Assembly: GCA_016866355.1 (NCBI GenBank)
Contig: VGMN01000010.1
Coordinates: 1-55,882, forward strand
DNA length: 55,882 bases
Reading direction: 5' to 3'
Origin: Bacteroidota bacterium
GTDB taxonomy: Bacteria > Bacteroidota > Bacteroidia > Chitinophagales > Chitinophagaceae
In this document: in pieces, positions 1-55,882 of the stretch
Layout: each line of letters opens with the position of its first letter
Numbering within the stretch: the first letter of the stretch is position 1
Position numbers and translations under genes: made by a program
The notes under the pieces: generated by a model
Databases searched by the model: none
What the model saw: only the letters and a program-made list of their open reading frames with translations
What the model was told of the DNA's origin: nothing

Positions 1-7
1 CAACAGC

Positions 8-35
8 AGGCACCTCATTGAGGGGCCTTTTTTTT
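8..35 (+). terminator. Intrinsic terminator of a gene left of the window
   Basis: An inverted repeat with a 9-bp stem (AGGCaCCTC / GAGGgGCCT, one A-G mismatch) and a 3-nt loop is followed by eight T residues. The T tract fixes the direction as rightward, so it ends a transcript whose gene lies outside the window. Confidence 0.8.
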
Positions 36-92
36 GAACCTCAGGCAGTTAGCAGATTCCCTTCTTCGTAAACAATGCGTCCCCAGACTTGT

Positions 93-100
93 TATTTTTG
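93..100 (+). promoter_or_regulatory. -7 promoter box of nfu-pnuC-nadR
   Basis: TATTTTTG matches the Bacteroidota -7 consensus TAnnTTTG exactly and lies 20 bp before the nfu ATG. I see no clear TTG -33 element at the expected distance. Confidence 0.5.
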
Positions 101-120
101 CAGAACAATTTTAAACTGAT

Positions 121-717
121 ATGATTAAGACTGGCAACCCCATAGTGAGTATTTATACGGAAATGACCCCTAACCCCGAAACCATGAAGTTTGTAGCTAA
201 TAAGCTTTTATATCCGGGAAAGAGTGTGGACTTCCCAGATGTGGCAAGTGCGGGACCTTCACCGATGGCAACTGAGTTATTCGGTTTTCCTTTTATCAAG
301 GCCGTTTTTATAGCCAGCAATTTTGTAACACTTACCAAAACGGTAGAAACAGACTGGAATGATGTTATCCCATCTGTTCGTCAGTTTTTAAAAGATTATT
401 TAGAGGAAGGAAAGCCGGTTATCAATGAAGAAGAATTGGCTGCTGTAAAACAAACCGTTTCTAATGAGGTGGCCGCTGACGATGATGATGTTGTAAAAAG
501 AATAAAGGAATTATTAGACAATTATGTTCGCCCTGCTGTTGAAATGGACGGTGGTGCTATTCAATTTAAAAGTTACGAAGCAGGTACTGTTAGCTTAGCT
601 ATGCAAGGTAGTTGCAGTGGTTGTCCTTCTTCAATGATCACACTCAAAGCAGGGATTGAAGGAATGATGAAACGAATGATCCCTGAAGTAAAAGAAGTGA
701 TTGCCGAATCAGAATGA
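121..717 (+). CDS. NifU-like iron-sulfur cluster scaffold (Nfu)
   Basis: A 198-residue protein with the two-domain layout of Nfu proteins: an N-terminal Nfu_N domain (about residues 10-95) and a C-terminal NifU domain (about 122-195). The C-terminal domain holds the cluster-binding CSGC motif (Cys165, Cys168). Proteins of this family carry an Fe-S cluster between two subunits and pass it to client proteins in the cytoplasm. The ATG follows a -7 box by 20 bp. The stop overlaps the ATG of pnuC by 4 bp (ATGA), so the three genes 121-1914 are probably one transcript. Family assignment is secure; which proteins it serves cannot be read here. Confidence 0.93.
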   Translation: MIKTGNPIVSIYTEMTPNPETMKFVANKLLYPGKSVDFPDVASAGPSPMATELFGFPFIKAVFIASNFVTLTKTVETDWNDVIPSVRQFLKDYLEEGKPVINEEELAAVKQTVSNEVAADDDDVVKRIKELLDNYVRPAVEMDGGAIQFKSYEAGTVSLAMQGSCSGCPSSMITLKAGIEGMMKRMIPEVKEVIAESE

Positions 718-1340
718 GCAGCAACCTAGTGCCTGATTTGTTGGAATCAATTGCACAAACATCCTGGTTAGAATGGGTAGCTGCCGCAGCAGGAATCATC
801 AGTGTTTGGTATAGTAAAAAAGAAAGTAGCTGGGTCTATCCTACTGGTCTGCTCAATACTATTATTTATACCTGGTTAAGTTTTAAATATCAATTACCTG
901 GGGAAGGTGTTGTTAATTTTTATTATACCGCCATGAGTTTATATGGTTGGTATAATTGGTCCCGAAAAGATCTTACACAAAAACCGATAATACAAATTAG
1001 CTATAGCAGCAATCAAGAGTGGATACAACAAGTTTTGTTCTTTATTGTTATATATATAGTGCTGTACGGATCGCTTAGCGGAGTAAAAGAATATTTTTTT
1101 GAAGGCGCTATTCCTTGGGCAGATGCACTAGCTTCCGCAGCTGCTTTCACAGGAATGTGGTTGATGACACAAAAAAAAGTAGAAAGTTGGTATTGGTGGA
1201 TCCTAACCAATATTACTTCGATGCCACTCTATTTTGTGAAAGGATTAAGAGTCACGGCGCTTTATTATTTAATACTTTTGCTCCTCGCTTTTGCAGGACT
1301 GTTTAGCTGGAAAGAAAAAGTGAAAAAGCAACATGCTTAA
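714..1340 (+). CDS. pnuC: Nicotinamide riboside transporter PnuC
   Basis: 208 residues, strongly hydrophobic, with about seven predicted membrane segments and the PnuC-type motif region WLSFKYQLPGEGVVNFYY followed by MSLYGWYNW. PnuC proteins move nicotinamide riboside (some relatives move thiamine) across the inner membrane by facilitated diffusion, trapping it by phosphorylation. The gene overlaps both neighbours, nfu by 4 bp and the NadR-like kinase by 8 bp. The adjacent kinase argues for nicotinamide riboside rather than thiamine as substrate. No thiamine (TPP) riboswitch precedes it, which fits the same conclusion. Confidence 0.9.
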   Translation: MSSNLVPDLLESIAQTSWLEWVAAAAGIISVWYSKKESSWVYPTGLLNTIIYTWLSFKYQLPGEGVVNFYYTAMSLYGWYNWSRKDLTQKPIIQISYSSNQEWIQQVLFFIVIYIVLYGSLSGVKEYFFEGAIPWADALASAAAFTGMWLMTQKKVESWYWWILTNITSMPLYFVKGLRVTALYYLILLLLAFAGLFSWKEKVKKQHA

Positions 1341-1914
1341 AAAAATTGTAATCATAGGCCCCGAAAGCACCGGAAAGAGCACGCTCTGTCAAGAGCTGGC
1401 TGAACATTTTGAAACCATCTGGTGTCCGGAATATGCTCGAGAGTATTTGCTAACTAATGGAACAGATTATAGTTTTCAAGACCTCCTGACCATTGCTAAG
1501 GGACAAATAGCATTGGAAGACCAATTAGCAGACAAACTAGAATTAAGAGCCGCTCCACTGTTAGAGCAGGATTATGATATACCTTATTTCATTGATACAG
1601 ACATGAGCGTTATGAAGGTATGGTGCCAGTTTGTTTTCAATAAATGTCATCCGTTTATTGAAGAACAATTAGCTAAACGAGAAGTAGGTCATTACCTTCT
1701 CTGTCAACCCGATTTACCCTGGGTAAAAGATCAACTGAGAGAATATCCGGATCAGGCTACGCGTGAAAAACTATTTACTATTTATCGTAATTGGTTGGAA
1801 AACCAATCCGTTCCCTGGACACTGATTCAAGGAAAAGATGTAGAAAGAATGAAGCTGGCCGTTCGCGCTGTTAACCGCATCTTAGAAACTTCTTACGTTA
1901 CCGATTCTCAATAA
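1333..1914 (+). CDS. nadR: NadR-like ribosylnicotinamide kinase
   Basis: 193 residues starting with a P-loop, GPESTGKST (residues 9-17), as in the C-terminal kinase domain of NadR. The N-terminal nucleotidyltransferase and repressor domains of enterobacterial NadR are absent, so this is a stand-alone kinase-type protein. It would phosphorylate nicotinamide riboside imported by the overlapping pnuC to give NMN for NAD synthesis. The 3' end overlaps mtgA on the other strand by 17 bp. The function rests on family and context; whether it also has adenylyltransferase activity cannot be judged. Confidence 0.82.
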   Translation: MLKKIVIIGPESTGKSTLCQELAEHFETIWCPEYAREYLLTNGTDYSFQDLLTIAKGQIALEDQLADKLELRAAPLLEQDYDIPYFIDTDMSVMKVWCQFVFNKCHPFIEEQLAKREVGHYLLCQPDLPWVKDQLREYPDQATREKLFTIYRNWLENQSVPWTLIQGKDVERMKLAVRAVNRILETSYVTDSQ

Positions 1915-2605
1915 GTCTGCGAATGGTTGGCTCCGATTGCAAATGCATCATTTGTCGGAGAATAAAATTACTTCTCCCCTGTACAAACCGAGAAGTGGGT
2001 TTTACTTTATACCGTTGGGGGTTCGGTAGCGCTGCTGCTATCATTGCAGCTTCACGTCTGGTCAACTGTTTGGCAGATTTGCCAAAATAATATTGCGCAG
2101 CCGCTTCAGCTCCAAATACTCCTTTACCCATCTCAATAACATTCAGGTATACTTCAAGAATTCTTTTCTTACCCCATAGTAATTCAATCATAGCAGTAAA
2201 GTAAACCTCGAGTCCTTTACGAATCCAACTTCGGCCTTGCCATAAAAAAACATTCTTAGCGGCTTGCTGGCTAATAGTACTGCCCCCTCTTAATTTTTGA
2301 GGTTTGCGTTTGTTATAGGCCATTGCCTCTTGTATCCGTTTCCAATCAAATCCATAATGTTGGGTAAAGAGTTGATCTTCCGAAGCAATCACGGCCAAAC
2401 GCATATATGGAGAAATTGCAGCTGCCGAAACATAGTCCCTGCGCATCCCGTTTCCAGTAACCCAATTACTCAATTGTGTAATTGTAATAGGAGGATTGAC
2501 CCAGCGTAAGGCCAGGATATAGACAAACTGAAAAATAAAAAGGTAAAAAAGAATTCGTTTTACAATATGCCACCAGGAACCAGCAACAGCAACGCGCTTA
2601 CTCAT
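1898..2605 (-). CDS. mtgA: Monofunctional peptidoglycan glycosyltransferase MtgA
   Basis: 235 residues from the chosen ATG, with one membrane segment (about residues 15-33) and a glycosyltransferase 51 domain. The catalytic Glu76 sits in SEDQLFTQHYGFD, and the second motif GGSTISQQ follows at about 107-114. These enzymes polymerise lipid II into glycan strands at the outer face of the inner membrane and lack a transpeptidase domain. A longer frame begins at a TTG at 2647 inside the preceding gene; I prefer the ATG at 2605, four bases after the GH3 stop codon. It is translationally close to the GH3 gene and converges with the NadR-like gene. Confidence 0.93.
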   Translation of the reverse strand: MSKRVAVAGSWWHIVKRILFYLFIFQFVYILALRWVNPPITITQLSNWVTGNGMRRDYVSAAAISPYMRLAVIASEDQLFTQHYGFDWKRIQEAMAYNKRKPQKLRGGSTISQQAAKNVFLWQGRSWIRKGLEVYFTAMIELLWGKKRILEVYLNVIEMGKGVFGAEAAAQYYFGKSAKQLTRREAAMIAAALPNPQRYKVKPTSRFVQGRSNFILRQMMHLQSEPTIRRLIENR

Positions 2606-2609
2606 ATAG

Positions 2610-4142
2610 TCAACATTGACCTGTTTCCAGAAATTTTTCCCAATCAACTAACATCTTTCCTTTCATCACACGCGGAAATTTATGTTGACTTCCCAGCTTT
2701 CCTTTCACCGCCATAAAGTCTAAAAATTGTTGCTCGGGTAGCACTTCCAAAAAAACTTCTTTTAAGGCACTGTTTCTTTCAGTAGCATAGTCATCATTCA
2801 AGACGCGTAAATGTTGATCAATTTTAGTGCGTAATAAAGCCGCATCTACTTTATCATCAGTGGCAACATACCAACGATGTGCAAAAAAACTTTGATAAGG
2901 AAACCCCACCACCGTGTATTCTGGTATACTAATATTGAGTTCGTTACTCACCAACTCGATGGCCTTGTTCATATTATCCACACTCAGGTGTTCGCCAGTC
3001 AAACTTAAAAAATGCTTGATACGCCCCGTGATTACAATTTCGGAACGTTCAATATCTGTAAAACGTATAGTATCTCCAATTAAGTACCGCCAAGCACCCG
3101 CATTAGTGCTCATGAGCAATGCATACTCTTTTCCTTCTTCTACCTCGTGAATCATTTTGGCTCTAGCAGTAGGAAGCGGGTTTCCACCGCTATCAAAATT
3201 CGATTCATCAAAGGGAATAAACTCAAAGAAAATATTATTATTCAAAATCAACTGCATGCCCGATGCATGCTCGCGCGTTTTAAACCCAATAAAGCCTTCG
3301 CTGGATAAATAGTTTTCTACATACACAATGGGTTTGCCCAATAATTTTTCAAAACCTTTCTTGTAGGGTTCAAAGGCAACACCGCCATGAACAAAAAAAC
3401 TCAGGTTGGGCCAAATCTCATGAATATGGTTCAGCTTGTATCTTTCAATCACCATTTCCATCAACATCTGACACCAGGCAGGAACGCCCACGAGGTAACC
3501 AATATCCCATTTGGGTGCTTGCTCAACAATCTCTTGTAATTTTTGATTCCAGTCACTGATGGCTGCAATGCGTCCACCCGGCTTATAGAAAGTTTGAAAC
3601 CAAAAAGGCCTCCGCTTTGCAAGAATTCCACTAAGATCACCGGCATACCAACCTGCTTTTCCTTTCTTAAGATCTGTAGCACCCCCTAATATTAGAAACC
3701 CTTTAGTCATGGCGCGCATATTGGCCTCTTCATAACGAACCAGACTAATTAATTGACGGAGGTAATTCACCATATTACTCCGCAACAAATCACTAGTAAC
3801 AGGAATATATTTACTAGCTGCTTCGGAAGTACCAGAACTTAATGCATAATACTTGATCTTACCCGGCCATGTCACATCAGGTGTGCCGTCCAAAGTTTGT
3901 TTCCACCACTGATCGTATATCTTATTGTAATCATGAATAGGGACCAGCTCCTGGAACTTCTTATCCGGATGTTTACTCAACAGTGCTTGATCAAAATGAT
4001 ATTGTTGACCAAATGCGGTAAACCGGGCTTTTTTCAACAACTTTTTGAGCACCCGAAGTTGTTGTCTGCGGTTATCATTAATGGGAATCTGGAGAATAGA
4101 GGCCAGTGCCCGCGGAATTTTTATGTCAAGAATTGACGCCAT
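2610..4142 (-). CDS. GH3 auxin-responsive promoter family protein
   Basis: 510 residues, similar in length to plant GH3 proteins (acyl-acid amido synthetases of the ANL/firefly-luciferase fold). The ATP-binding SSGTSE motif is at residues 102-107, and the STNAGAWRYLIGDTIRF segment matches the conserved GH3 hinge region. Plant members adenylate a carboxylic acid and join it to an amino acid. Bacterial homologues are widespread in Bacteroidota with no substrate I can assign. It is followed after four bases by mtgA, which suggests joint expression and possibly a cell-envelope role, but that is inference. It diverges from suhB. Confidence 0.85.
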   Translation of the reverse strand: MASILDIKIPRALASILQIPINDNRRQQLRVLKKLLKKARFTAFGQQYHFDQALLSKHPDKKFQELVPIHDYNKIYDQWWKQTLDGTPDVTWPGKIKYYALSSGTSEAASKYIPVTSDLLRSNMVNYLRQLISLVRYEEANMRAMTKGFLILGGATDLKKGKAGWYAGDLSGILAKRRPFWFQTFYKPGGRIAAISDWNQKLQEIVEQAPKWDIGYLVGVPAWCQMLMEMVIERYKLNHIHEIWPNLSFFVHGGVAFEPYKKGFEKLLGKPIVYVENYLSSEGFIGFKTREHASGMQLILNNNIFFEFIPFDESNFDSGGNPLPTARAKMIHEVEEGKEYALLMSTNAGAWRYLIGDTIRFTDIERSEIVITGRIKHFLSLTGEHLSVDNMNKAIELVSNELNISIPEYTVVGFPYQSFFAHRWYVATDDKVDAALLRTKIDQHLRVLNDDYATERNSALKEVFLEVLPEQQFLDFMAVKGKLGSQHKFPRVMKGKMLVDWEKFLETGQC

Positions 4143-4204
4143 CGCACGGTTTCAATTGTACTGCGAATATAAGCATTTGAGCGGGGGACATATTATCTTC
4201 GCGC

Positions 4205-4984
4205 ATGCTCCACACTATATTACGTGAAGCTGCAGAAGCAGGTGCAGCAGAAATACTACGCTTTTTTCAGGGCAATTTTGAGATCAGCAATAAAGAAGGC
4301 GTAAACAACCTGGTTACAGAAGCTGACCACGCCTCGGAGAAAGCTATTCTCAGTGTAATCAAAAAAGCGTTCCCTGATCATCAGATATTAGCAGAGGAAA
4401 GCGGCGCACTCGAACAATCCTCCGACTATAAATGGATCATAGATCCTATTGACGGAACTGTAAATTTTGCGCAAGGCATTCCGCTCAATTGCGTTTCTAT
4501 AGCGGTAGAATGGAAAGGCTCCATGATTTTAGGAGCCGTATATAATCCACATTTACGAGAATTCTTTTTTGCAGAAAAAGGGAAGGGCGCCACGTTAAAT
4601 GATAAACCCATACAAGTCAGCAAAAAAACTTCTACACTAAAATCCTGTTTAGTAACAGGCTTTCCTTACACCTATATCAATGAACCTAACGGACCTATTG
4701 AAGTATTTGAACGATTTGTTCGTAAGGGGGTTCCCGTTCGTCGGCTAGGTTCTGCTGCTATCGATCTATGCTGGGTTGCTTGTGGGAGGTTTGATGGATT
4801 CTTTGAGCAAAAATTGGAACCCTGGGATAGCGCAGCCGGGTATTTAATTGTAGAAGAAGCCGGTGGAAAAGTAACAGACTTTAAAGGAGGAGCTTTTTCA
4901 GTCTATCAACATAAACTGATTGCCACAAACAGCTTGATCCATGAAGAGGTGGTGGAAGTAGTTAATGGACGTAAAGAACTTTAA
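4205..4984 (+). CDS. suhB: Inositol monophosphatase family protein (SuhB-like)
   Basis: 259 residues with all metal-site motifs of the family: ILAEESG (Glu64/Glu65 region), DPIDGT (residues 80-85), and the C-terminal PWDSAAGYLIVEEAGG block. These Mg-dependent phosphatases hydrolyse inositol monophosphates; bacterial relatives also act on other sugar phosphates or, like E. coli SuhB, work in rRNA antitermination. The exact role here is not clear. thiL follows after 9 bp, so they are likely cotranscribed. A TATCTTCG box (7 of 8 bases of the -7 consensus) lies just before the start. Confidence 0.9.
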   Translation: MLHTILREAAEAGAAEILRFFQGNFEISNKEGVNNLVTEADHASEKAILSVIKKAFPDHQILAEESGALEQSSDYKWIIDPIDGTVNFAQGIPLNCVSIAVEWKGSMILGAVYNPHLREFFFAEKGKGATLNDKPIQVSKKTSTLKSCLVTGFPYTYINEPNGPIEVFERFVRKGVPVRRLGSAAIDLCWVACGRFDGFFEQKLEPWDSAAGYLIVEEAGGKVTDFKGGAFSVYQHKLIATNSLIHEEVVEVVNGRKEL

Positions 4985-4993
4985 AATAGTACC

Positions 4994-6028
4994 ATGTCAA
5001 ATCAACGCACAGAGATTAGTTCACTAGGAGAATTTGGACTGATTGATCATGTAACAAAAAATATTGAATTACAAAATGCATCTTCCATTGTTGGAGTAGG
5101 AGATGATGGTGCAGTGATTGATCATTTTGGAAAACAAACTGTGATCAGTACGGATCTTTTGGTAGAAGGTGTTCACTTTGATTTGATCTATACGCCCCTA
5201 AAACACCTGGGGTACAAATCAGTGATTGCAAATATCAGCGACATCTATGCCATGAATGCAACACCCACACAACTTGTAATCAGTTTGGGGTTAAGTAATC
5301 GTTTTAGTGTGGAAGCAGTGGACGAACTATACGAGGGAATTTATGCAGCTTGTGAAAAATATGGAGTAGATCTTGTTGGAGGTGATACTACTTCGTCCCA
5401 AAAGGGATTGATCATTTCTATTACCGCTATAGGCGAAGTAACACCCGATACATTTGTAAAGAGAAGTACCGCACAAAAAGGGGATTTGATTTGTGTGAGT
5501 GGAGATTTGGGTGCCGCCTATATTGGTTTGTTATTTTTAGAAAGAGAAAAGAAGATATATCTCGAAAGTCCGGGTGTACAACCTGACCTGGAAGGCGAAG
5601 CGTATGTGGTAGGACGTTTATTAAAACCAGAAGCCAGAAAAGATATCATTGAATTTTTAGCAGCACAAAAAATTCAACCCACTTCCATGATGGATATCAG
5701 CGATGGGCTCAGCTCTGAAATATTACACATCTGCAAGCAAAGTGAATTAGGCTGTGTCCTCTATGAAGAAAAAATTCCAATTGCAGAAGCAACAAAACAA
5801 GCAGCGTTTAAATTTGAACTCGATCCTACGGCTTGTGCATTAAGTGGTGGTGAGGATTACGAACTCTTATTTACAATCCCACAAGCTGAATATGATAAAC
5901 TGGTACTGAACGAACAAATCAGTGTAGTAGGTTATATGACCGATGCTGAACAGGGGGCACAGCTATTTACAAAAGGCGGCAGCAAGTACCCCATCACAGC
6001 ACAGGGGTGGAATCACATGAAAGAGTAA
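4994..6028 (+). CDS. thiL: Thiamine-monophosphate kinase
   Basis: 344 residues with the motifs of ThiL/PurM-fold kinases: GVGDDGAVID near the N-terminus, GGDTTSS in the middle, MMDISDGL and ALSGGEDYELLFT in the C-terminal half. It phosphorylates thiamine monophosphate to thiamine diphosphate, the final step of cofactor synthesis in the cytoplasm. Length is normal for the family. It lies 9 bp after suhB and converges with higA; the stop codon sits in a small palindrome (6022-6035). Confidence 0.95.
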   Translation: MSNQRTEISSLGEFGLIDHVTKNIELQNASSIVGVGDDGAVIDHFGKQTVISTDLLVEGVHFDLIYTPLKHLGYKSVIANISDIYAMNATPTQLVISLGLSNRFSVEAVDELYEGIYAACEKYGVDLVGGDTTSSQKGLIISITAIGEVTPDTFVKRSTAQKGDLICVSGDLGAAYIGLLFLEREKKIYLESPGVQPDLEGEAYVVGRLLKPEARKDIIEFLAAQKIQPTSMMDISDGLSSEILHICKQSELGCVLYEEKIPIAEATKQAAFKFELDPTACALSGGEDYELLFTIPQAEYDKLVLNEQISVVGYMTDAEQGAQLFTKGGSKYPITAQGWNHMKE

Positions 6029-6033
6029 ATACT

Positions 6034-6390
6034 CTAAGACAAAAGCACAGATGCGGGTATTTGTAACTTCTCATGAAAAAGCTTAGCCAAATCTAATGTT
6101 AATGGTTTTTTCTTGTTTAATATAGCAGAAACATATCCCTTACTCCCCACTTCCTCAACAAGGTCTTTATTTCGCAAACCTTGCTCTCGCATTTTTTCCT
6201 TTATGACTTTAATCGGATCAGGTTTGGGTACTTGATAATGAATATCTTCATAATGCTTAATAAGTAATAGAACCAATTGAATCTTTTCACCTAATGGAGT
6301 TGTAGGCTTGACTCCTTTATCTAACTGGACTGCTACCCAGCTCAAGTAACTCAAATATTGCCTTTTTGTTTTTATTAGTTGTGGAGACAT
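6034..6390 (-). CDS. higA: HigA-type antitoxin with HTH domain
   Basis: 118 residues. The C-terminal part (about 60-118) is a Cro/C1-type helix-turn-helix with the pattern LRNKDLVEEVGSKGYVSAIL followed by LTLDLAKLFHEKLQIP, typical of HigA antitoxins. It begins 3 bp after the stop of the upstream toxin gene, giving the toxin-first order that marks higBA modules. HigA neutralises HigB by binding it, and the complex normally represses the shared promoter. The perfect inverted repeat upstream of higB is the likely target. Confidence 0.88.
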   Translation of the reverse strand: MSPQLIKTKRQYLSYLSWVAVQLDKGVKPTTPLGEKIQLVLLLIKHYEDIHYQVPKPDPIKVIKEKMREQGLRNKDLVEEVGSKGYVSAILNKKKPLTLDLAKLFHEKLQIPASVLLS

Positions 6391-6393
6391 CTT

Positions 6394-6702
6394 TTATCTT
6401 TTATACTCAACCAGTTTGACATTTATTTTATTATACTCACTATGTGTACCAAACCACTTTATTTGAACAACTCGGTAATCAAACACTACGCGCACTACCA
6501 GCCGATAGTGATTACCGCAAATATTGAAAACCACGCGATTGTCTCCTACCAAGCTTGCACTACCATACACTTGCTTAAGTTCATTAAAGTCTTTGAACGA
6601 AGCATTTAGTATTTCATAATACCACTCATATAAAGAATTTGCAGCACGGGGATACTTGGCTGCAAATTGCAAAATGGTATTTCGGGCAATAACATTAGAC
6701 AT
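6394..6702 (-). CDS. higB: HigB-type mRNA interferase toxin
   Basis: 102 residues of the RelE-superfamily HigB group. The pattern WYYEILNASFKDFNELKQVYG, then NRVVFNICGNHYRLVVRV and the ending QIKWFGTHSEYNKI is characteristic. HigB toxins cut mRNA on the ribosome. It is the first gene of the pair, with higA starting 3 bp later. The ATG lies close to a weak -7-like box (TAATTTTA, 6705-6712), which would leave almost no leader. Chromosomal higBA pairs are common; nothing shows whether this one is active. Confidence 0.9.
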   Translation of the reverse strand: MSNVIARNTILQFAAKYPRAANSLYEWYYEILNASFKDFNELKQVYGSASLVGDNRVVFNICGNHYRLVVRVVFDYRVVQIKWFGTHSEYNKINVKLVEYKR

Positions 6703-6713
6703 TATAAAATTAC

Positions 6714-6738
6714 AAAAGTTTACTAATAGTAAACTTTT
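6714..6738. promoter_or_regulatory. Perfect inverted repeat, likely HigBA operator
   Basis: AAAAGTTTAC, 5-nt spacer TAATA, GTAAACTTTT: a perfect 10-bp inverted repeat. It lies immediately upstream of a weak -7-like box of higB (minus strand), in the interval where the -33 region would be. Position and symmetry fit autorepression by HigA or the HigBA complex. Binding itself is inferred. Confidence 0.65.
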
Positions 6739-6927
6739 TAATTTCTTATTTTTTACTCGCGTTTGAAACGAATTAATCTGATTTGAGCTTTGTGAACAAG
6801 TGAAAAGGATTGATTTACTGATGATTATACCCTAATTGTGGGTTTAAAAACAGTATTCGGCTTTGATTAATAAATTGTCATTTTGTCTCCTATATCAATT
6901 TTTTTTAAATTGATGTAAAATTTTGTA

Positions 6928-7932
6928 ATGAAAAGCAAGCTTGCTTTTATACATGGTGTAATGATGATGCCTATGGTGCTCCTGGCACAGCCCCGCCGCA
7001 TCAATAACGATTTAACCGTAGCCGAAATTCAGAATATCAAACTGGAGTATATTCAGCAGATAAGAACTGTAAAAAAAGATACCTCCTATTTTGCGATCAT
7101 TACTATTACTGATGTTAACCCTGCTACTGTCAATACAATAAACCCGTTGGGAAATAAAAGAGAAATTAACCTCTTTACGGAGAAGGATTTCATCACATTT
7201 AAAAGCAGTATTGATAAAGCAATCACTACCATAGATACAAAAGATAAAAAAGGATTTAGTGGCGGGCGATACAATGAGTATACTATTGAAACACAATTTG
7301 ATGCTACAAATAACCGCTTTCGCGCTAAGTTAACACGTGACCCAATTGGTATTTACGAGGGAAAATTTACTTACCTCTACTTAGAGGACCTTTGTAAGAT
7401 TTCATCTTGGCTATCCACTATTGATATGGAAAAGCCTACACTTTTACCAATGCGCAATCCAGTTATACAAACAGATTTGAATAGTGAAGCTGCCAAAGCC
7501 CCACCAATTGCCAAACAATATCAGCAAGAGGTAAAAGCTGGAAGTAGCGGAATCAATAAAGAGCAACTCGTTATGATTGCTGGGAAATGGTATAACCAGG
7601 TACTTAGAAATGATTATAAAAATGGGGGCTATGAGAGTGGGTCTACCGGGGACTATGAGCCCGTACGGATAAATGAAGATGGTACTTGGTTATATTATGG
7701 TAAAAGAGGCAAGTTATCCATCACACCATTTACAACAGCCGATGCACTAAAATGGAAGATGACCAAAGAAATTCCAAAGTGGAAACTCACGTTTCATGAT
7801 TTTTCAAATGGGGACGGGGAAGGTTATTTTACAGTTGACCCCGCAGGTAATCCAAAACATGTGGTAATTAAGTTCAAGATTTATGAGCCTCGTGAAGGAT
7901 ATTGTACCTGGACTCAATATCGCAGGAGCTAG
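6928..7932 (+). CDS. Secreted protein of unknown function
   Basis: 334 residues that I do not recognise. The N-terminus has a basic start and a hydrophobic stretch ending near LLAQP, a probable signal peptide cleaved around residue 21. The first mature half is a mixed alpha/beta region rich in Thr and Ile. The C-terminal part (about 208-334) begins IAGKWYNQVL and contains NEDGTWLYYGKRG, which recalls lipocalin-like or beta-barrel repeats, but the match is too weak to name a family. It has a 225-bp upstream region and overlaps the end of the nitrilase-family gene on the other strand by 4 bp. Confidence 0.75.
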   Translation: MKSKLAFIHGVMMMPMVLLAQPRRINNDLTVAEIQNIKLEYIQQIRTVKKDTSYFAIITITDVNPATVNTINPLGNKREINLFTEKDFITFKSSIDKAITTIDTKDKKGFSGGRYNEYTIETQFDATNNRFRAKLTRDPIGIYEGKFTYLYLEDLCKISSWLSTIDMEKPTLLPMRNPVIQTDLNSEAAKAPPIAKQYQQEVKAGSSGINKEQLVMIAGKWYNQVLRNDYKNGGYESGSTGDYEPVRINEDGTWLYYGKRGKLSITPFTTADALKWKMTKEIPKWKLTFHDFSNGDGEGYFTVDPAGNPKHVVIKFKIYEPREGYCTWTQYRRS

Positions 7933-8726
7933 TGATCAGTGGCAATCCCAAATCTATCTCCATCTTTTAGGAATGGCAAGGACTGACGTACTTCCGTGAG
8001 TCTTTCTTTGTTCAGCGTGAGTGTATGGATTGCTTCTTGATCTTTTTGGGCGAACAAGATCTCTCCTAACGGATCAATCACCATACTATCTCCGCTGTGA
8101 TAAATTCCTTTTCCATCTTCGCCAATTCTGTTCACACCAATTACATAACACTGATTTTCAATAGCCCGCGCTTGTAATAATGTGATCCAAGCTTGTCTTC
8201 TTTTTTCTGGCCAATTAGCTACATACACCAGTACATCATATTCAGGTTGGCCATTGGTGATTTGTTGCCGAGCCCATACTGGAAAACGTAAATCATAACA
8301 GACTTGCAGATTGAATCTCCAACCATTTACAACCGTAATCAATCGTTTATCCCCTGCAGTATACTGTTGATCCTCCCCCGCAAAAGCAAATAAGTGACGC
8401 TTATCATAAAAACCATAATCACCAGTAGGCAACATCCAGATCAGTCTATTGAAATAACCTCCCTCTTCTTCAATAATCAAACTTCCGGTCAAAATCAAAC
8501 GATACTGAGTTGCCATTTTGCGCATCCATTCCACCGATTCACCATCCATTTTTTCTGCCAATTGAGAGGGGTTCATACTAAACCCCGTGGTAAACATTTC
8601 TGGTAAGAATACCACCTGTGTTTTCCCGGCAAGCGATGCAATTTTTTCTTCAAAATGCTGCCGATTAGCCCCTTTATTTTCCCAATGAAGAGGGGTTTGT
8701 ACTAAGGAAACGGTAATGCTTGACAT
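7929..8726 (-). CDS. Nitrilase-family hydrolase, omega-amidase-like (YafV/Nit2 group)
   Basis: 265 residues with the complete Glu-Lys-Cys triad of carbon-nitrogen hydrolases: Glu43 in FLPEMFTTGFS, Lys109 in YDKRHLF, and Cys143 in QVCYDLRFPVW. The ETGFSM-like and CYDLRFP contexts fit the omega-amidase subgroup, which removes ammonia from alpha-ketoglutaramate and related keto-acid amides as metabolite repair. It begins 3 bp after recX, so it is probably the second gene of that transcript. The family is certain; the precise substrate is by analogy. Confidence 0.88.
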   Translation of the reverse strand: MSSITVSLVQTPLHWENKGANRQHFEEKIASLAGKTQVVFLPEMFTTGFSMNPSQLAEKMDGESVEWMRKMATQYRLILTGSLIIEEEGGYFNRLIWMLPTGDYGFYDKRHLFAFAGEDQQYTAGDKRLITVVNGWRFNLQVCYDLRFPVWARQQITNGQPEYDVLVYVANWPEKRRQAWITLLQARAIENQCYVIGVNRIGEDGKGIYHSGDSMVIDPLGEILFAQKDQEAIHTLTLNKERLTEVRQSLPFLKDGDRFGIATDH

Positions 8727-8729
8727 AAA

Positions 8730-9194
8730 TTAAAGTTTGGAAACAATAGAACGAACCAGCGTGGATTCAAACCCACGACCGACCAAATAATCGATTGTTT
8801 TTTTCTTCCGAATTATATACTGATACTGCTTAAGTGATTCATACTTTTTAACCGCCTGCACCTCCAGCACTTTTTGATACTCCTCCTCTTCAATCTGCTC
8901 CAACGCCTTGCGTATGCAATAGGCGCTGACCTTTCTTTGTTGTAGCTCCAACTTGATATGAATTCGTCCCCAATGTTTAGCCCTCCATTTTCCGCCTGCA
9001 TAGGCAGTAGCAAAACGCTCCTCATTGAGATAATCATCCTGGATTAGTGAGCTAATCAATTCATCGTGAAGCCGGGAAGGACACCCTAATTGAAAGAGTT
9101 TTTCCCGGACCTCCTGGTGAGAACGCTCCTGATAAGCACAGTAATGTCTCAATTTTTGAAGTGCCTGTTCGGGCGTTAATGGCTTTTTATACAT
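8730..9194 (-). CDS. recX: Regulatory protein RecX
   Basis: 154 residues made mostly of helices, with the RecX pattern AYQERSHQEVREKLFQLG near the start, LNEERFATAYAGGKWRAKHWG in the middle, and a C-terminal third repeat. RecX binds RecA filaments and limits their growth. recA is not in the window, which is usual in this phylum. It diverges from dnaN over a 58-bp gap and is followed by the nitrilase-family gene. The ATG lies only 5 bp after a perfect -7 box, so its mRNA may be leaderless. Confidence 0.9.
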   Translation of the reverse strand: MYKKPLTPEQALQKLRHYCAYQERSHQEVREKLFQLGCPSRLHDELISSLIQDDYLNEERFATAYAGGKWRAKHWGRIHIKLELQQRKVSAYCIRKALEQIEEEEYQKVLEVQAVKKYESLKQYQYIIRKKKTIDYLVGRGFESTLVRSIVSKL

Positions 9195-9199
9195 CCCTC

Positions 9200-9207
9200 C
9201 AAATCTA
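9200..9207 (-). promoter_or_regulatory. -7 promoter box of recX
   Basis: On the minus strand TAGATTTG matches TAnnTTTG exactly. Only GAGGG separates it from the ATG, so transcription would start at or beside the start codon. Confidence 0.5.
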
Positions 9208-9252
9208 CCATAAAATCAGTAGTTTCGCCATCAACCTATCAATAGAAATGGT

Positions 9253-10368
9253 ATGAAATTCATTGCGAATTCCTCGGTGCTTTTGAAACAGTTGCAACAC
9301 ATTTCCGGTGTAATCAACACAAACACAGTTTTACCCATTTTGGAGGACTTTTTGTTTGAAGTTGAGAAGAATAAACTAACCGTTGTAGCCACTGACCTGG
9401 AAACGGTGATGCGTGTGCAGCTTGATATTGAGGCTAAAGATACCGGAAAGGTTTGTATCCCTGCCCGTATTTTGATGGACTCTTTAAAAAATATTGGTGA
9501 CCAACCGCTCACGTTCAATATCGACAAGAATTTTGCTATTGAAATCACCAGCGACAATGGAAAGTATAAAGTGATGGGCGAAAATCCAGATAACTTTCCA
9601 AAAGAGCCCAGTGCCGATGATACTACTTCCTTTGAAATGAGTGCAACAGCGCTGCTGAATGCTATCAATAAAACATTATTTGCTACCAGCAACGATGACC
9701 TCCGTCCTGCAATGACAGGCGTGTATTTTGAATTAGATAAAAAAGGATTGCAATGCGTGGCTACAGATGCACACCGACTGGTTCGGTATAAGCGCACCGA
9801 TATCAAATGTCCTAAAGCAGACTCTTTTATTGTTCCCAAAAAGCCATTGAACCTTGTAAAAGCAGCTATCCCTGATACCGAGCAAGCCGTTACCATAAGC
9901 TACAATAGCAATCATTTATTCATTCGGTATGGCACTACGCAAATGAGTTGTCGATTGATTGATGCACGTTTCCCGGATTATAAAGTAGTAATCCCTACTG
10001 GAAATCCCTACACCTTGACTGTAAATAAAGCTGCATTTCAAAGTGCGCTGCGTCGGGTAAGTATTTTCAGTAATAAAAGCACCAATCAGGTGGCATTGAG
10101 TATTACGGGTAGCGAGTTACAATTAGCAGCCCAGGATGTTGATTTTAGTTTTGAAGGGAACGAACGCATGAAATGCCAATATAACGGAGAGGATTTAGTA
10201 ATTGCCTTCAACGCTAAATTTCTAATCGAGATGTTGGGAGCAACTGAAAGTGAAGAAGTAATCATTGAATTATCTACGCCCAATAAAGCAGGAATTCTTA
10301 GACCGTCTGAAATAGAGGAAAATGAAGAACTGCAAATGTTGGTGATGCCGTTGATGCTCAATCAATAA
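9253..10368 (+). CDS. dnaN: DNA polymerase III beta subunit (sliding clamp)
   Basis: 371 residues forming three consecutive clamp domains of about 120 residues each. Recognisable blocks are the N-terminal KFIANSSVLLKQLQHISGVI, RPAMTGVYFE in domain 2, and the C-terminal MLVMPLML that ends the family. The dimeric ring holds the replicative polymerase on DNA and is a platform for repair proteins. dnaA and recF, its frequent partners, are not next to it. It diverges from recX and is followed after 10 bp by a sterol-desaturase-family gene. Confidence 0.97.
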   Translation: MKFIANSSVLLKQLQHISGVINTNTVLPILEDFLFEVEKNKLTVVATDLETVMRVQLDIEAKDTGKVCIPARILMDSLKNIGDQPLTFNIDKNFAIEITSDNGKYKVMGENPDNFPKEPSADDTTSFEMSATALLNAINKTLFATSNDDLRPAMTGVYFELDKKGLQCVATDAHRLVRYKRTDIKCPKADSFIVPKKPLNLVKAAIPDTEQAVTISYNSNHLFIRYGTTQMSCRLIDARFPDYKVVIPTGNPYTLTVNKAAFQSALRRVSIFSNKSTNQVALSITGSELQLAAQDVDFSFEGNERMKCQYNGEDLVIAFNAKFLIEMLGATESEEVIIELSTPNKAGILRPSEIEENEELQMLVMPLMLNQ

Positions 10369-10378
10369 ACCCTTTATC

Positions 10379-11203
10379 ATGTGGCCGGAGTGGATAAACT
10401 ACTTTCAAGATCTTGAGCAACGGCCGGCCGAAAGACTAGCCCTTTTAGTCGGAGGGCTTTTATTTTTTTGGATACTCGAAGGAGCTATTCCACTCTTTCA
10501 ACTTCCGTACCAAAAAGGAAAGCTCAAGCATGCTAGTATCAATTTTGTTTTTACCATTATTCATTTGATCATTCACACGTTACTAGCCATTTTAATTGTG
10601 GCCTTATCTGATTGGTGTAATCAGCAATCATTTGGGCTGGTCTATTGGAGTAATGCCGGAATTGGATTAACCATACTCATTGGTGTTTTAGCACTAGATT
10701 TTAGCAGTTGGCTGGTTCACTGGATCATGCACCAGCAAAAATTTTTATGGCGTTTTCATATTATACATCATAGTGATCAAAAAGTAGATGTAACCACAGG
10801 GCTTCGACATCATCCGGGAGATAGCTTATTAAGAGGACTCTTTTTTTTATTATTGATATTCATTTCAGGTGCGCCCATGTATACGGTGATGATCTATCAA
10901 ACACTGGTAGTAGTGGCCACAGCGTTCACACATGCAAATATTAGCTTGCCTGCTACACTAGATCGATTATTAAGTTGGGTGTTGATTTCTCCCAATATGC
11001 ATAAAGTACATCATCATTGGAAACAACCTTATACCGATAGTAATTATGGTGCGGTTTTTTCAGTGTGGGATCGAGTATTTGGCACTTTTCGTTTTTTGGA
11101 TGCAAAATTAATTCAATACGGAATTAATAGAGATTATCCGAAAGAAAAGGACGAGGACTTATTGAACTTATTGAAAAGTCCTTTTCAAAAACAATCACAC
11201 TAA
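10379..11203 (+). CDS. Sterol desaturase / fatty acid hydroxylase family membrane protein
   Basis: 274 residues with several membrane segments and the histidine clusters that bind a di-iron centre: HWIMH (114-118), HIIHH (127-131), RHH (143-145), and NMHKVHHHW near residue 215. Members use O2 to hydroxylate or desaturate lipids in the membrane. The substrate cannot be told from sequence; in this phylum related proteins have been linked to modification of membrane lipids. It starts 10 bp after dnaN and kdsB follows 9 bp later, so the three may be cotranscribed. Confidence 0.88.
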   Translation: MWPEWINYFQDLEQRPAERLALLVGGLLFFWILEGAIPLFQLPYQKGKLKHASINFVFTIIHLIIHTLLAILIVALSDWCNQQSFGLVYWSNAGIGLTILIGVLALDFSSWLVHWIMHQQKFLWRFHIIHHSDQKVDVTTGLRHHPGDSLLRGLFFLLLIFISGAPMYTVMIYQTLVVVATAFTHANISLPATLDRLLSWVLISPNMHKVHHHWKQPYTDSNYGAVFSVWDRVFGTFRFLDAKLIQYGINRDYPKEKDEDLLNLLKSPFQKQSH

Positions 11204-11212
11204 ACAGCAGGT

Positions 11213-11938
11213 ATGAAAGCCATTGCGTTAATTCCTGCACGGTATGCAGCCAGCCGATTCCCAGGAAAACTGATGCAACCCCTGGGTGATAAAACTGTTA
11301 TTAGACATACGGTGGAAGCTACGCAAGCCACCCTGTTATTTGATGAAGTGATTGTAGTAACAGATAGTGATCAAATAGAAGCAGAAATAAAAAAATTTGG
11401 CGGGGTATGTAAGAGAAGCACCAAAAATTTTGAAAGTGGTACGGATCGGATTGCAGAGATAGCAGCCACGATGGAAGCAGAAATTATTGTAAACGTACAG
11501 GCAGATACCCCATTTATAAAAAAAGAACCCCTTGCTGCATTACTTAAAGCATTTGACACCCCTGGTGTTGCGGTAGCTTCGTTGATGCAGCCCATTCAAC
11601 ATGCTAAATTAGTGCAGGAGCCCAGCGTGGTTAAAGTAGTTACGGACCTCAATAACGATGCCCTTTATTTTAGCAGAAGTCCCATTCCCTATAATCGTGA
11701 TAAAAGCAGCACCACTATATACTACGAACATATTGGTGTATATGCGTTCAGAAAAAAAATACTCCTTGAATTTACTACCTGGCCGGTTTCCAGTTTAGAA
11801 AGCATTGAAAAATTAGAGCAATTACGTTACCTGGAACATGGTGTTAAGATACGAATGGTAAAAACTGATTATAGCAGTATAGCTATTGACACACCAGAAG
11901 ATCTGGTGCGTGCCAATATTCATCTGGCTAACATTTAA
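11213..11938 (+). CDS. kdsB: 3-deoxy-manno-octulosonate cytidylyltransferase
   Basis: 241 residues. The N-terminal ALIPARYAASRFPGKLM block is the nucleotide-binding signature of CMP-Kdo synthetase; NVQADTPFI and YYEHIGVYAFRK complete the fold. The enzyme activates Kdo with CTP for incorporation into lipid A-core, so the organism makes Kdo-containing lipopolysaccharide. Length is normal. It converges with the large outer-membrane protein gene, the stops being only about 5 bp apart. Confidence 0.96.
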   Translation: MKAIALIPARYAASRFPGKLMQPLGDKTVIRHTVEATQATLLFDEVIVVTDSDQIEAEIKKFGGVCKRSTKNFESGTDRIAEIAATMEAEIIVNVQADTPFIKKEPLAALLKAFDTPGVAVASLMQPIQHAKLVQEPSVVKVVTDLNNDALYFSRSPIPYNRDKSSTTIYYEHIGVYAFRKKILLEFTTWPVSSLESIEKLEQLRYLEHGVKIRMVKTDYSSIAIDTPEDLVRANIHLANI

Positions 11939-11944
11939 TTAGTC

Positions 11945-14893
11945 TTAGTTCATACGAACATCACGCATCTCACGCATCATAAAGCGAGGCATACCCGGCA
12001 TAGTTTGTGGCTGCTGTTGTGTTTTACCTCCCATTTTATTGAGGTTGAACAAGAAGCTAACCAGGAAATACCTGCGCAACACCATACTACGTGTATCCTG
12101 TAAATAGTTGTCACCGGCCGTACGAGTAATGCTTTGATTCTGATTGAGCAAATCGTTAGCAGATAGTTTTAACTCACCATTTTTATTTTTAAACAGGAGT
12201 TTGCTTACACTAGCTCCTAACAAGGGAATACTTTGGTTAAAGCCGGCTGCACGTCCTGTGTTAATCAGGTAATCAAAATTAGTGGTGATAATAAAGTTTG
12301 CAGGAAGCTTATAGGTAAGATCTGTATTATAGGTCTGTGTCCAGTAATCTTCGTTGAGCTGCGTATTGATTGAGTAAGCCAATTTGTTATAACCGAGATT
12401 AGCCCGTAAACCAATATCAAATTTATCTTTGTTAATATTGATACCTAGCCCCTGCGTAACCGTGAAAGTTTGTGTGATATTTTCTCTTTTGTTTATTAAG
12501 CTGATATCACGGAGGTAGAGCATGGTGTTAGTGACACTTACATTAGATCCTTTTAACTTAGGATTTTTGAATGGAAGACCTAATGTAAAAAATGAAAACC
12601 CTCTTAGGTAACCATTCACATTGGCGTAGGTTGTAGTTTGCACAGGACCCCTTGTAGTAATACTGTTTACAATACGATTACTAGTAGTGCTGATATTTAC
12701 ATTAGCCGCTACAAAACGGAAAGTGGCCAAGTTAAACGTGTTATATCCCAAGTTTACACTATGTGTAAATTCTTGTTTCAAGTTTGGATTACCGATACGC
12801 ACATTAAGTGTATCAGTTACATCAGGTACATTTTGTAACTGTGTAACAGAGGGTTGGCTAGTACGACCATTGTAAGAAAACCTGAGATTCTTGCTACGCG
12901 AAGGAGTGAAATTAAAATTGGCTGTTGGAAATAAATTAGTGAAATTCTGTTTGATCAATGAATCTTTTCCGGTAGCCGCTTGATAGGTATGATTCTCTAA
13001 CAAAGATTGCTGCAAGCCAACACCCAATTGATAATTATATTTTTTCTCTTGTACACGGAAGTTCAACCCAGCACGATGCGCTACAAATAGGTTTTTAAAT
13101 TCATTGGTTTGAAGCAAATTGGGATTATCATACTTGCCATTGCCCGCATTATAATTAAATGTTTCTTTTTCAGAGCGGCTAAAGTTGTTGGTATAGGCAT
13201 AGTTAATCTCTAACAACTTGTTATTACCAAATGGCTCAGTGTAAGAAGTACTTACTACGTTGTTCCGTGTTTTAGTGGTTTGTGTATACTGTTGATTTTG
13301 AAAGAAGTTAAAAAACGGATTGCCGTCTGGGCGGAAAAACTGATTACTTGAAATTGTTTTTCCATCAGCCTCGCTCATACCTATGGTACTATTTAATCCA
13401 ATGGTAATGGTACGTCCAATTTTTTTGAACTTCCTACGGAACAAAATATTATTATTAAAATTCATTCCATCACGGACATTTGAATTTTGTGAGTTAGTAC
13501 TAATAGCTCTGTAGGAACGCGTGGGAGTCTGCGAAGTAGTCAAACTGGAATCGTAGCTGAGGTTATCAGAATGTTGCAGTGTTAACTGAGGAGTATATAA
13601 AATAGAAGTAAGTGAATCAATCTGATATTCAAACCGAACGTTAAATCGATGGTTTTGATTTAAATTATCAGAACGAGAAGTCCTGTTTTGAAAAGCAGTG
13701 GAGTCGTTTACAAAGAATGTCTGACGAAGTGTGTTTTGCTCTTGCACCGGTCTGGAGTCAGAGAAAAAATAACTCCCGGTAAACTTTGCTTTACCAGCCC
13801 ATTCATTATTGAAATTAAGTCCGGATGAAAGCGAACGAATAATTCCGGTGTTCTGTCCGCCAAAACCACCAAAACCTCCTCCACCGCCACCTCTTCCCAT
13901 GGTAACTATCTGCATTCCGCCACCTCCACCGCCGCCAAAGCCGCCGCCGCCTCCACCAAATCCACCACCTCCTCCTCCGAAACCACCCCCACCTCCGCCA
14001 AAACCACTAAAGCCGCCCATAGTGCTGATGATATCATTAAAAGAGAATCCCTGCTTATTTATATTATTAGCATTAAATAATACTGAAAACCGCTTGTTGC
14101 CATTAAAATTGTTAAAACTTAGATTGCCTTCAAATCGATCGTTACTACCTGCACCAGCTAACGCCCGCGTAAAATAGCCTTTGTTCTTGTCCTTCTTTAA
14201 TTTGATGTTGATGGTTTTGCTTCGGCTTCCGTCATCAATTTTTGTAAACTTCGATTGTTCACTCATATCATCAAACACCTGTACGCTTTCCACCATATCA
14301 GCAGTAAGGTTTTTAGTTGCCAGCTTGGGGTCGTTTCCGAAAAATTCTTTCCCGTCAACAATTATTCGCTGTACCTGTTCGCCCTGCGCTTTTACATTTC
14401 CCTCCTTATCTACTTCCATGCCGGGAATTTTCTTTAGTAAATCTTCCACGGTGGCATTAGGTATTGTTTTGAAACCACTGGTATTAAATTGAACCGTATC
14501 ATTTTTTACTACAATGGGAGACTCTGTAGTAATAACAACACCTTCCATCATTTTATAATCCTTGTTCATTACCAGTGTACCGAGATCAATTATTTTTTTA
14601 TCGGTGGTGATGCTAAAGTTTCGACGAATTTCCTCAAGCCCTTTGCTGCTCACAATAAGACGATAATCACCGGGGAGTAAATTCTTGATTTCAAAACCAC
14701 CTTGCTTAGAGGATAATACAAAACTGGTGAGGGAAGAATCTTTGGTACTTACTACGGATACCGTTGCATCCACAATTGGCTGCTTGGCACTAGAATCAGT
14801 AAGCTGACCCTTGATTACTCCATCGGCCCGCTGGGCCATGACTCCATTTCCAACACACAAAACCAACAGGAGCAAACTGATATATTTTCTCAT
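11945..14893 (-). CDS. Outer-membrane beta-barrel protein, TonB-receptor-like, with poly-Gly insert
   Basis: 982 residues from the ATG at 14893; a longer frame opens at a TTG at 14914. Layout: signal peptide ([16 protein letters not shown], cleaved after GVMA), a carboxypeptidase-regulatory-like domain (about 20-105), a plug-like region containing [16 protein letters not shown], then a long barrel of the outer-membrane beta-barrel family 3 type. A Gly-rich segment with about four GFGGGGG units and a later [13 protein letters not shown] lies in the early barrel part (DNA about 13855-14020). No SusD partner is adjacent. It may transport a substrate or be structural; the ligand is unknown. Confidence 0.88.
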
Positions 14894-14911
14894 AAACGTA
14901 TTTGAAGTCCG

Positions 14912-14919
14912 CAAAGATA
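14912..14919 (-). promoter_or_regulatory. -7 promoter box of the outer-membrane protein gene
   Basis: TATCTTTG on the minus strand is an exact TAnnTTTG match, 18 bp before the ATG at 14893. This supports the ATG rather than the TTG at 14914, which would overlap the box. Confidence 0.55.
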
Positions 14920-14950
14920 GACGTAAAGGGGCAGGGAAACTTGTTAAAAC

Positions 14951-17900
14951 TTAACTGAATAGATATTCCACGTCTTCGCGGGATAAGCTCTTTACAAAGC
15001 CTGAATCGTCCGTAATAATATCTTTTGCAAGAGCGCGCTTCCGATCTTGCAATTGAAGAATCTTGTCTTCGATACTATCCTTACAGATCATTCGATAAGC
15101 AAAAATATTTTTAGTCTGCCCGATTCGGTGAGTTCTGTCAATGGCTTGTTGCTCTACAGCAGGGTTCCACCAAGGGTCCATGATATAGACATAATCAGCA
15201 GCGGTGAGGTTTAAACCCACACCTCCTGCCTTGAGGGAAATCAGAAATACACGAATCTTATCCTGCTGCTGAAATTGTTGAATAGCCTTTTCTCTCTCTG
15301 GGGCGGTAGTGCTTCCATCAAAATACACATAAGGAATTTCCAGCTCCTCAAGTTTTGTTCTGATCAACGCTAACATGCCTAAAAACTGTGAAAAAACAAG
15401 TGCCTTATGATCACTGATATTTTCTTTTAATTGACGGGCTAACTCATCGAGTTTAATAGAACAATTGGGATATTTTTCCTTTTCATTTAGTATGGCGGGG
15501 GAATCACAGATCTGTCGCAATTTCATCAACCCCTGTAAAATAGCAAGTTGCGTTTTTTGTATTCCTTGCATTTCAATTGATCCTAATATTTGATTTCTAT
15601 AATCATTACGATATGCGTCGTAAATGTCTCTTTGCTCCTGCTCCATCTCGCAGAATAATACCATCTCTTGTTTTTCGGGTAAGTCTTTGGCCACTTGCTC
15701 TTTGGTTCGTCTTAAAATAAAGGGATAAAGAAGCTTTCGGAGATGTTCTTTTCTATCTGGCTCACCAAGTTTATCAATGGGAATAGCAAACTCGTGGCGG
15801 AAAAACTCAACAGATCCCAGCATTCCGGGATTTAGGAAATTCATCTGCGCATAAATATCAAAGGTGTTATTCTGTAAAGGAGTACCACTCATACACAAAC
15901 GATGTTGCGCTTGTAATAATTGAGCGGCGCGCGTAACCTTACTGGTTGGATTTTTAATAGCTTGCGATTCATCTAAAACAGCATAATCAAATTTGAGTGT
16001 ATTCAAAATTTTAATATCACTACGCAACGTGCCATAAGTAGTAATGAGAATATCAAATTGTTCTAATGCTTCTTTATTTCGTATGCGTTGTGGACCATGA
16101 TGAATACGATGTTGCAATGAAGGAGTAAACTTTTTAATTTCATTTTCCCAATTATAGATCAGTGTGGTAGGACAAATTACAATGGCACGAAGTTTCCCCT
16201 CTTGATTTTTGAAATATTCAAGATAAGAAAGTGCTTGTACGGTTTTCCCCAATCCCATATCATCTGCGAGAATACCACCCCAGTTTACCTCTTTAAGGTA
16301 GTTGAGCCACTGATAGCCGGATAACTGGTAAGGACGGAGTACCGGCTGTAAAGATTTGGGTGCTTGAATCTGCTTTATTTGATCAAACTGTCTTAGCTGT
16401 TCATATTTTTCTTCAAGCTTTAACTCCAGCTCCTCCTGATTTTGATTGGCATACAATTCATCTACCACCCCCAAATGATAACGGGAGAGTTTTAAGGTAT
16501 CCGTCTTTCCTTCACCTACTCTAAATAGTAAGGCATACTTTTTTAGCCAATCTTCTGGAAGAATACCTAAGGTACCATCACTTAATTGTACAAATTGTTG
16601 ATTGTTGGCTAAGGCATTTTTAACATCGGCCACAGTGATTTGCTGATTACCAAATGCAATATTCACCTTGGCATCAAACCAATCAGTATGACTACTAATA
16701 AATATTTGAGTTTTGGGCTTAGCCGTATTAAACCGGTAGTGTTGCAAATTTTCAAAACCAAATACTGCGGTCTTGGATTCCTTCATTGCATCAATGAATA
16801 AAAAGAACCAGTTATTACGCAATACCTCCGTGCCCTTTAATGCATAGGTTCCATCCTCAGCATTATGTACAAATCCAGAGTGCAAAGAAGCCAGTCTTTG
16901 TAAGAACAATTCTTCCTTATCACGATTTCTGTGCACAACCATTACCCCCTCTGCCTGCGGAATCAATACGCGATCCCCATCAGTAGGGCCTGCCTCAAAT
17001 CCTTCATACACAAAATTGGGTTTGAACACCAGGTAGTCTCCTTTCTCTGTCAATTGAATTCTTGCTTCGGGATTAACCCCGCGGATTTCTTTAGTGAGTG
17101 ATTTATCAAATCGAACGCTATAGGTACGAGAAATCGGTAAAACAAATTGTTGCATGGTCTGTGTCCAACCCGCTACCGGATAATTGATTTTGCTATCTGG
17201 TAAAAACGTTTCATTCAATTGAATAATCTCTTTGGTTTTCCAGCAATAACAAACACCATTTTGTTCAAACAAGAGCGGGGAGGCACACTCGTTATCTTTT
17301 AAACTTAATTCCAGTGCACCAACCTTCACCTGGGCGTGAACAGTATAGTGTGTATTCTTTTTAATTAGAAACTGAGGAGCTAAATTTTCACTACTCAGCT
17401 CCAGCGACTCCAGGTTAGCTGTTTTAAATGTTTTTCCCAATTTGAGTTGGAACACAAATGGAGAATCCGCTAACTCACGAAATAAACGATGCAATTTAGG
17501 AAGCAGGTACTCTGTAAAAAGCTCTTTTGTTTCATCCGGTAAATCATCTCCTTCCTGATGGATAATATTATCCCAGATTCCCGAAAAAGGAGAATTACGG
17601 CTTACATATTTTTTTACCTCAGCCTCTTGTAATTTTCGTACGGCTTGTAACAATTCACGATCAGACTCATTGATATCATCAACATCTACAAAACGTGAAA
17701 TATCTAATTTTTCCACTCTTCCCGCAAACCCATCATTAGTATGGGTTGGTTCCCCCATCACTGCATCAATTGAAAATCGTGGAAATTCTTTTTTATTAAA
17801 ATTTATAATAACGCCAATCCGACGGGAGGGAACCGCAATGGCAGGGGCCACTATCTCTTCTTCTTTTACCAATGGCTTTGTCGGAAAAAGTACAGGTCTT

Positions 17901-18709
17901 GAAGCTATAACGGGAGCGGCCACTCTTTTTATTCCGGCATCCAATACACGCAAAAAAGGCTTGCCATCCTTATAGGCAAATTCAAACTTACCTGTCAGAT
18001 CATCCTGTAAAGAATAACCATAGGCCTCTAGTAGCTTATTTTTTTCTTTATCCCAATTACGAATGCTGTCAAAATAATTAGCACCATGCGTGTTCAATAA
18101 TTGAAGCAATACAATCACCTTGGGTAAACACAGCGGGTGTTGCGTGTCTTCATAATCACAACTGGTATCAAAACTCCGTTCTTCGTTTTTTCTAATTAAT
18201 ACCTCAATTTCTTTACCCTCTAATGAAACAGTTGCTTTAACGGTCTCATTTTCTGCAAATGCAATGGCCGCTTTTTTTGTGCGTAAATATGTTTCCGCTT
18301 GTGAAAGGATTTGTGGACCACAGAGTAATCGAATATTTTTTAAATCGATGGTTTTCATTTTTACCACCGTATGCCGCTGATCATATTGAATTTGTCCTGT
18401 TTGTAATTGACCCCGATCCAGCAACTCTTGTAACTGAAGCAAGGCGGCTATTTCGTGTCTACAAATATCACCTAGGTTATAGGGGCAAGAGCAACGAAGA
18501 GAAGTAGCACCCGGCTCTTTAAAGTGATGTATATAAACTTTGTAATAGGTACTATAGCTATCATCACGAACCCGAAACGTAGCTGTACCAAACAGCTCAT
18601 CGTACTCAACAAGTTCTACAAATCCTATAGCATGTATTTTTTTCCCACGACGAATTACTTCATCAGTGCCATGTGTATAGATATATTTTACAAGATGCGG
18701 TAGTGCCAC
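14951..18709 (-). CDS. SNF2-family helicase with N-terminal SWIM zinc finger
   Basis: 1252 residues. A SWIM zinc finger (Cys73, Cys75, Cys83, His85 in the CSC...CRH pattern) lies near the N-terminus. A long middle region of unclear fold follows. The Swi2/Snf2 ATPase occupies about residues 780-1240, with Walker A DDMGLGKT near 815, the DEAH-like DESQ near 911, LCMSGTPLQNN, and motif VI QAIDRTHRIGQ. Such bacterial proteins translocate on double-stranded DNA and may remodel protein-DNA complexes or RNA polymerase; the target is unknown. The start is a GTG about 36 bp after a perfect -7 box. It forms a single-gene unit. Confidence 0.92.
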   Translation of the reverse strand: MALPHLVKYIYTHGTDEVIRRGKKIHAIGFVELVEYDELFGTATFRVRDDSYSTYYKVYIHHFKEPGATSLRCSCPYNLGDICRHEIAALLQLQELLDRGQLQTGQIQYDQRHTVVKMKTIDLKNIRLLCGPQILSQAETYLRTKKAAIAFAENETVKATVSLEGKEIEVLIRKNEERSFDTSCDYEDTQHPLCLPKVIVLLQLLNTHGANYFDSIRNWDKEKNKLLEAYGYSLQDDLTGKFEFAYKDGKPFLRVLDAGIKRVAAPVIASRPVLFPTKPLVKEEEIVAPAIAVPSRRIGVIINFNKKEFPRFSIDAVMGEPTHTNDGFAGRVEKLDISRFVDVDDINESDRELLQAVRKLQEAEVKKYVSRNSPFSGIWDNIIHQEGDDLPDETKELFTEYLLPKLHRLFRELADSPFVFQLKLGKTFKTANLESLELSSENLAPQFLIKKNTHYTVHAQVKVGALELSLKDNECASPLLFEQNGVCYCWKTKEIIQLNETFLPDSKINYPVAGWTQTMQQFVLPISRTYSVRFDKSLTKEIRGVNPEARIQLTEKGDYLVFKPNFVYEGFEAGPTDGDRVLIPQAEGVMVVHRNRDKEELFLQRLASLHSGFVHNAEDGTYALKGTEVLRNNWFFLFIDAMKESKTAVFGFENLQHYRFNTAKPKTQIFISSHTDWFDAKVNIAFGNQQITVADVKNALANNQQFVQLSDGTLGILPEDWLKKYALLFRVGEGKTDTLKLSRYHLGVVDELYANQNQEELELKLEEKYEQLRQFDQIKQIQAPKSLQPVLRPYQLSGYQWLNYLKEVNWGGILADDMGLGKTVQALSYLEYFKNQEGKLRAIVICPTTLIYNWENEIKKFTPSLQHRIHHGPQRIRNKEALEQFDILITTYGTLRSDIKILNTLKFDYAVLDESQAIKNPTSKVTRAAQLLQAQHRLCMSGTPLQNNTFDIYAQMNFLNPGMLGSVEFFRHEFAIPIDKLGEPDRKEHLRKLLYPFILRRTKEQVAKDLPEKQEMVLFCEMEQEQRDIYDAYRNDYRNQILGSIEMQGIQKTQLAILQGLMKLRQICDSPAILNEKEKYPNCSIKLDELARQLKENISDHKALVFSQFLGMLALIRTKLEELEIPYVYFDGSTTAPEREKAIQQFQQQDKIRVFLISLKAGGVGLNLTAADYVYIMDPWWNPAVEQQAIDRTHRIGQTKNIFAYRMICKDSIEDKILQLQDRKRALAKDIITDDSGFVKSLSREDVEYLFS

Positions 18710-18745
18710 AATTATCGAGTTACCCCTTGCAAATTGGAGAACCTA

Positions 18746-18753
18746 CAAATCTA
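18746..18753 (-). promoter_or_regulatory. -7 promoter box of the SNF2 helicase gene
   Basis: TAGATTTG on the minus strand matches TAnnTTTG exactly, 36 bp before the GTG start. Confidence 0.5.
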
Positions 18754-18849
18754 AAGGAATAAGCGTCATATTTCCCTGTGGGAAAAAATAAAGAAGCAGA
18801 TAAGTCACAAGCGGATTTCACAAGCGAAAAATTACCTATCTTAGAAGAT

Positions 18850-19578
18850 TTATTTTTTTACAATCAGTTTACCATCCTGATAAACAGGTAAGACGTTAGC
18901 TACGTCAGGAGTCAGACAAAATTCAATGTCTTTGATCAATCCAAATCGTTTTACCAATCGATGATAATGTGTTAACTGAGGCGCGAAGCCCAATAAATCA
19001 TTGGCATGCTTTTGATAAAGTGTAGTAGCCATCATAGAACTATCACAATGGATCGTAAAATATTCCTGTACTCGATCAATCACAGCACCAGCAAAAAGCG
19101 TATCCTCTAGGTTAAACCGGTCTTTCCAACCCGCACAGCCTAATACAACGTCCTTCCCCTCGCTGATCAGAAAGGAACAAACAGCGGAGAGGTTAGGAAA
19201 ACTACCTGCAATAATAGTAGAAGCGTTTCTATCTAATGCCATTTGAAGCAGACGTGTTCCATTAGTGGTGGTTAAAACCAAATTGCGATTTTCAATAAAA
19301 GTTCGCGTATACTCCAGCGGTGAGTTTCCGTGTTGTAAACCTTCTGCAATCATCCCATCGCGTTCGCCTGCAGCAATACCATCAATATTTTTTCCCATTT
19401 CAATTGCCTTGGGAACAGAATCTACGGGGATCACCGCCCGTGCACCATTATATAAAGCGGCCGCAATAGTAGAGGTAGCACGAAATACATCAATGATTAC
19501 CACCACACTGTTGCTCAGATCATAAAGGTGTAGAAGAGCGGGAGAAAGAGAGGTATATAAAGTTGGCTTAGTAGACAT
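18850..19578 (-). CDS. comB: 2-phosphosulfolactate phosphatase family protein (ComB)
   Basis: 242 residues with ComB signatures: VVIIDVFRATSTIAAAL near the N-terminus, the conserved TTNGTRLL block near residue 103, and GCAGWKDRFNLEDTLFAG. The founding enzyme removes phosphate from 2-phosphosulfolactate during coenzyme M synthesis in methanogens, giving sulfolactate. Bacteroidota do not make coenzyme M, so the role here is open; sulfolactate or sulfonate metabolism is a possibility. No ComA homologue lies nearby. It has its own -7 box, and 140 bp separate it from the SNF2 gene. Confidence 0.85.
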   Translation of the reverse strand: MSTKPTLYTSLSPALLHLYDLSNSVVVIIDVFRATSTIAAALYNGARAVIPVDSVPKAIEMGKNIDGIAAGERDGMIAEGLQHGNSPLEYTRTFIENRNLVLTTTNGTRLLQMALDRNASTIIAGSFPNLSAVCSFLISEGKDVVLGCAGWKDRFNLEDTLFAGAVIDRVQEYFTIHCDSSMMATTLYQKHANDLLGFAPQLTHYHRLVKRFGLIKDIEFCLTPDVANVLPVYQDGKLIVKK

Positions 19579-19594
19579 AATTAATTGGCGTGCG

Positions 19595-19602
19595 CAAATT
19601 TA
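19595..19602 (-). promoter_or_regulatory. -7 promoter box of comB
   Basis: TAAATTTG on the minus strand, an exact TAnnTTTG match, 16 bp before the comB ATG. Confidence 0.5.
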
Positions 19603-19642
19603 GAATTAATTCGACAAAGGAAAGCAGCAGTCGGAAACTGTT

Positions 19643-20119
19643 TTAGCGCACTAAGAGTTTTTTCCAACGATCTGTTTCAGCATAGTTTTTTATCAGTCCA
19701 ATTTTTTGTTGGAGATATTTTTCCATATACTGATTAAAATAAACAGCATTAAATAATCGACCTAGCTGACCATAGGGAAATTCATAAGTGAGCAGGTCTA
19801 TCATCAGCATCCCATTATCAATAAGTTTAAAGTGATGCTCGTGTCTGAACATGGTCAGGTCCCCCTGTAATTGAACCTCTACATACATTTCGGGCTTAAT
19901 CATTTCTACAATTTTGACACGTTGCAACCGCTCTTTAAAAAGATGAAAAGATTTCCAAGTGATTGTTTCGCCCTTTTCCAATAAACCAAACCGCGTACCA
20001 GCAACGGCCTCTGTTTTGTTTACTACATGAGCCTCTTTGTGCACACTCACATGTCTGCTAAGATCAAACACAATATTAGCTGGTGCCGCAATAAACGTAG
20101 TCAGATGAATCGTAGGCAT
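19643..20119 (-). CDS. SRPBCC-superfamily protein
   Basis: About 158 residues from the ATG at 20119, which follows the gcvT stop by 2 bp; a longer frame uses a TTG at 20125 overlapping gcvT. The pattern IHLTTFIAAPANIVFDLSRHV at the start and the central ALTMFRHEHHF-like strand match the START/SRPBCC (polyketide cyclase-like) ligand-binding fold, in the subgroup sometimes labelled cell-division inhibitor-like. The fold holds a hydrophobic ligand; no specific ligand or catalytic residue is evident. It is expressed with gcvT by position. Confidence 0.78.
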   Translation of the reverse strand: MPTIHLTTFIAAPANIVFDLSRHVSVHKEAHVVNKTEAVAGTRFGLLEKGETITWKSFHLFKERLQRVKIVEMIKPEMYVEVQLQGDLTMFRHEHHFKLIDNGMLMIDLLTYEFPYGQLGRLFNAVYFNQYMEKYLQQKIGLIKNYAETDRWKKLLVR

Positions 20120-20121
20120 AC

Positions 20122-21213
20122 TCAAATAAAAGGTACTTTGACAATTTTTGCTTTTAATTGCTTATCACGAACCTGTATATTGACAACGGAATCAAGAGTG
20201 GAATAACCCACTTGTACATATCCCATTCCAATGGCTTTGCTTAAACTTGGAGATTGTGTTCCGGAAGTGACCACTCCAATAAGTTGTCCTTCTTGATTTT
20301 TTATTTCATACCCATGGCGTGGAATTCCTTTTTCAATCATTTCAAAGCCTACCAATTTTCGCTGTAGCCCCGCCGCCTTTTGATCAGCCAATGCAGCAGC
20401 ATTTGTAAATGATTTTGAAAATTTAGTGATCCATCCCAATCCGGCTTCCAGTGGGGAAGTAGTGTCATCAATATCATTACCATACAGACAGAATCCCATC
20501 TCTAATCGTAAGGTATCGCGTGCACCCAATCCAATTGGCTTAAGTCCCTGTGGCGCCCCTATTTCAAATAGGGCATTCCAGATTTTTTCAGCTTGTCCAT
20601 CTCGGTCTTCAAAATAAATTTCTACCCCGCCAGCACCCGTATATCCGGTAGCACTGATTAATACATTTTCCACACCCGCAAATGTGCCTTTCACAAAAGT
20701 GTAGTAAGCAAGATTTAATAAATCCATTTCCGTTAACGGTTGCAAGATGCGTGTTGCGCTTGGACCCTGCACAGCTAACAAACAGGTTTTTTCCGAAACA
20801 TTATGCATCTCTACACTCGCTGAATTGAATTGCTGAATCCAGTTCCAATCCTTTTCAATATTGGAAGCATTTACCACCAACATATAAGCGTTATTCTCCT
20901 CCAAACAATACACCAATAGATCATCTACAATACCACCCTTGTCATTGGGAAAACAACTGTATTGCACCTTGCCCTTTATCAATTTTGAAGCATCATTACT
21001 AGTTACACGTTGTATTAAATCAAGCGCCGCTGGTCCTTTTAAGATAAACTCACCCATGTGGCTAACATCAAATACACCTGCGTTTTTTCTTACAGCTTGA
21101 TGTTCGTCATTAATCCCGGAATAGGATATAGGCATGTTATAACCAGCAAAGGGAGCCATCTTGGCGCCTAATTCCTGGTGTTTTTGAAAGAAAGGAGTAT
21201 TCCTGACAGACAT
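20122..21213 (-). CDS. gcvT: Glycine cleavage system T protein (aminomethyltransferase)
   Basis: 363 residues from the ATG at 21213. The longer frame starts at 21246 but would place a -7 box inside the gene. Family blocks include [25 protein letters not shown], the folate-site [12 protein letters not shown] and the C-terminal [13 protein letters not shown]. GcvT transfers the aminomethyl group from lipoyl-GcvH to tetrahydrofolate, giving methylene-THF and ammonia. GcvH and GcvP are elsewhere. The SRPBCC gene follows immediately. Confidence 0.96.
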
Positions 21214-21232
21214 TTGTCTTTTTTTAAGAACA

Positions 21233-21240
21233 CAAATGTA
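21233..21240 (-). promoter_or_regulatory. -7 promoter box of gcvT
   Basis: TACATTTG on the minus strand, an exact TAnnTTTG match, 19 bp before the chosen gcvT ATG. Confidence 0.5.
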
Positions 21241-21259
21241 AGTCAAAGCGTCTGTCAGT

Positions 21260-23392
21260 CTACCCCAAAAGAAGTCTTAATGGGGAGGGGCCAAGTACTC
21301 GAACAGGATAAATCTTACTGGGAGGTAATAACATGACTTTCTTTTGTGTATCCGGAGTTGGTGGCGAAGGGGGCTCCAATTCCATATTCATAGATTCTGC
21401 TTCTGGATCTGACCCATCCGCTACCTTGAGTTCTCCATCTGCACCCATGATATAATCAATGTTGGAGCGATACCTGAAATGATGCTCTGTCCAATCGAAT
21501 CGGTCATATTTACTATCGGTGTGCTGCCTGATTTTTACCTCGAAAGAGGAAAGTTTAGAACGAACAGATTCATCAAAGTTAATAGTGGCCCCCACAGGAA
21601 CTCGAATAATTATACGCACCTGTTGGCCTCTGTATTTGGAAGAGGCAGGTATAGAATAGCCATTACCCAAATCAACCAGTGTATAAGAAAGATTTTTTAT
21701 CAAATATGTAATAGTATCCCCTATTTTATTTTTCTCCACAAATGATTGTTGTCCACCTACAGCATTTGTAGTGATGTGATAATTGATTAACTCCGCCCGC
21801 TTACCAGCTTCTTGTTCGTCCTTACCATTTGCCATACGAATCAATTGCAACTGGTAAGTAGAATCACGACTGGGCTCCACTTTAATCAAAATATTAGAGA
21901 GCTTTAAGGTGTCGGGTGTTAAATCCCAGCCAGATGGATCTCCGTTTATCCAGCTAAAACTTCCGCTATATTCTAATTCAGGTTCCGTAACCGTAACAAC
22001 CATTTTGTTAGCGAAGGTGGCAGGCATTGCAATGTTTTCGATTTTCTTTTCTTGATACCCAAAATCTTTTGAGATACTGGAAGCAAACCATGGTAATGCA
22101 ACCCAGCCCAAGGCCCAAAGTCCACCAAAGGTCCAACTCAAATAGGTGTGGCCAGCTTTAGTGTTGATTAATCGACGAATCAACCAGATGATAAAACCAA
22201 TAACAGGCACTAATAAAAACAAAGCAAAGGTTGCCCAAGCTAATATTTGTTGTTGCGTTGAACTCCATATATAATGTTGCAGCGGCCAAGAAACAATTCC
22301 TCCAAATAAAAGAGCCAATAGTGCTATCAGTAATACCATTGCAATACCACCAAAAAAGAAAACAAAAAGTATTTTAAAAAATAACCCGATAATACGAAGC
22401 GGTTTAGAGATACTACTTTTTTGCTTTGCTTCTTTTGCCAATTCTTCTACCCGTGCAGATAATTGTTTGGCGGTTAGCTCAACATCTTTTCCCCACTCTT
22501 CCATTTTTTTGTTGACACCGCCTTCGCTTACATACTGCCGAATCCGCTCCAGGTTGATTGTTTCTCCACGCATTTCCATTTTTTGATAGGACGTTTCTGC
22601 AGTTGGGAGAATAACCCATAGGATAATATACAGAATCACCGAGAAGCCAAACAACGAACCAAAGCTCACGTTGAATAAAAGTTCTGCCAGTGCTGAGTCA
22701 TCAAAAATATCCAACACAGAAAATAAAATTTGCAATAATAAAGGTGCCAGAAATAAGAGACGAATGTTACGCGCTGTTACATTGAAATACGCTGCAATTC
22801 CACTAGCTACACCCGCTAATACACGATCATCGGGATTACGATAAAATCTTCGACCCTTATAGCCCTCCAGTTCTTTGGCAGGAACAAAAATCCAAAGCAG
22901 AATATAACCCAATGACACTAACCCAAAACTTGAAAAGCTAAGCAGCACAAATAAAATGCGAATGATTACCGGATCAATCCCTAAAAAATTAGCAATACCG
23001 CTTGCCACACCACCCAAAACTTTGCTATTAGCATCTCTAAGAAATTCTCTTTTTGTTGTTCCGGTATTGAAACCCGATTGACTAAACGATGCGCCTGCTT
23101 CCTGCGCAGCAGTAGGTTCAATAATTTCTGCATCAGCCAATTCTTCTGGCTTTCCCATGGCAGCAATGATTTCATGCAGGTGTTGCTCCGTAATACAGGC
23201 AGCACCTTGTTGAATTAAACCATAGAACTGTTCTGCAATTCTGCCTTCGATGTCATTGATTATTTCCTCGCGGCTTTCCTCTTTTGAAAAATAGGAACGT
23301 AGACTGGCAATGTATTGTTGCAGTTGTTCGTAAGCAGGTTCTTCAATTTGAAGAACACGTCCACTCAAGTTTATGGTGATGATCTTTTTCAT
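21260..23392 (-). CDS. PspC-domain membrane protein (two PspC domains)
   Basis: 710 residues. After a soluble N-terminus of about 110 residues come two PspC domains in tandem: [20 protein letters not shown] (about 112-170) and [20 protein letters not shown] (about 180-250), each with membrane helices. Further helices follow near 340-440, then a large C-terminal domain rich in beta-strands. PspC proteins sense or respond to envelope stress at the inner membrane. The gene lies 17 bp after a PadR regulator, a pairing common in Bacteroidota, and is almost certainly controlled by it. Ligand and output are unknown. Confidence 0.88.
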
Positions 23393-23409
23393 AGTACAAC
23401 TGATTATGA

Positions 23410-23751
23410 TTAGAGATTGGTTGGTTTAGGGGTAATTATTTTGTTCACGGCAAAGGAGAGCTCCTCCCAGGTACGACCCAGATCCTGATAAAAAAGTTGA
23501 CCTTTTTCGGTTAACGAAAAATACTTGCGGGGAGGACCCGATGGGCTTTCAACCCACCGATAGGTGAGCATCTCCGCATTCTTGAGGCGAGTCAACAACG
23601 GATAAAGGGTGCCCTCCAGAATCTGAAGCCCGGATGCACGCATTTCATCCACGATGTCTCCGGGGTAGGATTCTCCTCTTTTAATAACAGAGAGGATGCA
23701 AAACTCCAAAATCCCCTTGCGCATTTGGCTTTGTGTATTGTCAATATTCAT
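23410..23751 (-). CDS. PadR-family transcriptional regulator
   Basis: 113 residues from the ATG at 23751; upstream in-frame codons overlap the promoter and operator. A winged helix-turn-helix covers residues about 8-85: RKGILEFCILSVIKRGESYP, then ILEGTLYPLLTRLKNAEML and SGPPRKYFSLTEKG, all diagnostic of PadR. It lies directly upstream of the PspC gene. A perfect 25-bp inverted repeat covers the -33 region of its promoter, so the operon is probably autorepressed. The effector is unknown. Confidence 0.93.
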   Translation of the reverse strand: MNIDNTQSQMRKGILEFCILSVIKRGESYPGDIVDEMRASGLQILEGTLYPLLTRLKNAEMLTYRWVESPSGPPRKYFSLTEKGQLFYQDLGRTWEELSFAVNKIITPKPTNL

Positions 23752-23774
23752 ATTTAAACTCGTAGTTGCTAATG

Positions 23775-23782
23775 CAAAGATA
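23775..23782 (-). promoter_or_regulatory. -7 promoter box of padR-pspC operon
   Basis: TATCTTTG on the minus strand matches TAnnTTTG exactly. A TTTTG -33 element (23804-23808) lies 21 bp upstream, a normal spacing for this phylum. The predicted leader is about 20-25 nt. Confidence 0.65.
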
Positions 23783-23793
23783 AGTGGAATGTC

Positions 23794-23818
23794 TAGTACT
23801 ATGCAAAACATAGTACTA
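23794..23818. promoter_or_regulatory. Perfect palindrome, likely PadR operator
   Basis: TAGTACTATG, 5-nt spacer CAAAA, CATAGTACTA: a perfect 10-bp inverted repeat. On the minus strand the spacer reads TTTTG, the -33 element of the padR-pspC promoter, so a bound dimer would mask it. Size and AT-rich symmetry fit PadR winged-helix dimers. It also lies upstream of the divergent DUF3089 gene and might affect it. Confidence 0.72.
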
Positions 23819-23829
23819 TTATTTTTATT

Positions 23830-23837
23830 TATTTTTG
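23830..23837 (+). promoter_or_regulatory. -7 promoter box of the DUF3089 gene
   Basis: TATTTTTG on the plus strand, an exact TAnnTTTG match in a T-rich stretch, 46 bp before the ATG at 23884. No clear -33 TTG is visible; the region expected to hold it is the PadR palindrome. Confidence 0.4.
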
Positions 23838-23883
23838 AAATTTAATCTCGAAAGACCGGTTTTATGCCGAAATTTGCATCCTT

Positions 23884-24945
23884 ATGACCCATTTTTATCG
23901 ATTTTTAGTGCTTTTGGGCGCTTTTATTGGAATTCAGGCCTGTTCTGATAAGTACCAGACCTATAGTAAGAGATATACTTTTCGTACTGATACTGGGGTG
24001 CCCGACTATAGCAATTTGGACCATTGGGCGGCACACCCTTGGAAAAAAGATCCAGCAGATAGCATTCCCGCCCCCCTTCGAAAGGAGGAAAGAGATACCA
24101 TTGCCGATGTTTTCTTTATCCATCCTACCACATTCACAGACAAAGAGGATGTTGCCAAGGCCAACGCAACCATCGATGACCCCTATGTAAATGCCAAAAC
24201 GGATTACTCAACTATTCTGTTACAAGCAAGTGCATTTAACCAATATGGAAGAGTTTTTGCACCGAGGTACAGACAAGTCCACATAGGAAATTTTTATAGC
24301 GCAGATACGGTGGCTGCAAGCAGGGCCTTGGCTTTAGCCTATCAAGACGTTCGTACTGCATTTCTTTATTATCTCGAACATTATAATAATGGCAGACCCA
24401 TTTTACTGGCAGCACATAGCCAGGGAGCTTTGCATACTATCTGGTTGCTCAAAGAATTTTTTGAAGGAAAACCTTTGCAAAACCAACTAGTTGCCGCCTA
24501 TGCGGTTGGCTGGCCATTGCAATTAAAAGCATTAAGTAGCATTCCCATATGTGCAACACCTGAACAAATTGGCTGCGTCTGTAGTTGGCGAACATTCAAA
24601 ACGGGATATCTCACTCCGGGTGTTACCAAAGAAAATGCAAGAGGAGATTCTGTATTAGTGACCAATCCTATCAGTTGGACCACCGATAATACATTTGTAG
24701 GACGAACGCGTAACAAGGGGGCCATTCTTACTAAATTCAATAAAATATTTCCAACACCTGCCGATGCACAAATCAGCAATGGTGTTTTATTTACCCAAAA
24801 GCCAACATTTCCCTGGAGCTTTTTATATAAAACCAATAATTATCACATTGGAGATATCAATCTATACTATATAAATGTTCGCGAGAATGTAGCCATGCGT
24901 GTGCACGCATTTCAGCAGCGGAAGCAAATCTTAAATGAGGATTAA
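23884..24945 (+). CDS. DUF3089 alpha/beta-hydrolase-like lipoprotein
   Basis: 353 residues with a lipoprotein signal peptide whose lipobox ends GIQAC (Cys20). The mature part matches DUF3089: [11 protein letters not shown] near residue 75, and a nucleophile-elbow-like [14 protein letters not shown] near 178-191. The Ser in HSQGA is the probable nucleophile of an alpha/beta-hydrolase. The substrate is unknown; an ester or lipid is plausible for an envelope lipoprotein. It diverges from padR and its stop overlaps the asnS stop by 4 bp. Confidence 0.82.
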
Positions 24946-26384
24946 AAATCTGCACTTCCGGGTGTACGCGGAAAGGCAATCACATCCCGAATATTATTCA
25001 TCCCCGTAACAAACTGTACCATTCGCTCAAAACCTAATCCAAATCCCGCATGGGGTACGGTTCCAAAACGTCGGGTATCTAAATACCACCACAACTCTTC
25101 TTCAGGAATATGCATTTCTTTCATTCGCGTGGTCAAGCGATCCATTCGCTCTTCACGCTGTGACCCTCCTACAATTTCCCCAATACCAGGAGCCAAGATG
25201 TCCATAGCTGCAACGGTTTTACCATCTTCATTTTGGCGCATATAAAATGCTTTGATAGCGGCAGGGTAATTAGAAAGAATAACAGGCTTCTTAAAATGTT
25301 TTTCTACCAGATATCGTTCGTGCTCACTTTGTAAATCCATTCCCCATCCGGTAATCTCGTATTGAAATTTTTTCTTTTTGTTATGGTTGCTCTCGCGCAA
25401 AATGTCAATGGCCTCCGTGTACGTGATGCGCTCAAATTGATTATCTACTACAAATTTGAGTTTATCTAACAAGCCCATTTCGCTTCGCTTGTCCTGCGGT
25501 AATTGTTTTTCTTCCTCTGCCAATCGCTGATCTAAAAAATGTAGATCTTCTGCGTTGTGATCCATGGCATACCCAATGATATACTTGATAAACGCCTCTG
25601 CTAAATTCATGTTATCCTCTAAATCATAGAACGCCATTTCGGGCTCAATCATCCAGAACTCTGCCAAATGTCTGGCTGTATTGCTGTTCTCCGCACGAAA
25701 CGTGGGACCAAACGTATAGATTTCTCCAAATGCAGTAGCACCCAGTTCGCCCTCCAACTGACCACTCACGGTTAAATTGGTAGAGCGTCCAAAAAAATCT
25801 TCTTTATAGTTGATAGAACCGTCTTCATTTTTAGGTGCGGTTCCATCCATGGGCAAGGTGGTAACACGAAACATTTCACCCGCACCCTCTGCATCACTGG
25901 CAGTAATGATGGGAGTATGTAAATAGATAAAACCCCTTTCATTAAAAAATTGATGCACAGCAAAAGCTAATGCATGTCTTACACGAAATACCGCACCAAA
26001 CGTATTGGTACGAAATCGGAGATGTGCTTTTTCTCTTAAGAATTCTAAAGAGTGTTTTTTGGGTTGAAGCGGATATTTTTCTGCATCGGAATCCCCCAAT
26101 ATTTCAATCGAAACAGCTTTGAGATCCATCTTTTGTCCCTTTCCCAGCGAGGGCTCAACAATACCTTGTACACGCAGCGATGCAGAGGTGGTAATACGTT
26201 TTAGGATTTCTTCTGGAAATTTTCCTAACTCCAATACCACTTGTAAATGATTATTGGTGCTTCCATCGTTCAAGGCTATAAATTGATTGTTGCGAAATGT
26301 ACGCACCCAACCCATGACAGTAACCTCCTGGCTTGCGGGTTCCTGCGCCAACAACTCCTTAATCTTGATCCTTTTATTAAACAT
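24942..26384 (-). CDS. asnS: Asparagine--tRNA ligase
   Basis: 480 residues from the ATG at 26384; upstream in-frame codons overlap a perfect -7 box. An OB-fold anticodon-binding domain (residues about 10-110, [20 protein letters not shown]) precedes a class II catalytic core with [21 protein letters not shown] (motif 2) and the C-terminal [16 protein letters not shown] (motif 3). It charges tRNA-Asn with asparagine. It is a single gene facing away from rho. Confidence 0.97.
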
Positions 26385-26403
26385 GCCCCCAATCTTTAGG
26401 GGA

Positions 26404-26411
26404 CAAAGGTA
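26404..26411 (-). promoter_or_regulatory. -7 promoter box of asnS
   Basis: TACCTTTG on the minus strand matches TAnnTTTG exactly; a TTTG lies about 23 bp upstream as a possible -33. This places transcription just before the ATG at 26384. Confidence 0.6.
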
Positions 26412-26496
26412 AGTCCTGAACACAGAGTGGCTGACAAAGAGGGAATGAAAAAATTTTTAGGATTCTCGAATTTGCTGTAGTATTGCAGTAGCAAAC

Positions 26497-26575
26497 GGCC
26501 GTTGCGGCCATCTTTTTCAATTCCCATAGTAATCCCTAACTTTTATCCCCCGAACGAATTGCTCGTTCTATTTTT
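26497..26575 (+). promoter_or_regulatory. Two hairpins in the rho leader, possible attenuator
   Basis: Hairpin 1 (26497-26509): GGCCG, loop TTG, CGGCC, followed by ATCTTTTT. Hairpin 2 (26552-26568): GAACGA, loop ATTGC, TCGTTC, followed by TATTTTT. Both resemble short intrinsic terminators upstream of the rho ATG at 26608. rho is autoregulated by attenuation in other bacteria; the same here is inference. Confidence 0.4.
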
Positions 26576-26607
26576 CCCGACAAATTTCAATCACTAAAAA
26601 AACAAGA

Positions 26608-27975
26608 ATGCCAGTTTCTAACGACGAAAACAAACCGAAAAGAAGAGGAAGACCCCGTAAAGAAGACAAACCCGAAGAAACAACCCCAGAGAAGAGCCCT
26701 TCCGCAGCCCCCATTGCGGCCGCACCAGCTACTCCCACTAAAACAGATTTGCTGGCACAAACTATATTAGAAAATACCCCCGAGCCCGGAGCACCCGTTG
26801 AAAATGCACCACAACGTTTTCAACCAGCGCCTAGGAAAGAACCCGTTTTCACCGTTGAGTTTGACGGTATGATCATGGGTGAGGGTGTATTAGAAATGAT
26901 GCCCGATGGATATGGATTCCTGCGTTCCTCCGATTATAATTATTTATCCTCTCCTGACGACGTGTATGTTTCTCCTTCACAAATCAAAATTTTTGGTTTA
27001 AAAAGTGGAGATACTATTTATGGACCCGTTCGTCCTCCCAGAGAAGGAGAAAAATATTTTGCCCTCCTAAAAGTTGACCTATTAAATGGAAAGAGTCCCG
27101 ACGAAGTAAGGGATCGGGTTCCTTTTGATTATCTGACACCACTTTTCCCTTTTGAGAAATTAAATCTGTTTACCACTCCTTCTGACTATTCCACTCGTAT
27201 CATGGATTTGTTTACGCCCATTGGTAAGGGTCAGCGTGGCTTGATTGTGGCCCAACCCAAAACAGGTAAAACCATGTTATTGAAAGCAGTAGCCAATGCT
27301 ATTGCAGCCAATCATCCAGAGTGTTATTTGATGGTGGTATTAGTAGATGAAAGACCGGAAGAGGTTACTGATATGGAAAGAAGTGTGCGGGCGGAAGTGA
27401 TTGCATCAACCTTTGATGAACCGGCCGAAAAACACGTGAAGGTGTCTACCATGGCGCTTAATAAAGCCAAGCGTTTAGTTGAGTGTGGACACGACGTAGT
27501 GATTTTGTTAGATTCGATAACGCGTTTAGCACGTGCACACAATACCGTGGCCCCTGCATCCGGTAAAGTACTATCGGGTGGTGTGGAAGCCAATGCCATG
27601 CAAAAACCAAAACAATTTTTTGGTGCGGCACGTAAAATTGAAAATGGTGGTTCACTTACCATCATTGCTACAGCACTAGTTGATACGGGTAGTAAAATGG
27701 ACGAGGTGATCTTTGAAGAATTCAAAGGAACCGGTAACATGGAGCTACAATTAGATCGTAAACTATCTAATAAGCGTATCTATCCGGCTATTGATCTTAC
27801 TTCTTCCTCTACTCGTCGTGATGATTTATTGTTAGAGCCCGCTGTGTTGCAACGCATGAACCTGCTTCGTGTATTCCTCACCGACATGAATACGGAAGAA
27901 GCAATGCGTGAATTACAAAATCGAATGAAGGGCACTAAAAACAATGAAGAGTTTTTAGCTTCCATGAATAAATAA
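26608..27975 (+). CDS. rho: Transcription termination factor Rho
   Basis: 455 residues. The first 90 are a disordered, charged and Pro/Ala-rich extension that includes a basic KRRGRPRK motif. The RNA-binding cold-shock domain follows ([17 protein letters not shown], about 92-160), then the hexameric ATPase with Walker [10 protein letters not shown] near residues 214-222 and [15 protein letters not shown]. Rho is an RNA translocase that releases transcripts from RNA polymerase. The extension is shorter than the large insertions seen in some Bacteroidota. An intrinsic terminator directly follows. Confidence 0.97.
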
Positions 27976-27982
27976 ACGAACA

Positions 27983-28005
27983 GGGGACTGCGATCCCCTT
28001 TTTTT
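27983..28005 (+). terminator. Intrinsic terminator of rho
   Basis: GGGGA, 6-nt loop CTGCGA, TCCCC, then seven T residues: a compact terminator beginning 7 bp after the rho stop. Its T tract ends only 2 bp before the mnmH ATG. Confidence 0.8.
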
Positions 28006-28007
28006 AT

Positions 28008-29048
28008 ATGCCGGCCCAGCGGATTGATATCGAACAGTTTCTTTCTTTAGCTTCCACGCATCCTGTACTAGATGTAAGAAGTCCGGGCGAATACAAACAT
28101 GCACATATTCCCGGGGCGCATTCGTTTTCACTTTTCAGTGATGAGGAACGAAAAATTGTTGGCACCACCTATAAACAAAAAAGTAGGGAAGAGGCTATTA
28201 AAATTGGTCTTGATTTTTTTGGTCCCACACTGAAACAGCGCGTACTGGAAGCTGAAAAGTTAGCCAATGGAAGTAAAATATTGTTAGTGCATTGTTGGAG
28301 AGGTGGTATGCGCAGTGCCGCCATTAGCTGGCTGTTGGATTTGTATGGATTTAAAATTTATACACTTACCGGAGGATATAAAGCTTATCGCAATTGGATA
28401 TTAGATCAGTTTAAAAAAAATTATTCCTTCCGGCTGATTGGTGGCTACACGGGTTCTGGAAAAACAGAACTATTGAATCAAGTAAAAAAAGAAGGAGCGT
28501 GCATAGTGGATTTGGAAGCGTTGGCTGGGCATAAAGGTTCTGCTTTTGGAAATATTGGACTTCCGCCTCAACCCGGGCAGGAACAATTTGAAAACAAATT
28601 AGCCGGGGCATTACATCATTCTGTACAAAAAAATCATATTGCCCCCATTTGGGTAGAAGATGAATCCCAGCGTATCGGAACCGTGAATATTCCAACTAAT
28701 TTATGGAGCACTATGCGAAAATCACCGGTGTATTTTTTAGATATCCCCTTTGAAAAAAGATTAGAGCATATTGTGGAAGAATACGGACAACTTGATCGAG
28801 ATGCAGTTATTGCCGCCATAGAACGTATCACCAAAAAGTTAGGGCATTTACAAGCACAACAAGCGATTGATTTTTTACGAGAGAATAATACAGTAGCCAG
28901 TTTTTCAATCTTGTTGCGGTATTATGACAAGCTCTATGCAAAGTCATTACAAAACCGCGAAGGGCTTGAAAAATTATTAACTGCAATCCCCAGCAATCAA
29001 ACAGGCGCGGGCAACGTGGCTACGCTGCTCCACATAAAAAATATATAA
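28008..29048 (+). CDS. mnmH: tRNA 2-selenouridine synthase
   Basis: 346 residues in two parts. A rhodanese domain (1-130) carries the catalytic Cys96 in VHCWRGGMRS; a P-loop domain follows with GGYTGSGKTEL (145-155). MnmH (SelU/YbbB) replaces the sulfur of 2-thiouridine at the wobble base of some tRNAs by selenium, using selenophosphate, through a geranylated intermediate. selD, which makes selenophosphate, starts 1 bp after this gene, so the pair is a complete module for selenouridine. The ATG directly follows the rho terminator, leaving no room for a separate ribosome-binding site. Confidence 0.94.
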   Translation: MPAQRIDIEQFLSLASTHPVLDVRSPGEYKHAHIPGAHSFSLFSDEERKIVGTTYKQKSREEAIKIGLDFFGPTLKQRVLEAEKLANGSKILLVHCWRGGMRSAAISWLLDLYGFKIYTLTGGYKAYRNWILDQFKKNYSFRLIGGYTGSGKTELLNQVKKEGACIVDLEALAGHKGSAFGNIGLPPQPGQEQFENKLAGALHHSVQKNHIAPIWVEDESQRIGTVNIPTNLWSTMRKSPVYFLDIPFEKRLEHIVEEYGQLDRDAVIAAIERITKKLGHLQAQQAIDFLRENNTVASFSILLRYYDKLYAKSLQNREGLEKLLTAIPSNQTGAGNVATLLHIKNI

Positions 29049-29049
29049 C

Positions 29050-30105
29050 ATGAGTTCGGAAACTATTAAGCTCACTTCTTTTTCACATGGCGCCGGTTGT
29101 GGTTGTAAAATTGCACCCAAGGTGTTGGAAGAAATACTACACACCAATCTTGCGCTGCCTGATACAAAAAATTTATTGGTGGGCAATCATAGTAATGATG
29201 ATGCGGCCGTTTATGATTTAGGGAATGGCACGGCATTAGTTTCAACTACAGATTTTTTTACGCCTATTGTAGATGATCCTTTTTTATTTGGTAAAGTAGC
29301 TGCCGCTAATGCCATCAGCGATGTGTATGCCATGGGCGGAAAACCACTACTAGCTATTGCAATTTTGGGTTGGCCGGTTGAAAAAATTGCAGCCACCCAT
29401 GCACAACGAGTAGTAGAAGGGGGGCGTACTAGTTGTATAGCCGCTGGAATTCCATTAGCCGGCGGACATAGTATTGATTCACCCGAACCCATTTTTGGTT
29501 TGGCAGTAACCGGCATAGTTCCCATTGAAAACCTGAAAAAAAATAATACCGCACAGCCAGAAGATGTATTGCTACTCACAAAACCTCTTGGGGTTGGTAT
29601 CTTGGCCACTGCGGAAAAAAGAGGGTTATTGCAGGATGCAGATCGCACAATCTTGCATCAACAATTAACACAACTGAATTCAATTGGAGAAGCGTTGGGT
29701 AAAATAAAAGGAGTGAGCGCTATGACGGATGTAACCGGATTTGGCTTGATGGGACACGTATTGGAAATGGCAGAAGGTAGTGGGTGCAGCGCGGTTATTG
29801 AGTATGCCCAAGTACCCCTGATTCAAGGATTGCAATCCTACATTAGTCAACGAATTAGTCCGGATGCCACGCCGCGTAATTGGAATGCGTATAGCAGTAA
29901 AGTAAAATTTGAAAAAGGAGTAAACGTGATGGAAGCTTTTACGGTACTCCCCGACCCACAAACTAACGGGGGGTTATTGATTAGCTGTAGTGGCAGTGCG
30001 TTACAAGAAGTGCAAGCCTTATTACAAGCAAATGGACTTGGTGCACATATCAACCCAATTGGGAAAATCACAGCGCAAACAGACCTGCCTTTATTAGTAA
30101 AATAG
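29050..30105 (+). CDS. selD: Selenide, water dikinase
   Basis: 351 residues. The N-terminal motif HGAGCGCK has Cys17 where some SelD proteins carry selenocysteine, and the catalytic Lys20. The AIR-synthase-like core has GNHSNDDAAVYDLG-type and DFFTPIVDDP segments and the C-terminal DPQTNGGLLIS. It makes selenophosphate from selenide and ATP. Cotranscription with mnmH and absence of selA/selB nearby suggest that the product feeds tRNA modification, though selenoprotein genes may lie elsewhere. Confidence 0.96.
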   Translation: MSSETIKLTSFSHGAGCGCKIAPKVLEEILHTNLALPDTKNLLVGNHSNDDAAVYDLGNGTALVSTTDFFTPIVDDPFLFGKVAAANAISDVYAMGGKPLLAIAILGWPVEKIAATHAQRVVEGGRTSCIAAGIPLAGGHSIDSPEPIFGLAVTGIVPIENLKKNNTAQPEDVLLLTKPLGVGILATAEKRGLLQDADRTILHQQLTQLNSIGEALGKIKGVSAMTDVTGFGLMGHVLEMAEGSGCSAVIEYAQVPLIQGLQSYISQRISPDATPRNWNAYSSKVKFEKGVNVMEAFTVLPDPQTNGGLLISCSGSALQEVQALLQANGLGAHINPIGKITAQTDLPLLVK

Positions 30106-30108
30106 AAT

Positions 30109-30555
30109 TTAAAAAACCAAATTCTCTTTATTCTTCACCTGTTCTACTGGTAACTCGGCTACTAATTGTACCGGAAGAATACTTCGAATGGTTTGAATGG
30201 TCTGTTGAATAGAGGCATCACTCACTTCGTCTTCGCGCATCAACCACAAAAAATCTAAATGTTTGAACTCGGGTAATAAAAACTCCCCATCAAACTTGTT
30301 ATTATAAATATAGTGTTCGAGCGAACCCGTGGGTTCTTTATACTCATATACCGCAAAAGAGTATTGTCTTTTCTTGTAGATTCTTTTAATTTCTAACTCG
30401 TTGATTCGAAAATCAAGTCCAATTGAATTATTGAGATGCCAGCAAAACTGATAGCCGCGAATGGGGGCTACAATTCCAAGTAATCGAGTGCCCTCAAAGA
30501 AAGCTTCGGTAATTAATGAATTATCTAATACCAGTTTTGTAGTGCGCTCTGCCAT
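30109..30555 (-). CDS. IPExxxVDY family protein
   Basis: 148 residues from the ATG at 30555, preferred over a frame opening at 30594. It has the family's name motif in the form LPEFKHLDF (residues 94-102) and the N-terminal LGIVAPIRGYQFCWHLN block. The family is small, cytoplasmic and largely restricted to Bacteroidota, with no known function. It ends 3 bp from the selD stop (convergent) and begins 50 bp after the M28 peptidase gene, so the two may share a transcript. Confidence 0.8.
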   Translation of the reverse strand: MAERTTKLVLDNSLITEAFFEGTRLLGIVAPIRGYQFCWHLNNSIGLDFRINELEIKRIYKKRQYSFAVYEYKEPTGSLEHYIYNNKFDGEFLLPEFKHLDFLWLMREDEVSDASIQQTIQTIRSILPVQLVAELPVEQVKNKENLVF

Positions 30556-30604
30556 AACAATTGTACTGGAAGTTACAACGAACTTTTGTAGCAAGCACGT
30601 TCAA

Positions 30605-32290
30605 TCAGAATTGAATCTCTACTGTAAACTGTTCAGCGCCTCGTTGATAGATCACTTTTGTTTTATCACCTTTTTTAAATCGGCCCAGGGTTTGCATATA
30701 AGATTCCATTGAACTAACGCGGTAATCGCCGATTTGCAGCACAATATCGCCTGCTTTTAATCCGGCTTTTTGTGCCGCCCTTCCCTCGGTAACACCATCA
30801 GCGCGAACACCATTTCCACTGTAGGTATAATCGGGCATGATTCCCATTGAAACGCTAAACCTTGCGGTAGTGGTGGTTTGTGCTTCACGCGTTTTTAAAA
30901 AAGCCAGTTTCCCCTTCTCGTTGGCACCCTCCACCACTTGGCTAACATGTTTTAGGATTTGAACCATGCCCTTGTAGTTTATTCTGTCAGCATCATCAGA
31001 GGGTTTATGGTAATCTGTATGAAGCCCTGTGAAATAAAATAATACAGGAATGTCTTTCCGGTAAAAAGAAGTGTGGTCGCTTGGACCAGATCCGCTGGAA
31101 TCAATTTTTATCGAAAGATTTTTTTCGTTTCGGGTAGCAGTCGGCTTATTAATCAATGATGCCCACGTTGGAGAAGTCCCAAATCCTCCTATGGTTACCG
31201 AACGCGTGCTGTCATTAAGACGACCTACCATATCCATATTGATCATATAATTGACGCCCGCCAAATCAATGGTAGGATGATCGGTAAAATATTTTGAACC
31301 ATATAAACCCAACTCCTCTCCTGAAAATGCAATAAATAAATAATTATTGGTTTTTGCGGGGGATTGTTTCAATACTCTTGATAACTCAATAAGTGTGGCG
31401 GTTCCGCTGGCATTATCATCTGCGCCATTATGAACAGCCGCTTCTTTTTTCTCATATCGGGAATTACCGTCTTCTCCATACCCAAGGTGATCAAAATGTG
31501 CACCTATGATTACTGTAGTAGCGGCCTTATTATCAATCCACCCAATTACATTAGAGCCCGAACGTGTTTTTTCACCAAGCTGAACCATCCCATTAAAATT
31601 AAATACACCTTCTTCGTCCTCTTTGGTTATTCCATTTATAATAATATTATTCACATACAGAACAGGAATATCAACCTTTGGTGATTTGTCTTTTCCGTTA
31701 AATGAAAGTTTATCTTCTTTTTTACCGGCATTATACCAAATCAATGCGGTGGCGCCTTTGGTTTTTGCCGATTTACTATACTCATAAATGTATCCCGGTA
31801 AATCAAAATGCGGGTTATTGGAATTGTCCTCCAGCACTACATCTATATCAATCAACCAAGGCGAACCAATTTCACGAAGTCCTGTTGTAGCAATACCCGT
31901 TACGGAACCGTTGGCGCTATAAGGAAATGCAAAAAAATCTTTATTGATGGTCAGGTTTTTTGTAGCGGCTGCTCCCTCTGAGAAAGACTTGGTGATAGTA
32001 AGGGTGGTTCCGCCTTTCATTTCTACGCCTTCATTCACCGAAAAGGGTTGATAAAACTGTTCTGTCCCCTTGGGCGCTAATCCAATTTTTTGAAACTGCT
32101 GCGCTATATACTCCATTGCCAATTTTTCTCCTGACGTTCCCGTTCTACGACCTTCCAGTTTGTCGTCTGCTAAATAAGAGACGTGTGCACGAAGGCTGGG
32201 TTCCAGCTTGTTTAAACTGGTTGATTTTTTAAAAACGGCGCATCCGCTCAGAGTAAGAAGCAGAAGAGGAAGGTAGAACCTGGATTTCAT
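30605..32290 (-). CDS. M28-family aminopeptidase lipoprotein with PDZ domain
   Basis: 561 residues. A lipoprotein signal peptide ends at LSGC (Cys17). The zinc peptidase domain holds IIGAHFDHLGYG, HNGADDNASGTATLIEL and FSGEELGLYGSKYF, which supply the di-zinc ligands and catalytic Glu of family M28. A protease-associated-like insert lies between. A C-terminal PDZ domain (about 470-561) contains GVTEGRAAQKAGLKAGDIVL. It likely trims peptides in the periplasm or at the cell surface. It has a perfect -7 box 25 bp upstream. Confidence 0.92.
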   Translation of the reverse strand: MKSRFYLPLLLLTLSGCAVFKKSTSLNKLEPSLRAHVSYLADDKLEGRRTGTSGEKLAMEYIAQQFQKIGLAPKGTEQFYQPFSVNEGVEMKGGTTLTITKSFSEGAAATKNLTINKDFFAFPYSANGSVTGIATTGLREIGSPWLIDIDVVLEDNSNNPHFDLPGYIYEYSKSAKTKGATALIWYNAGKKEDKLSFNGKDKSPKVDIPVLYVNNIIINGITKEDEEGVFNFNGMVQLGEKTRSGSNVIGWIDNKAATTVIIGAHFDHLGYGEDGNSRYEKKEAAVHNGADDNASGTATLIELSRVLKQSPAKTNNYLFIAFSGEELGLYGSKYFTDHPTIDLAGVNYMINMDMVGRLNDSTRSVTIGGFGTSPTWASLINKPTATRNEKNLSIKIDSSGSGPSDHTSFYRKDIPVLFYFTGLHTDYHKPSDDADRINYKGMVQILKHVSQVVEGANEKGKLAFLKTREAQTTTTARFSVSMGIMPDYTYSGNGVRADGVTEGRAAQKAGLKAGDIVLQIGDYRVSSMESYMQTLGRFKKGDKTKVIYQRGAEQFTVEIQF

Positions 32291-32314
32291 TGGAAATGGT
32301 TAATTAAAGAACTG

Positions 32315-32322
32315 CAAAGTTA
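32315..32322 (-). promoter_or_regulatory. -7 promoter box of the M28 peptidase gene
   Basis: TAACTTTG on the minus strand is an exact TAnnTTTG match, 24 bp before the ATG at 32290. Confidence 0.55.
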
Positions 32323-32386
32323 TTCGGTATTACACGGAAATCAAGAGGTACTTCCTAATTCGTAAATCAAATTGGCGGTGTCTGTC

Positions 32387-32394
32387 TACTTTTG
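32387..32394 (+). promoter_or_regulatory. -7 promoter box of feoB
   Basis: TACTTTTG, an exact TAnnTTTG match. It includes the TTG that opens the longest feoB frame, so that TTG is probably promoter rather than start codon. Confidence 0.5.
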
Positions 32395-32412
32395 CACCCT
32401 TACCCAACCTAC

Positions 32413-34527
32413 GTGGGAAACAGTACTAGTCATATTGCCTTGGTGGGCAACCCCAACAGCGGAAAAAGTTCGCTCTTTAACCGCCTGACAGGACTGCGTC
32501 AACAAGTGGGAAACTTTCCCGGAGTTACCGTAGATAAAAAAACAGGGGTGGCACAACTTGGTAAACATCAGGTGAATTTTATCGACCTGCCAGGAACCTA
32601 CAGCTTGTACCCAAAAAGGATGGACGAATGGGTGACCTATCGGGTTGTCATGGGGGAAGACGCTGAGATAAAACCCGATGTAATTGTGGTGGTAGCAGAC
32701 GCCAGCAACCTAAAGCGAAATCTACTTTTTTGTACACAACTAATTGACCTGAAACAACCGGTTGTGGTGGCCCTTACCATGATGGACCTGGCGCGCCAAA
32801 AAGGAATTAGAATTAATCTGACCGAACTCGAAAGAGAGTTGGGTGTACCGGTTGTGGCCGTAGATGGCAGAAAAGGAAAGGGAATTGGTACCCTTCAAAA
32901 AGCTATAGCGTTAACTATTGAAGGGGCGTATAGAATTCGGGTGCGCGATTTTATCGACAACCGATCATTGGCCGCCATACCCATAGAAAAAATAAAGGAA
33001 GAATTACTTGGCGTGGGAGATTATAAAGCCATTCATCTTCTCATTAATCACCAATCGTTTGGGTTTGCCGAAACCATTCAGCAAAAAATTGAAGCAATTG
33101 AAAAGCGCTACCAGTTTAATCCTACCAAAACACAAGCAGAAGAAATATTACAACGATATGCAAAGATCAAACAGGTAATGCAGTTGGCGGTTACCGAACC
33201 CGATCCACTACAAAAATCATTATTAACAGAAAAGCTGGATGGAATATTACTGCATCGCGGTTGGGGATATCTTATCTTATTAACTGTTTTATTCTTGTTA
33301 TTCCAAAGCGTTTTTTTATTGGCGCAATATCCAATGGACTGGGTTGAAATGGGCTTTGGTGCACTCAGTGGTTGGCTTTCGGCAATTCTTCCAACTACCT
33401 TATTTTCTGATTTACTAATAAATGGTGTGGTTGCGGGACTCAGTGGAATTCTTGTTTTTGTTCCGCAGATTATGATACTGTTTGGGATCATCACCCTGCT
33501 AGAAGACTCTGGCTATATGGCAAGAATTAGTTTTTTGTCAGACAAGCTAATGAGAAGTGTGGGATTGAATGGAAAAAGTGTGATGCCCATGATTAGCGGA
33601 TTTGCCTGTGCAGTTCCCGCTATCATGAGTGCGCGTAACATTGAAAACAGAAAAGAAAGACTACTTACTATTTTGGTAACGCCGCTAATGAGTTGTTCGG
33701 CAAGACTACCCGTTTATACCACCATCATCGCGTTGGTGATTCCTAATAATTATTTGTTTGGTGTATTAAGCGTGCAAGGGTTGGTGTTGCTCGGGATGTA
33801 TATGGCGGGTGTGGTGTTGGCGTTGGTAGTTTCCTATATAGCCAACCTATTTATTAAAATCAAGGAAAAGAGTTTCTTTATTCTTGAGTTACCCATGTAT
33901 CGCTCACCACGTTGGGGCAATTTATTACCAACCATGTTGGGCAAGGCCAAAATTTTTGTACTTGATGCTGGTAAAGTCATTATGATTATTTCCTTGGTAC
34001 TCTGGGGGCTTAGCTCATATGGTCCTGGTGCAAGAATGCAAACGATTGAAAAAAATTATCAATCCGCCGTAGCGGTGCCAGGTGCAGATAGTACACAATT
34101 AAAAAAAGAATTTCATGCAGCCAAGCTTGAAAATTCTTATGCAGGGTTAATAGGCAAACAACTGGAGCCCGTTATTTCACCACTTGGTTTTGATTGGCGC
34201 ATAGGAATTGCGTTGGTTACTTCATTTGCAGCCAGAGAGGTTTTTGTAGGAACCATGGCAACCCTGTTCAGCTTAGGAGATGATAGCGACGATGCCTTGT
34301 TGAACGAAAAACTGAAAGCTGCTGTTCGTTCTAACGGTACACCATTGTTTACACTAGCCACCGGTCTATCGCTAATGATCTTTTATGTGTTTGCCATGCA
34401 GTGCATGAGTACACTGGCGGTTGTAAAGCGCGAAACCAAAAGTTGGAAATGGCCAATGATCCAACTGCTCTATATGACCGGGCTGGCCTGGCTTCTCTCC
34501 TGGTTGGTTTATATACTATTCAGCTAG
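32413..34527 (+). CDS. feoB: Ferrous iron transporter FeoB
   Basis: 704 residues from the GTG at 32413. The frame is open back to a TTG at 32392, but that codon lies within a perfect -7 box. The G domain has G1 GNPNSGKSS, a G3-like IDLPGTYSL and G4-like TMMD. The membrane part carries the two conserved gate segments around ISGFACAVPAIMSARNIENR and VTSFAAREVFVGTMATLF. It imports Fe2+ across the inner membrane. FeoA is not fused or adjacent; a FeoA gene lies 3.2 kb away on the other strand. Confidence 0.95.
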   Translation: MGNSTSHIALVGNPNSGKSSLFNRLTGLRQQVGNFPGVTVDKKTGVAQLGKHQVNFIDLPGTYSLYPKRMDEWVTYRVVMGEDAEIKPDVIVVVADASNLKRNLLFCTQLIDLKQPVVVALTMMDLARQKGIRINLTELERELGVPVVAVDGRKGKGIGTLQKAIALTIEGAYRIRVRDFIDNRSLAAIPIEKIKEELLGVGDYKAIHLLINHQSFGFAETIQQKIEAIEKRYQFNPTKTQAEEILQRYAKIKQVMQLAVTEPDPLQKSLLTEKLDGILLHRGWGYLILLTVLFLLFQSVFLLAQYPMDWVEMGFGALSGWLSAILPTTLFSDLLINGVVAGLSGILVFVPQIMILFGIITLLEDSGYMARISFLSDKLMRSVGLNGKSVMPMISGFACAVPAIMSARNIENRKERLLTILVTPLMSCSARLPVYTTIIALVIPNNYLFGVLSVQGLVLLGMYMAGVVLALVVSYIANLFIKIKEKSFFILELPMYRSPRWGNLLPTMLGKAKIFVLDAGKVIMIISLVLWGLSSYGPGARMQTIEKNYQSAVAVPGADSTQLKKEFHAAKLENSYAGLIGKQLEPVISPLGFDWRIGIALVTSFAAREVFVGTMATLFSLGDDSDDALLNEKLKAAVRSNGTPLFTLATGLSLMIFYVFAMQCMSTLAVVKRETKSWKWPMIQLLYMTGLAWLLSWLVYILFS

Positions 34528-34532
34528 TTTTT

Positions 34533-35849
34533 CTATTTTGTCGGGACAGACAAATAATCAAAAACCAAATTGCAAAGCGATTTGACACCGGCTGGCATGC
34601 CACTATTATCAACATAAAAATCTGCCGTGTGGTGCGGTGGTGCCTGTGAAGAATTTTGTCCCCTGGGCATCCCTCCTATAAAGAAAAAGAAAGAGGGGGC
34701 CTTTGTTCCATAATAGGAAAAATCTTCTGCGCCGGTAACCCACTCTGCATCAATCACGTTAGTTGCACCTAGGGTTTTTTCCAGGGTGGGAATCATTTTC
34801 TTTACCAGTTCTGGTGTATTATAGGTTACCAGTGTTTTTGTTTCAATCGTCACATCTGCATCGGCACCATTTGCCGCGGCTATTAGTTTAGCGGTTCGTA
34901 TTATTTTTTCATGCACTTCTAGTTGCATTTTGCTATCCAGCGTTCGAATGGTCCCAGACATTTCGCAGGTTTCAGATATAATATTCTGACGAACACCCCC
35001 GTTTATTTTCCCAACTGTAATAACCACCGGTGCTTTTGTTAATTCCGATTGACGACTAACAATGTTTTGCAAACCCTCAATGATTTGTGCACCGACCTGG
35101 ATTGGATCCACACCGCGCCAGGGTTGAGAACCATGACTTCCCTTCCCTTTAACTATAATAGAAAACCAATCTGCAGCTGCCATCAAAGACCCAGATTTGT
35201 ATTTTACTTTTCCAACTTCTAAATCAGATTGTATGTGTAATCCAAAGATGACATCTACTTTGGGGTTTTCCATCACTCCCTCTTTTACCATCAACGCGGC
35301 ACCACCCTCTTCACCGGTAGGTGCTCCTTCCTCAGCGGGTTGAAAAATAAATTTTACAGACCCACTTAGTTGATCACGCATACCAGAAAGAATTTCTGCC
35401 ACTGTCATTAAAATAGCCACATGCGTATCATGACCACAGGCGTGCATCACTCCTACCTCGGCACCCTCGTAGGTTGTTTTTTCACGAGAAGCAAATGGAA
35501 TTTTTACTCGTTCGATTACTGGTAGTGCGTCCATATCAGCACGTAGGGCCACACAAGGTCCCGGCTTTGCACCTTTTAACAGACCCACCACTCCGGTTTT
35601 GGCAACACCCTCCTGTACCTCAATCCCGAGTGAACGAAGATGGGCAGCAACTAGTTTTGCTGTTTTGAATTCACGATTTCCCAATTCGGGGTGTTGATGT
35701 ATTTGCTCTCTCCAGCTGTTTGTTTTTGTCTGCAGCGCCTCCGCTTTGGATTGAACCACCGATTTAAGATCCGCAGCAGAATTACGGGTTTGTGCGCTAG
35801 TCACAAGTGTGACAATTGCAAAAAGGCTTAATAAAATAATTTTATTCAC
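34533..35849 (-). CDS. M20-family amidohydrolase, secreted
   Basis: 438 residues from the GTG at 35849. The longer frame (to 35966) would overlap the divergent chrA gene, and the GTG starts exactly at a signal peptide (NKIILLSLFAIVTLVTSAQ). Metal-site motifs of the amidohydrolase/HipO group are intact: HACGHDTHVA and FIFQPAEEG. Such enzymes remove acyl groups from amino acids or similar amides. The signal peptide places it in the periplasm, unlike cytoplasmic relatives. It converges with feoB, with 5 bp between the stops. Confidence 0.9.
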   Translation of the reverse strand: MNKIILLSLFAIVTLVTSAQTRNSAADLKSVVQSKAEALQTKTNSWREQIHQHPELGNREFKTAKLVAAHLRSLGIEVQEGVAKTGVVGLLKGAKPGPCVALRADMDALPVIERVKIPFASREKTTYEGAEVGVMHACGHDTHVAILMTVAEILSGMRDQLSGSVKFIFQPAEEGAPTGEEGGAALMVKEGVMENPKVDVIFGLHIQSDLEVGKVKYKSGSLMAAADWFSIIVKGKGSHGSQPWRGVDPIQVGAQIIEGLQNIVSRQSELTKAPVVITVGKINGGVRQNIISETCEMSGTIRTLDSKMQLEVHEKIIRTAKLIAAANGADADVTIETKTLVTYNTPELVKKMIPTLEKTLGATNVIDAEWVTGAEDFSYYGTKAPSFFFFIGGMPRGQNSSQAPPHHTADFYVDNSGMPAGVKSLCNLVFDYLSVPTK

Positions 35850-35908
35850 GGGGGGGGATTTTTGGTGAAAGTACAATAACAATGATAAATTTTTACTTTT
35901 AAGGTACC

Positions 35909-37147
35909 ATGTTGATTCGTCATCTACCCTTTTTGAGAACCGTGCTTTCACACAGTCTTGTTGCATTTGGGGGACCTCAAGCGCATTTGGGTATGATGTT
36001 TAACAACTTTGTCCATAAAACACCCTATGTGACAGAGAAAGAATTAATGGAATACAATACGCTCTGTCAACTTTTGCCGGGGGCCTCCTCAACACAAACG
36101 CTAACCCTCATTGGTTATAAGCGCGGAGGGGTTCCTCTTGCCATACTCACACTTTTGATTTGGATTCTTCCTGCGAGTACAATCATGGGTGGGTTTTCTT
36201 TTTTACTCCCCTACCTGGATCAACAAAAAATTGGCGGCGGGTTGTTTAGATTTATTCCCCCCATGGCGGCGGGATTTCTTGTTTTTGCAATCATCCGAAT
36301 TTTTCCATTGGCCATTAGAAACACCATCACGTGGGTAATCATGGGTATAAGTCTTGTTGTAACGGCGTTTTTATTTGGAAGACCTTGGTTAATTCCTGTC
36401 CTATTAATTGCCGGAGGAATTGCAACCAATTTTAGTAATAAACGAATTCCGCAGACAGACCAAAAACCAAAACAAATACGTTGGTGGAATTTTTGGCTCT
36501 TTGGAATTATTTTTTTGGCAGCAGGATTTTTTAGTGAAACAGCCCGCACCAACAATTGGCCCGAGAGAAAACCGCTGAATCTTTTTGAAAACACCTATCG
36601 TATGGGAAGCTTGGTTTTTGGTGGAGGGCAGGTGTTGTTACCTATGATGTACGAACAATGGAGCGTTCGTCCTGCTACTGTGCGCGAAAAAAATCCAAAC
36701 GTTATTCAAATTGATCAACGTGATTTTTATATGGGTATGGGAATGGTACAAGCAGTTCCTGGTCCCTTATTTTCATTTGCTTCATTCACGGGTGGTTTAT
36801 CGCTGAAAAAAGAAGGCCCTATAATGCAGTTGTTGGGTTGTTTAATTGGAACCCTTGCCATTTTTTTGCCTAGCGCCCTGTTGGTGCTTTTCTTTTTTCC
36901 TATTTGGCATAACTTAAAAAAATACGCAGCTATTTATCGTTCACTGGAAGGCATCAATGCGGCTATCGTGGGAATATTAATTGCGTCTACTATTTATATC
37001 TCGCGTGATATTTCACTGTTAGAAAACAACACAACCAGTTGGATAAATTTTGTTGTAATTATTAGCACAGTGTTGTTGCTTCGCTTTACAAAAATTGTTT
37101 CTCCGGTAATTGTTGCAGCCTGTTTGTTGTTGGGTTACTTTTTATAG
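35909..37147 (+). CDS. chrA: Chromate transporter ChrA
   Basis: 412 residues with two homologous CHR halves, the long-chain ChrA form, and about ten membrane segments. The first half has [10 protein letters not shown] and [10 protein letters not shown]; the second has [11 protein letters not shown] and [15 protein letters not shown], the paired signatures of the family. ChrA exports chromate in resistant strains; many homologues without a resistance operon have no proven substrate. No chrB regulator is adjacent. It overlaps nadD at the 3' ends by 13 bp. Confidence 0.92.
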
Positions 37148-37707
37148 TACCCGCCTTTTTCAATTTCTTCCCGCACCGAATCCGGAACCATATATCTGAT
37201 AGACCTTCCATTTGCAATACAACTGCGGATATACGTTGCAGAAAGGTGTAGCAGTGGTGCATCAATTGTGTTTAATTGGGCGCCCAGGGCATTGTCTGTT
37301 GAAAATCCTTGTCGCGGATAAACATATAATGGATAACGCGCAATCAATTGGCTAGCGTTTTTCCAATTAGGTAGATTCTGAAAACTATCTGCCCCCATTA
37401 GAATGGAGAACTCGTGTTGTGGATACTTCTCGCTCAAGTAAGTAAGCGTATCTATGGTGTAAGAAGGTCGGGGAAGATTAAACTCTATGTCAGAAACACG
37501 AATTCGTTCATCCTGTTCTGTGGCCAGCTTGGTTAAATGAAGGCGTTGGTATTCGTTCAGTAAACTGTTTTCTTGTTTGTGTGGGTTTTGGGGCGAAACA
37601 ACCAACCATAGTTTTTCGATCTCAGTTTCATTCAATAGATAATTGGCCACAATCAGGTGTCCGTTGTGAATAGGATTAAAGGAGCCAAAATAAAGAGCGA
37701 CTTTCAC
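37135..37707 (-). CDS. nadD: Nicotinate-nucleotide adenylyltransferase
   Basis: 190 residues with the nucleotidyltransferase signature [11 protein letters not shown] (8-18) and a C-terminal SATYIRS in place of the usual STxIR motif. It converts nicotinate mononucleotide to deamido-NAD in the cytoplasm. It begins 15 bp after feoA, so both probably share the feoA promoter. nadA (46.7 kb) and the PnuC/NadR pair (0.7 kb) supply two further NAD routes in the window. Confidence 0.95.
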
Positions 37708-37722
37708 CTAAACGATTGATTA

Positions 37723-37953
37723 TTAAACTTTTGTGTCTACCAAAATGGTTTCTGCTTCGTTGATTCGGAGGCTCAGGTGGTAGCCGGATACGGATACAGA
37801 TATAGGCCCTCCAAGTGGTGCAACCTGTATAACCAAGACTCTTTCGCCCGGTATACACCCCATTTCCATTAGCTTTAAAAAGAGTTCCGAGTTTTCAAAC
37901 TCTGCAATTATTGCCTCCTGCCCCGGCTTAAGGTCCGATAGCCTAACCTTCAT
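37723..37953 (-). CDS. feoA: FeoA-domain protein
   Basis: 76 residues from the ATG at 37953 (a TTG two codons upstream is less likely). The SH3-like FeoA fold is shown by LSDLKPGQEAIIAEF, the LMEMGCIPGERVLVI core and GGPISVSVSGYHLSLR. FeoA stimulates FeoB at the inner membrane. Here it is separated from feoB and linked to nadD, which is unusual. A perfect -7 box lies 18 bp upstream. Confidence 0.9.
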   Translation of the reverse strand: MKVRLSDLKPGQEAIIAEFENSELFLKLMEMGCIPGERVLVIQVAPLGGPISVSVSGYHLSLRINEAETILVDTKV

Positions 37954-37971
37954 ATTCAAGCATTAATAGTG

Positions 37972-37979
37972 CAAAGCTA
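37972..37979 (-). promoter_or_regulatory. -7 promoter box of feoA-nadD
   Basis: TAGCTTTG on the minus strand, an exact TAnnTTTG match, 18 bp before the feoA ATG. Confidence 0.5.
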
Positions 37980-38018
37980 TTCTTGTTGAGTGGTTTTTCT
38001 TTACGAATTTTGATAATT

Positions 38019-38459
38019 ATGAACTCAAAATCAAAAGTTTACTTTTTCTTTCCTTTGGAATCGTTGAACCTGGGTAATAGATCCAGCCTAAAACGCTTTA
38101 TTGAAAAGCTATTCAAGACCGAGAAGAAACAAATTGATCAGATAAATTATATTTTCTGCGACAATAAATCAATCAGAAAAATAAATAAGCAATACCTGAA
38201 ACACAATTACGCCACAGATATCATCACTTTTGATCTTTCGGAAGGGAAAGAAATTGCTGCCGATATATATATAAGCGTTGAAATGGTCCGGGATAATGCA
38301 AAATCCCTTGGCGTGAGTCTAAAAAGCGAAATTCACCGGGTTATTTTTCATGGAGCGCTTCATCTGTGCGGTTATAAAGACAAAAAGACCACAGAAATCA
38401 ACAAAATGAGGGGGAAAGAAGACCAATACCTTAATAAATATGGGGTTTCTACCGTTTAG
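38019..38459 (+). CDS. ybeY: rRNA maturation endoribonuclease YbeY
   Basis: 146 residues from the ATG at 38019; an upstream TTG at 37983 is less likely. The UPF0054 signature reads FHGALHLCGYKD (110-121): two zinc ligands His111 and His115 are kept, but the usual third His is Asp121. I recall a similar GYKDK form in other Bacteroidota. YbeY takes part in 16S rRNA 3'-end maturation and ribosome quality control. It diverges from feoA, and a parS-like site begins directly after its stop. Confidence 0.88.
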   Translation: MNSKSKVYFFFPLESLNLGNRSSLKRFIEKLFKTEKKQIDQINYIFCDNKSIRKINKQYLKHNYATDIITFDLSEGKEIAADIYISVEMVRDNAKSLGVSLKSEIHRVIFHGALHLCGYKDKKTTEINKMRGKEDQYLNKYGVSTV

Positions 38460-38475
38460 CGTTCCACGTGGAACA
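38460..38475. other. parS-like ParB-binding site
   Basis: CGTTCCACGTGGAACA matches the parS consensus TGTTnCACGTGnAACA at 15 of 16 positions; the 14-bp core is a perfect palindrome. The same form, apart from the first base, is the known parS of Pseudomonas. It starts 1 bp after the ybeY stop, between ybeY and mnmG. parS sites bind ParB near replication origins. Confidence 0.75.
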
Positions 38476-38496
38476 TAATTCAAGGAAAGAGGGGGT

Positions 38497-38504
38497 TATC
38501 TTTG
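38497..38504 (+). promoter_or_regulatory. -7 promoter box of mnmG
   Basis: TATCTTTG, an exact TAnnTTTG match, ends only 4 bp before the GTG start of mnmG, so the transcript would begin at or within a base or two of the start codon. Confidence 0.55.
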
Positions 38505-38508
38505 CTAC

Positions 38509-40371
38509 GTGTTTAAAGAATACGATGTTATAGTGGTGGGGGCTGGCCATGCCGGCTGTGAGGCTGCGGCTGCGGCCGCAAACCTGGGTTCTCGCACCCT
38601 ATTGATTACCATGAATATGCAGACAATTGCCCAAATGAGCTGTAACCCAGCTATGGGGGGTATTGCAAAGGGGCAAATTGTAAGAGAAATAGATGCGATG
38701 GGTGGATATTCCGGTATTGTTACCGACCTGTCTACCATTCAGTTTCGCATGCTTAATCGTAGCAAGGGGCCGGCAATGTGGAGTCCGCGAGCACAGAACG
38801 ATAGAATGCTTTTTCACCTGAAATGGAGAGAATTACTTGAAAACACACCAAATCTGGATTTCTATCAAGACATGGTGGGCAAACTCTTGATAAAAGACGG
38901 CGTTTGCTTTGGGGTTAAAACGGGTCTAGGCCATGAAATAAAATCAAAGTCCGTTGTTTTGACTAATGGAACCTTTTTGAACGGGGTGGTACATATTGGG
39001 GAAAAGAACTTTGGGGGTGGGAGAATGGCCGAAAAAGCTGCTACCGGAATCACTGAACAGCTTGTAAATCATGGCTTTGAGAGTGATAGGCTTAAAACGG
39101 GCACCCCCCCAAGAATTGACGGCAGAAGCCTTGATTATTCAAAAATGGAAGAGCAGCCCGGCGATGCCGATGTTACTGGATTTTCATTTTTGGATATCGA
39201 AAAACCCAAAAAACAAAGAAGCTGTTGGATAACCTACACAAACGAAGCGGTCCACGATGTATTAAAAACAGGGTTTGACAGAAGCCCGATGTTTGCCGGG
39301 AGGATTGATGGAGTGGGGCCCCGTTATTGCCCAAGCATCGAGGATAAGATAAATAGATTTGCGGAAAGAGATCGCCACCAGCTATTTGTTGAGCCCGAGG
39401 GTTGGAATACCGTTGAAATCTATTTAAACGGGTTTTCGACCTCTTTACCAGAGGAAACACAATACGAAGCTCTTCGTAAAATTAATGGCTTTGAGAACGC
39501 TAGAATGTTCAGGCCTGGTTACGCAATTGAGTATGATTATTTTCCCCCCACACAACTACACTATACACTTGAAACCAGATTGTTGAACAATTTATTCTTT
39601 GCGGGGCAAATAAATGGAACAACTGGATATGAGGAAGCCGCTTGTCAGGGCCTTATGGCAGGAATAAACGCCCACCGGTCTGCAAAGAAACAAGATGGGT
39701 TGGTGTTGAAAAGGAGCGAAGCGTATATAGGCGTATTAATTGATGACCTTGTTAGCAAGGGAACAAGAGAGCCTTATCGAATGTTTACTTCACGCGCAGA
39801 GTTTAGAACATTGCTAAGACAGGACAACGCGGACTTACGATTAACCGAACTCAGTCACGGCTTGGGTCTTGCTTCGCAAGAGCGAATGGACCGTGTTCAG
39901 AAAAAACAATCAGAGATTAATGAAATAAAAAAAATATTCAACTCGCTGTTTTTAGATCCGTCCGAAGTGAATGGTTGGTTTGCCACACTACATACTGCTC
40001 CGATTGTTGAAAAACAAAGAGCACAGAAAATTTTATTGCGGCCCGATGTTGAAATTCTAGATATGATGCGCGTGGTTAACACCGTAAACAGCGCGCTTAG
40101 TGTTTTTGATAACGAAAGCATTGAGCAGGCCTGTGTGCAGATAAAGTATGAGGTTTATATTGAAAAAGAAAAAGAGTTGGTACAAAGAATGAGACAACTC
40201 GAAGAACTAGAAATTCCCGAAAGCTTTGACTATAAAAAGATTTCTTCTCTTGGAAACGAAGCAAGAGAAAAATTGATGAAAGTAAAACCCCGAACGCTGG
40301 GTCAGGCAAGTAGAATTTCTGGAATCAACCCAAGTGATGTACAAATACTAATGGTGTACATGGGTCGATAA
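38509..40371 (+). CDS. mnmG: tRNA uridine-5-carboxymethylaminomethyl modification enzyme MnmG (GidA)
   Basis: 620 residues, full length. The FAD-binding Rossmann motif VVGAGHAGCEAA lies at residues 9-20; SCNPAMGGIAKG, GTFLNG and the C-terminal SRISGINPSDVQILMVYM are family signatures. With MnmE it installs the cmnm5 group on wobble uridines of several tRNAs. This completes, with MnmH, two layers of wobble-uridine modification in the window. The start must be the GTG at 38509, because the next codons already encode the conserved N-terminus. In many bacteria this gene lies beside oriC. Confidence 0.97.
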   Translation: MFKEYDVIVVGAGHAGCEAAAAAANLGSRTLLITMNMQTIAQMSCNPAMGGIAKGQIVREIDAMGGYSGIVTDLSTIQFRMLNRSKGPAMWSPRAQNDRMLFHLKWRELLENTPNLDFYQDMVGKLLIKDGVCFGVKTGLGHEIKSKSVVLTNGTFLNGVVHIGEKNFGGGRMAEKAATGITEQLVNHGFESDRLKTGTPPRIDGRSLDYSKMEEQPGDADVTGFSFLDIEKPKKQRSCWITYTNEAVHDVLKTGFDRSPMFAGRIDGVGPRYCPSIEDKINRFAERDRHQLFVEPEGWNTVEIYLNGFSTSLPEETQYEALRKINGFENARMFRPGYAIEYDYFPPTQLHYTLETRLLNNLFFAGQINGTTGYEEAACQGLMAGINAHRSAKKQDGLVLKRSEAYIGVLIDDLVSKGTREPYRMFTSRAEFRTLLRQDNADLRLTELSHGLGLASQERMDRVQKKQSEINEIKKIFNSLFLDPSEVNGWFATLHTAPIVEKQRAQKILLRPDVEILDMMRVVNTVNSALSVFDNESIEQACVQIKYEVYIEKEKELVQRMRQLEELEIPESFDYKKISSLGNEAREKLMKVKPRTLGQASRISGINPSDVQILMVYMGR

Positions 40372-40374
40372 AAA

Positions 40375-41802
40375 TTACGCTTTCTTTTTTTGCTCTCGTG
40401 TAGTAAGTGTGTTGTTGGGCGTTCCTTCTATTTTTCCTCTGCACAATGCAGATCCACAACTACACACAAAGGGTTCCGTGGTTGCATCCAGAAACCGGGT
40501 ATAGTCAAGTGTTAGCTCTTCATCTGCAGCAACCGTTCGCGTGGTAACCACGTTAAGTCCATCAAAGACCGTATTAGCATCACAACTATGGTTTTGTGGA
40601 GCCCAGTCCGCTGGATTATTGTCCCATAAAACATAAACCTCTTCGCTAATTGGATAAGCATAGCGGCGAAAAAGTAATTTCTCCTCTTGGCTCCAATTTT
40701 TATCTACTTCACCCTTTGTGATCAGGCGTTGCGCGCGGCCTTCTCCAACAAACACAATTTGTCCTGATTCTAGTTTTTGTTTTGCATAAATTCCATACCC
40801 CGCAATTGAATTGCCTTTCATATAAAAAGTGCGCTGCCTTCTGGCATGTCGCGCCATTCCTTCTGAAATAATATGTTGTAAGAACCCCGATTGTCCAACG
40901 GGATCATATTTCAAGATAAAATCTGCGGAGCCTTCGTATCCATCCGTATAAAAAACCGAACAGGTAAGGTTCATCTCTAAAAAAAATATATTGCCCTCGT
41001 TATCTACCCGGAAGTCAAGCCTTCCATAACCGTGACCGCCCGCAGATTTGAATATTTTTTCACTGGCTCTTCGTAGTTTACCCTCTAATACTAAGTCGGT
41101 ACACGGAATATTAGCGCTTGGGTGTAGCTCAGATGTTTTTAAAGAATATGTTTTGAAAGATTTTCCCGAAGGAAAAATATATTCGACCGGTTTATAGCTG
41201 GTGCAGCTCTTTCCGTCTTTGTTGGCCGCAACCAACACCGTAAACTCACGACCCCCTATATATTGCTCTACTAACACGTTGCCATAAAGCGGTAACAATT
41301 CTTTACACTTTTTTTTCAATGCTTCTTTTGTGTTAACCAGCGATTCTTCATTCACCCCAAGACTGTCGCCTGCGTGTGCTGGTTTAATAAATAACGGAAA
41401 CTGTATTTCTGCAGAAATCGTTTGCAGGTCTTCTTCCTTTTCAACCAATACATAGGCGGGGGTGGGGACATCCTCGCAATAGGCAACATACTTTAATAAT
41501 GCTTTTGGTAAATCAAAAGTTACTGAAGTTGGGCCGGTGAAAGGAAGGTTTAATGATTCAAGAGAATGGATCACATCAACTCCGGGGACTTCCCATTCGG
41601 GATATCCCTCACAAAGATTTACAAATATGTCATACCCCTTTTTTGACAGGTCTTTGAGTTGCTTATAAGTGGTAAGCTTATTTAAAAACACGTGATCTAC
41701 CTGGCAATCGGGAAGCAATAAAGAAAGGTTTCTGGGCGGATCATAATATTTATAATCTACCGACGTGGTTGAATAATCAGGTTGAAGTACGCAAACCTTC
41801 AC
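40375..41802 (-). CDS. ATP-grasp ligase fused to a SET-domain methyltransferase
   Basis: 475 residues in two modules. Residues 1-315 are a D-Ala-D-Ala-ligase-like ATP-grasp domain: FIKPAHAGDSLGV (138-150), VEQYIGGREFTVLV (178-191) and RLDFRVDNEGNIFFLEMN (261-278), which carries the metal ligands. Residues about 325-460 are a SET domain with GYGIYAKQKLESG, NHSC (404-407), ELTLDY and a post-SET Cys cluster (Cys447, Cys449, Cys454). SET domains methylate lysines with S-adenosylmethionine. The start overlaps the end of the preceding ligase gene by 4 bp. An enzyme that both ligates and methylates, or ties the two to one substrate, is inferred. It converges with mnmG. Confidence 0.88.
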   Translation of the reverse strand: MKVCVLQPDYSTTSVDYKYYDPPRNLSLLLPDCQVDHVFLNKLTTYKQLKDLSKKGYDIFVNLCEGYPEWEVPGVDVIHSLESLNLPFTGPTSVTFDLPKALLKYVAYCEDVPTPAYVLVEKEEDLQTISAEIQFPLFIKPAHAGDSLGVNEESLVNTKEALKKKCKELLPLYGNVLVEQYIGGREFTVLVAANKDGKSCTSYKPVEYIFPSGKSFKTYSLKTSELHPSANIPCTDLVLEGKLRRASEKIFKSAGGHGYGRLDFRVDNEGNIFFLEMNLTCSVFYTDGYEGSADFILKYDPVGQSGFLQHIISEGMARHARRQRTFYMKGNSIAGYGIYAKQKLESGQIVFVGEGRAQRLITKGEVDKNWSQEEKLLFRRYAYPISEEVYVLWDNNPADWAPQNHSCDANTVFDGLNVVTTRTVAADEELTLDYTRFLDATTEPFVCSCGSALCRGKIEGTPNNTLTTREQKKKA

Positions 41803-42941
41803 AGTTCTGCTTTTGTTTTTATTTTGGTGGGTTGCGGTTGTTTTTGTGCATGACGGCGAACCGCGTCTTGTAAAATCTCAAAAATTACCTGTGTATAGGA
41901 GACGTTGGACGCCTTTAATATGGCACCGATGGAAGTATAGTCTTCGTCTTCGCTTAATCCACATTGCGCATTTGCCTCAAGCACATAAAGTTTTCCCGTT
42001 TGTGCATCTTGCCTTATATCAATTCTGGTATATCCCTTTCCGCCTAACGCGGTGTATGCTTTTTTGCTCAGCATGGTCAATCTTCTTCGGAGCGATTCTG
42101 GTGCCGGAGCATATTCATAAAAATTTTCATTACCCGGCATGGGGGATTCCGCTTCGTAGATTTCCCACAAGCGGTCAAAGGATAAAAATCGTTCAGTATC
42201 GGGAAGGGATGGGTGAAAATGTCTTTCAACCGGGGTATAGACCTTACAGTTTGCAGGGTCATCGGATGATCCGGTGATAAATGTGGTGAACTCGGGTCCC
42301 GTAATAAATCTTTCTACAAACAAACCATCAGCTTGAAGATTCCACCCCCTATATCCTTTCGCAAGTTGATCTAATCTGTTTTTTAATTCTTGCTCTGTGT
42401 GAACTACATTTTTTACAGACACACCCATGCTACCGCCAGATACCGCTGGTTTTAATAATAGGGGTGTTCCGACACGCTGACAAATTCCGCGAATGGTGCC
42501 GGGCTTCCCGGAAATAATTCGCCAGGGCGAATTGGGTACGCCCGCTTTATCAAACACCTTCTTCATGGGTATTTTAGAGGTGGTGATTGTATAAAAATGC
42601 CGATCGGCTCCTGTATAAATCAGCTTGTGTATTTCTAGCTCATCAATAACAGAAACCCCGGGGGTATCATTCACCTCGTCACCATCACAAAGGTTTAACA
42701 CTAATGCGTTTTTGACATGTGCCGTTGTGCTGATTTTCTCTATTGTTTTTTTAAAACCCTGCATGGTTATCGGAACCCACTCCCACTCAATGTTTAGTTC
42801 AGCAAAAACGCGGGTATATTCTTGAATACTATGTGTAAAATCATAATAGTGGGCCAAATTGGGGTCGTCTGTTTCAAGGTGTGGTGCTAAAACCCAGACC
42901 TTATATTGTGCAGCCAGATTTTTTATTGCTGTTGGGTTCAT
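41799..42941 (-). CDS. ATP-grasp ligase, D-Ala-D-Ala-ligase-like
   Basis: 380 residues. After a pre-ATP-grasp Rossmann-like part (1-120) come the ATP-grasp motifs LLLKPAVSGGSMGV (161-174, Lys164), FVERFITGPEFTTFI (208-222, Glu210) and TRIDIRQDAQTGKLYVLEAN (305-324, Asp308, Glu322, Asn324). The set of ATP- and Mg-binding residues looks complete, so it should be active as a carboxylate-amine ligase. The following NAQCGLSEDEDYTS differs from the PGLT motif of true D-Ala-D-Ala ligases, and the length is greater, so a different substrate is likely. It overlaps the SET gene before it and the fusion gene after it by 4 bp each. Confidence 0.88.
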   Translation of the reverse strand: MNPTAIKNLAAQYKVWVLAPHLETDDPNLAHYYDFTHSIQEYTRVFAELNIEWEWVPITMQGFKKTIEKISTTAHVKNALVLNLCDGDEVNDTPGVSVIDELEIHKLIYTGADRHFYTITTSKIPMKKVFDKAGVPNSPWRIISGKPGTIRGICQRVGTPLLLKPAVSGGSMGVSVKNVVHTEQELKNRLDQLAKGYRGWNLQADGLFVERFITGPEFTTFITGSSDDPANCKVYTPVERHFHPSLPDTERFLSFDRLWEIYEAESPMPGNENFYEYAPAPESLRRRLTMLSKKAYTALGGKGYTRIDIRQDAQTGKLYVLEANAQCGLSEDEDYTSIGAILKASNVSYTQVIFEILQDAVRRHAQKQPQPTKIKTKAEL

Positions 42942-43432
42942 CCCTCTAAGTTTCTTTTACCCACTATGTAGTGATTTAGTTGATACGCGCTAGCCTGTTG
43001 TGCGCTTAGGTGTTTGGCGCCGCGAATCATACCCAAACATTGTTGGCTACGACAGTTACAAACAAACGGTTGGCTCATGTCCCACTCAGAGGAAGGATAA
43101 AAAAAAGAAAACTCCTCTTCGCATGCAATATCCCTAAGCGCAATCACGGTTAAATGGGTGGTATCAAAAAAACAGTTAGGATTACAGCTGTGGTTGATGT
43201 ATTGTAAATACTCCGGGTTTAACAATATGTGTTGGTTGTCGCCCAGCTGCACGGTTAAATAAGAAGGGGTGGTGTGCACCTCTCCGGCCGCAAAAGAAGA
43301 AATCACTTCACCGGCCGCAAATTGGCGTCCAGCAAAAAAAGATTTTTGTCCGGAGGCGATGTCCTCGCGCACCTCGCCAATACTTGTTGAAACTACAAGT
43401 CGGATGGTTTGAATAGCAGGGGCCGTTTGCAC
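42938..43432 (-). CDS. Stand-alone SET-domain protein
   Basis: 164 residues, first gene of the operon, starting at a GTG. The SET core has GRQFAAGEVI, INHSCNPNC (79-87), EEEFSFFYP and a post-SET cluster FVCNCRSQQCLG (Cys125, Cys127, Cys132). It aligns by eye with the SET module of the fusion protein two genes downstream. SET proteins are lysine methyltransferases; the substrate may be a protein or a small molecule handled by the ligases. The normal catalytic Tyr of the ELTLDY-type motif is FSFFYP here, so activity should be tested. Confidence 0.86.
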   Translation of the reverse strand: MQTAPAIQTIRLVVSTSIGEVREDIASGQKSFFAGRQFAAGEVISSFAAGEVHTTPSYLTVQLGDNQHILLNPEYLQYINHSCNPNCFFDTTHLTVIALRDIACEEEFSFFYPSSEWDMSQPFVCNCRSQQCLGMIRGAKHLSAQQASAYQLNHYIVGKRNLEG

Positions 43433-43459
43433 TGGTTAGTAAAGTGCATGTAAGTTAGA

Positions 43460-43475
43460 TTGCTATTTATAGCAA
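43460..43475. promoter_or_regulatory. Palindrome in the leader of the SET/ATP-grasp operon
   Basis: TTGCTAT, 2-nt spacer TT, ATAGCAA: a perfect 7-bp inverted repeat about 5-20 nt downstream of the predicted transcription start and 28 bp before the GTG. It could be an operator or a weak RNA hairpin; no regulator gene is adjacent. Confidence 0.45.
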
Positions 43476-43483
43476 ATGATCAC

Positions 43484-43491
43484 CAAAAGTA
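43484..43491 (-). promoter_or_regulatory. -7 promoter box of the SET/ATP-grasp operon
   Basis: TACTTTTG on the minus strand matches TAnnTTTG exactly, 51 bp before the GTG start at 43432. It lies in the gap after the DUF2480 gene, so the operon has its own promoter. Confidence 0.55.
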
Positions 43492-43520
43492 TAATGTGAA
43501 TAAGTAAGGAATAAGGATGG

Positions 43521-44036
43521 CTACTTTCTTGTTATGCGTCTTTTGAAAACAGGAACCGTACTGCAGGGTTCGCCATACATTAATGACTTAACAACCGGAC
43601 GAAGTATCCGTGTTGCTTCCAGGTATGCAAAGTCACCAATGGGGGTGTCACCACAACCCTTTATAATTACGCGCTGATCTTTATACACGGCGGCGTTGAT
43701 GGATTGAATATTGCGAATAAAAACCTGTTTTCGCAATTCATCGGGAAGAGCAAGAGCCATCTCTTTACAAACGGGTTGTAAGAAAGAAGCTAGCAACATA
43801 TAAGCCCAGCTTGGAATAATTGCATCGGCCGAACAAACAACGGAAACCATCTTGTCTCGGAAGTTCTCCCAATTTGTGTTATTCAATGATTCGCGAAACT
43901 CCTTTTCTTTTACAATCATCCCCATAAAGAGATAATCCTTTAAATCAAGGGTTGTAATCTCTCCTTTAGGATACCAATCCTCAAGATCAATGGTGATGAG
44001 TCCGCTTTCTTCAACTTTATTTACAAACTCAGCCAT
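43521..44036 (-). CDS. DUF2480 family protein
   Basis: 171 residues. The patterns LDLKDYLFMGMIVKEKEFRESL, VVCSADAIIPSWAYMLLAS and VIIKGCGDTPIGDFAYLEAT identify DUF2480, a conserved cytoplasmic family of Bacteroidota. It has no signal peptide or membrane segment. Function is unknown; Cys/His residues are too few to suggest a metal site. It lies 12 bp after the PpiD-like gene and is probably cotranscribed with it. Confidence 0.82.
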   Translation of the reverse strand: MAEFVNKVEESGLITIDLEDWYPKGEITTLDLKDYLFMGMIVKEKEFRESLNNTNWENFRDKMVSVVCSADAIIPSWAYMLLASFLQPVCKEMALALPDELRKQVFIRNIQSINAAVYKDQRVIIKGCGDTPIGDFAYLEATRILRPVVKSLMYGEPCSTVPVFKRRITRK

Positions 44037-44048
44037 AGGGTGGATTAA

Positions 44049-46163
44049 TCAATATCTTTCCTGGCGGCGATCTTTAATGGTAGCCGCAGTTCTTAAAATA
44101 GATACCGGATTGTTGGGGCTATATTGGTTAGAATATGCTTGTTTAGCTTGTTGATATCGAGACTCACGCTGAGAAACCACATCACCATCTAATACCGGGG
44201 TGCTGCCAACATTATCAACCCTAACAACAAAGACGCCGCTCAACCCTTCGATTGCTGCCGGTACCACCTTTCCTCGGTTTGCTGTGTTGAATGCAGCGCC
44301 GGCTATGCGGGGCTCATATCCAAAAGGAAGAGATCCTGTAAACCGTATGCTGTCTACGGTTTCAACCTGCTTTCCGCCAAGGGCAGTTGCGGCAGCCTCA
44401 AGCGTTGTAATAGCTCCTGTTTTCTTGCGTAGCAGCTCGGCCTTTTTCTTGTTTCTAAGAATTGGATCAACAGAAAGACGGGCGGTTTCCACGCTTGCTG
44501 TTCCCTCGTTGTTTGCTTCAGTAACAATTGCAACAATATAATTATTATCTACTCGCTCTGGTTTTAACACGTCTCCCTTATCGGCCTCATAAATAGCACG
44601 AACAAAACTGCGAGAAGCGCCCACTCCACGAACTTCATATGAAACGGGGGTTATGTCGGTTGCAACACTTTTTACAACCCCCTTCGCTTTTAGTTTTTTC
44701 TCGAAGCTATCATTAAAAGACCCAAGGTCTTTGCTGTCTCCGGCAAATTCGTTGGCCATATTTAAGGCAAGATTATCGGTTTCTTGGCTTGCAACTATTT
44801 CTTGTGGGAGATAAGCAATTTTATAGCCGTCGCCTGCGCCTTTCTGTGATAGAATTTCTATATAGTGAAAACCAAAATCAGTTTTTACAATTCCTTTGGT
44901 GCCTGTGGCTTTTAAGAAAATAAAGTCGTTGAACGGAGCCACCATTTGTCCGGAAGAAACATTCTCATATTTTCCTCCCGTATTTTTACTTCCGGGATCA
45001 TCTGAAAACTTTGCAGTTAAAGAATCGAAGTTTGATCCACCCGCAATTGCTTTTTGAAGACTATCGCAAAGATTGTATGCGGTTGCAGAGTCGCGGCTTT
45101 GCGTACTTATTAATATATGGCGAATATTAACCGTATCTGGCATACGAACAGCACCCACCATTCTGGCAATCACATACCGGTCTGCATCAAGATAGGGCCC
45201 AAAAGTTGAACCGGGAGCAAGCCTGAAGAGAGAATCTTTTACGGCTTGTTGAATTGCTTTTCCGTTTATATATCCGTTGTAGAAGGGCGCGCCCTCTCCA
45301 GCTAAAAACTGCTCAAGATTATCTGCTGTGGCGAAACGATCCTTTTGATTAATAAGTGAAGTTAGCGCCGCGGTGCTGTCTGTTGCGGAGGGCGAAGCGC
45401 TAAAAGCCACAAACTGAATAGCACGACTCTCTTGTTGTTTAAATTGTGTTTTGTTCTTATTAATATATGCCTTGATTTCTTCATCACTAATCTTTACCGC
45501 GCTATCAGGAATTGAGGTATATAATTCGCGAACAAAGGAAATACGAGCTAATTGGCTGTTTTCTGCGCTTTGCTTTTCAATAAACCAGCGGGGAAAATTT
45601 ATACTGCTTGAAAACAAAGCAAGGTACTTGTCGGCCATGCGCATATTTGCTAACGCATTTATATAATTAGCAATGCTGGTTTTTTGGTCTGGTGTTCCGC
45701 TTTTGAGGGCCTGATCAATGTTTTGTTTTGCAAGCGCGGGATTAAAGGCTCCGGTTTTTGGATCCTTAAATTGGTTTTGAAGATCCTGGGGGGCGCCGGC
45801 TCCGTAAAGCAAATCGGCTAATTCTTTCTTTCCTACATCAATGCCCAATTCTTTAAGTTCCTCTTTTAATAATAATTGTCCAACTTCTTGGTTCCATGCT
45901 TGCTCCAGTGCTTGTTGGCTCAATGCCGCACCCTGGGGATAGCCTTGCGCTTTTAGGTTTTCTTCGGCTTGGATTACTTTTTGATTAAACTCATCAAAAT
46001 TGATAGGGCTGCCGTTGACCGAACCTATAGAAGAGACAGCACTTCCACTCATTCTAGATTTACCGGCAAAATAATCAGTTAGAATAAAGCCTAAAAGTGC
46101 AAGTGCCACAAGCACAACAGTAACCTTTGCGTATTTATCCCTGATATCCTGAATAATAGACAT
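44049..46163 (-). CDS. PpiD/SurA-like peptidyl-prolyl isomerase, inner-membrane anchored
   Basis: 704 residues. A single membrane segment (about 13-32, TVVLVALALLGFILTDYF) anchors the protein with a periplasmic C-terminus. A SurA_N-like chaperone region covers about 40-200, and a parvulin domain about 345-445 contains NIRHILIST, FSDDPGSKNTGGKYENV and GTKGIVKTDFGFHYIEIL. A helical C-terminal region follows. It should fold outer-membrane or secreted proteins as they leave the Sec translocon. It has a perfect -7 box, and DUF2480 follows 12 bp later. Confidence 0.92.
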   Translation of the reverse strand: MSIIQDIRDKYAKVTVVLVALALLGFILTDYFAGKSRMSGSAVSSIGSVNGSPINFDEFNQKVIQAEENLKAQGYPQGAALSQQALEQAWNQEVGQLLLKEELKELGIDVGKKELADLLYGAGAPQDLQNQFKDPKTGAFNPALAKQNIDQALKSGTPDQKTSIANYINALANMRMADKYLALFSSSINFPRWFIEKQSAENSQLARISFVRELYTSIPDSAVKISDEEIKAYINKNKTQFKQQESRAIQFVAFSASPSATDSTAALTSLINQKDRFATADNLEQFLAGEGAPFYNGYINGKAIQQAVKDSLFRLAPGSTFGPYLDADRYVIARMVGAVRMPDTVNIRHILISTQSRDSATAYNLCDSLQKAIAGGSNFDSLTAKFSDDPGSKNTGGKYENVSSGQMVAPFNDFIFLKATGTKGIVKTDFGFHYIEILSQKGAGDGYKIAYLPQEIVASQETDNLALNMANEFAGDSKDLGSFNDSFEKKLKAKGVVKSVATDITPVSYEVRGVGASRSFVRAIYEADKGDVLKPERVDNNYIVAIVTEANNEGTASVETARLSVDPILRNKKKAELLRKKTGAITTLEAAATALGGKQVETVDSIRFTGSLPFGYEPRIAGAAFNTANRGKVVPAAIEGLSGVFVVRVDNVGSTPVLDGDVVSQRESRYQQAKQAYSNQYSPNNPVSILRTAATIKDRRQERY

Positions 46164-46697
46164 AGTATACCCGCTTTAAGAGGATTGCAAAATTAGGGGA
46201 AAAACTGTGGAAAAACTATTTCTGGAAGGGGTGCGTTGGCACCAAAAAGACTATTTTTTTTATACACATCGGCTGTTAATTCCTAGAGGTTTTTAGTTAA
46301 TAAACCCAGTGAAACGTTAAAACACTTCTATAAAGTTGGTGAAAATCTCAGCACCCTTTATTAAAGTCCAGTACAATCGTTAATAAACAACGAAGTATGC
46401 ACGAGAAATCAACACCAAAAATATTAGTAAAAAACAAGCAGATGGGATAAAAATAAAATAAAAGAAAATAAAACCCTGAAAATCAGGCTAGTTATTTTTT
46501 AGGGGCTGTTTTATTACTAAAGGCTTTTGTTTTTATACGTGGTTCATTTTTCTAATTAACATTTCCACAGCCATAATAATAATAAAGAATTTATAAATAA
46601 AAAGAATATTATATAATACTATAGTAAAAGAGAAATATAAAAAAATTGATTTGCTATATCGTTTTTTTGAACACACATTTGTAACTAATAGAAAAAA
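46164..46697. other. 534-bp AT-rich divergent gap, candidate replication origin
   Basis: The longest gene-free stretch of the window. It holds three DnaA-box-like 9-mers: TTTTCCACA on the minus strand (46206-46214), TTATACACA on the plus strand (46260-46268), both fitting TTWTNCACA, and ATTTCCACA (46561-46569, one mismatch). Between and after them the sequence is extremely A/T-rich (46430-46690), like an unwinding element. A small hairpin CCTGA-AAA-TCAGG lies at 46475-46487. No ORF, tRNA or known RNA was found. Origin function is a hypothesis; short boxes occur by chance in such AT-rich DNA. Confidence 0.35.
46188..46195 (-). promoter_or_regulatory. -7 promoter box of the PpiD-like gene
   Basis: TAATTTTG on the minus strand, an exact TAnnTTTG match, 24 bp before the ATG at 46163. 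A DnaA-box-like 9-mer (46206-46214) lies directly upstream in the spacer to the -33 region. Confidence 0.55.
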
Positions 46698-47696
46698 ATG
46701 ACACAGGCGGAAGAAATAGAAATAAAAGAAAAAGGATTTTTAGATATTCAAATTGACCCCACCCTGGATTTGTTTAAAGAAATAAAAAAAATAAAGAAAC
46801 AAAAAAACGCAATTATTCTGGCCCACTATTATCAGGAACCAGACATTCAAGACATAGCAGATTATATTGGGGATAGTTTAGGATTAGCAAGAGAAGCAGA
46901 AAAAACAAATGCTGCTATTATAGTTTTCACCGGTGTTCATTTTATGGCAGAAACTGCAAAAATTTTAAATCCCACAAAAAAAGTTTTAATTCCAGATCTA
47001 AAAGCGGGGTGTTCACTAAGTGACAGTTGTCCTCCTCAATTATTTAAAAAATTTAAAGAAAAATATCCGGAACATAAAGTTGTTAGTTATATAAACTGTA
47101 GCGCTGATATTAAAGCCCTGAGTGATGTTATTTGTACTAGCTCAAACGCACAAAAAATAGTTGAGAGTTTTCCAAAAGAACAACCACTCATATTTGCACC
47201 AGATAAAAATTTAGGAGCCTACATAAACAAAAAAACTGGGCGCTCTATGGTGCTTTGGAACGGAGCTTGTATGGTGCATGAAATCTTTTGTTTAGAAAAA
47301 ATTGTAAAACTAAAATCCAGGTATCCTAACGCTAAATTAATTGCGCATCCGGAATGTGAAGAAGCGGTTTTACAGGTTGCTGATATGGTTGGGTCTACAA
47401 CCGAACTATTAAAATTTAGTCAGGCTGATTCGTGTAATGCTTTTATTGTTGCAACAGAATCAGGGATCTTACACCAAATGATTAAAAGCTCACCCCAAAA
47501 AACTTTTATCCCCGCCCCACCAAATAACAATTGTGCTTGTAATGATTGCCCGCATATGAAGCGCAACACGCTCGAAAAAGTATACACATGTCTTTTAAAA
47601 GAAACACCTGAGTTAATAATGGATGAGGCAGTTCGTGAGGCTGCAAAAAAACCTATTGTAAAAATGTTGGAGATTAGTAAACTAGTCGGACTCTAA
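46698..47696 (+). CDS. nadA: Quinolinate synthase
   Basis: 332 residues with the three-domain NadA fold. Motifs include LAHYYQEPDIQDIADYIGDS, FTGVHFMAETAKIL and HPEC. The 4Fe-4S ligands are expected at Cys105 (AGCSLSD), Cys191 (NGACMVHE) and a Cys in NNNCACNDCPHMK near residue 280. The enzyme condenses iminoaspartate and dihydroxyacetone phosphate to quinolinate, the precursor of NAD. nadB and nadC are not in the window. The gene faces the AT-rich gap and converges with the SRAP gene. Confidence 0.97.
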   Translation: MTQAEEIEIKEKGFLDIQIDPTLDLFKEIKKIKKQKNAIILAHYYQEPDIQDIADYIGDSLGLAREAEKTNAAIIVFTGVHFMAETAKILNPTKKVLIPDLKAGCSLSDSCPPQLFKKFKEKYPEHKVVSYINCSADIKALSDVICTSSNAQKIVESFPKEQPLIFAPDKNLGAYINKKTGRSMVLWNGACMVHEIFCLEKIVKLKSRYPNAKLIAHPECEEAVLQVADMVGSTTELLKFSQADSCNAFIVATESGILHQMIKSSPQKTFIPAPPNNNCACNDCPHMKRNTLEKVYTCLLKETPELIMDEAVREAAKKPIVKMLEISKLVGL

Positions 47697-47697
47697 A

Positions 47698-48423
47698 TCA
47701 AAAAAAAGAAGCTTGCTCTACCCCGTTAGGCCGATCCCAATTAAAAAATTCATTTTCCCTAAGACCGTCTGGGCGCACCAGGTTTCCACGAATTGAAAAA
47801 ACTGTGTGGTAGTCCAGGCTTTCATCCGGTAGTAAATAGCTTAAGAGCGCAACCCTCTCTTTTTCTTCCAAATCAAATCGTATCCACTGTAGTGCTTTAT
47901 CTATCGGACAAAGCAGCGGCATTCGGTGATGGTTGGGACCCGAATTGTGTATTTCCCTAAACACGTTGTTGGCGGTGCGTGTAATAATACTGAACCGAAA
48001 ATCATCTTTAGAAAAAATAGCGGGAATTAAAAGCGGGGCGCCCCCCTTAAGTTTGATATAGTAGGGAATCTTTTTGTTAAAACCACCCCGCCGTTGGTGT
48101 TCATATACTCCATCTGCAAGCAACAAACACCTGTTGTTTTTATGCGTATACCAAAAAGAACCCCCATCCATCAACTTCTCGCTCCTTGCGTTATACAGGG
48201 GGGTGGATGTTTTAAACCCAGGGATGATGCCCCACCCAAAACTCCGCACACCAATCTCATTATTGTTATTAACCAACACCAAACAGCGGGGATTAGAGTG
48301 AGCACCAATATGGGGCCTGTCCCGATCTGCTTCCACTAAATCCCGGTTAATTTTTATCCCAGGAATATAGCGAGGCAAACCATCGGGGCCCAACATGGGG
48401 CTATATCCAATATCAACACACAT
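47698..48423 (-). CDS. SRAP/YedK-family abasic-site protein (SOS response-associated)
   Basis: 241 residues from the ATG at 48423; this start gives Met-Cys, the Cys2 that the family exposes after Met removal to crosslink abasic sites. The longer frame to 48468 would bury it. Other motifs are WGIIPGF, YNARSEKL, CLLLADGVYEH and a His in NHHRMPLLC. These proteins form a thiazolidine link with abasic sites in single-stranded DNA at stalled forks. No LexA box was seen. It is a single gene. Confidence 0.92.
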   Translation of the reverse strand: MCVDIGYSPMLGPDGLPRYIPGIKINRDLVEADRDRPHIGAHSNPRCLVLVNNNNEIGVRSFGWGIIPGFKTSTPLYNARSEKLMDGGSFWYTHKNNRCLLLADGVYEHQRRGGFNKKIPYYIKLKGGAPLLIPAIFSKDDFRFSIITRTANNVFREIHNSGPNHHRMPLLCPIDKALQWIRFDLEEKERVALLSYLLPDESLDYHTVFSIRGNLVRPDGLRENEFFNWDRPNGVEQASFF

Positions 48424-48612
48424 AGAAAAACAAATTTCAACAATTGGTGGCGAACGAAAAAAATACACCCCCGCCCGCGATCACACTAAAAAGAATTTGG
48501 ATTATAGTATGTTTTTGTCATGATGCCTCGGGTATGGGCCTGCCAGAAAAATACGGGTACAAGATTTGAAAGCCACAGATCAAAAAACTAACTTCCCCAA
48601 AAATTTATCAGC

Positions 48613-49125
48613 ATGAAAAAGACGCTCCTGGTTTTACTGCTTTGTTTTATAACCCCTATAATCAATTCCGATGTTTGGGGACAAGAATTTAAACCCAATT
48701 TAACACAGGGGGTAATGAAATACCAGGTGCTGCGCGATACAGAGGTTGATCCAAACGCCGCATTCCGGGAACAGGGGCTAAAAGAGTGGAAACAAAAAAG
48801 AGATACCATTATTGCAAAGGCAAAAAAACTATTGGAGCTAAAAGATTATACGGGGGTGAACCAATTGCTTTTTCCTTACGACTTTTTAGAGCCCGATGAC
48901 GCCGTGTTTTATGAATACTTGGGTAAAAGCTATTATTATGCGGGATTATTTCAACCCGCCTTGGATTGTTTTAAGCTTTCTTACGAACAAAAAAAGAACA
49001 GTGATCTTTTTTTGTTTATGGGCCACGCAAACGAAAAAATAGGAAATGAAAAAGAGGCGCTGAAAATGTATAAGAAAGGAGCAAAAGAGGGTGTTGCTGC
49101 CTGCCAAGCCAAGCTTGCTGAGTAA
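48613..49125 (+). CDS. Secreted TPR-repeat protein
   Basis: 170 residues with a signal peptide (KKTLLVLLLCFITPIINS, cleaved near GQEF). The mature part has helical repeats: FYEYLGKSYYYAGLFQPALDCF and LFMGHANEKIGNEKEALKMY, two tetratricopeptide units. Such proteins usually mediate protein contacts; partners are unknown. It converges with the CDGSH gene with no gap. Confidence 0.72.
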   Translation: MKKTLLVLLLCFITPIINSDVWGQEFKPNLTQGVMKYQVLRDTEVDPNAAFREQGLKEWKQKRDTIIAKAKKLLELKDYTGVNQLLFPYDFLEPDDAVFYEYLGKSYYYAGLFQPALDCFKLSYEQKKNSDLFLFMGHANEKIGNEKEALKMYKKGAKEGVAACQAKLAE

Positions 49126-49395
49126 TTAAGGGATGTTGTGGCTACCGTCGCAATAAGGCGGGTTCTTTGTTTTTTTACACCGACACAACCACACCTCTTT
49201 GGTTTCTTCAGCAGTAAATCGCTGGCTAGCAAAAGGATTACCCTCTATTTTTTTATGACGGCCGTCACAGAAAGGTTGTTTTTCGCTTAGTCCACAAGTA
49301 CACCAAGCATATGTTTTCCCCGCTTCTACGGTTATGCTGCAAGGTTGATCAGCGGCCGACCTAGGAAAGCCTGCGCTGGGTATCATTTCTTCCAT
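49126..49395 (-). CDS. CDGSH iron-sulfur protein with two CDGSH motifs
   Basis: 89 residues from the ATG at 49395. Two iron-sulfur motifs occur in tandem: CTCGLSEKQPFCDGRH and CRCKKTKNPPYCDGSH, each with three Cys and one His, the ligands of a labile 2Fe-2S cluster. This is the MitoNEET-like fold with two clusters on one chain, as in bacterial and human CISD3-type proteins. It is probably a cytoplasmic electron or cluster carrier. An upstream in-frame extension to 49530 is less likely. Confidence 0.9.
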   Translation of the reverse strand: MEEMIPSAGFPRSAADQPCSITVEAGKTYAWCTCGLSEKQPFCDGRHKKIEGNPFASQRFTAEETKEVWLCRCKKTKNPPYCDGSHNIP

Positions 49396-49684
49396 GGCTG
49401 AAAATCTTTTTAGGGTGAATAGGGGTGAACAGAATTTCACAAAGACCCCCATGTACAACACACCCAGCTTTTTTTTGTTTATTAAAACTAAATCGCTACA
49501 TGTAGCACGGCCTCCTTTTCTACGGATCACCGGCTATTAACAACGGGGTTTCTGGCAAACCCCCTTGCCCAAACCAAAACGAACCATCAGACCACCTCTT
49601 CGGTTGGCAGGCAAAACAAAAAAAAGAGTGGAGAATATCGGTAAATATGTCAAATTTGTTATTACTGAAGATAGTATAAACCAA

Positions 49685-52105
49685 ATGCAAGTGAAAAAGG
49701 TTATCCATGTGCTGGTTGCGCTTTTTCTTGTTGTTCGGTCATCTGGACAATTGCTTCCCGCGCCCGTAACCCTCCCAAGCGGATGGTCGTTAACCCCTGC
49801 GGGCAACTCTTTCCCGTTGGGAGATTTACCACTGAATATTATTCCGGACCACAGGGGTCACTACGCTGCGGTTACTAATAACGGGCAAAGCACACAAACC
49901 ATTCAACTAATTAAGATTGAAAAACAACAGGTAGTTCACGAGGTGGTGGTTCCCAAATCCTGGTACGGAATGGCTTTTTCCTCCGATGATAAAAAATTAT
50001 ATGTAGCCGGAGGACACGATAACCGAATTCTTGTTTACAATATAGAAAACGAAAAACTGATTCTGGTAGATAGTCTTTTGCTTGGAAAACCCTGGCCAAA
50101 CCGAATAGGGCCCGCAGGCATAGCGGTTGATAACAAGCGCAACCTACTTTATGTAGTAACGCGCGAGGATAAAAAGCTTTACCACATCAATCTTGATACA
50201 AAAAAAATCGTTGCGCAGTATGGGCTTGACGCCGAAGCCTACGATTGTAAGCTAAGCCCCAAAAGCAATGAGCTTTATGTTTCTTGTTGGGGCGGTGATA
50301 AGGTGTTGGTCTTTGATCTTGACAATAAACAGTGGACGCATTTTATAGGGGTTGGTGATAATCCCAACGAAATGTTGATTACACCGGCAGGAGATCGGCT
50401 GTTTGTTTGCAACGCTAACGATAATACCGTTTCGGTTATTTCGCTTGCAACAAAAAAAGTTATTGAAACGCTTGATGCAGCCCTGTTTCCCAATTCCCCA
50501 AGCGGCTCCACCTCAAACAGCGTGGCACTATGCGCCAAAAAGCAGCTGCTTTTTATTGCTAATGCAGATAATAACTGTATTGCTGTTTTTGACATTAAAA
50601 AACAAGGACAAAGCGTACCAATAGGATTTGTTCCGGTGGGTTGGTATCCAACCTCTGTCCGTGTTATTGGAAATAATTTGTGGGTCGCTAACGGCAAGGG
50701 CATGTCTTCTAAAGCAAACCCTTTTGGCCCCTCACCCTTGCGAAAAAGAGAAGAGGTAATTCACCACGGGTTTAGTATAAAGTCAGGAAGCGAAGTGGAA
50801 TACATAGCGGGACTTTTCAAGGGAACCATGTCGGTTATCGAAATTCCCAAATCAAACACACTCGAATATTATACGCGTGCGGTTTATACAAATTCACCAT
50901 ATTCGCCCGAAAAAAGGGTACAAGCCGATTTGTCGGCGCCCAGCTTTCCTATTCCAACCCGAATTGGGCAGGCCTCCCCAATTAAGTATATATTTTACGT
51001 AATCAAAGAAAACAGAACCTACGACCAGGTGTTATCGGATATTCCTGCTGGTAATGGGGATAGCTCATTACTATTATTCGGAAGGAGTGTAACTCCAAAT
51101 CAACACAAGTTGGCCGAGGAATTTGTGTTGTTGGATAATTTTTATGTGAACGCCGAAGTAAGCGCCGATGGGCACAATTGGACAATGGGGGCTTATGCAA
51201 ACGATTATTTAGAGAAAACGTGGCCTAGTAATTATGGTGGAAGGGGTGGGACTTATGGTGGTGAGGGCGAACGAGAAATTGCCAACAATAAGGGAGGGTT
51301 TTTCTGGGACAACTGTATGCGTCACGGAATAAGTTTCCGGTCTTACGGTGAATTTGTAAGTGGCGACAAACCCACAATTAAATCTTTACAAAATAATATT
51401 TGCACGTATTTCCCAGATTATAACCTATCGATTCGAGATACAACGCGAATCAGGTTGTGGGAGCGCGATTTTGATTCGTTGGTGCGCATAGGAAAAATCC
51501 CGCAGTTTAATACAATTCGTATTGGCAACGACCATACAGAAGGCGTTAAGCTGGGGCGCCCATCTCCCTATGCACACGTAGCCGACAATGACCTGGCTGT
51601 TGGGATGTTGGTTGAAAAACTGGCCGCATCGCCCATTTGGTCAGAATCAGCGGTATTTGTTGTAGAGGATGACGCACAAAACGGAGCAGACCATGTTGAT
51701 GCACACAGAAGCACCGCCTATCTTTTTGGGGGTTTTGTTAAGCGAGGCCTTGTTGATCACACGCTTTATACCACCACCTCAATGTTAAGAACCATGGAGC
51801 TAATTTTGGGGCTTCCCCCAATGACACAATATGATGCCGCAGCAACCCATATGTGGCGTTGTTTCGATAGCGTTGCCAAGCCCTATATTTACAAGGCAAT
51901 AATTCCCGCAGTAGATTTTAATGAAAAAAATACTGCAAAAAATGAGTGGCAGCGAAAATCTGAGAATTTTGATTTTGCAAAAGAAGACAGCAATAACGAT
52001 CTTGAATTTAATCGAGTTTTGTGGCACGGGCTTAAGGGGAATCAACCCTATCCGGGACCAAGACGCGCCGCATTTATACTTCCTAAAACCGAAGACCCTG
52101 ATTAA
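49685..52105 (+). CDS. YncE-like beta-propeller fused to alkaline-phosphatase-superfamily domain, secreted
   Basis: 806 residues from the ATG at 49685, which begins a signal peptide (QVKKVIHVLVALFLVVRSSG). Residues about 30-430 form a seven-bladed propeller with YncE-type repeats (DDKKLYVAGGHDNRILVYN, GDRLFVCNANDNTVSVI). From about 435 a phosphoesterase domain follows: YVIKENRTYDQVL, ADGHNWTMGAYANDY, NDHTEGVKLGRPSPYAHVADND and VEDDAQNGADHVDAHRS, matching the alkaline phosphatase / acid phosphatase-like superfamily metal sites. It likely cleaves phosphate or sulfate esters in the periplasm. The substrate is not evident. The S9 peptidase gene follows after 15 bp. Confidence 0.88.
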   Translation: MQVKKVIHVLVALFLVVRSSGQLLPAPVTLPSGWSLTPAGNSFPLGDLPLNIIPDHRGHYAAVTNNGQSTQTIQLIKIEKQQVVHEVVVPKSWYGMAFSSDDKKLYVAGGHDNRILVYNIENEKLILVDSLLLGKPWPNRIGPAGIAVDNKRNLLYVVTREDKKLYHINLDTKKIVAQYGLDAEAYDCKLSPKSNELYVSCWGGDKVLVFDLDNKQWTHFIGVGDNPNEMLITPAGDRLFVCNANDNTVSVISLATKKVIETLDAALFPNSPSGSTSNSVALCAKKQLLFIANADNNCIAVFDIKKQGQSVPIGFVPVGWYPTSVRVIGNNLWVANGKGMSSKANPFGPSPLRKREEVIHHGFSIKSGSEVEYIAGLFKGTMSVIEIPKSNTLEYYTRAVYTNSPYSPEKRVQADLSAPSFPIPTRIGQASPIKYIFYVIKENRTYDQVLSDIPAGNGDSSLLLFGRSVTPNQHKLAEEFVLLDNFYVNAEVSADGHNWTMGAYANDYLEKTWPSNYGGRGGTYGGEGEREIANNKGGFFWDNCMRHGISFRSYGEFVSGDKPTIKSLQNNICTYFPDYNLSIRDTTRIRLWERDFDSLVRIGKIPQFNTIRIGNDHTEGVKLGRPSPYAHVADNDLAVGMLVEKLAASPIWSESAVFVVEDDAQNGADHVDAHRSTAYLFGGFVKRGLVDHTLYTTTSMLRTMELILGLPPMTQYDAAATHMWRCFDSVAKPYIYKAIIPAVDFNEKNTAKNEWQRKSENFDFAKEDSNNDLEFNRVLWHGLKGNQPYPGPRRAAFILPKTEDPD

Positions 52106-52120
52106 ACGCAATTATACAAT

Positions 52121-54274
52121 ATGAAAAAAATCATTATCAACCTTTCCGCACTGCTATTCCTTGTAGCCTGTAAACAAACCAATATGGAAAAAACGCCTTA
52201 TGCTTGGCCGGCCAATATCGATGCGCCCAAGGCCATTGAAAAATTGCGCACGTTTGTGCAACATGGCGATACCATTGCTGATGAGTATTATTGGATGAAC
52301 GATTTTTTTAAAAAAGGCCCCGATAGCACATCTGTAGTTGAATACCTACAGGCCGAGAATGCATACCTGGATACCATGATGAGCGGCACCAAAGTGTTCC
52401 AGCAAAATTTATTTGCAGAAATGCGTGGGCGCATACAGGAAAAAGACGAATCAGAACCAGTGGTAGAAAACGGCTATACCTATTATTCAAAAACCGAGGA
52501 GGGGAAACAGTATTATAAATATTATCGCAAAGCAATTACGCCCGGTGCTAAAGAAGAATTGTTGTTAGATGTAGACCAAATGGCAACAGGGAAAAATTAT
52601 TATTCCGTTTCTGGCCCCAGCATTAGTCCGGATAATCAATGGATGGCTTATGGAGTAGATGAGGTTTCTCGTAGGCAATACACGCTTTATTTTAAAAACC
52701 TTAAAACAGGCCAGCTGCTTTCTGATGTAATACCCGGCACCAGCGGCAATGCAGTTTGGTCTGCTGACAGCAAAACCATATTTTATGCAGCTAACAATGC
52801 GGTCACCTTATTATCAGAAAAGATAAAAAGACATCAGCTGGGAACTACCGCTACTGCGGATGTTAGCATTTATGAAGAAAAAGATCCTACTAACTATATA
52901 GGAGTAGGAAAGACGCGTTCTGGACAATATATCATGATTTATTCAGCAGCCACCCTTTCTACCGAGGTACGCATTTTGCCCGCAAATCAACCCGAAGGAA
53001 CATTCCAAATTTTTCAGCCTCGCATGAAAGAGGTGCTTTATAGTGTAGATCATTGGGGGGATCGCTTTCTGATTGTTACCAACTGGGAAGCAAAAAACTT
53101 TCGTTTGATGAGTTGTCCGCTGAATCAAACACAACAAACCGCATGGGCCGAAGTTGTTCCCAACAGACCCGATGTATTATTAGAAGGGGTAGAACCGTTT
53201 AAAAACTTTTGGATTCTCACCGAAAGAAAAGAGGGGTTGGTTCAATTACGCGTTCGCGAGCTTCCCAGCGGAAACGAACATTATTTAGATTTTGGAGAAG
53301 CCGCATACGATGCCTATGTCGGAAACAATCCGGAATATCTTTCTGAACGGTTTCGCTACCGCTATTCTTCCATGACCACCCCACCCTCTACCTTTGATTA
53401 TACCATTGCAACCAAACAAAGAAACCTCATTAAAGAACAAGCTGTTCTGGGCGGATTCAAGAGAACGGATTATACTACGGAGCGCCGATTTGTAACAGCA
53501 CGTGACGGCGCACGTGTACCACTATCTATTGTATACAAAAAGGGTGCGGTATTAGACGGATCGGCCCCCGCACTTCTTTATGGATACGGATCCTATGGAG
53601 CCAGCATGGATGCTAGTTTTTCAACTACCCGTCTCTCCTTGTTGAATCGTGGTTTTGTGTATGCTATTGCCCACATCCGCGGAGGACAAGAAATGGGCAG
53701 ACAATGGTATGAAGACGGGAAACTTCAGAAAAAGAAAAACACCTTCAACGATTTTATTGATTGCGGAAAATATTTAATTGATCAAAAATTTACCAGCCAG
53801 GGACATCTTTATGCAATGGGAGGAAGTGCTGGAGGGTTGTTAATGGGCGCCGTTGTAAATATGGAGCCTACCCTATGGAATGGCGCAATTGCACAGGTTC
53901 CCTTTGTGGACGTAATCACCACCATGTCTGACCCAACTATTCCGCTCACTACTAACGAATATGATGAGTGGGGAAATCCTGCTAATAAGGATGCATACTT
54001 TTATATGAAGTCCTATTCACCTTATGATAATGTAACTGCTACAACGTATCCAAATTTGTTAGTGACTACCGGACTACACGATAGCCAGGTGCAATACTTT
54101 GAACCCGCAAAATGGGTAGCACGTCTACGTAAACTTAAAACCGATAAAAATGTGTTGCTATTAAAAACAAACATGGAAGCGGGACATGGCGGTGCTTCGG
54201 GGCGCTTTGATTATTTAAAAGATATAGCGCTTCAATACGCATTTTTATTTGCACTGGAAGGAATCAATCAATAA
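52121..54274 (+). CDS. S9-family oligopeptidase (oligopeptidase B-like) lipoprotein
   Basis: 717 residues. A lipoprotein signal peptide ends at LVAC (Cys17). A propeller domain (about 80-420) restricts access to an alpha/beta-hydrolase C-terminal domain. The nucleophile Ser569 lies in GGSAGG (567-572), and YGYGSYGASMDASFSTTRL and GRQWYEDGKL are oligopeptidase B/prolyl oligopeptidase signatures. It cleaves short peptides after basic or Pro residues; exact specificity cannot be told. The signal peptide is unusual for classical OpdB, which is cytoplasmic. An M20 peptidase gene starts 2 bp after the stop. Confidence 0.92.
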   Translation: MKKIIINLSALLFLVACKQTNMEKTPYAWPANIDAPKAIEKLRTFVQHGDTIADEYYWMNDFFKKGPDSTSVVEYLQAENAYLDTMMSGTKVFQQNLFAEMRGRIQEKDESEPVVENGYTYYSKTEEGKQYYKYYRKAITPGAKEELLLDVDQMATGKNYYSVSGPSISPDNQWMAYGVDEVSRRQYTLYFKNLKTGQLLSDVIPGTSGNAVWSADSKTIFYAANNAVTLLSEKIKRHQLGTTATADVSIYEEKDPTNYIGVGKTRSGQYIMIYSAATLSTEVRILPANQPEGTFQIFQPRMKEVLYSVDHWGDRFLIVTNWEAKNFRLMSCPLNQTQQTAWAEVVPNRPDVLLEGVEPFKNFWILTERKEGLVQLRVRELPSGNEHYLDFGEAAYDAYVGNNPEYLSERFRYRYSSMTTPPSTFDYTIATKQRNLIKEQAVLGGFKRTDYTTERRFVTARDGARVPLSIVYKKGAVLDGSAPALLYGYGSYGASMDASFSTTRLSLLNRGFVYAIAHIRGGQEMGRQWYEDGKLQKKKNTFNDFIDCGKYLIDQKFTSQGHLYAMGGSAGGLLMGAVVNMEPTLWNGAIAQVPFVDVITTMSDPTIPLTTNEYDEWGNPANKDAYFYMKSYSPYDNVTATTYPNLLVTTGLHDSQVQYFEPAKWVARLRKLKTDKNVLLLKTNMEAGHGGASGRFDYLKDIALQYAFLFALEGINQ

Positions 54275-54276
54275 GC

Positions 54277-55560
54277 GTGAAAACAATTTTTTTATCGTTT
54301 GCACTATTTATTTCTTTAGTAGCCAGTGGCCAAACCCTTGCACCGATAGAAAAAAAATTAATCCAGACGGTTGAACAACAAATGGAGCAAACGGTTCAAC
54401 TGCTCCGCCAAACGGTTGACATCAATAGTGGCACCTATAATATTGCTGGTGTTCGTGCGGTGGGCGAATTGTATGCTAAAGAATTTAAAGCGCTTGGTTT
54501 CATGGTGGAATGGATTTCATTACCCGACACGTTGAAAAGAGCGGGACACTTGGTGGCTTATCGAACGGGAACAAAAGGGAAAAAGCTTTTTTTGATTGGA
54601 CACTTAGACACCGTGTTTGAGCCCGATATGCCCGCGAACCCATTTACCCAATTAAACGACAGCACCGCAACAGGTCAGGGCGTTAATGATATGAAAGGGG
54701 GTGACGTAGCAATTATTGCCGGATTAAAAGCCATGCACCAATTGGGTTTACTTGATCAAACTACCATTACAGTTTACATGACTGGGGATGAAGAAAATGC
54801 GGGATATCCCAGAGAAGTATCTCGCGGAGATTTTATTGCTCGTGCTCAACAACATGATATTGCATTAGCTTTTGAAACTGCCAGCGGAATGAATACGGTT
54901 GCCACCGCACGAAGAGGTGCCAGCGGATGGACATTGGAAGTGGAGGCTAAACAAGGACACTCCTCCGGTGTGTTTGGAAATGCAGGATATGGTTCTATTT
55001 ATGAAGCAGCAAGAATTATCAACTCTTTCAGAGAGCAATTGAGTAAGGAAACCTATCTCACGTTTAATCCAGGATTGATTGTGGGTGGTTCGGAGGTTTC
55101 TTATAATGATGAAACACAACAGGGTCAAGTTGCGGGGAAAACAAATATTATTTCTCCCCACACGTATGCCAACGGGGATCTTCGGTTTTTGAGTGAAGAA
55201 CAAAAAGAAAATGCACGAAATGTAATGCGTGGAATTGTTGGACAATCATTACCGGGTACAAAAGCTACTATTCGTTTTTCAGATGGCATCCCTTCGATGC
55301 CCCCTACCGAAGGAAATACAAAACTGGCTACTCAGTTGAGCGAGGTTAGTGAAGCGCTTGGTTTTGGAAAAGTTTCTCCGGGCAACCCTGGCAGTCGCGG
55401 AGCGGGTGATATTTCTTATGTAGCAAAATATCTTGACTGTTTGGATGGACTGGGCGCCAGCGGGCGTGGCGCACATGCTCCCGGAGAAACGATAAACCTT
55501 AAGGAATACCCAAAATTGATACAACGAACAGCCGTGTTTTTGTATCGATTAACCAGATAA
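54277..55560 (+). CDS. M20-family metallopeptidase, secreted (carboxypeptidase G2-like)
   Basis: 427 residues with a GTG start and a signal peptide (KTIFLSFALFISLVASGQ). The zinc-site motifs of the M20 family are present: IGHLDTVFE, GQGVNDMKGGDVAII and TGDEENAGY, and the C-terminal GASGRGAHAPGE. The family group includes glutamate carboxypeptidase and CPG2-like enzymes that cleave C-terminal Glu or related residues. It follows the S9 peptidase by 2 bp, so the two probably act in series on exogenous peptides. Confidence 0.9.
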   Translation: MKTIFLSFALFISLVASGQTLAPIEKKLIQTVEQQMEQTVQLLRQTVDINSGTYNIAGVRAVGELYAKEFKALGFMVEWISLPDTLKRAGHLVAYRTGTKGKKLFLIGHLDTVFEPDMPANPFTQLNDSTATGQGVNDMKGGDVAIIAGLKAMHQLGLLDQTTITVYMTGDEENAGYPREVSRGDFIARAQQHDIALAFETASGMNTVATARRGASGWTLEVEAKQGHSSGVFGNAGYGSIYEAARIINSFREQLSKETYLTFNPGLIVGGSEVSYNDETQQGQVAGKTNIISPHTYANGDLRFLSEEQKENARNVMRGIVGQSLPGTKATIRFSDGIPSMPPTEGNTKLATQLSEVSEALGFGKVSPGNPGSRGAGDISYVAKYLDCLDGLGASGRGAHAPGETINLKEYPKLIQRTAVFLYRLTR

Positions 55561-55565
55561 GCGAA

Positions 55566-55882
55566 TTATCTGTTTTGATTTTTGCTTTTTTTAAATAAAG
55601 AATAAGAAAAAACAACAGGGATTAGCGATACTAAAATTGTTATGGTCATAAATGTATAAAATAAAATCTGGCCACTTAAAAAAATGGATAGTAATAACTG
55701 AAGAATCCCACCCACTATCCAATATTTTCCAGCCAACCCATGTGTCTTTTTCCAATTTTCTTCATTTTCCAAAGTCCAGGGAAGTTTGTAACCTGCAAAA
55801 TAGTTTTGTTTCATATTGGGCATATAATAGCCCATTCCTATAAACAGCAAACCCAATACTCCAAATAGTAGCTGGTCAATAG
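55566..55882 (-). CDS. SdpI-family membrane protein (cut by the right end of the window)
   Basis: At least 105 residues. The frame stays open from its stop at 55566 to the window edge, so the true start lies outside. The TTG at 55856 that opens the longest complete frame is probably internal. The motif NYFAGYKLPWTLENEENWKKTHGLAGKYW and two following membrane segments match the SdpI family, whose founding member gives immunity to a toxic peptide in Bacillus. Functions in Bacteroidota are not known. Confidence 0.8.
   Translation of the reverse strand, partial: IDQLLFGVLGLLFIGMGYYMPNMKQNYFAGYKLPWTLENEENWKKTHGLAGKYWIVGGILQLLLSIFLSGQILFYTFMTITILVSLIPVVFSYSLFKKSKNQNR

Follow-up and report, generated by a model that had tools for sequence, protein, structure and literature searches.

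A conserved SET/ATP-grasp gene set in Bacteroidota and its possible role in small-molecule methylation

A compact three-gene operon in a Chitinophagaceae genome was found to belong to a conserved system that brings SET domains together with ATP-grasp ligases. Judging from the encoded sequences, we put at roughly one in two the probability that its product is a small metabolite that is both amide-linked and methylated, i.e., a methylated small peptide or conjugate of amino acids that is exported.

Results

The window, i.e., the whole stretch of 55,882 nucleotides that was analyzed, carries the three genes on its minus strand. These encode a free SET-domain protein of 164 aa with a compact SET domain, probably a small-molecule methyltransferase (P0001; 43432-42938, GTG start), a free ATP-grasp ligase of 380 aa from the D-Ala-D-Ala ligase (Ddl) superfamily in which the acceptor site is changed (P0002; 42941-41799, ATG start), and an ATP-grasp-SET fusion of 475 aa (P0003; 41802-40375, GTG start). 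This gene order, as well as the 4 bp overlaps between P0001 and P0002 and between P0002 and P0003, agreed with the initial annotation of the sequence. In profile searches of each protein, which that annotation had called for, Pfam SET was found across P0001 and P0003 (E-values 1.4e-9 and 5.5e-8) and Dala_Dala_lig_C across P0002 and P0003 (3.7e-16 and 6.2e-22), with every score exceeding the gathering threshold and no Pfam match to RimK in the operon proteins.

About 71 nt before the SET start lies a DnaA-box-like element, TTATTCACATT (43493..43503, minus strand), which occurs nowhere else in the 1.76 Mb genome and is conserved in part of the family. A reading of this element as an origin of replication was rejected, given that the window's cumulative GC skew reaches its minimum near 26-28 kb, whereas the element lies at 43.5 kb, and that the conserved stretch extends beyond the DnaA-like box.

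The catalytic motifs of both ligases and both SET domains had been described as intact, and this was confirmed. NHSC occupies residues 80-83 of P0001 and 404-407 of P0003, with post-SET cysteines at 125/127/132 and 447/449/454, respectively. The NHxC and F-x-C-x-C...C motifs were present in 67/67 free SETs and 80/80 fusions, and the SET Tyr was invariant in alignments A3 (18 rows) and A1 (20 rows). Residues R261, D263, E276 and N278 were invariant in 20 fusions, as were R306, D308, E322 and N324 in 21 free ligases; we take both sets to be the equivalents of the ATP/Mg-binding residues in Ddl. The strict R-x-D-x-R pattern was not matched by 19 of 79 free-ligase ORFs, for which ten segments were read (nine R-L-D-I-R, one R-V-D-V-R, both outside the residues that the pattern admitted), while two of the other nine ORFs are truncated or split. 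The L-E-(I/V/M)-N pattern was missing in 2/80 fusions, both of which read L-E-L-N. At one locus (L056), the free ligase is split over two ORFs.

Of 117 genomes, 46 carry both the fusion and the free ligase, that of the window among them, and none carries only one of the two. The free SET was found in 43 of these 46, plus three other genomes. When 395 genomes of the phylum were sampled, 17 carried the fusion, 16 the SET and 15 both (Fisher 4e-24, a value that is only indicative as the genomes are related). All three genes were present at 67 of the 80 loci from named records, and among 84,980 species genomes scanned, 338 stretches were found to encode a fusion relative. Carriers of the gene set include Chitinophagaceae, Chlorobiaceae, MAGs labelled Cyclobacteriaceae and other Bacteroidota, with Sediminibacterium soli (L099) and Terrimonas ginsenosidimutans (L116) as examples in culture. 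Among relatives, the gene set is kept with differing flanks, and at locus L093 the SET is fused to the first ligase in a domain order opposite to that of P0003. An mnmG-like gene was present in 11/20 larger neighbourhoods, so part of the gene order reflects plain descent.

Several genomes depart from this pattern. In a close relative (locus L035, genome G003), the free SET has an internal deletion beside an intact ligase and fusion, indicating that this protein can sometimes be dispensed with. In G062, the free SET is encoded at a different genomic site, the genes are apart in G322, and G108 has two SETs without ligases; in G109, the fusion and ligase are present and no SET match was found in the genome. 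Across the neighbourhoods that the initial annotation had proposed to collect, neither unrelated partners nor lost active sites overturned the arrangement as a whole, G003, G108 and L161 being the exceptions. The SET/ATP-grasp gene set is a conserved system. Genome co-occurrence, operon conservation and two SET/ATP-grasp fusions in opposite order give good support to the suggestion that one pathway includes both ligation and methylation.

PDB profile hits of both ligases fall in the branch of Ddl, an enzyme that joins free amino acids, and the predicted fold of P0003 is Ddl-like. The operon ligases share this fold, modelled for the fusion, and the ATP/Mg-binding residues with the Ddl superfamily, but differ in forming their own clades, in being fused to or paired with SET and in their acceptor motif: as noted at the outset, the PGLT-type motif of D-Ala-D-Ala ligase is absent from both, E-x-N-A-Q-C-G and E-x-N-x-T-C-S-V-F-Y being read instead. 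Their best NCBIfam Ddl scores were 83.4 and 91.7 bits vs cut-offs of 243 and 245.65, and a separate Ddl is encoded in the same genome. Neither operon ligase is the D-Ala-D-Ala ligase of the cell. The two share about 28-32% identity and fall into separate clades with a deep split between them (supports 100/100 and 100/96) in a tree whose deepest part is made unsure by long Ddl and Vibrio rows. The ligases of P0002 and P0003 represent old sister clades, not one enzyme twice. The earlier description of a split and a fused copy of the same enzyme pair was accurate in that a split SET and ligase stand beside a fusion; it was too strong with regard to the ligases, which are not copies but members of these two clades. 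A recent duplication of one SET/ligase pair was rejected on the basis of this tree.

The NHxC motif, catalytic Tyr and post-SET Cys are features of a protein lysine (histone-type) SET methyltransferase, and all are present. The lysine-type methylation proposed in the initial annotation found no specific support, however: in both profile and fold searches, the free SET had as its best solved match BurB, a SET-domain methionine S-methyltransferase of the DMSP/malleicyprol pathway (PDB 9l4t, 9l4v) that acts on free methionine. In the PDB profile search with the free SET (A3), BurB scored 6.3e-18 vs 6.7e-9 for the next match, and Foldseek on the predicted P0001 model (pLDDT 92.7) placed BurB chains at ranks 1-3. 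BurB superposes loosely on the model (TM 0.63-0.65, rmsd 8-10 A); for some histone enzymes, TM was 0.56-0.60 with rmsd 3-5 A. BurB is similar in length to P0001, and in the HMMER alignment the two share T/Q/H ahead of the motif and S-T-E behind it, as well as the Tyr and CxC...C. They differ in overall sequence (about 23% identity) and in the motif itself, which is LHSC in BurB and N80-H-S-C in P0001; because P0001 keeps the Asn that is absent from BurB, it could still be a lysine enzyme. BurB also came first for the fused SET of P0003, near-tied with histone enzymes in profile scores, and for a small SET of Chlorobiaceae, near-tied with histone methyltransferases. A clear BurB margin over other solved matches was seen for the free SET only. 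In the excerpted text of PMC12542666, BurB methylates free Met, and the partners named there are BurI, BurD and BurE, with no ATP-grasp ligase named.

Downstream of the fusion and on the same strand, 33/80 loci encode a protein similar by BLAST to the membrane protein of locus L049, and 4/4 tested proteins of this kind passed the cut-off of PF13748 (ABC_membrane_3). The L099 carrier is among those with an ABC_membrane_3 gene. At the remaining 47/80 loci, no such protein was found downstream of the fusion; the window's own genome gave no ABC_membrane_3 match, and no transporter was seen beside its operon. Six Chlorobiaceae loci carry the SET, the fusion, a full ABC transporter and a small second SET (Pfam on L163), with no free ligase seen at these loci; the FMO protein was present in 4/4 tested genomes of their genus. 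Two further loci, L160 and L161, have the fusion without a free SET, free ligase or Chlorobiaceae-type transporter. The neighbours of the L160 fusion include genes for a MATCAP peptidase, an FGase and a GSH-synthetase-like ATP-grasp protein. A linked MATCAP/FGase pathway was rejected, given that this arrangement was seen only at L160 and that MATCAP was found in 1/12 genomes tested and was absent from that of the window. Consistent with the initial annotation, no short ORF was judged to be a conserved precursor beside 67 complete operons (700 bp upstream, 600 bp downstream). The small ORFs that recur most (up to 16 loci) are located opposite the mnmG-like neighbour, and upstream clusters reach up to 8 loci.

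A defence or phage origin was rejected: PADLOC and PHROGs each matched 0/3 proteins, and none of 36 pattern matches in viral contigs was a relative. Plasmid carriage was also rejected: the free SET had no match in the plasmid collection, and the matches of the fusion, in 409 plasmid records, all covered at most 80% of the query. The best 30 of these 409 were chiefly Ddl/Van or ATP-grasp genes, with a single SET protein among them, and no annotated SET gene was present in the incomplete gene table of the three plasmid neighbourhoods opened. No description of a SET/ATP-grasp operon, and no prior characterization with a known substrate, was found among the papers listed in text searches of the open-access (CC-licensed) literature. 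The 2009 work of Iyer et al. on amidoligases may mention related neighbourhoods. Open-access text pairing ATP-grasp with SET-domain concerned TTLL12 (excerpts of PMC3520985), and the excerpts of PMC3980110, on bacterial SET proteins, contain neither "ligase" nor "fusion".

Discussion

The chemistry, step order, substrates, product and export proposed here are in every case what we infer. The free SET would carry out SAM-dependent methylation of a free amino acid or a similar amine/thioether. Working in succession, the two ATP-grasp ligases would convert a carboxylate to an acyl-phosphate and couple it with an amine. The ligated intermediate would be methylated by the SET domain of the fusion and, in many relatives, an ABC-type membrane protein would probably export the product. 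Operon-linked ATP-grasp ligases are often said to "catalyze successive" steps (excerpts of PMC4431377). Of the products considered in the initial annotation, a methylated peptide or metabolite is favoured over a modified host protein, owing to the exporter-like neighbours in relatives and to the lack of a precursor nearby.

The ligases might instead attach amino acids to a protein of the cell, in the manner of tubulin tyrosine ligase-like and RimK-like enzymes, with the SETs methylating lysines of the same protein. SET domains are classically, and are usually annotated as, protein lysine methyltransferases, and the retention of NHSC, Tyr and post-SET Cys in P0001 and P0003, the genes around the L160 fusion and the missing precursor are consistent with such a role. 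Both ligases, however, match the free-amino-acid Ddl branch and not RimK, exporter-like genes lie within the operon of many relatives, and the sparse distribution of MATCAP points the same way; we therefore consider this explanation unlikely. Human TTLL12, a further point in favour of this explanation, also joins a SET-like and a TTL ATP-grasp-like domain on one chain (excerpts of PMC3520985), but its domain order is reversed with respect to P0003 and its ATP-grasp is from the TTL family.

It is improbable that the enzymes cross-link and methylate a ribosomal peptide (RiPP) encoded elsewhere and exported by the ABC protein. Graspetide loci do combine ATP-grasp ligases, methyltransferases and ABC transporters (excerpts of PMC8939145), but with another ATP-grasp branch and methyltransferase type, and the precursor scan, the median gene gaps of 4 and 17 bp and the lack of a Pfam RimK match all argue against this reading. 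A role in the cell envelope, in which the ligases produce a peptidoglycan variant or an envelope peptide bearing a methylated amino group, would fit the Ddl-like fold and the membrane protein in the operon of some relatives, but is rendered quite improbable by the separate Ddl, the missing acceptor motif and the low NCBIfam scores. Finally, accidental adjacency of genes that act separately, for which the dispersed genes of G322 and G062, the broken SET of G003 and the mnmG-linked descent might speak, is strongly disfavoured by the co-occurrence counts, i.e., the identical distribution of ligase and fusion, along with the two fusions and the differing flanks, and is very improbable.

Under the metabolite reading, we tentatively suggest a possible, hitherto undescribed class of exported bacterial metabolites, made independently of ribosome and NRPS, in which assembly by Ddl-like ATP-grasp enzymes would be combined with maturation steps carried out on free amino acids or small peptides by two or three SET-domain enzymes. 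If true, SET domains would have a general role in bacterial small-molecule chemistry, with BurB as one case. The SETs described here are linked genetically, twice by gene fusion, to ligases of the branch that joins free amino acids, and the operon allows the view of bacterial SET enzymes as methyltransferases of small molecules to be tested directly. The finding points to a metabolite, probably exported, in freshwater and soil Bacteroidota and green sulfur bacteria, and it may be relevant to the way in which SET domains became joined to peptide-ligase domains, TTLL12 being another example.

Organization and distribution of the operon

The window constitutes contig C10 of its own genome (1.76 Mb, 36 contigs). 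As in the initial annotation, a free SET protein (P0001, 164 aa, 42938-43432), a free ATP-grasp ligase (P0002, 380 aa, 41799-42941) and an ATP-grasp-SET fusion (P0003, 475 aa, 40375-41802) are encoded in this order on the minus strand, each gene overlapping the next by 4 bp. Pfam searches of the operon proteins matched both proposed families above the gathering score (SET and, for ATP-grasp, Dala_Dala_lig_C). The ligases scored far under the cut-offs of the NCBIfam models for D-Ala-D-Ala ligase (Ddl).

Of 117 genomes (its own and 116 relatives), 46 contained the fusion, although G028 shows just 56 residues of it at the end of a contig and the gene is in pieces in G021 and G036. The free ligase was present in exactly these 46 genomes, and the free SET in 43 of them as well as in three others. 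The fusion genomes without a free SET were G003, in which the SET carries an internal deletion, G010, where the contig breaks off within the ligase, and G109. At the locus of G003, a close relative (L035, 6083-6385), the internally deleted SET accompanies an intact ligase and fusion, ~86% identical to those of the window. Of 395 genomes sampled from the phylum, 17 carried the fusion (E < 1e-130), 16 the SET and 15 both. Fisher tests gave p < 1e-23 for co-occurrence, values that are indicative only because the genomes are related.

Homologous operons were checked for unrelated partners, and SET, ligase and fusion were all present in 67 of 80 loci from named records, the best among 338 stretches. 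Seven of the 13 incomplete loci (L062, L068, L072, L098, L100, L109, L126) start where their contig does, next to the first gene found, with the SET end still visible in L100; five show no separate SET (L111, L114, L115, L129, L133). In the last, L093, the first two genes form a natural SET-ATP-grasp fusion of 556 aa (6261-7931), with a domain order the reverse of that in P0003. All three genes were likewise present in 16 of 20 larger neighborhoods, the exceptions being L035 (SET remnant only), L044 (which ends before the fusion), and L041 and L043 (no free SET). Genome G322 has the fusion on one contig and the SET/ligase pair on another, and locus L161 has the fusion alone. Part of the gene-order conservation reflects plain descent, since an mnmG-like gene recurs in 11 of the 20 larger neighborhoods; the flanks otherwise vary.

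The two ATP-grasp ligases

In alignments of 20 and 21 rows, both ligases retained the ATP/Mg-binding residues of Ddl, including the Arg and Asp of R-x-D and the Glu and Asn of E-x-N, consistent with the apparently intact ATP-grasp motifs described initially. The acceptor-side motif of Ddl was replaced in both, in agreement with the reported absence of a PGLT-type motif, and a Cys three residues past the Asn of E-x-N was invariant. The fusion still keeps its core residues where identity falls to ~33% (Chlorobiaceae, f44 and f74; 13 rows), and its predicted model (pLDDT 85.0) matched Ddl structures best. The cell's Ddl is encoded elsewhere, on contig C2 (E 2.7e-48).

In a 29-row tree, including eight free and ten fused ligases, these formed two separate groups joined at 100/96. 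Neither grouped with the Ddl of this cell or with a second family of ligases seen in other Bacteroidota, the placement of the long Ddl and Vibrio rows being unsure. Comparison of the free and fused profiles gave E 1.3e-34 at 28% identity. Judged from this separation and identity, the two ligases are old paralogues and not one enzyme encoded twice, so that the earlier description of a split and a fused copy of the same enzyme pair goes too far.

In the second Ddl-like family (L149-L157), EVNPNPDL replaces the Ddl acceptor motif (seven loci with the segment listed), and the member at L155 adjoins another ORF of similar size. Two plasmids carry further Ddl-like ATP-grasp genes. In Thioflavicoccus (L173, 1488-6969), the gene lies beside diaminobutyrate/diaminopropionate-type genes and a KamA-family radical SAM gene, in what looks like another small dipeptide pathway; in Vibrio gigantis (L174, 4767-5921), it directly follows tssF, tssG and tssH, genes for type VI secretion.

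The SET domains

The NHSC motif and Cys-rich cluster originally noticed in both SET domains are family traits, NHxC and the Cys cluster being kept in 67/67 free SETs and 80/80 fusions (best 80 of 338 stretches). Against solved structures, the free SET matched BurB, a SET-domain methionine S-methyltransferase, most strongly, both as a single sequence (1e-9; next 2.4e-7) and as a profile (6.3e-18; next 6.7e-9). With the free SET model (pLDDT 92.7), BurB chains occupied Foldseek ranks 1-3, in a loose superposition (TM 0.63-0.65, rmsd 8-10 Å). Histone enzymes came next (E from 4.7e-7), some at TM 0.56-0.60 with smaller rmsd. BurB also ranked first, close to histone enzymes, for the fused SET (5.9e-14 vs 3.8e-13) and a small Chlorobiaceae SET (2.1e-10 vs 1e-9). 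BurB is described as converting free methionine to S-methylmethionine (PMC12542666). The motif Asn is lost in BurB but kept in P0001. The main rival explanation is that the operon enzymes have a protein target; for the free SET, a small-molecule substrate is the favored prediction because BurB is the best solved match by sequence, profile and fold.

The genome also encodes a third SET protein (129 aa; L001 on contig C7, 1447-1836), away from the operon between MutS-type-like and MgtE-type-like genes.

Upstream elements and neighboring genes

Approximately 71 nt before the SET start lies the 11-mer TTATTCACATT (43493-43503, minus strand), a DnaA-box-like sequence with an ATT extension and a single copy in the whole genome. 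It resembles a DnaA box, yet bases beyond the box are conserved too. A TTATNCACA site was present 60-120 nt upstream in 37 of the 67 free-SET loci (best 80 of 338 stretches), 30 of these being the exact 11-mer (manual count); across the 80 loci (1.15 Mb in all) there are 32 exact copies, 30 of them upstream of a free SET. Conservation extends to only part of the family: TTATTCACATT is present at L042 and absent upstream at L039, L040, L045 and L048, and the 250 nt upstream of six Chlorobiaceae operons held no forward copy with ≤1 mismatch and one reverse near-match (L163). By eye, another upstream motif, approximately AAATGTG(G/A)A(G/C)TATTAA, was common to 10 of the 30 loci without a TTATNCACA site (L059, L064, L070, L074, L092, L096, L099, L106, L108, L128).

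A membrane protein of ~290-300 aa follows the fusion on the same strand in 33 of the 80 loci (BLAST to the L049 protein; best 80 of 338), and in L039 it sits between fusion and SET. All four such proteins tested (L039, L040, L047, L049) matched ABC_membrane_3 (PF13748), with no ATPase domain in the Pfam result; the window's own genome gave no ABC_membrane_3 match. No further recurrent co-oriented immediate neighbor family appeared among the clusters listed. In six Chlorobiaceae loci (L162-L165, L170, L171), SET and fusion are accompanied by a second small SET and by a full ABC transporter (Pfam on L163), and no free ligase was seen there; FMO protein was found in 4/4 tested genomes of this Chlorobiaceae genus. 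In an f44 genome (L160), genes for FGase, MATCAP and a GSH-synthetase-like ligase lie close to the fusion in the same orientation, but MATCAP occurs in just 1 of 12 genomes tested. As at the original operon, no convincing precursor peptide was found among short ORFs ≤700 bp upstream or ≤600 bp downstream of the 67 operons; the most recurrent of these ORFs are located opposite the mnmG-like gene, and clusters spanning ≤8 loci occur upstream.

A proposed pathway

Among the matches listed from 5.39 million open-access papers, none described ATP-grasp and SET joined in a bacterial fusion or operon, and the one paper listed as pairing "ATP-grasp" with "SET-domain" deals with TTLL12; an earlier mention may exist, for example in the subscription literature. 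Each part of the operon is of a known kind, and the combination appears new. Ligase and SET have been fused in two separate cases, as ligase-SET in the P0003 family and as SET-ligase in L093, which argues that ligation and methylation act on the same intermediate. Together with the co-occurrence of the genes, these fusions support the initial proposal that both chemistries belong to one pathway. The most economical reading of the operon is a short pathway in which a free building block would be methylated, one or two amide ligations would follow, the fused SET would methylate the ligated product and, where a transporter is present, the product would be exported.
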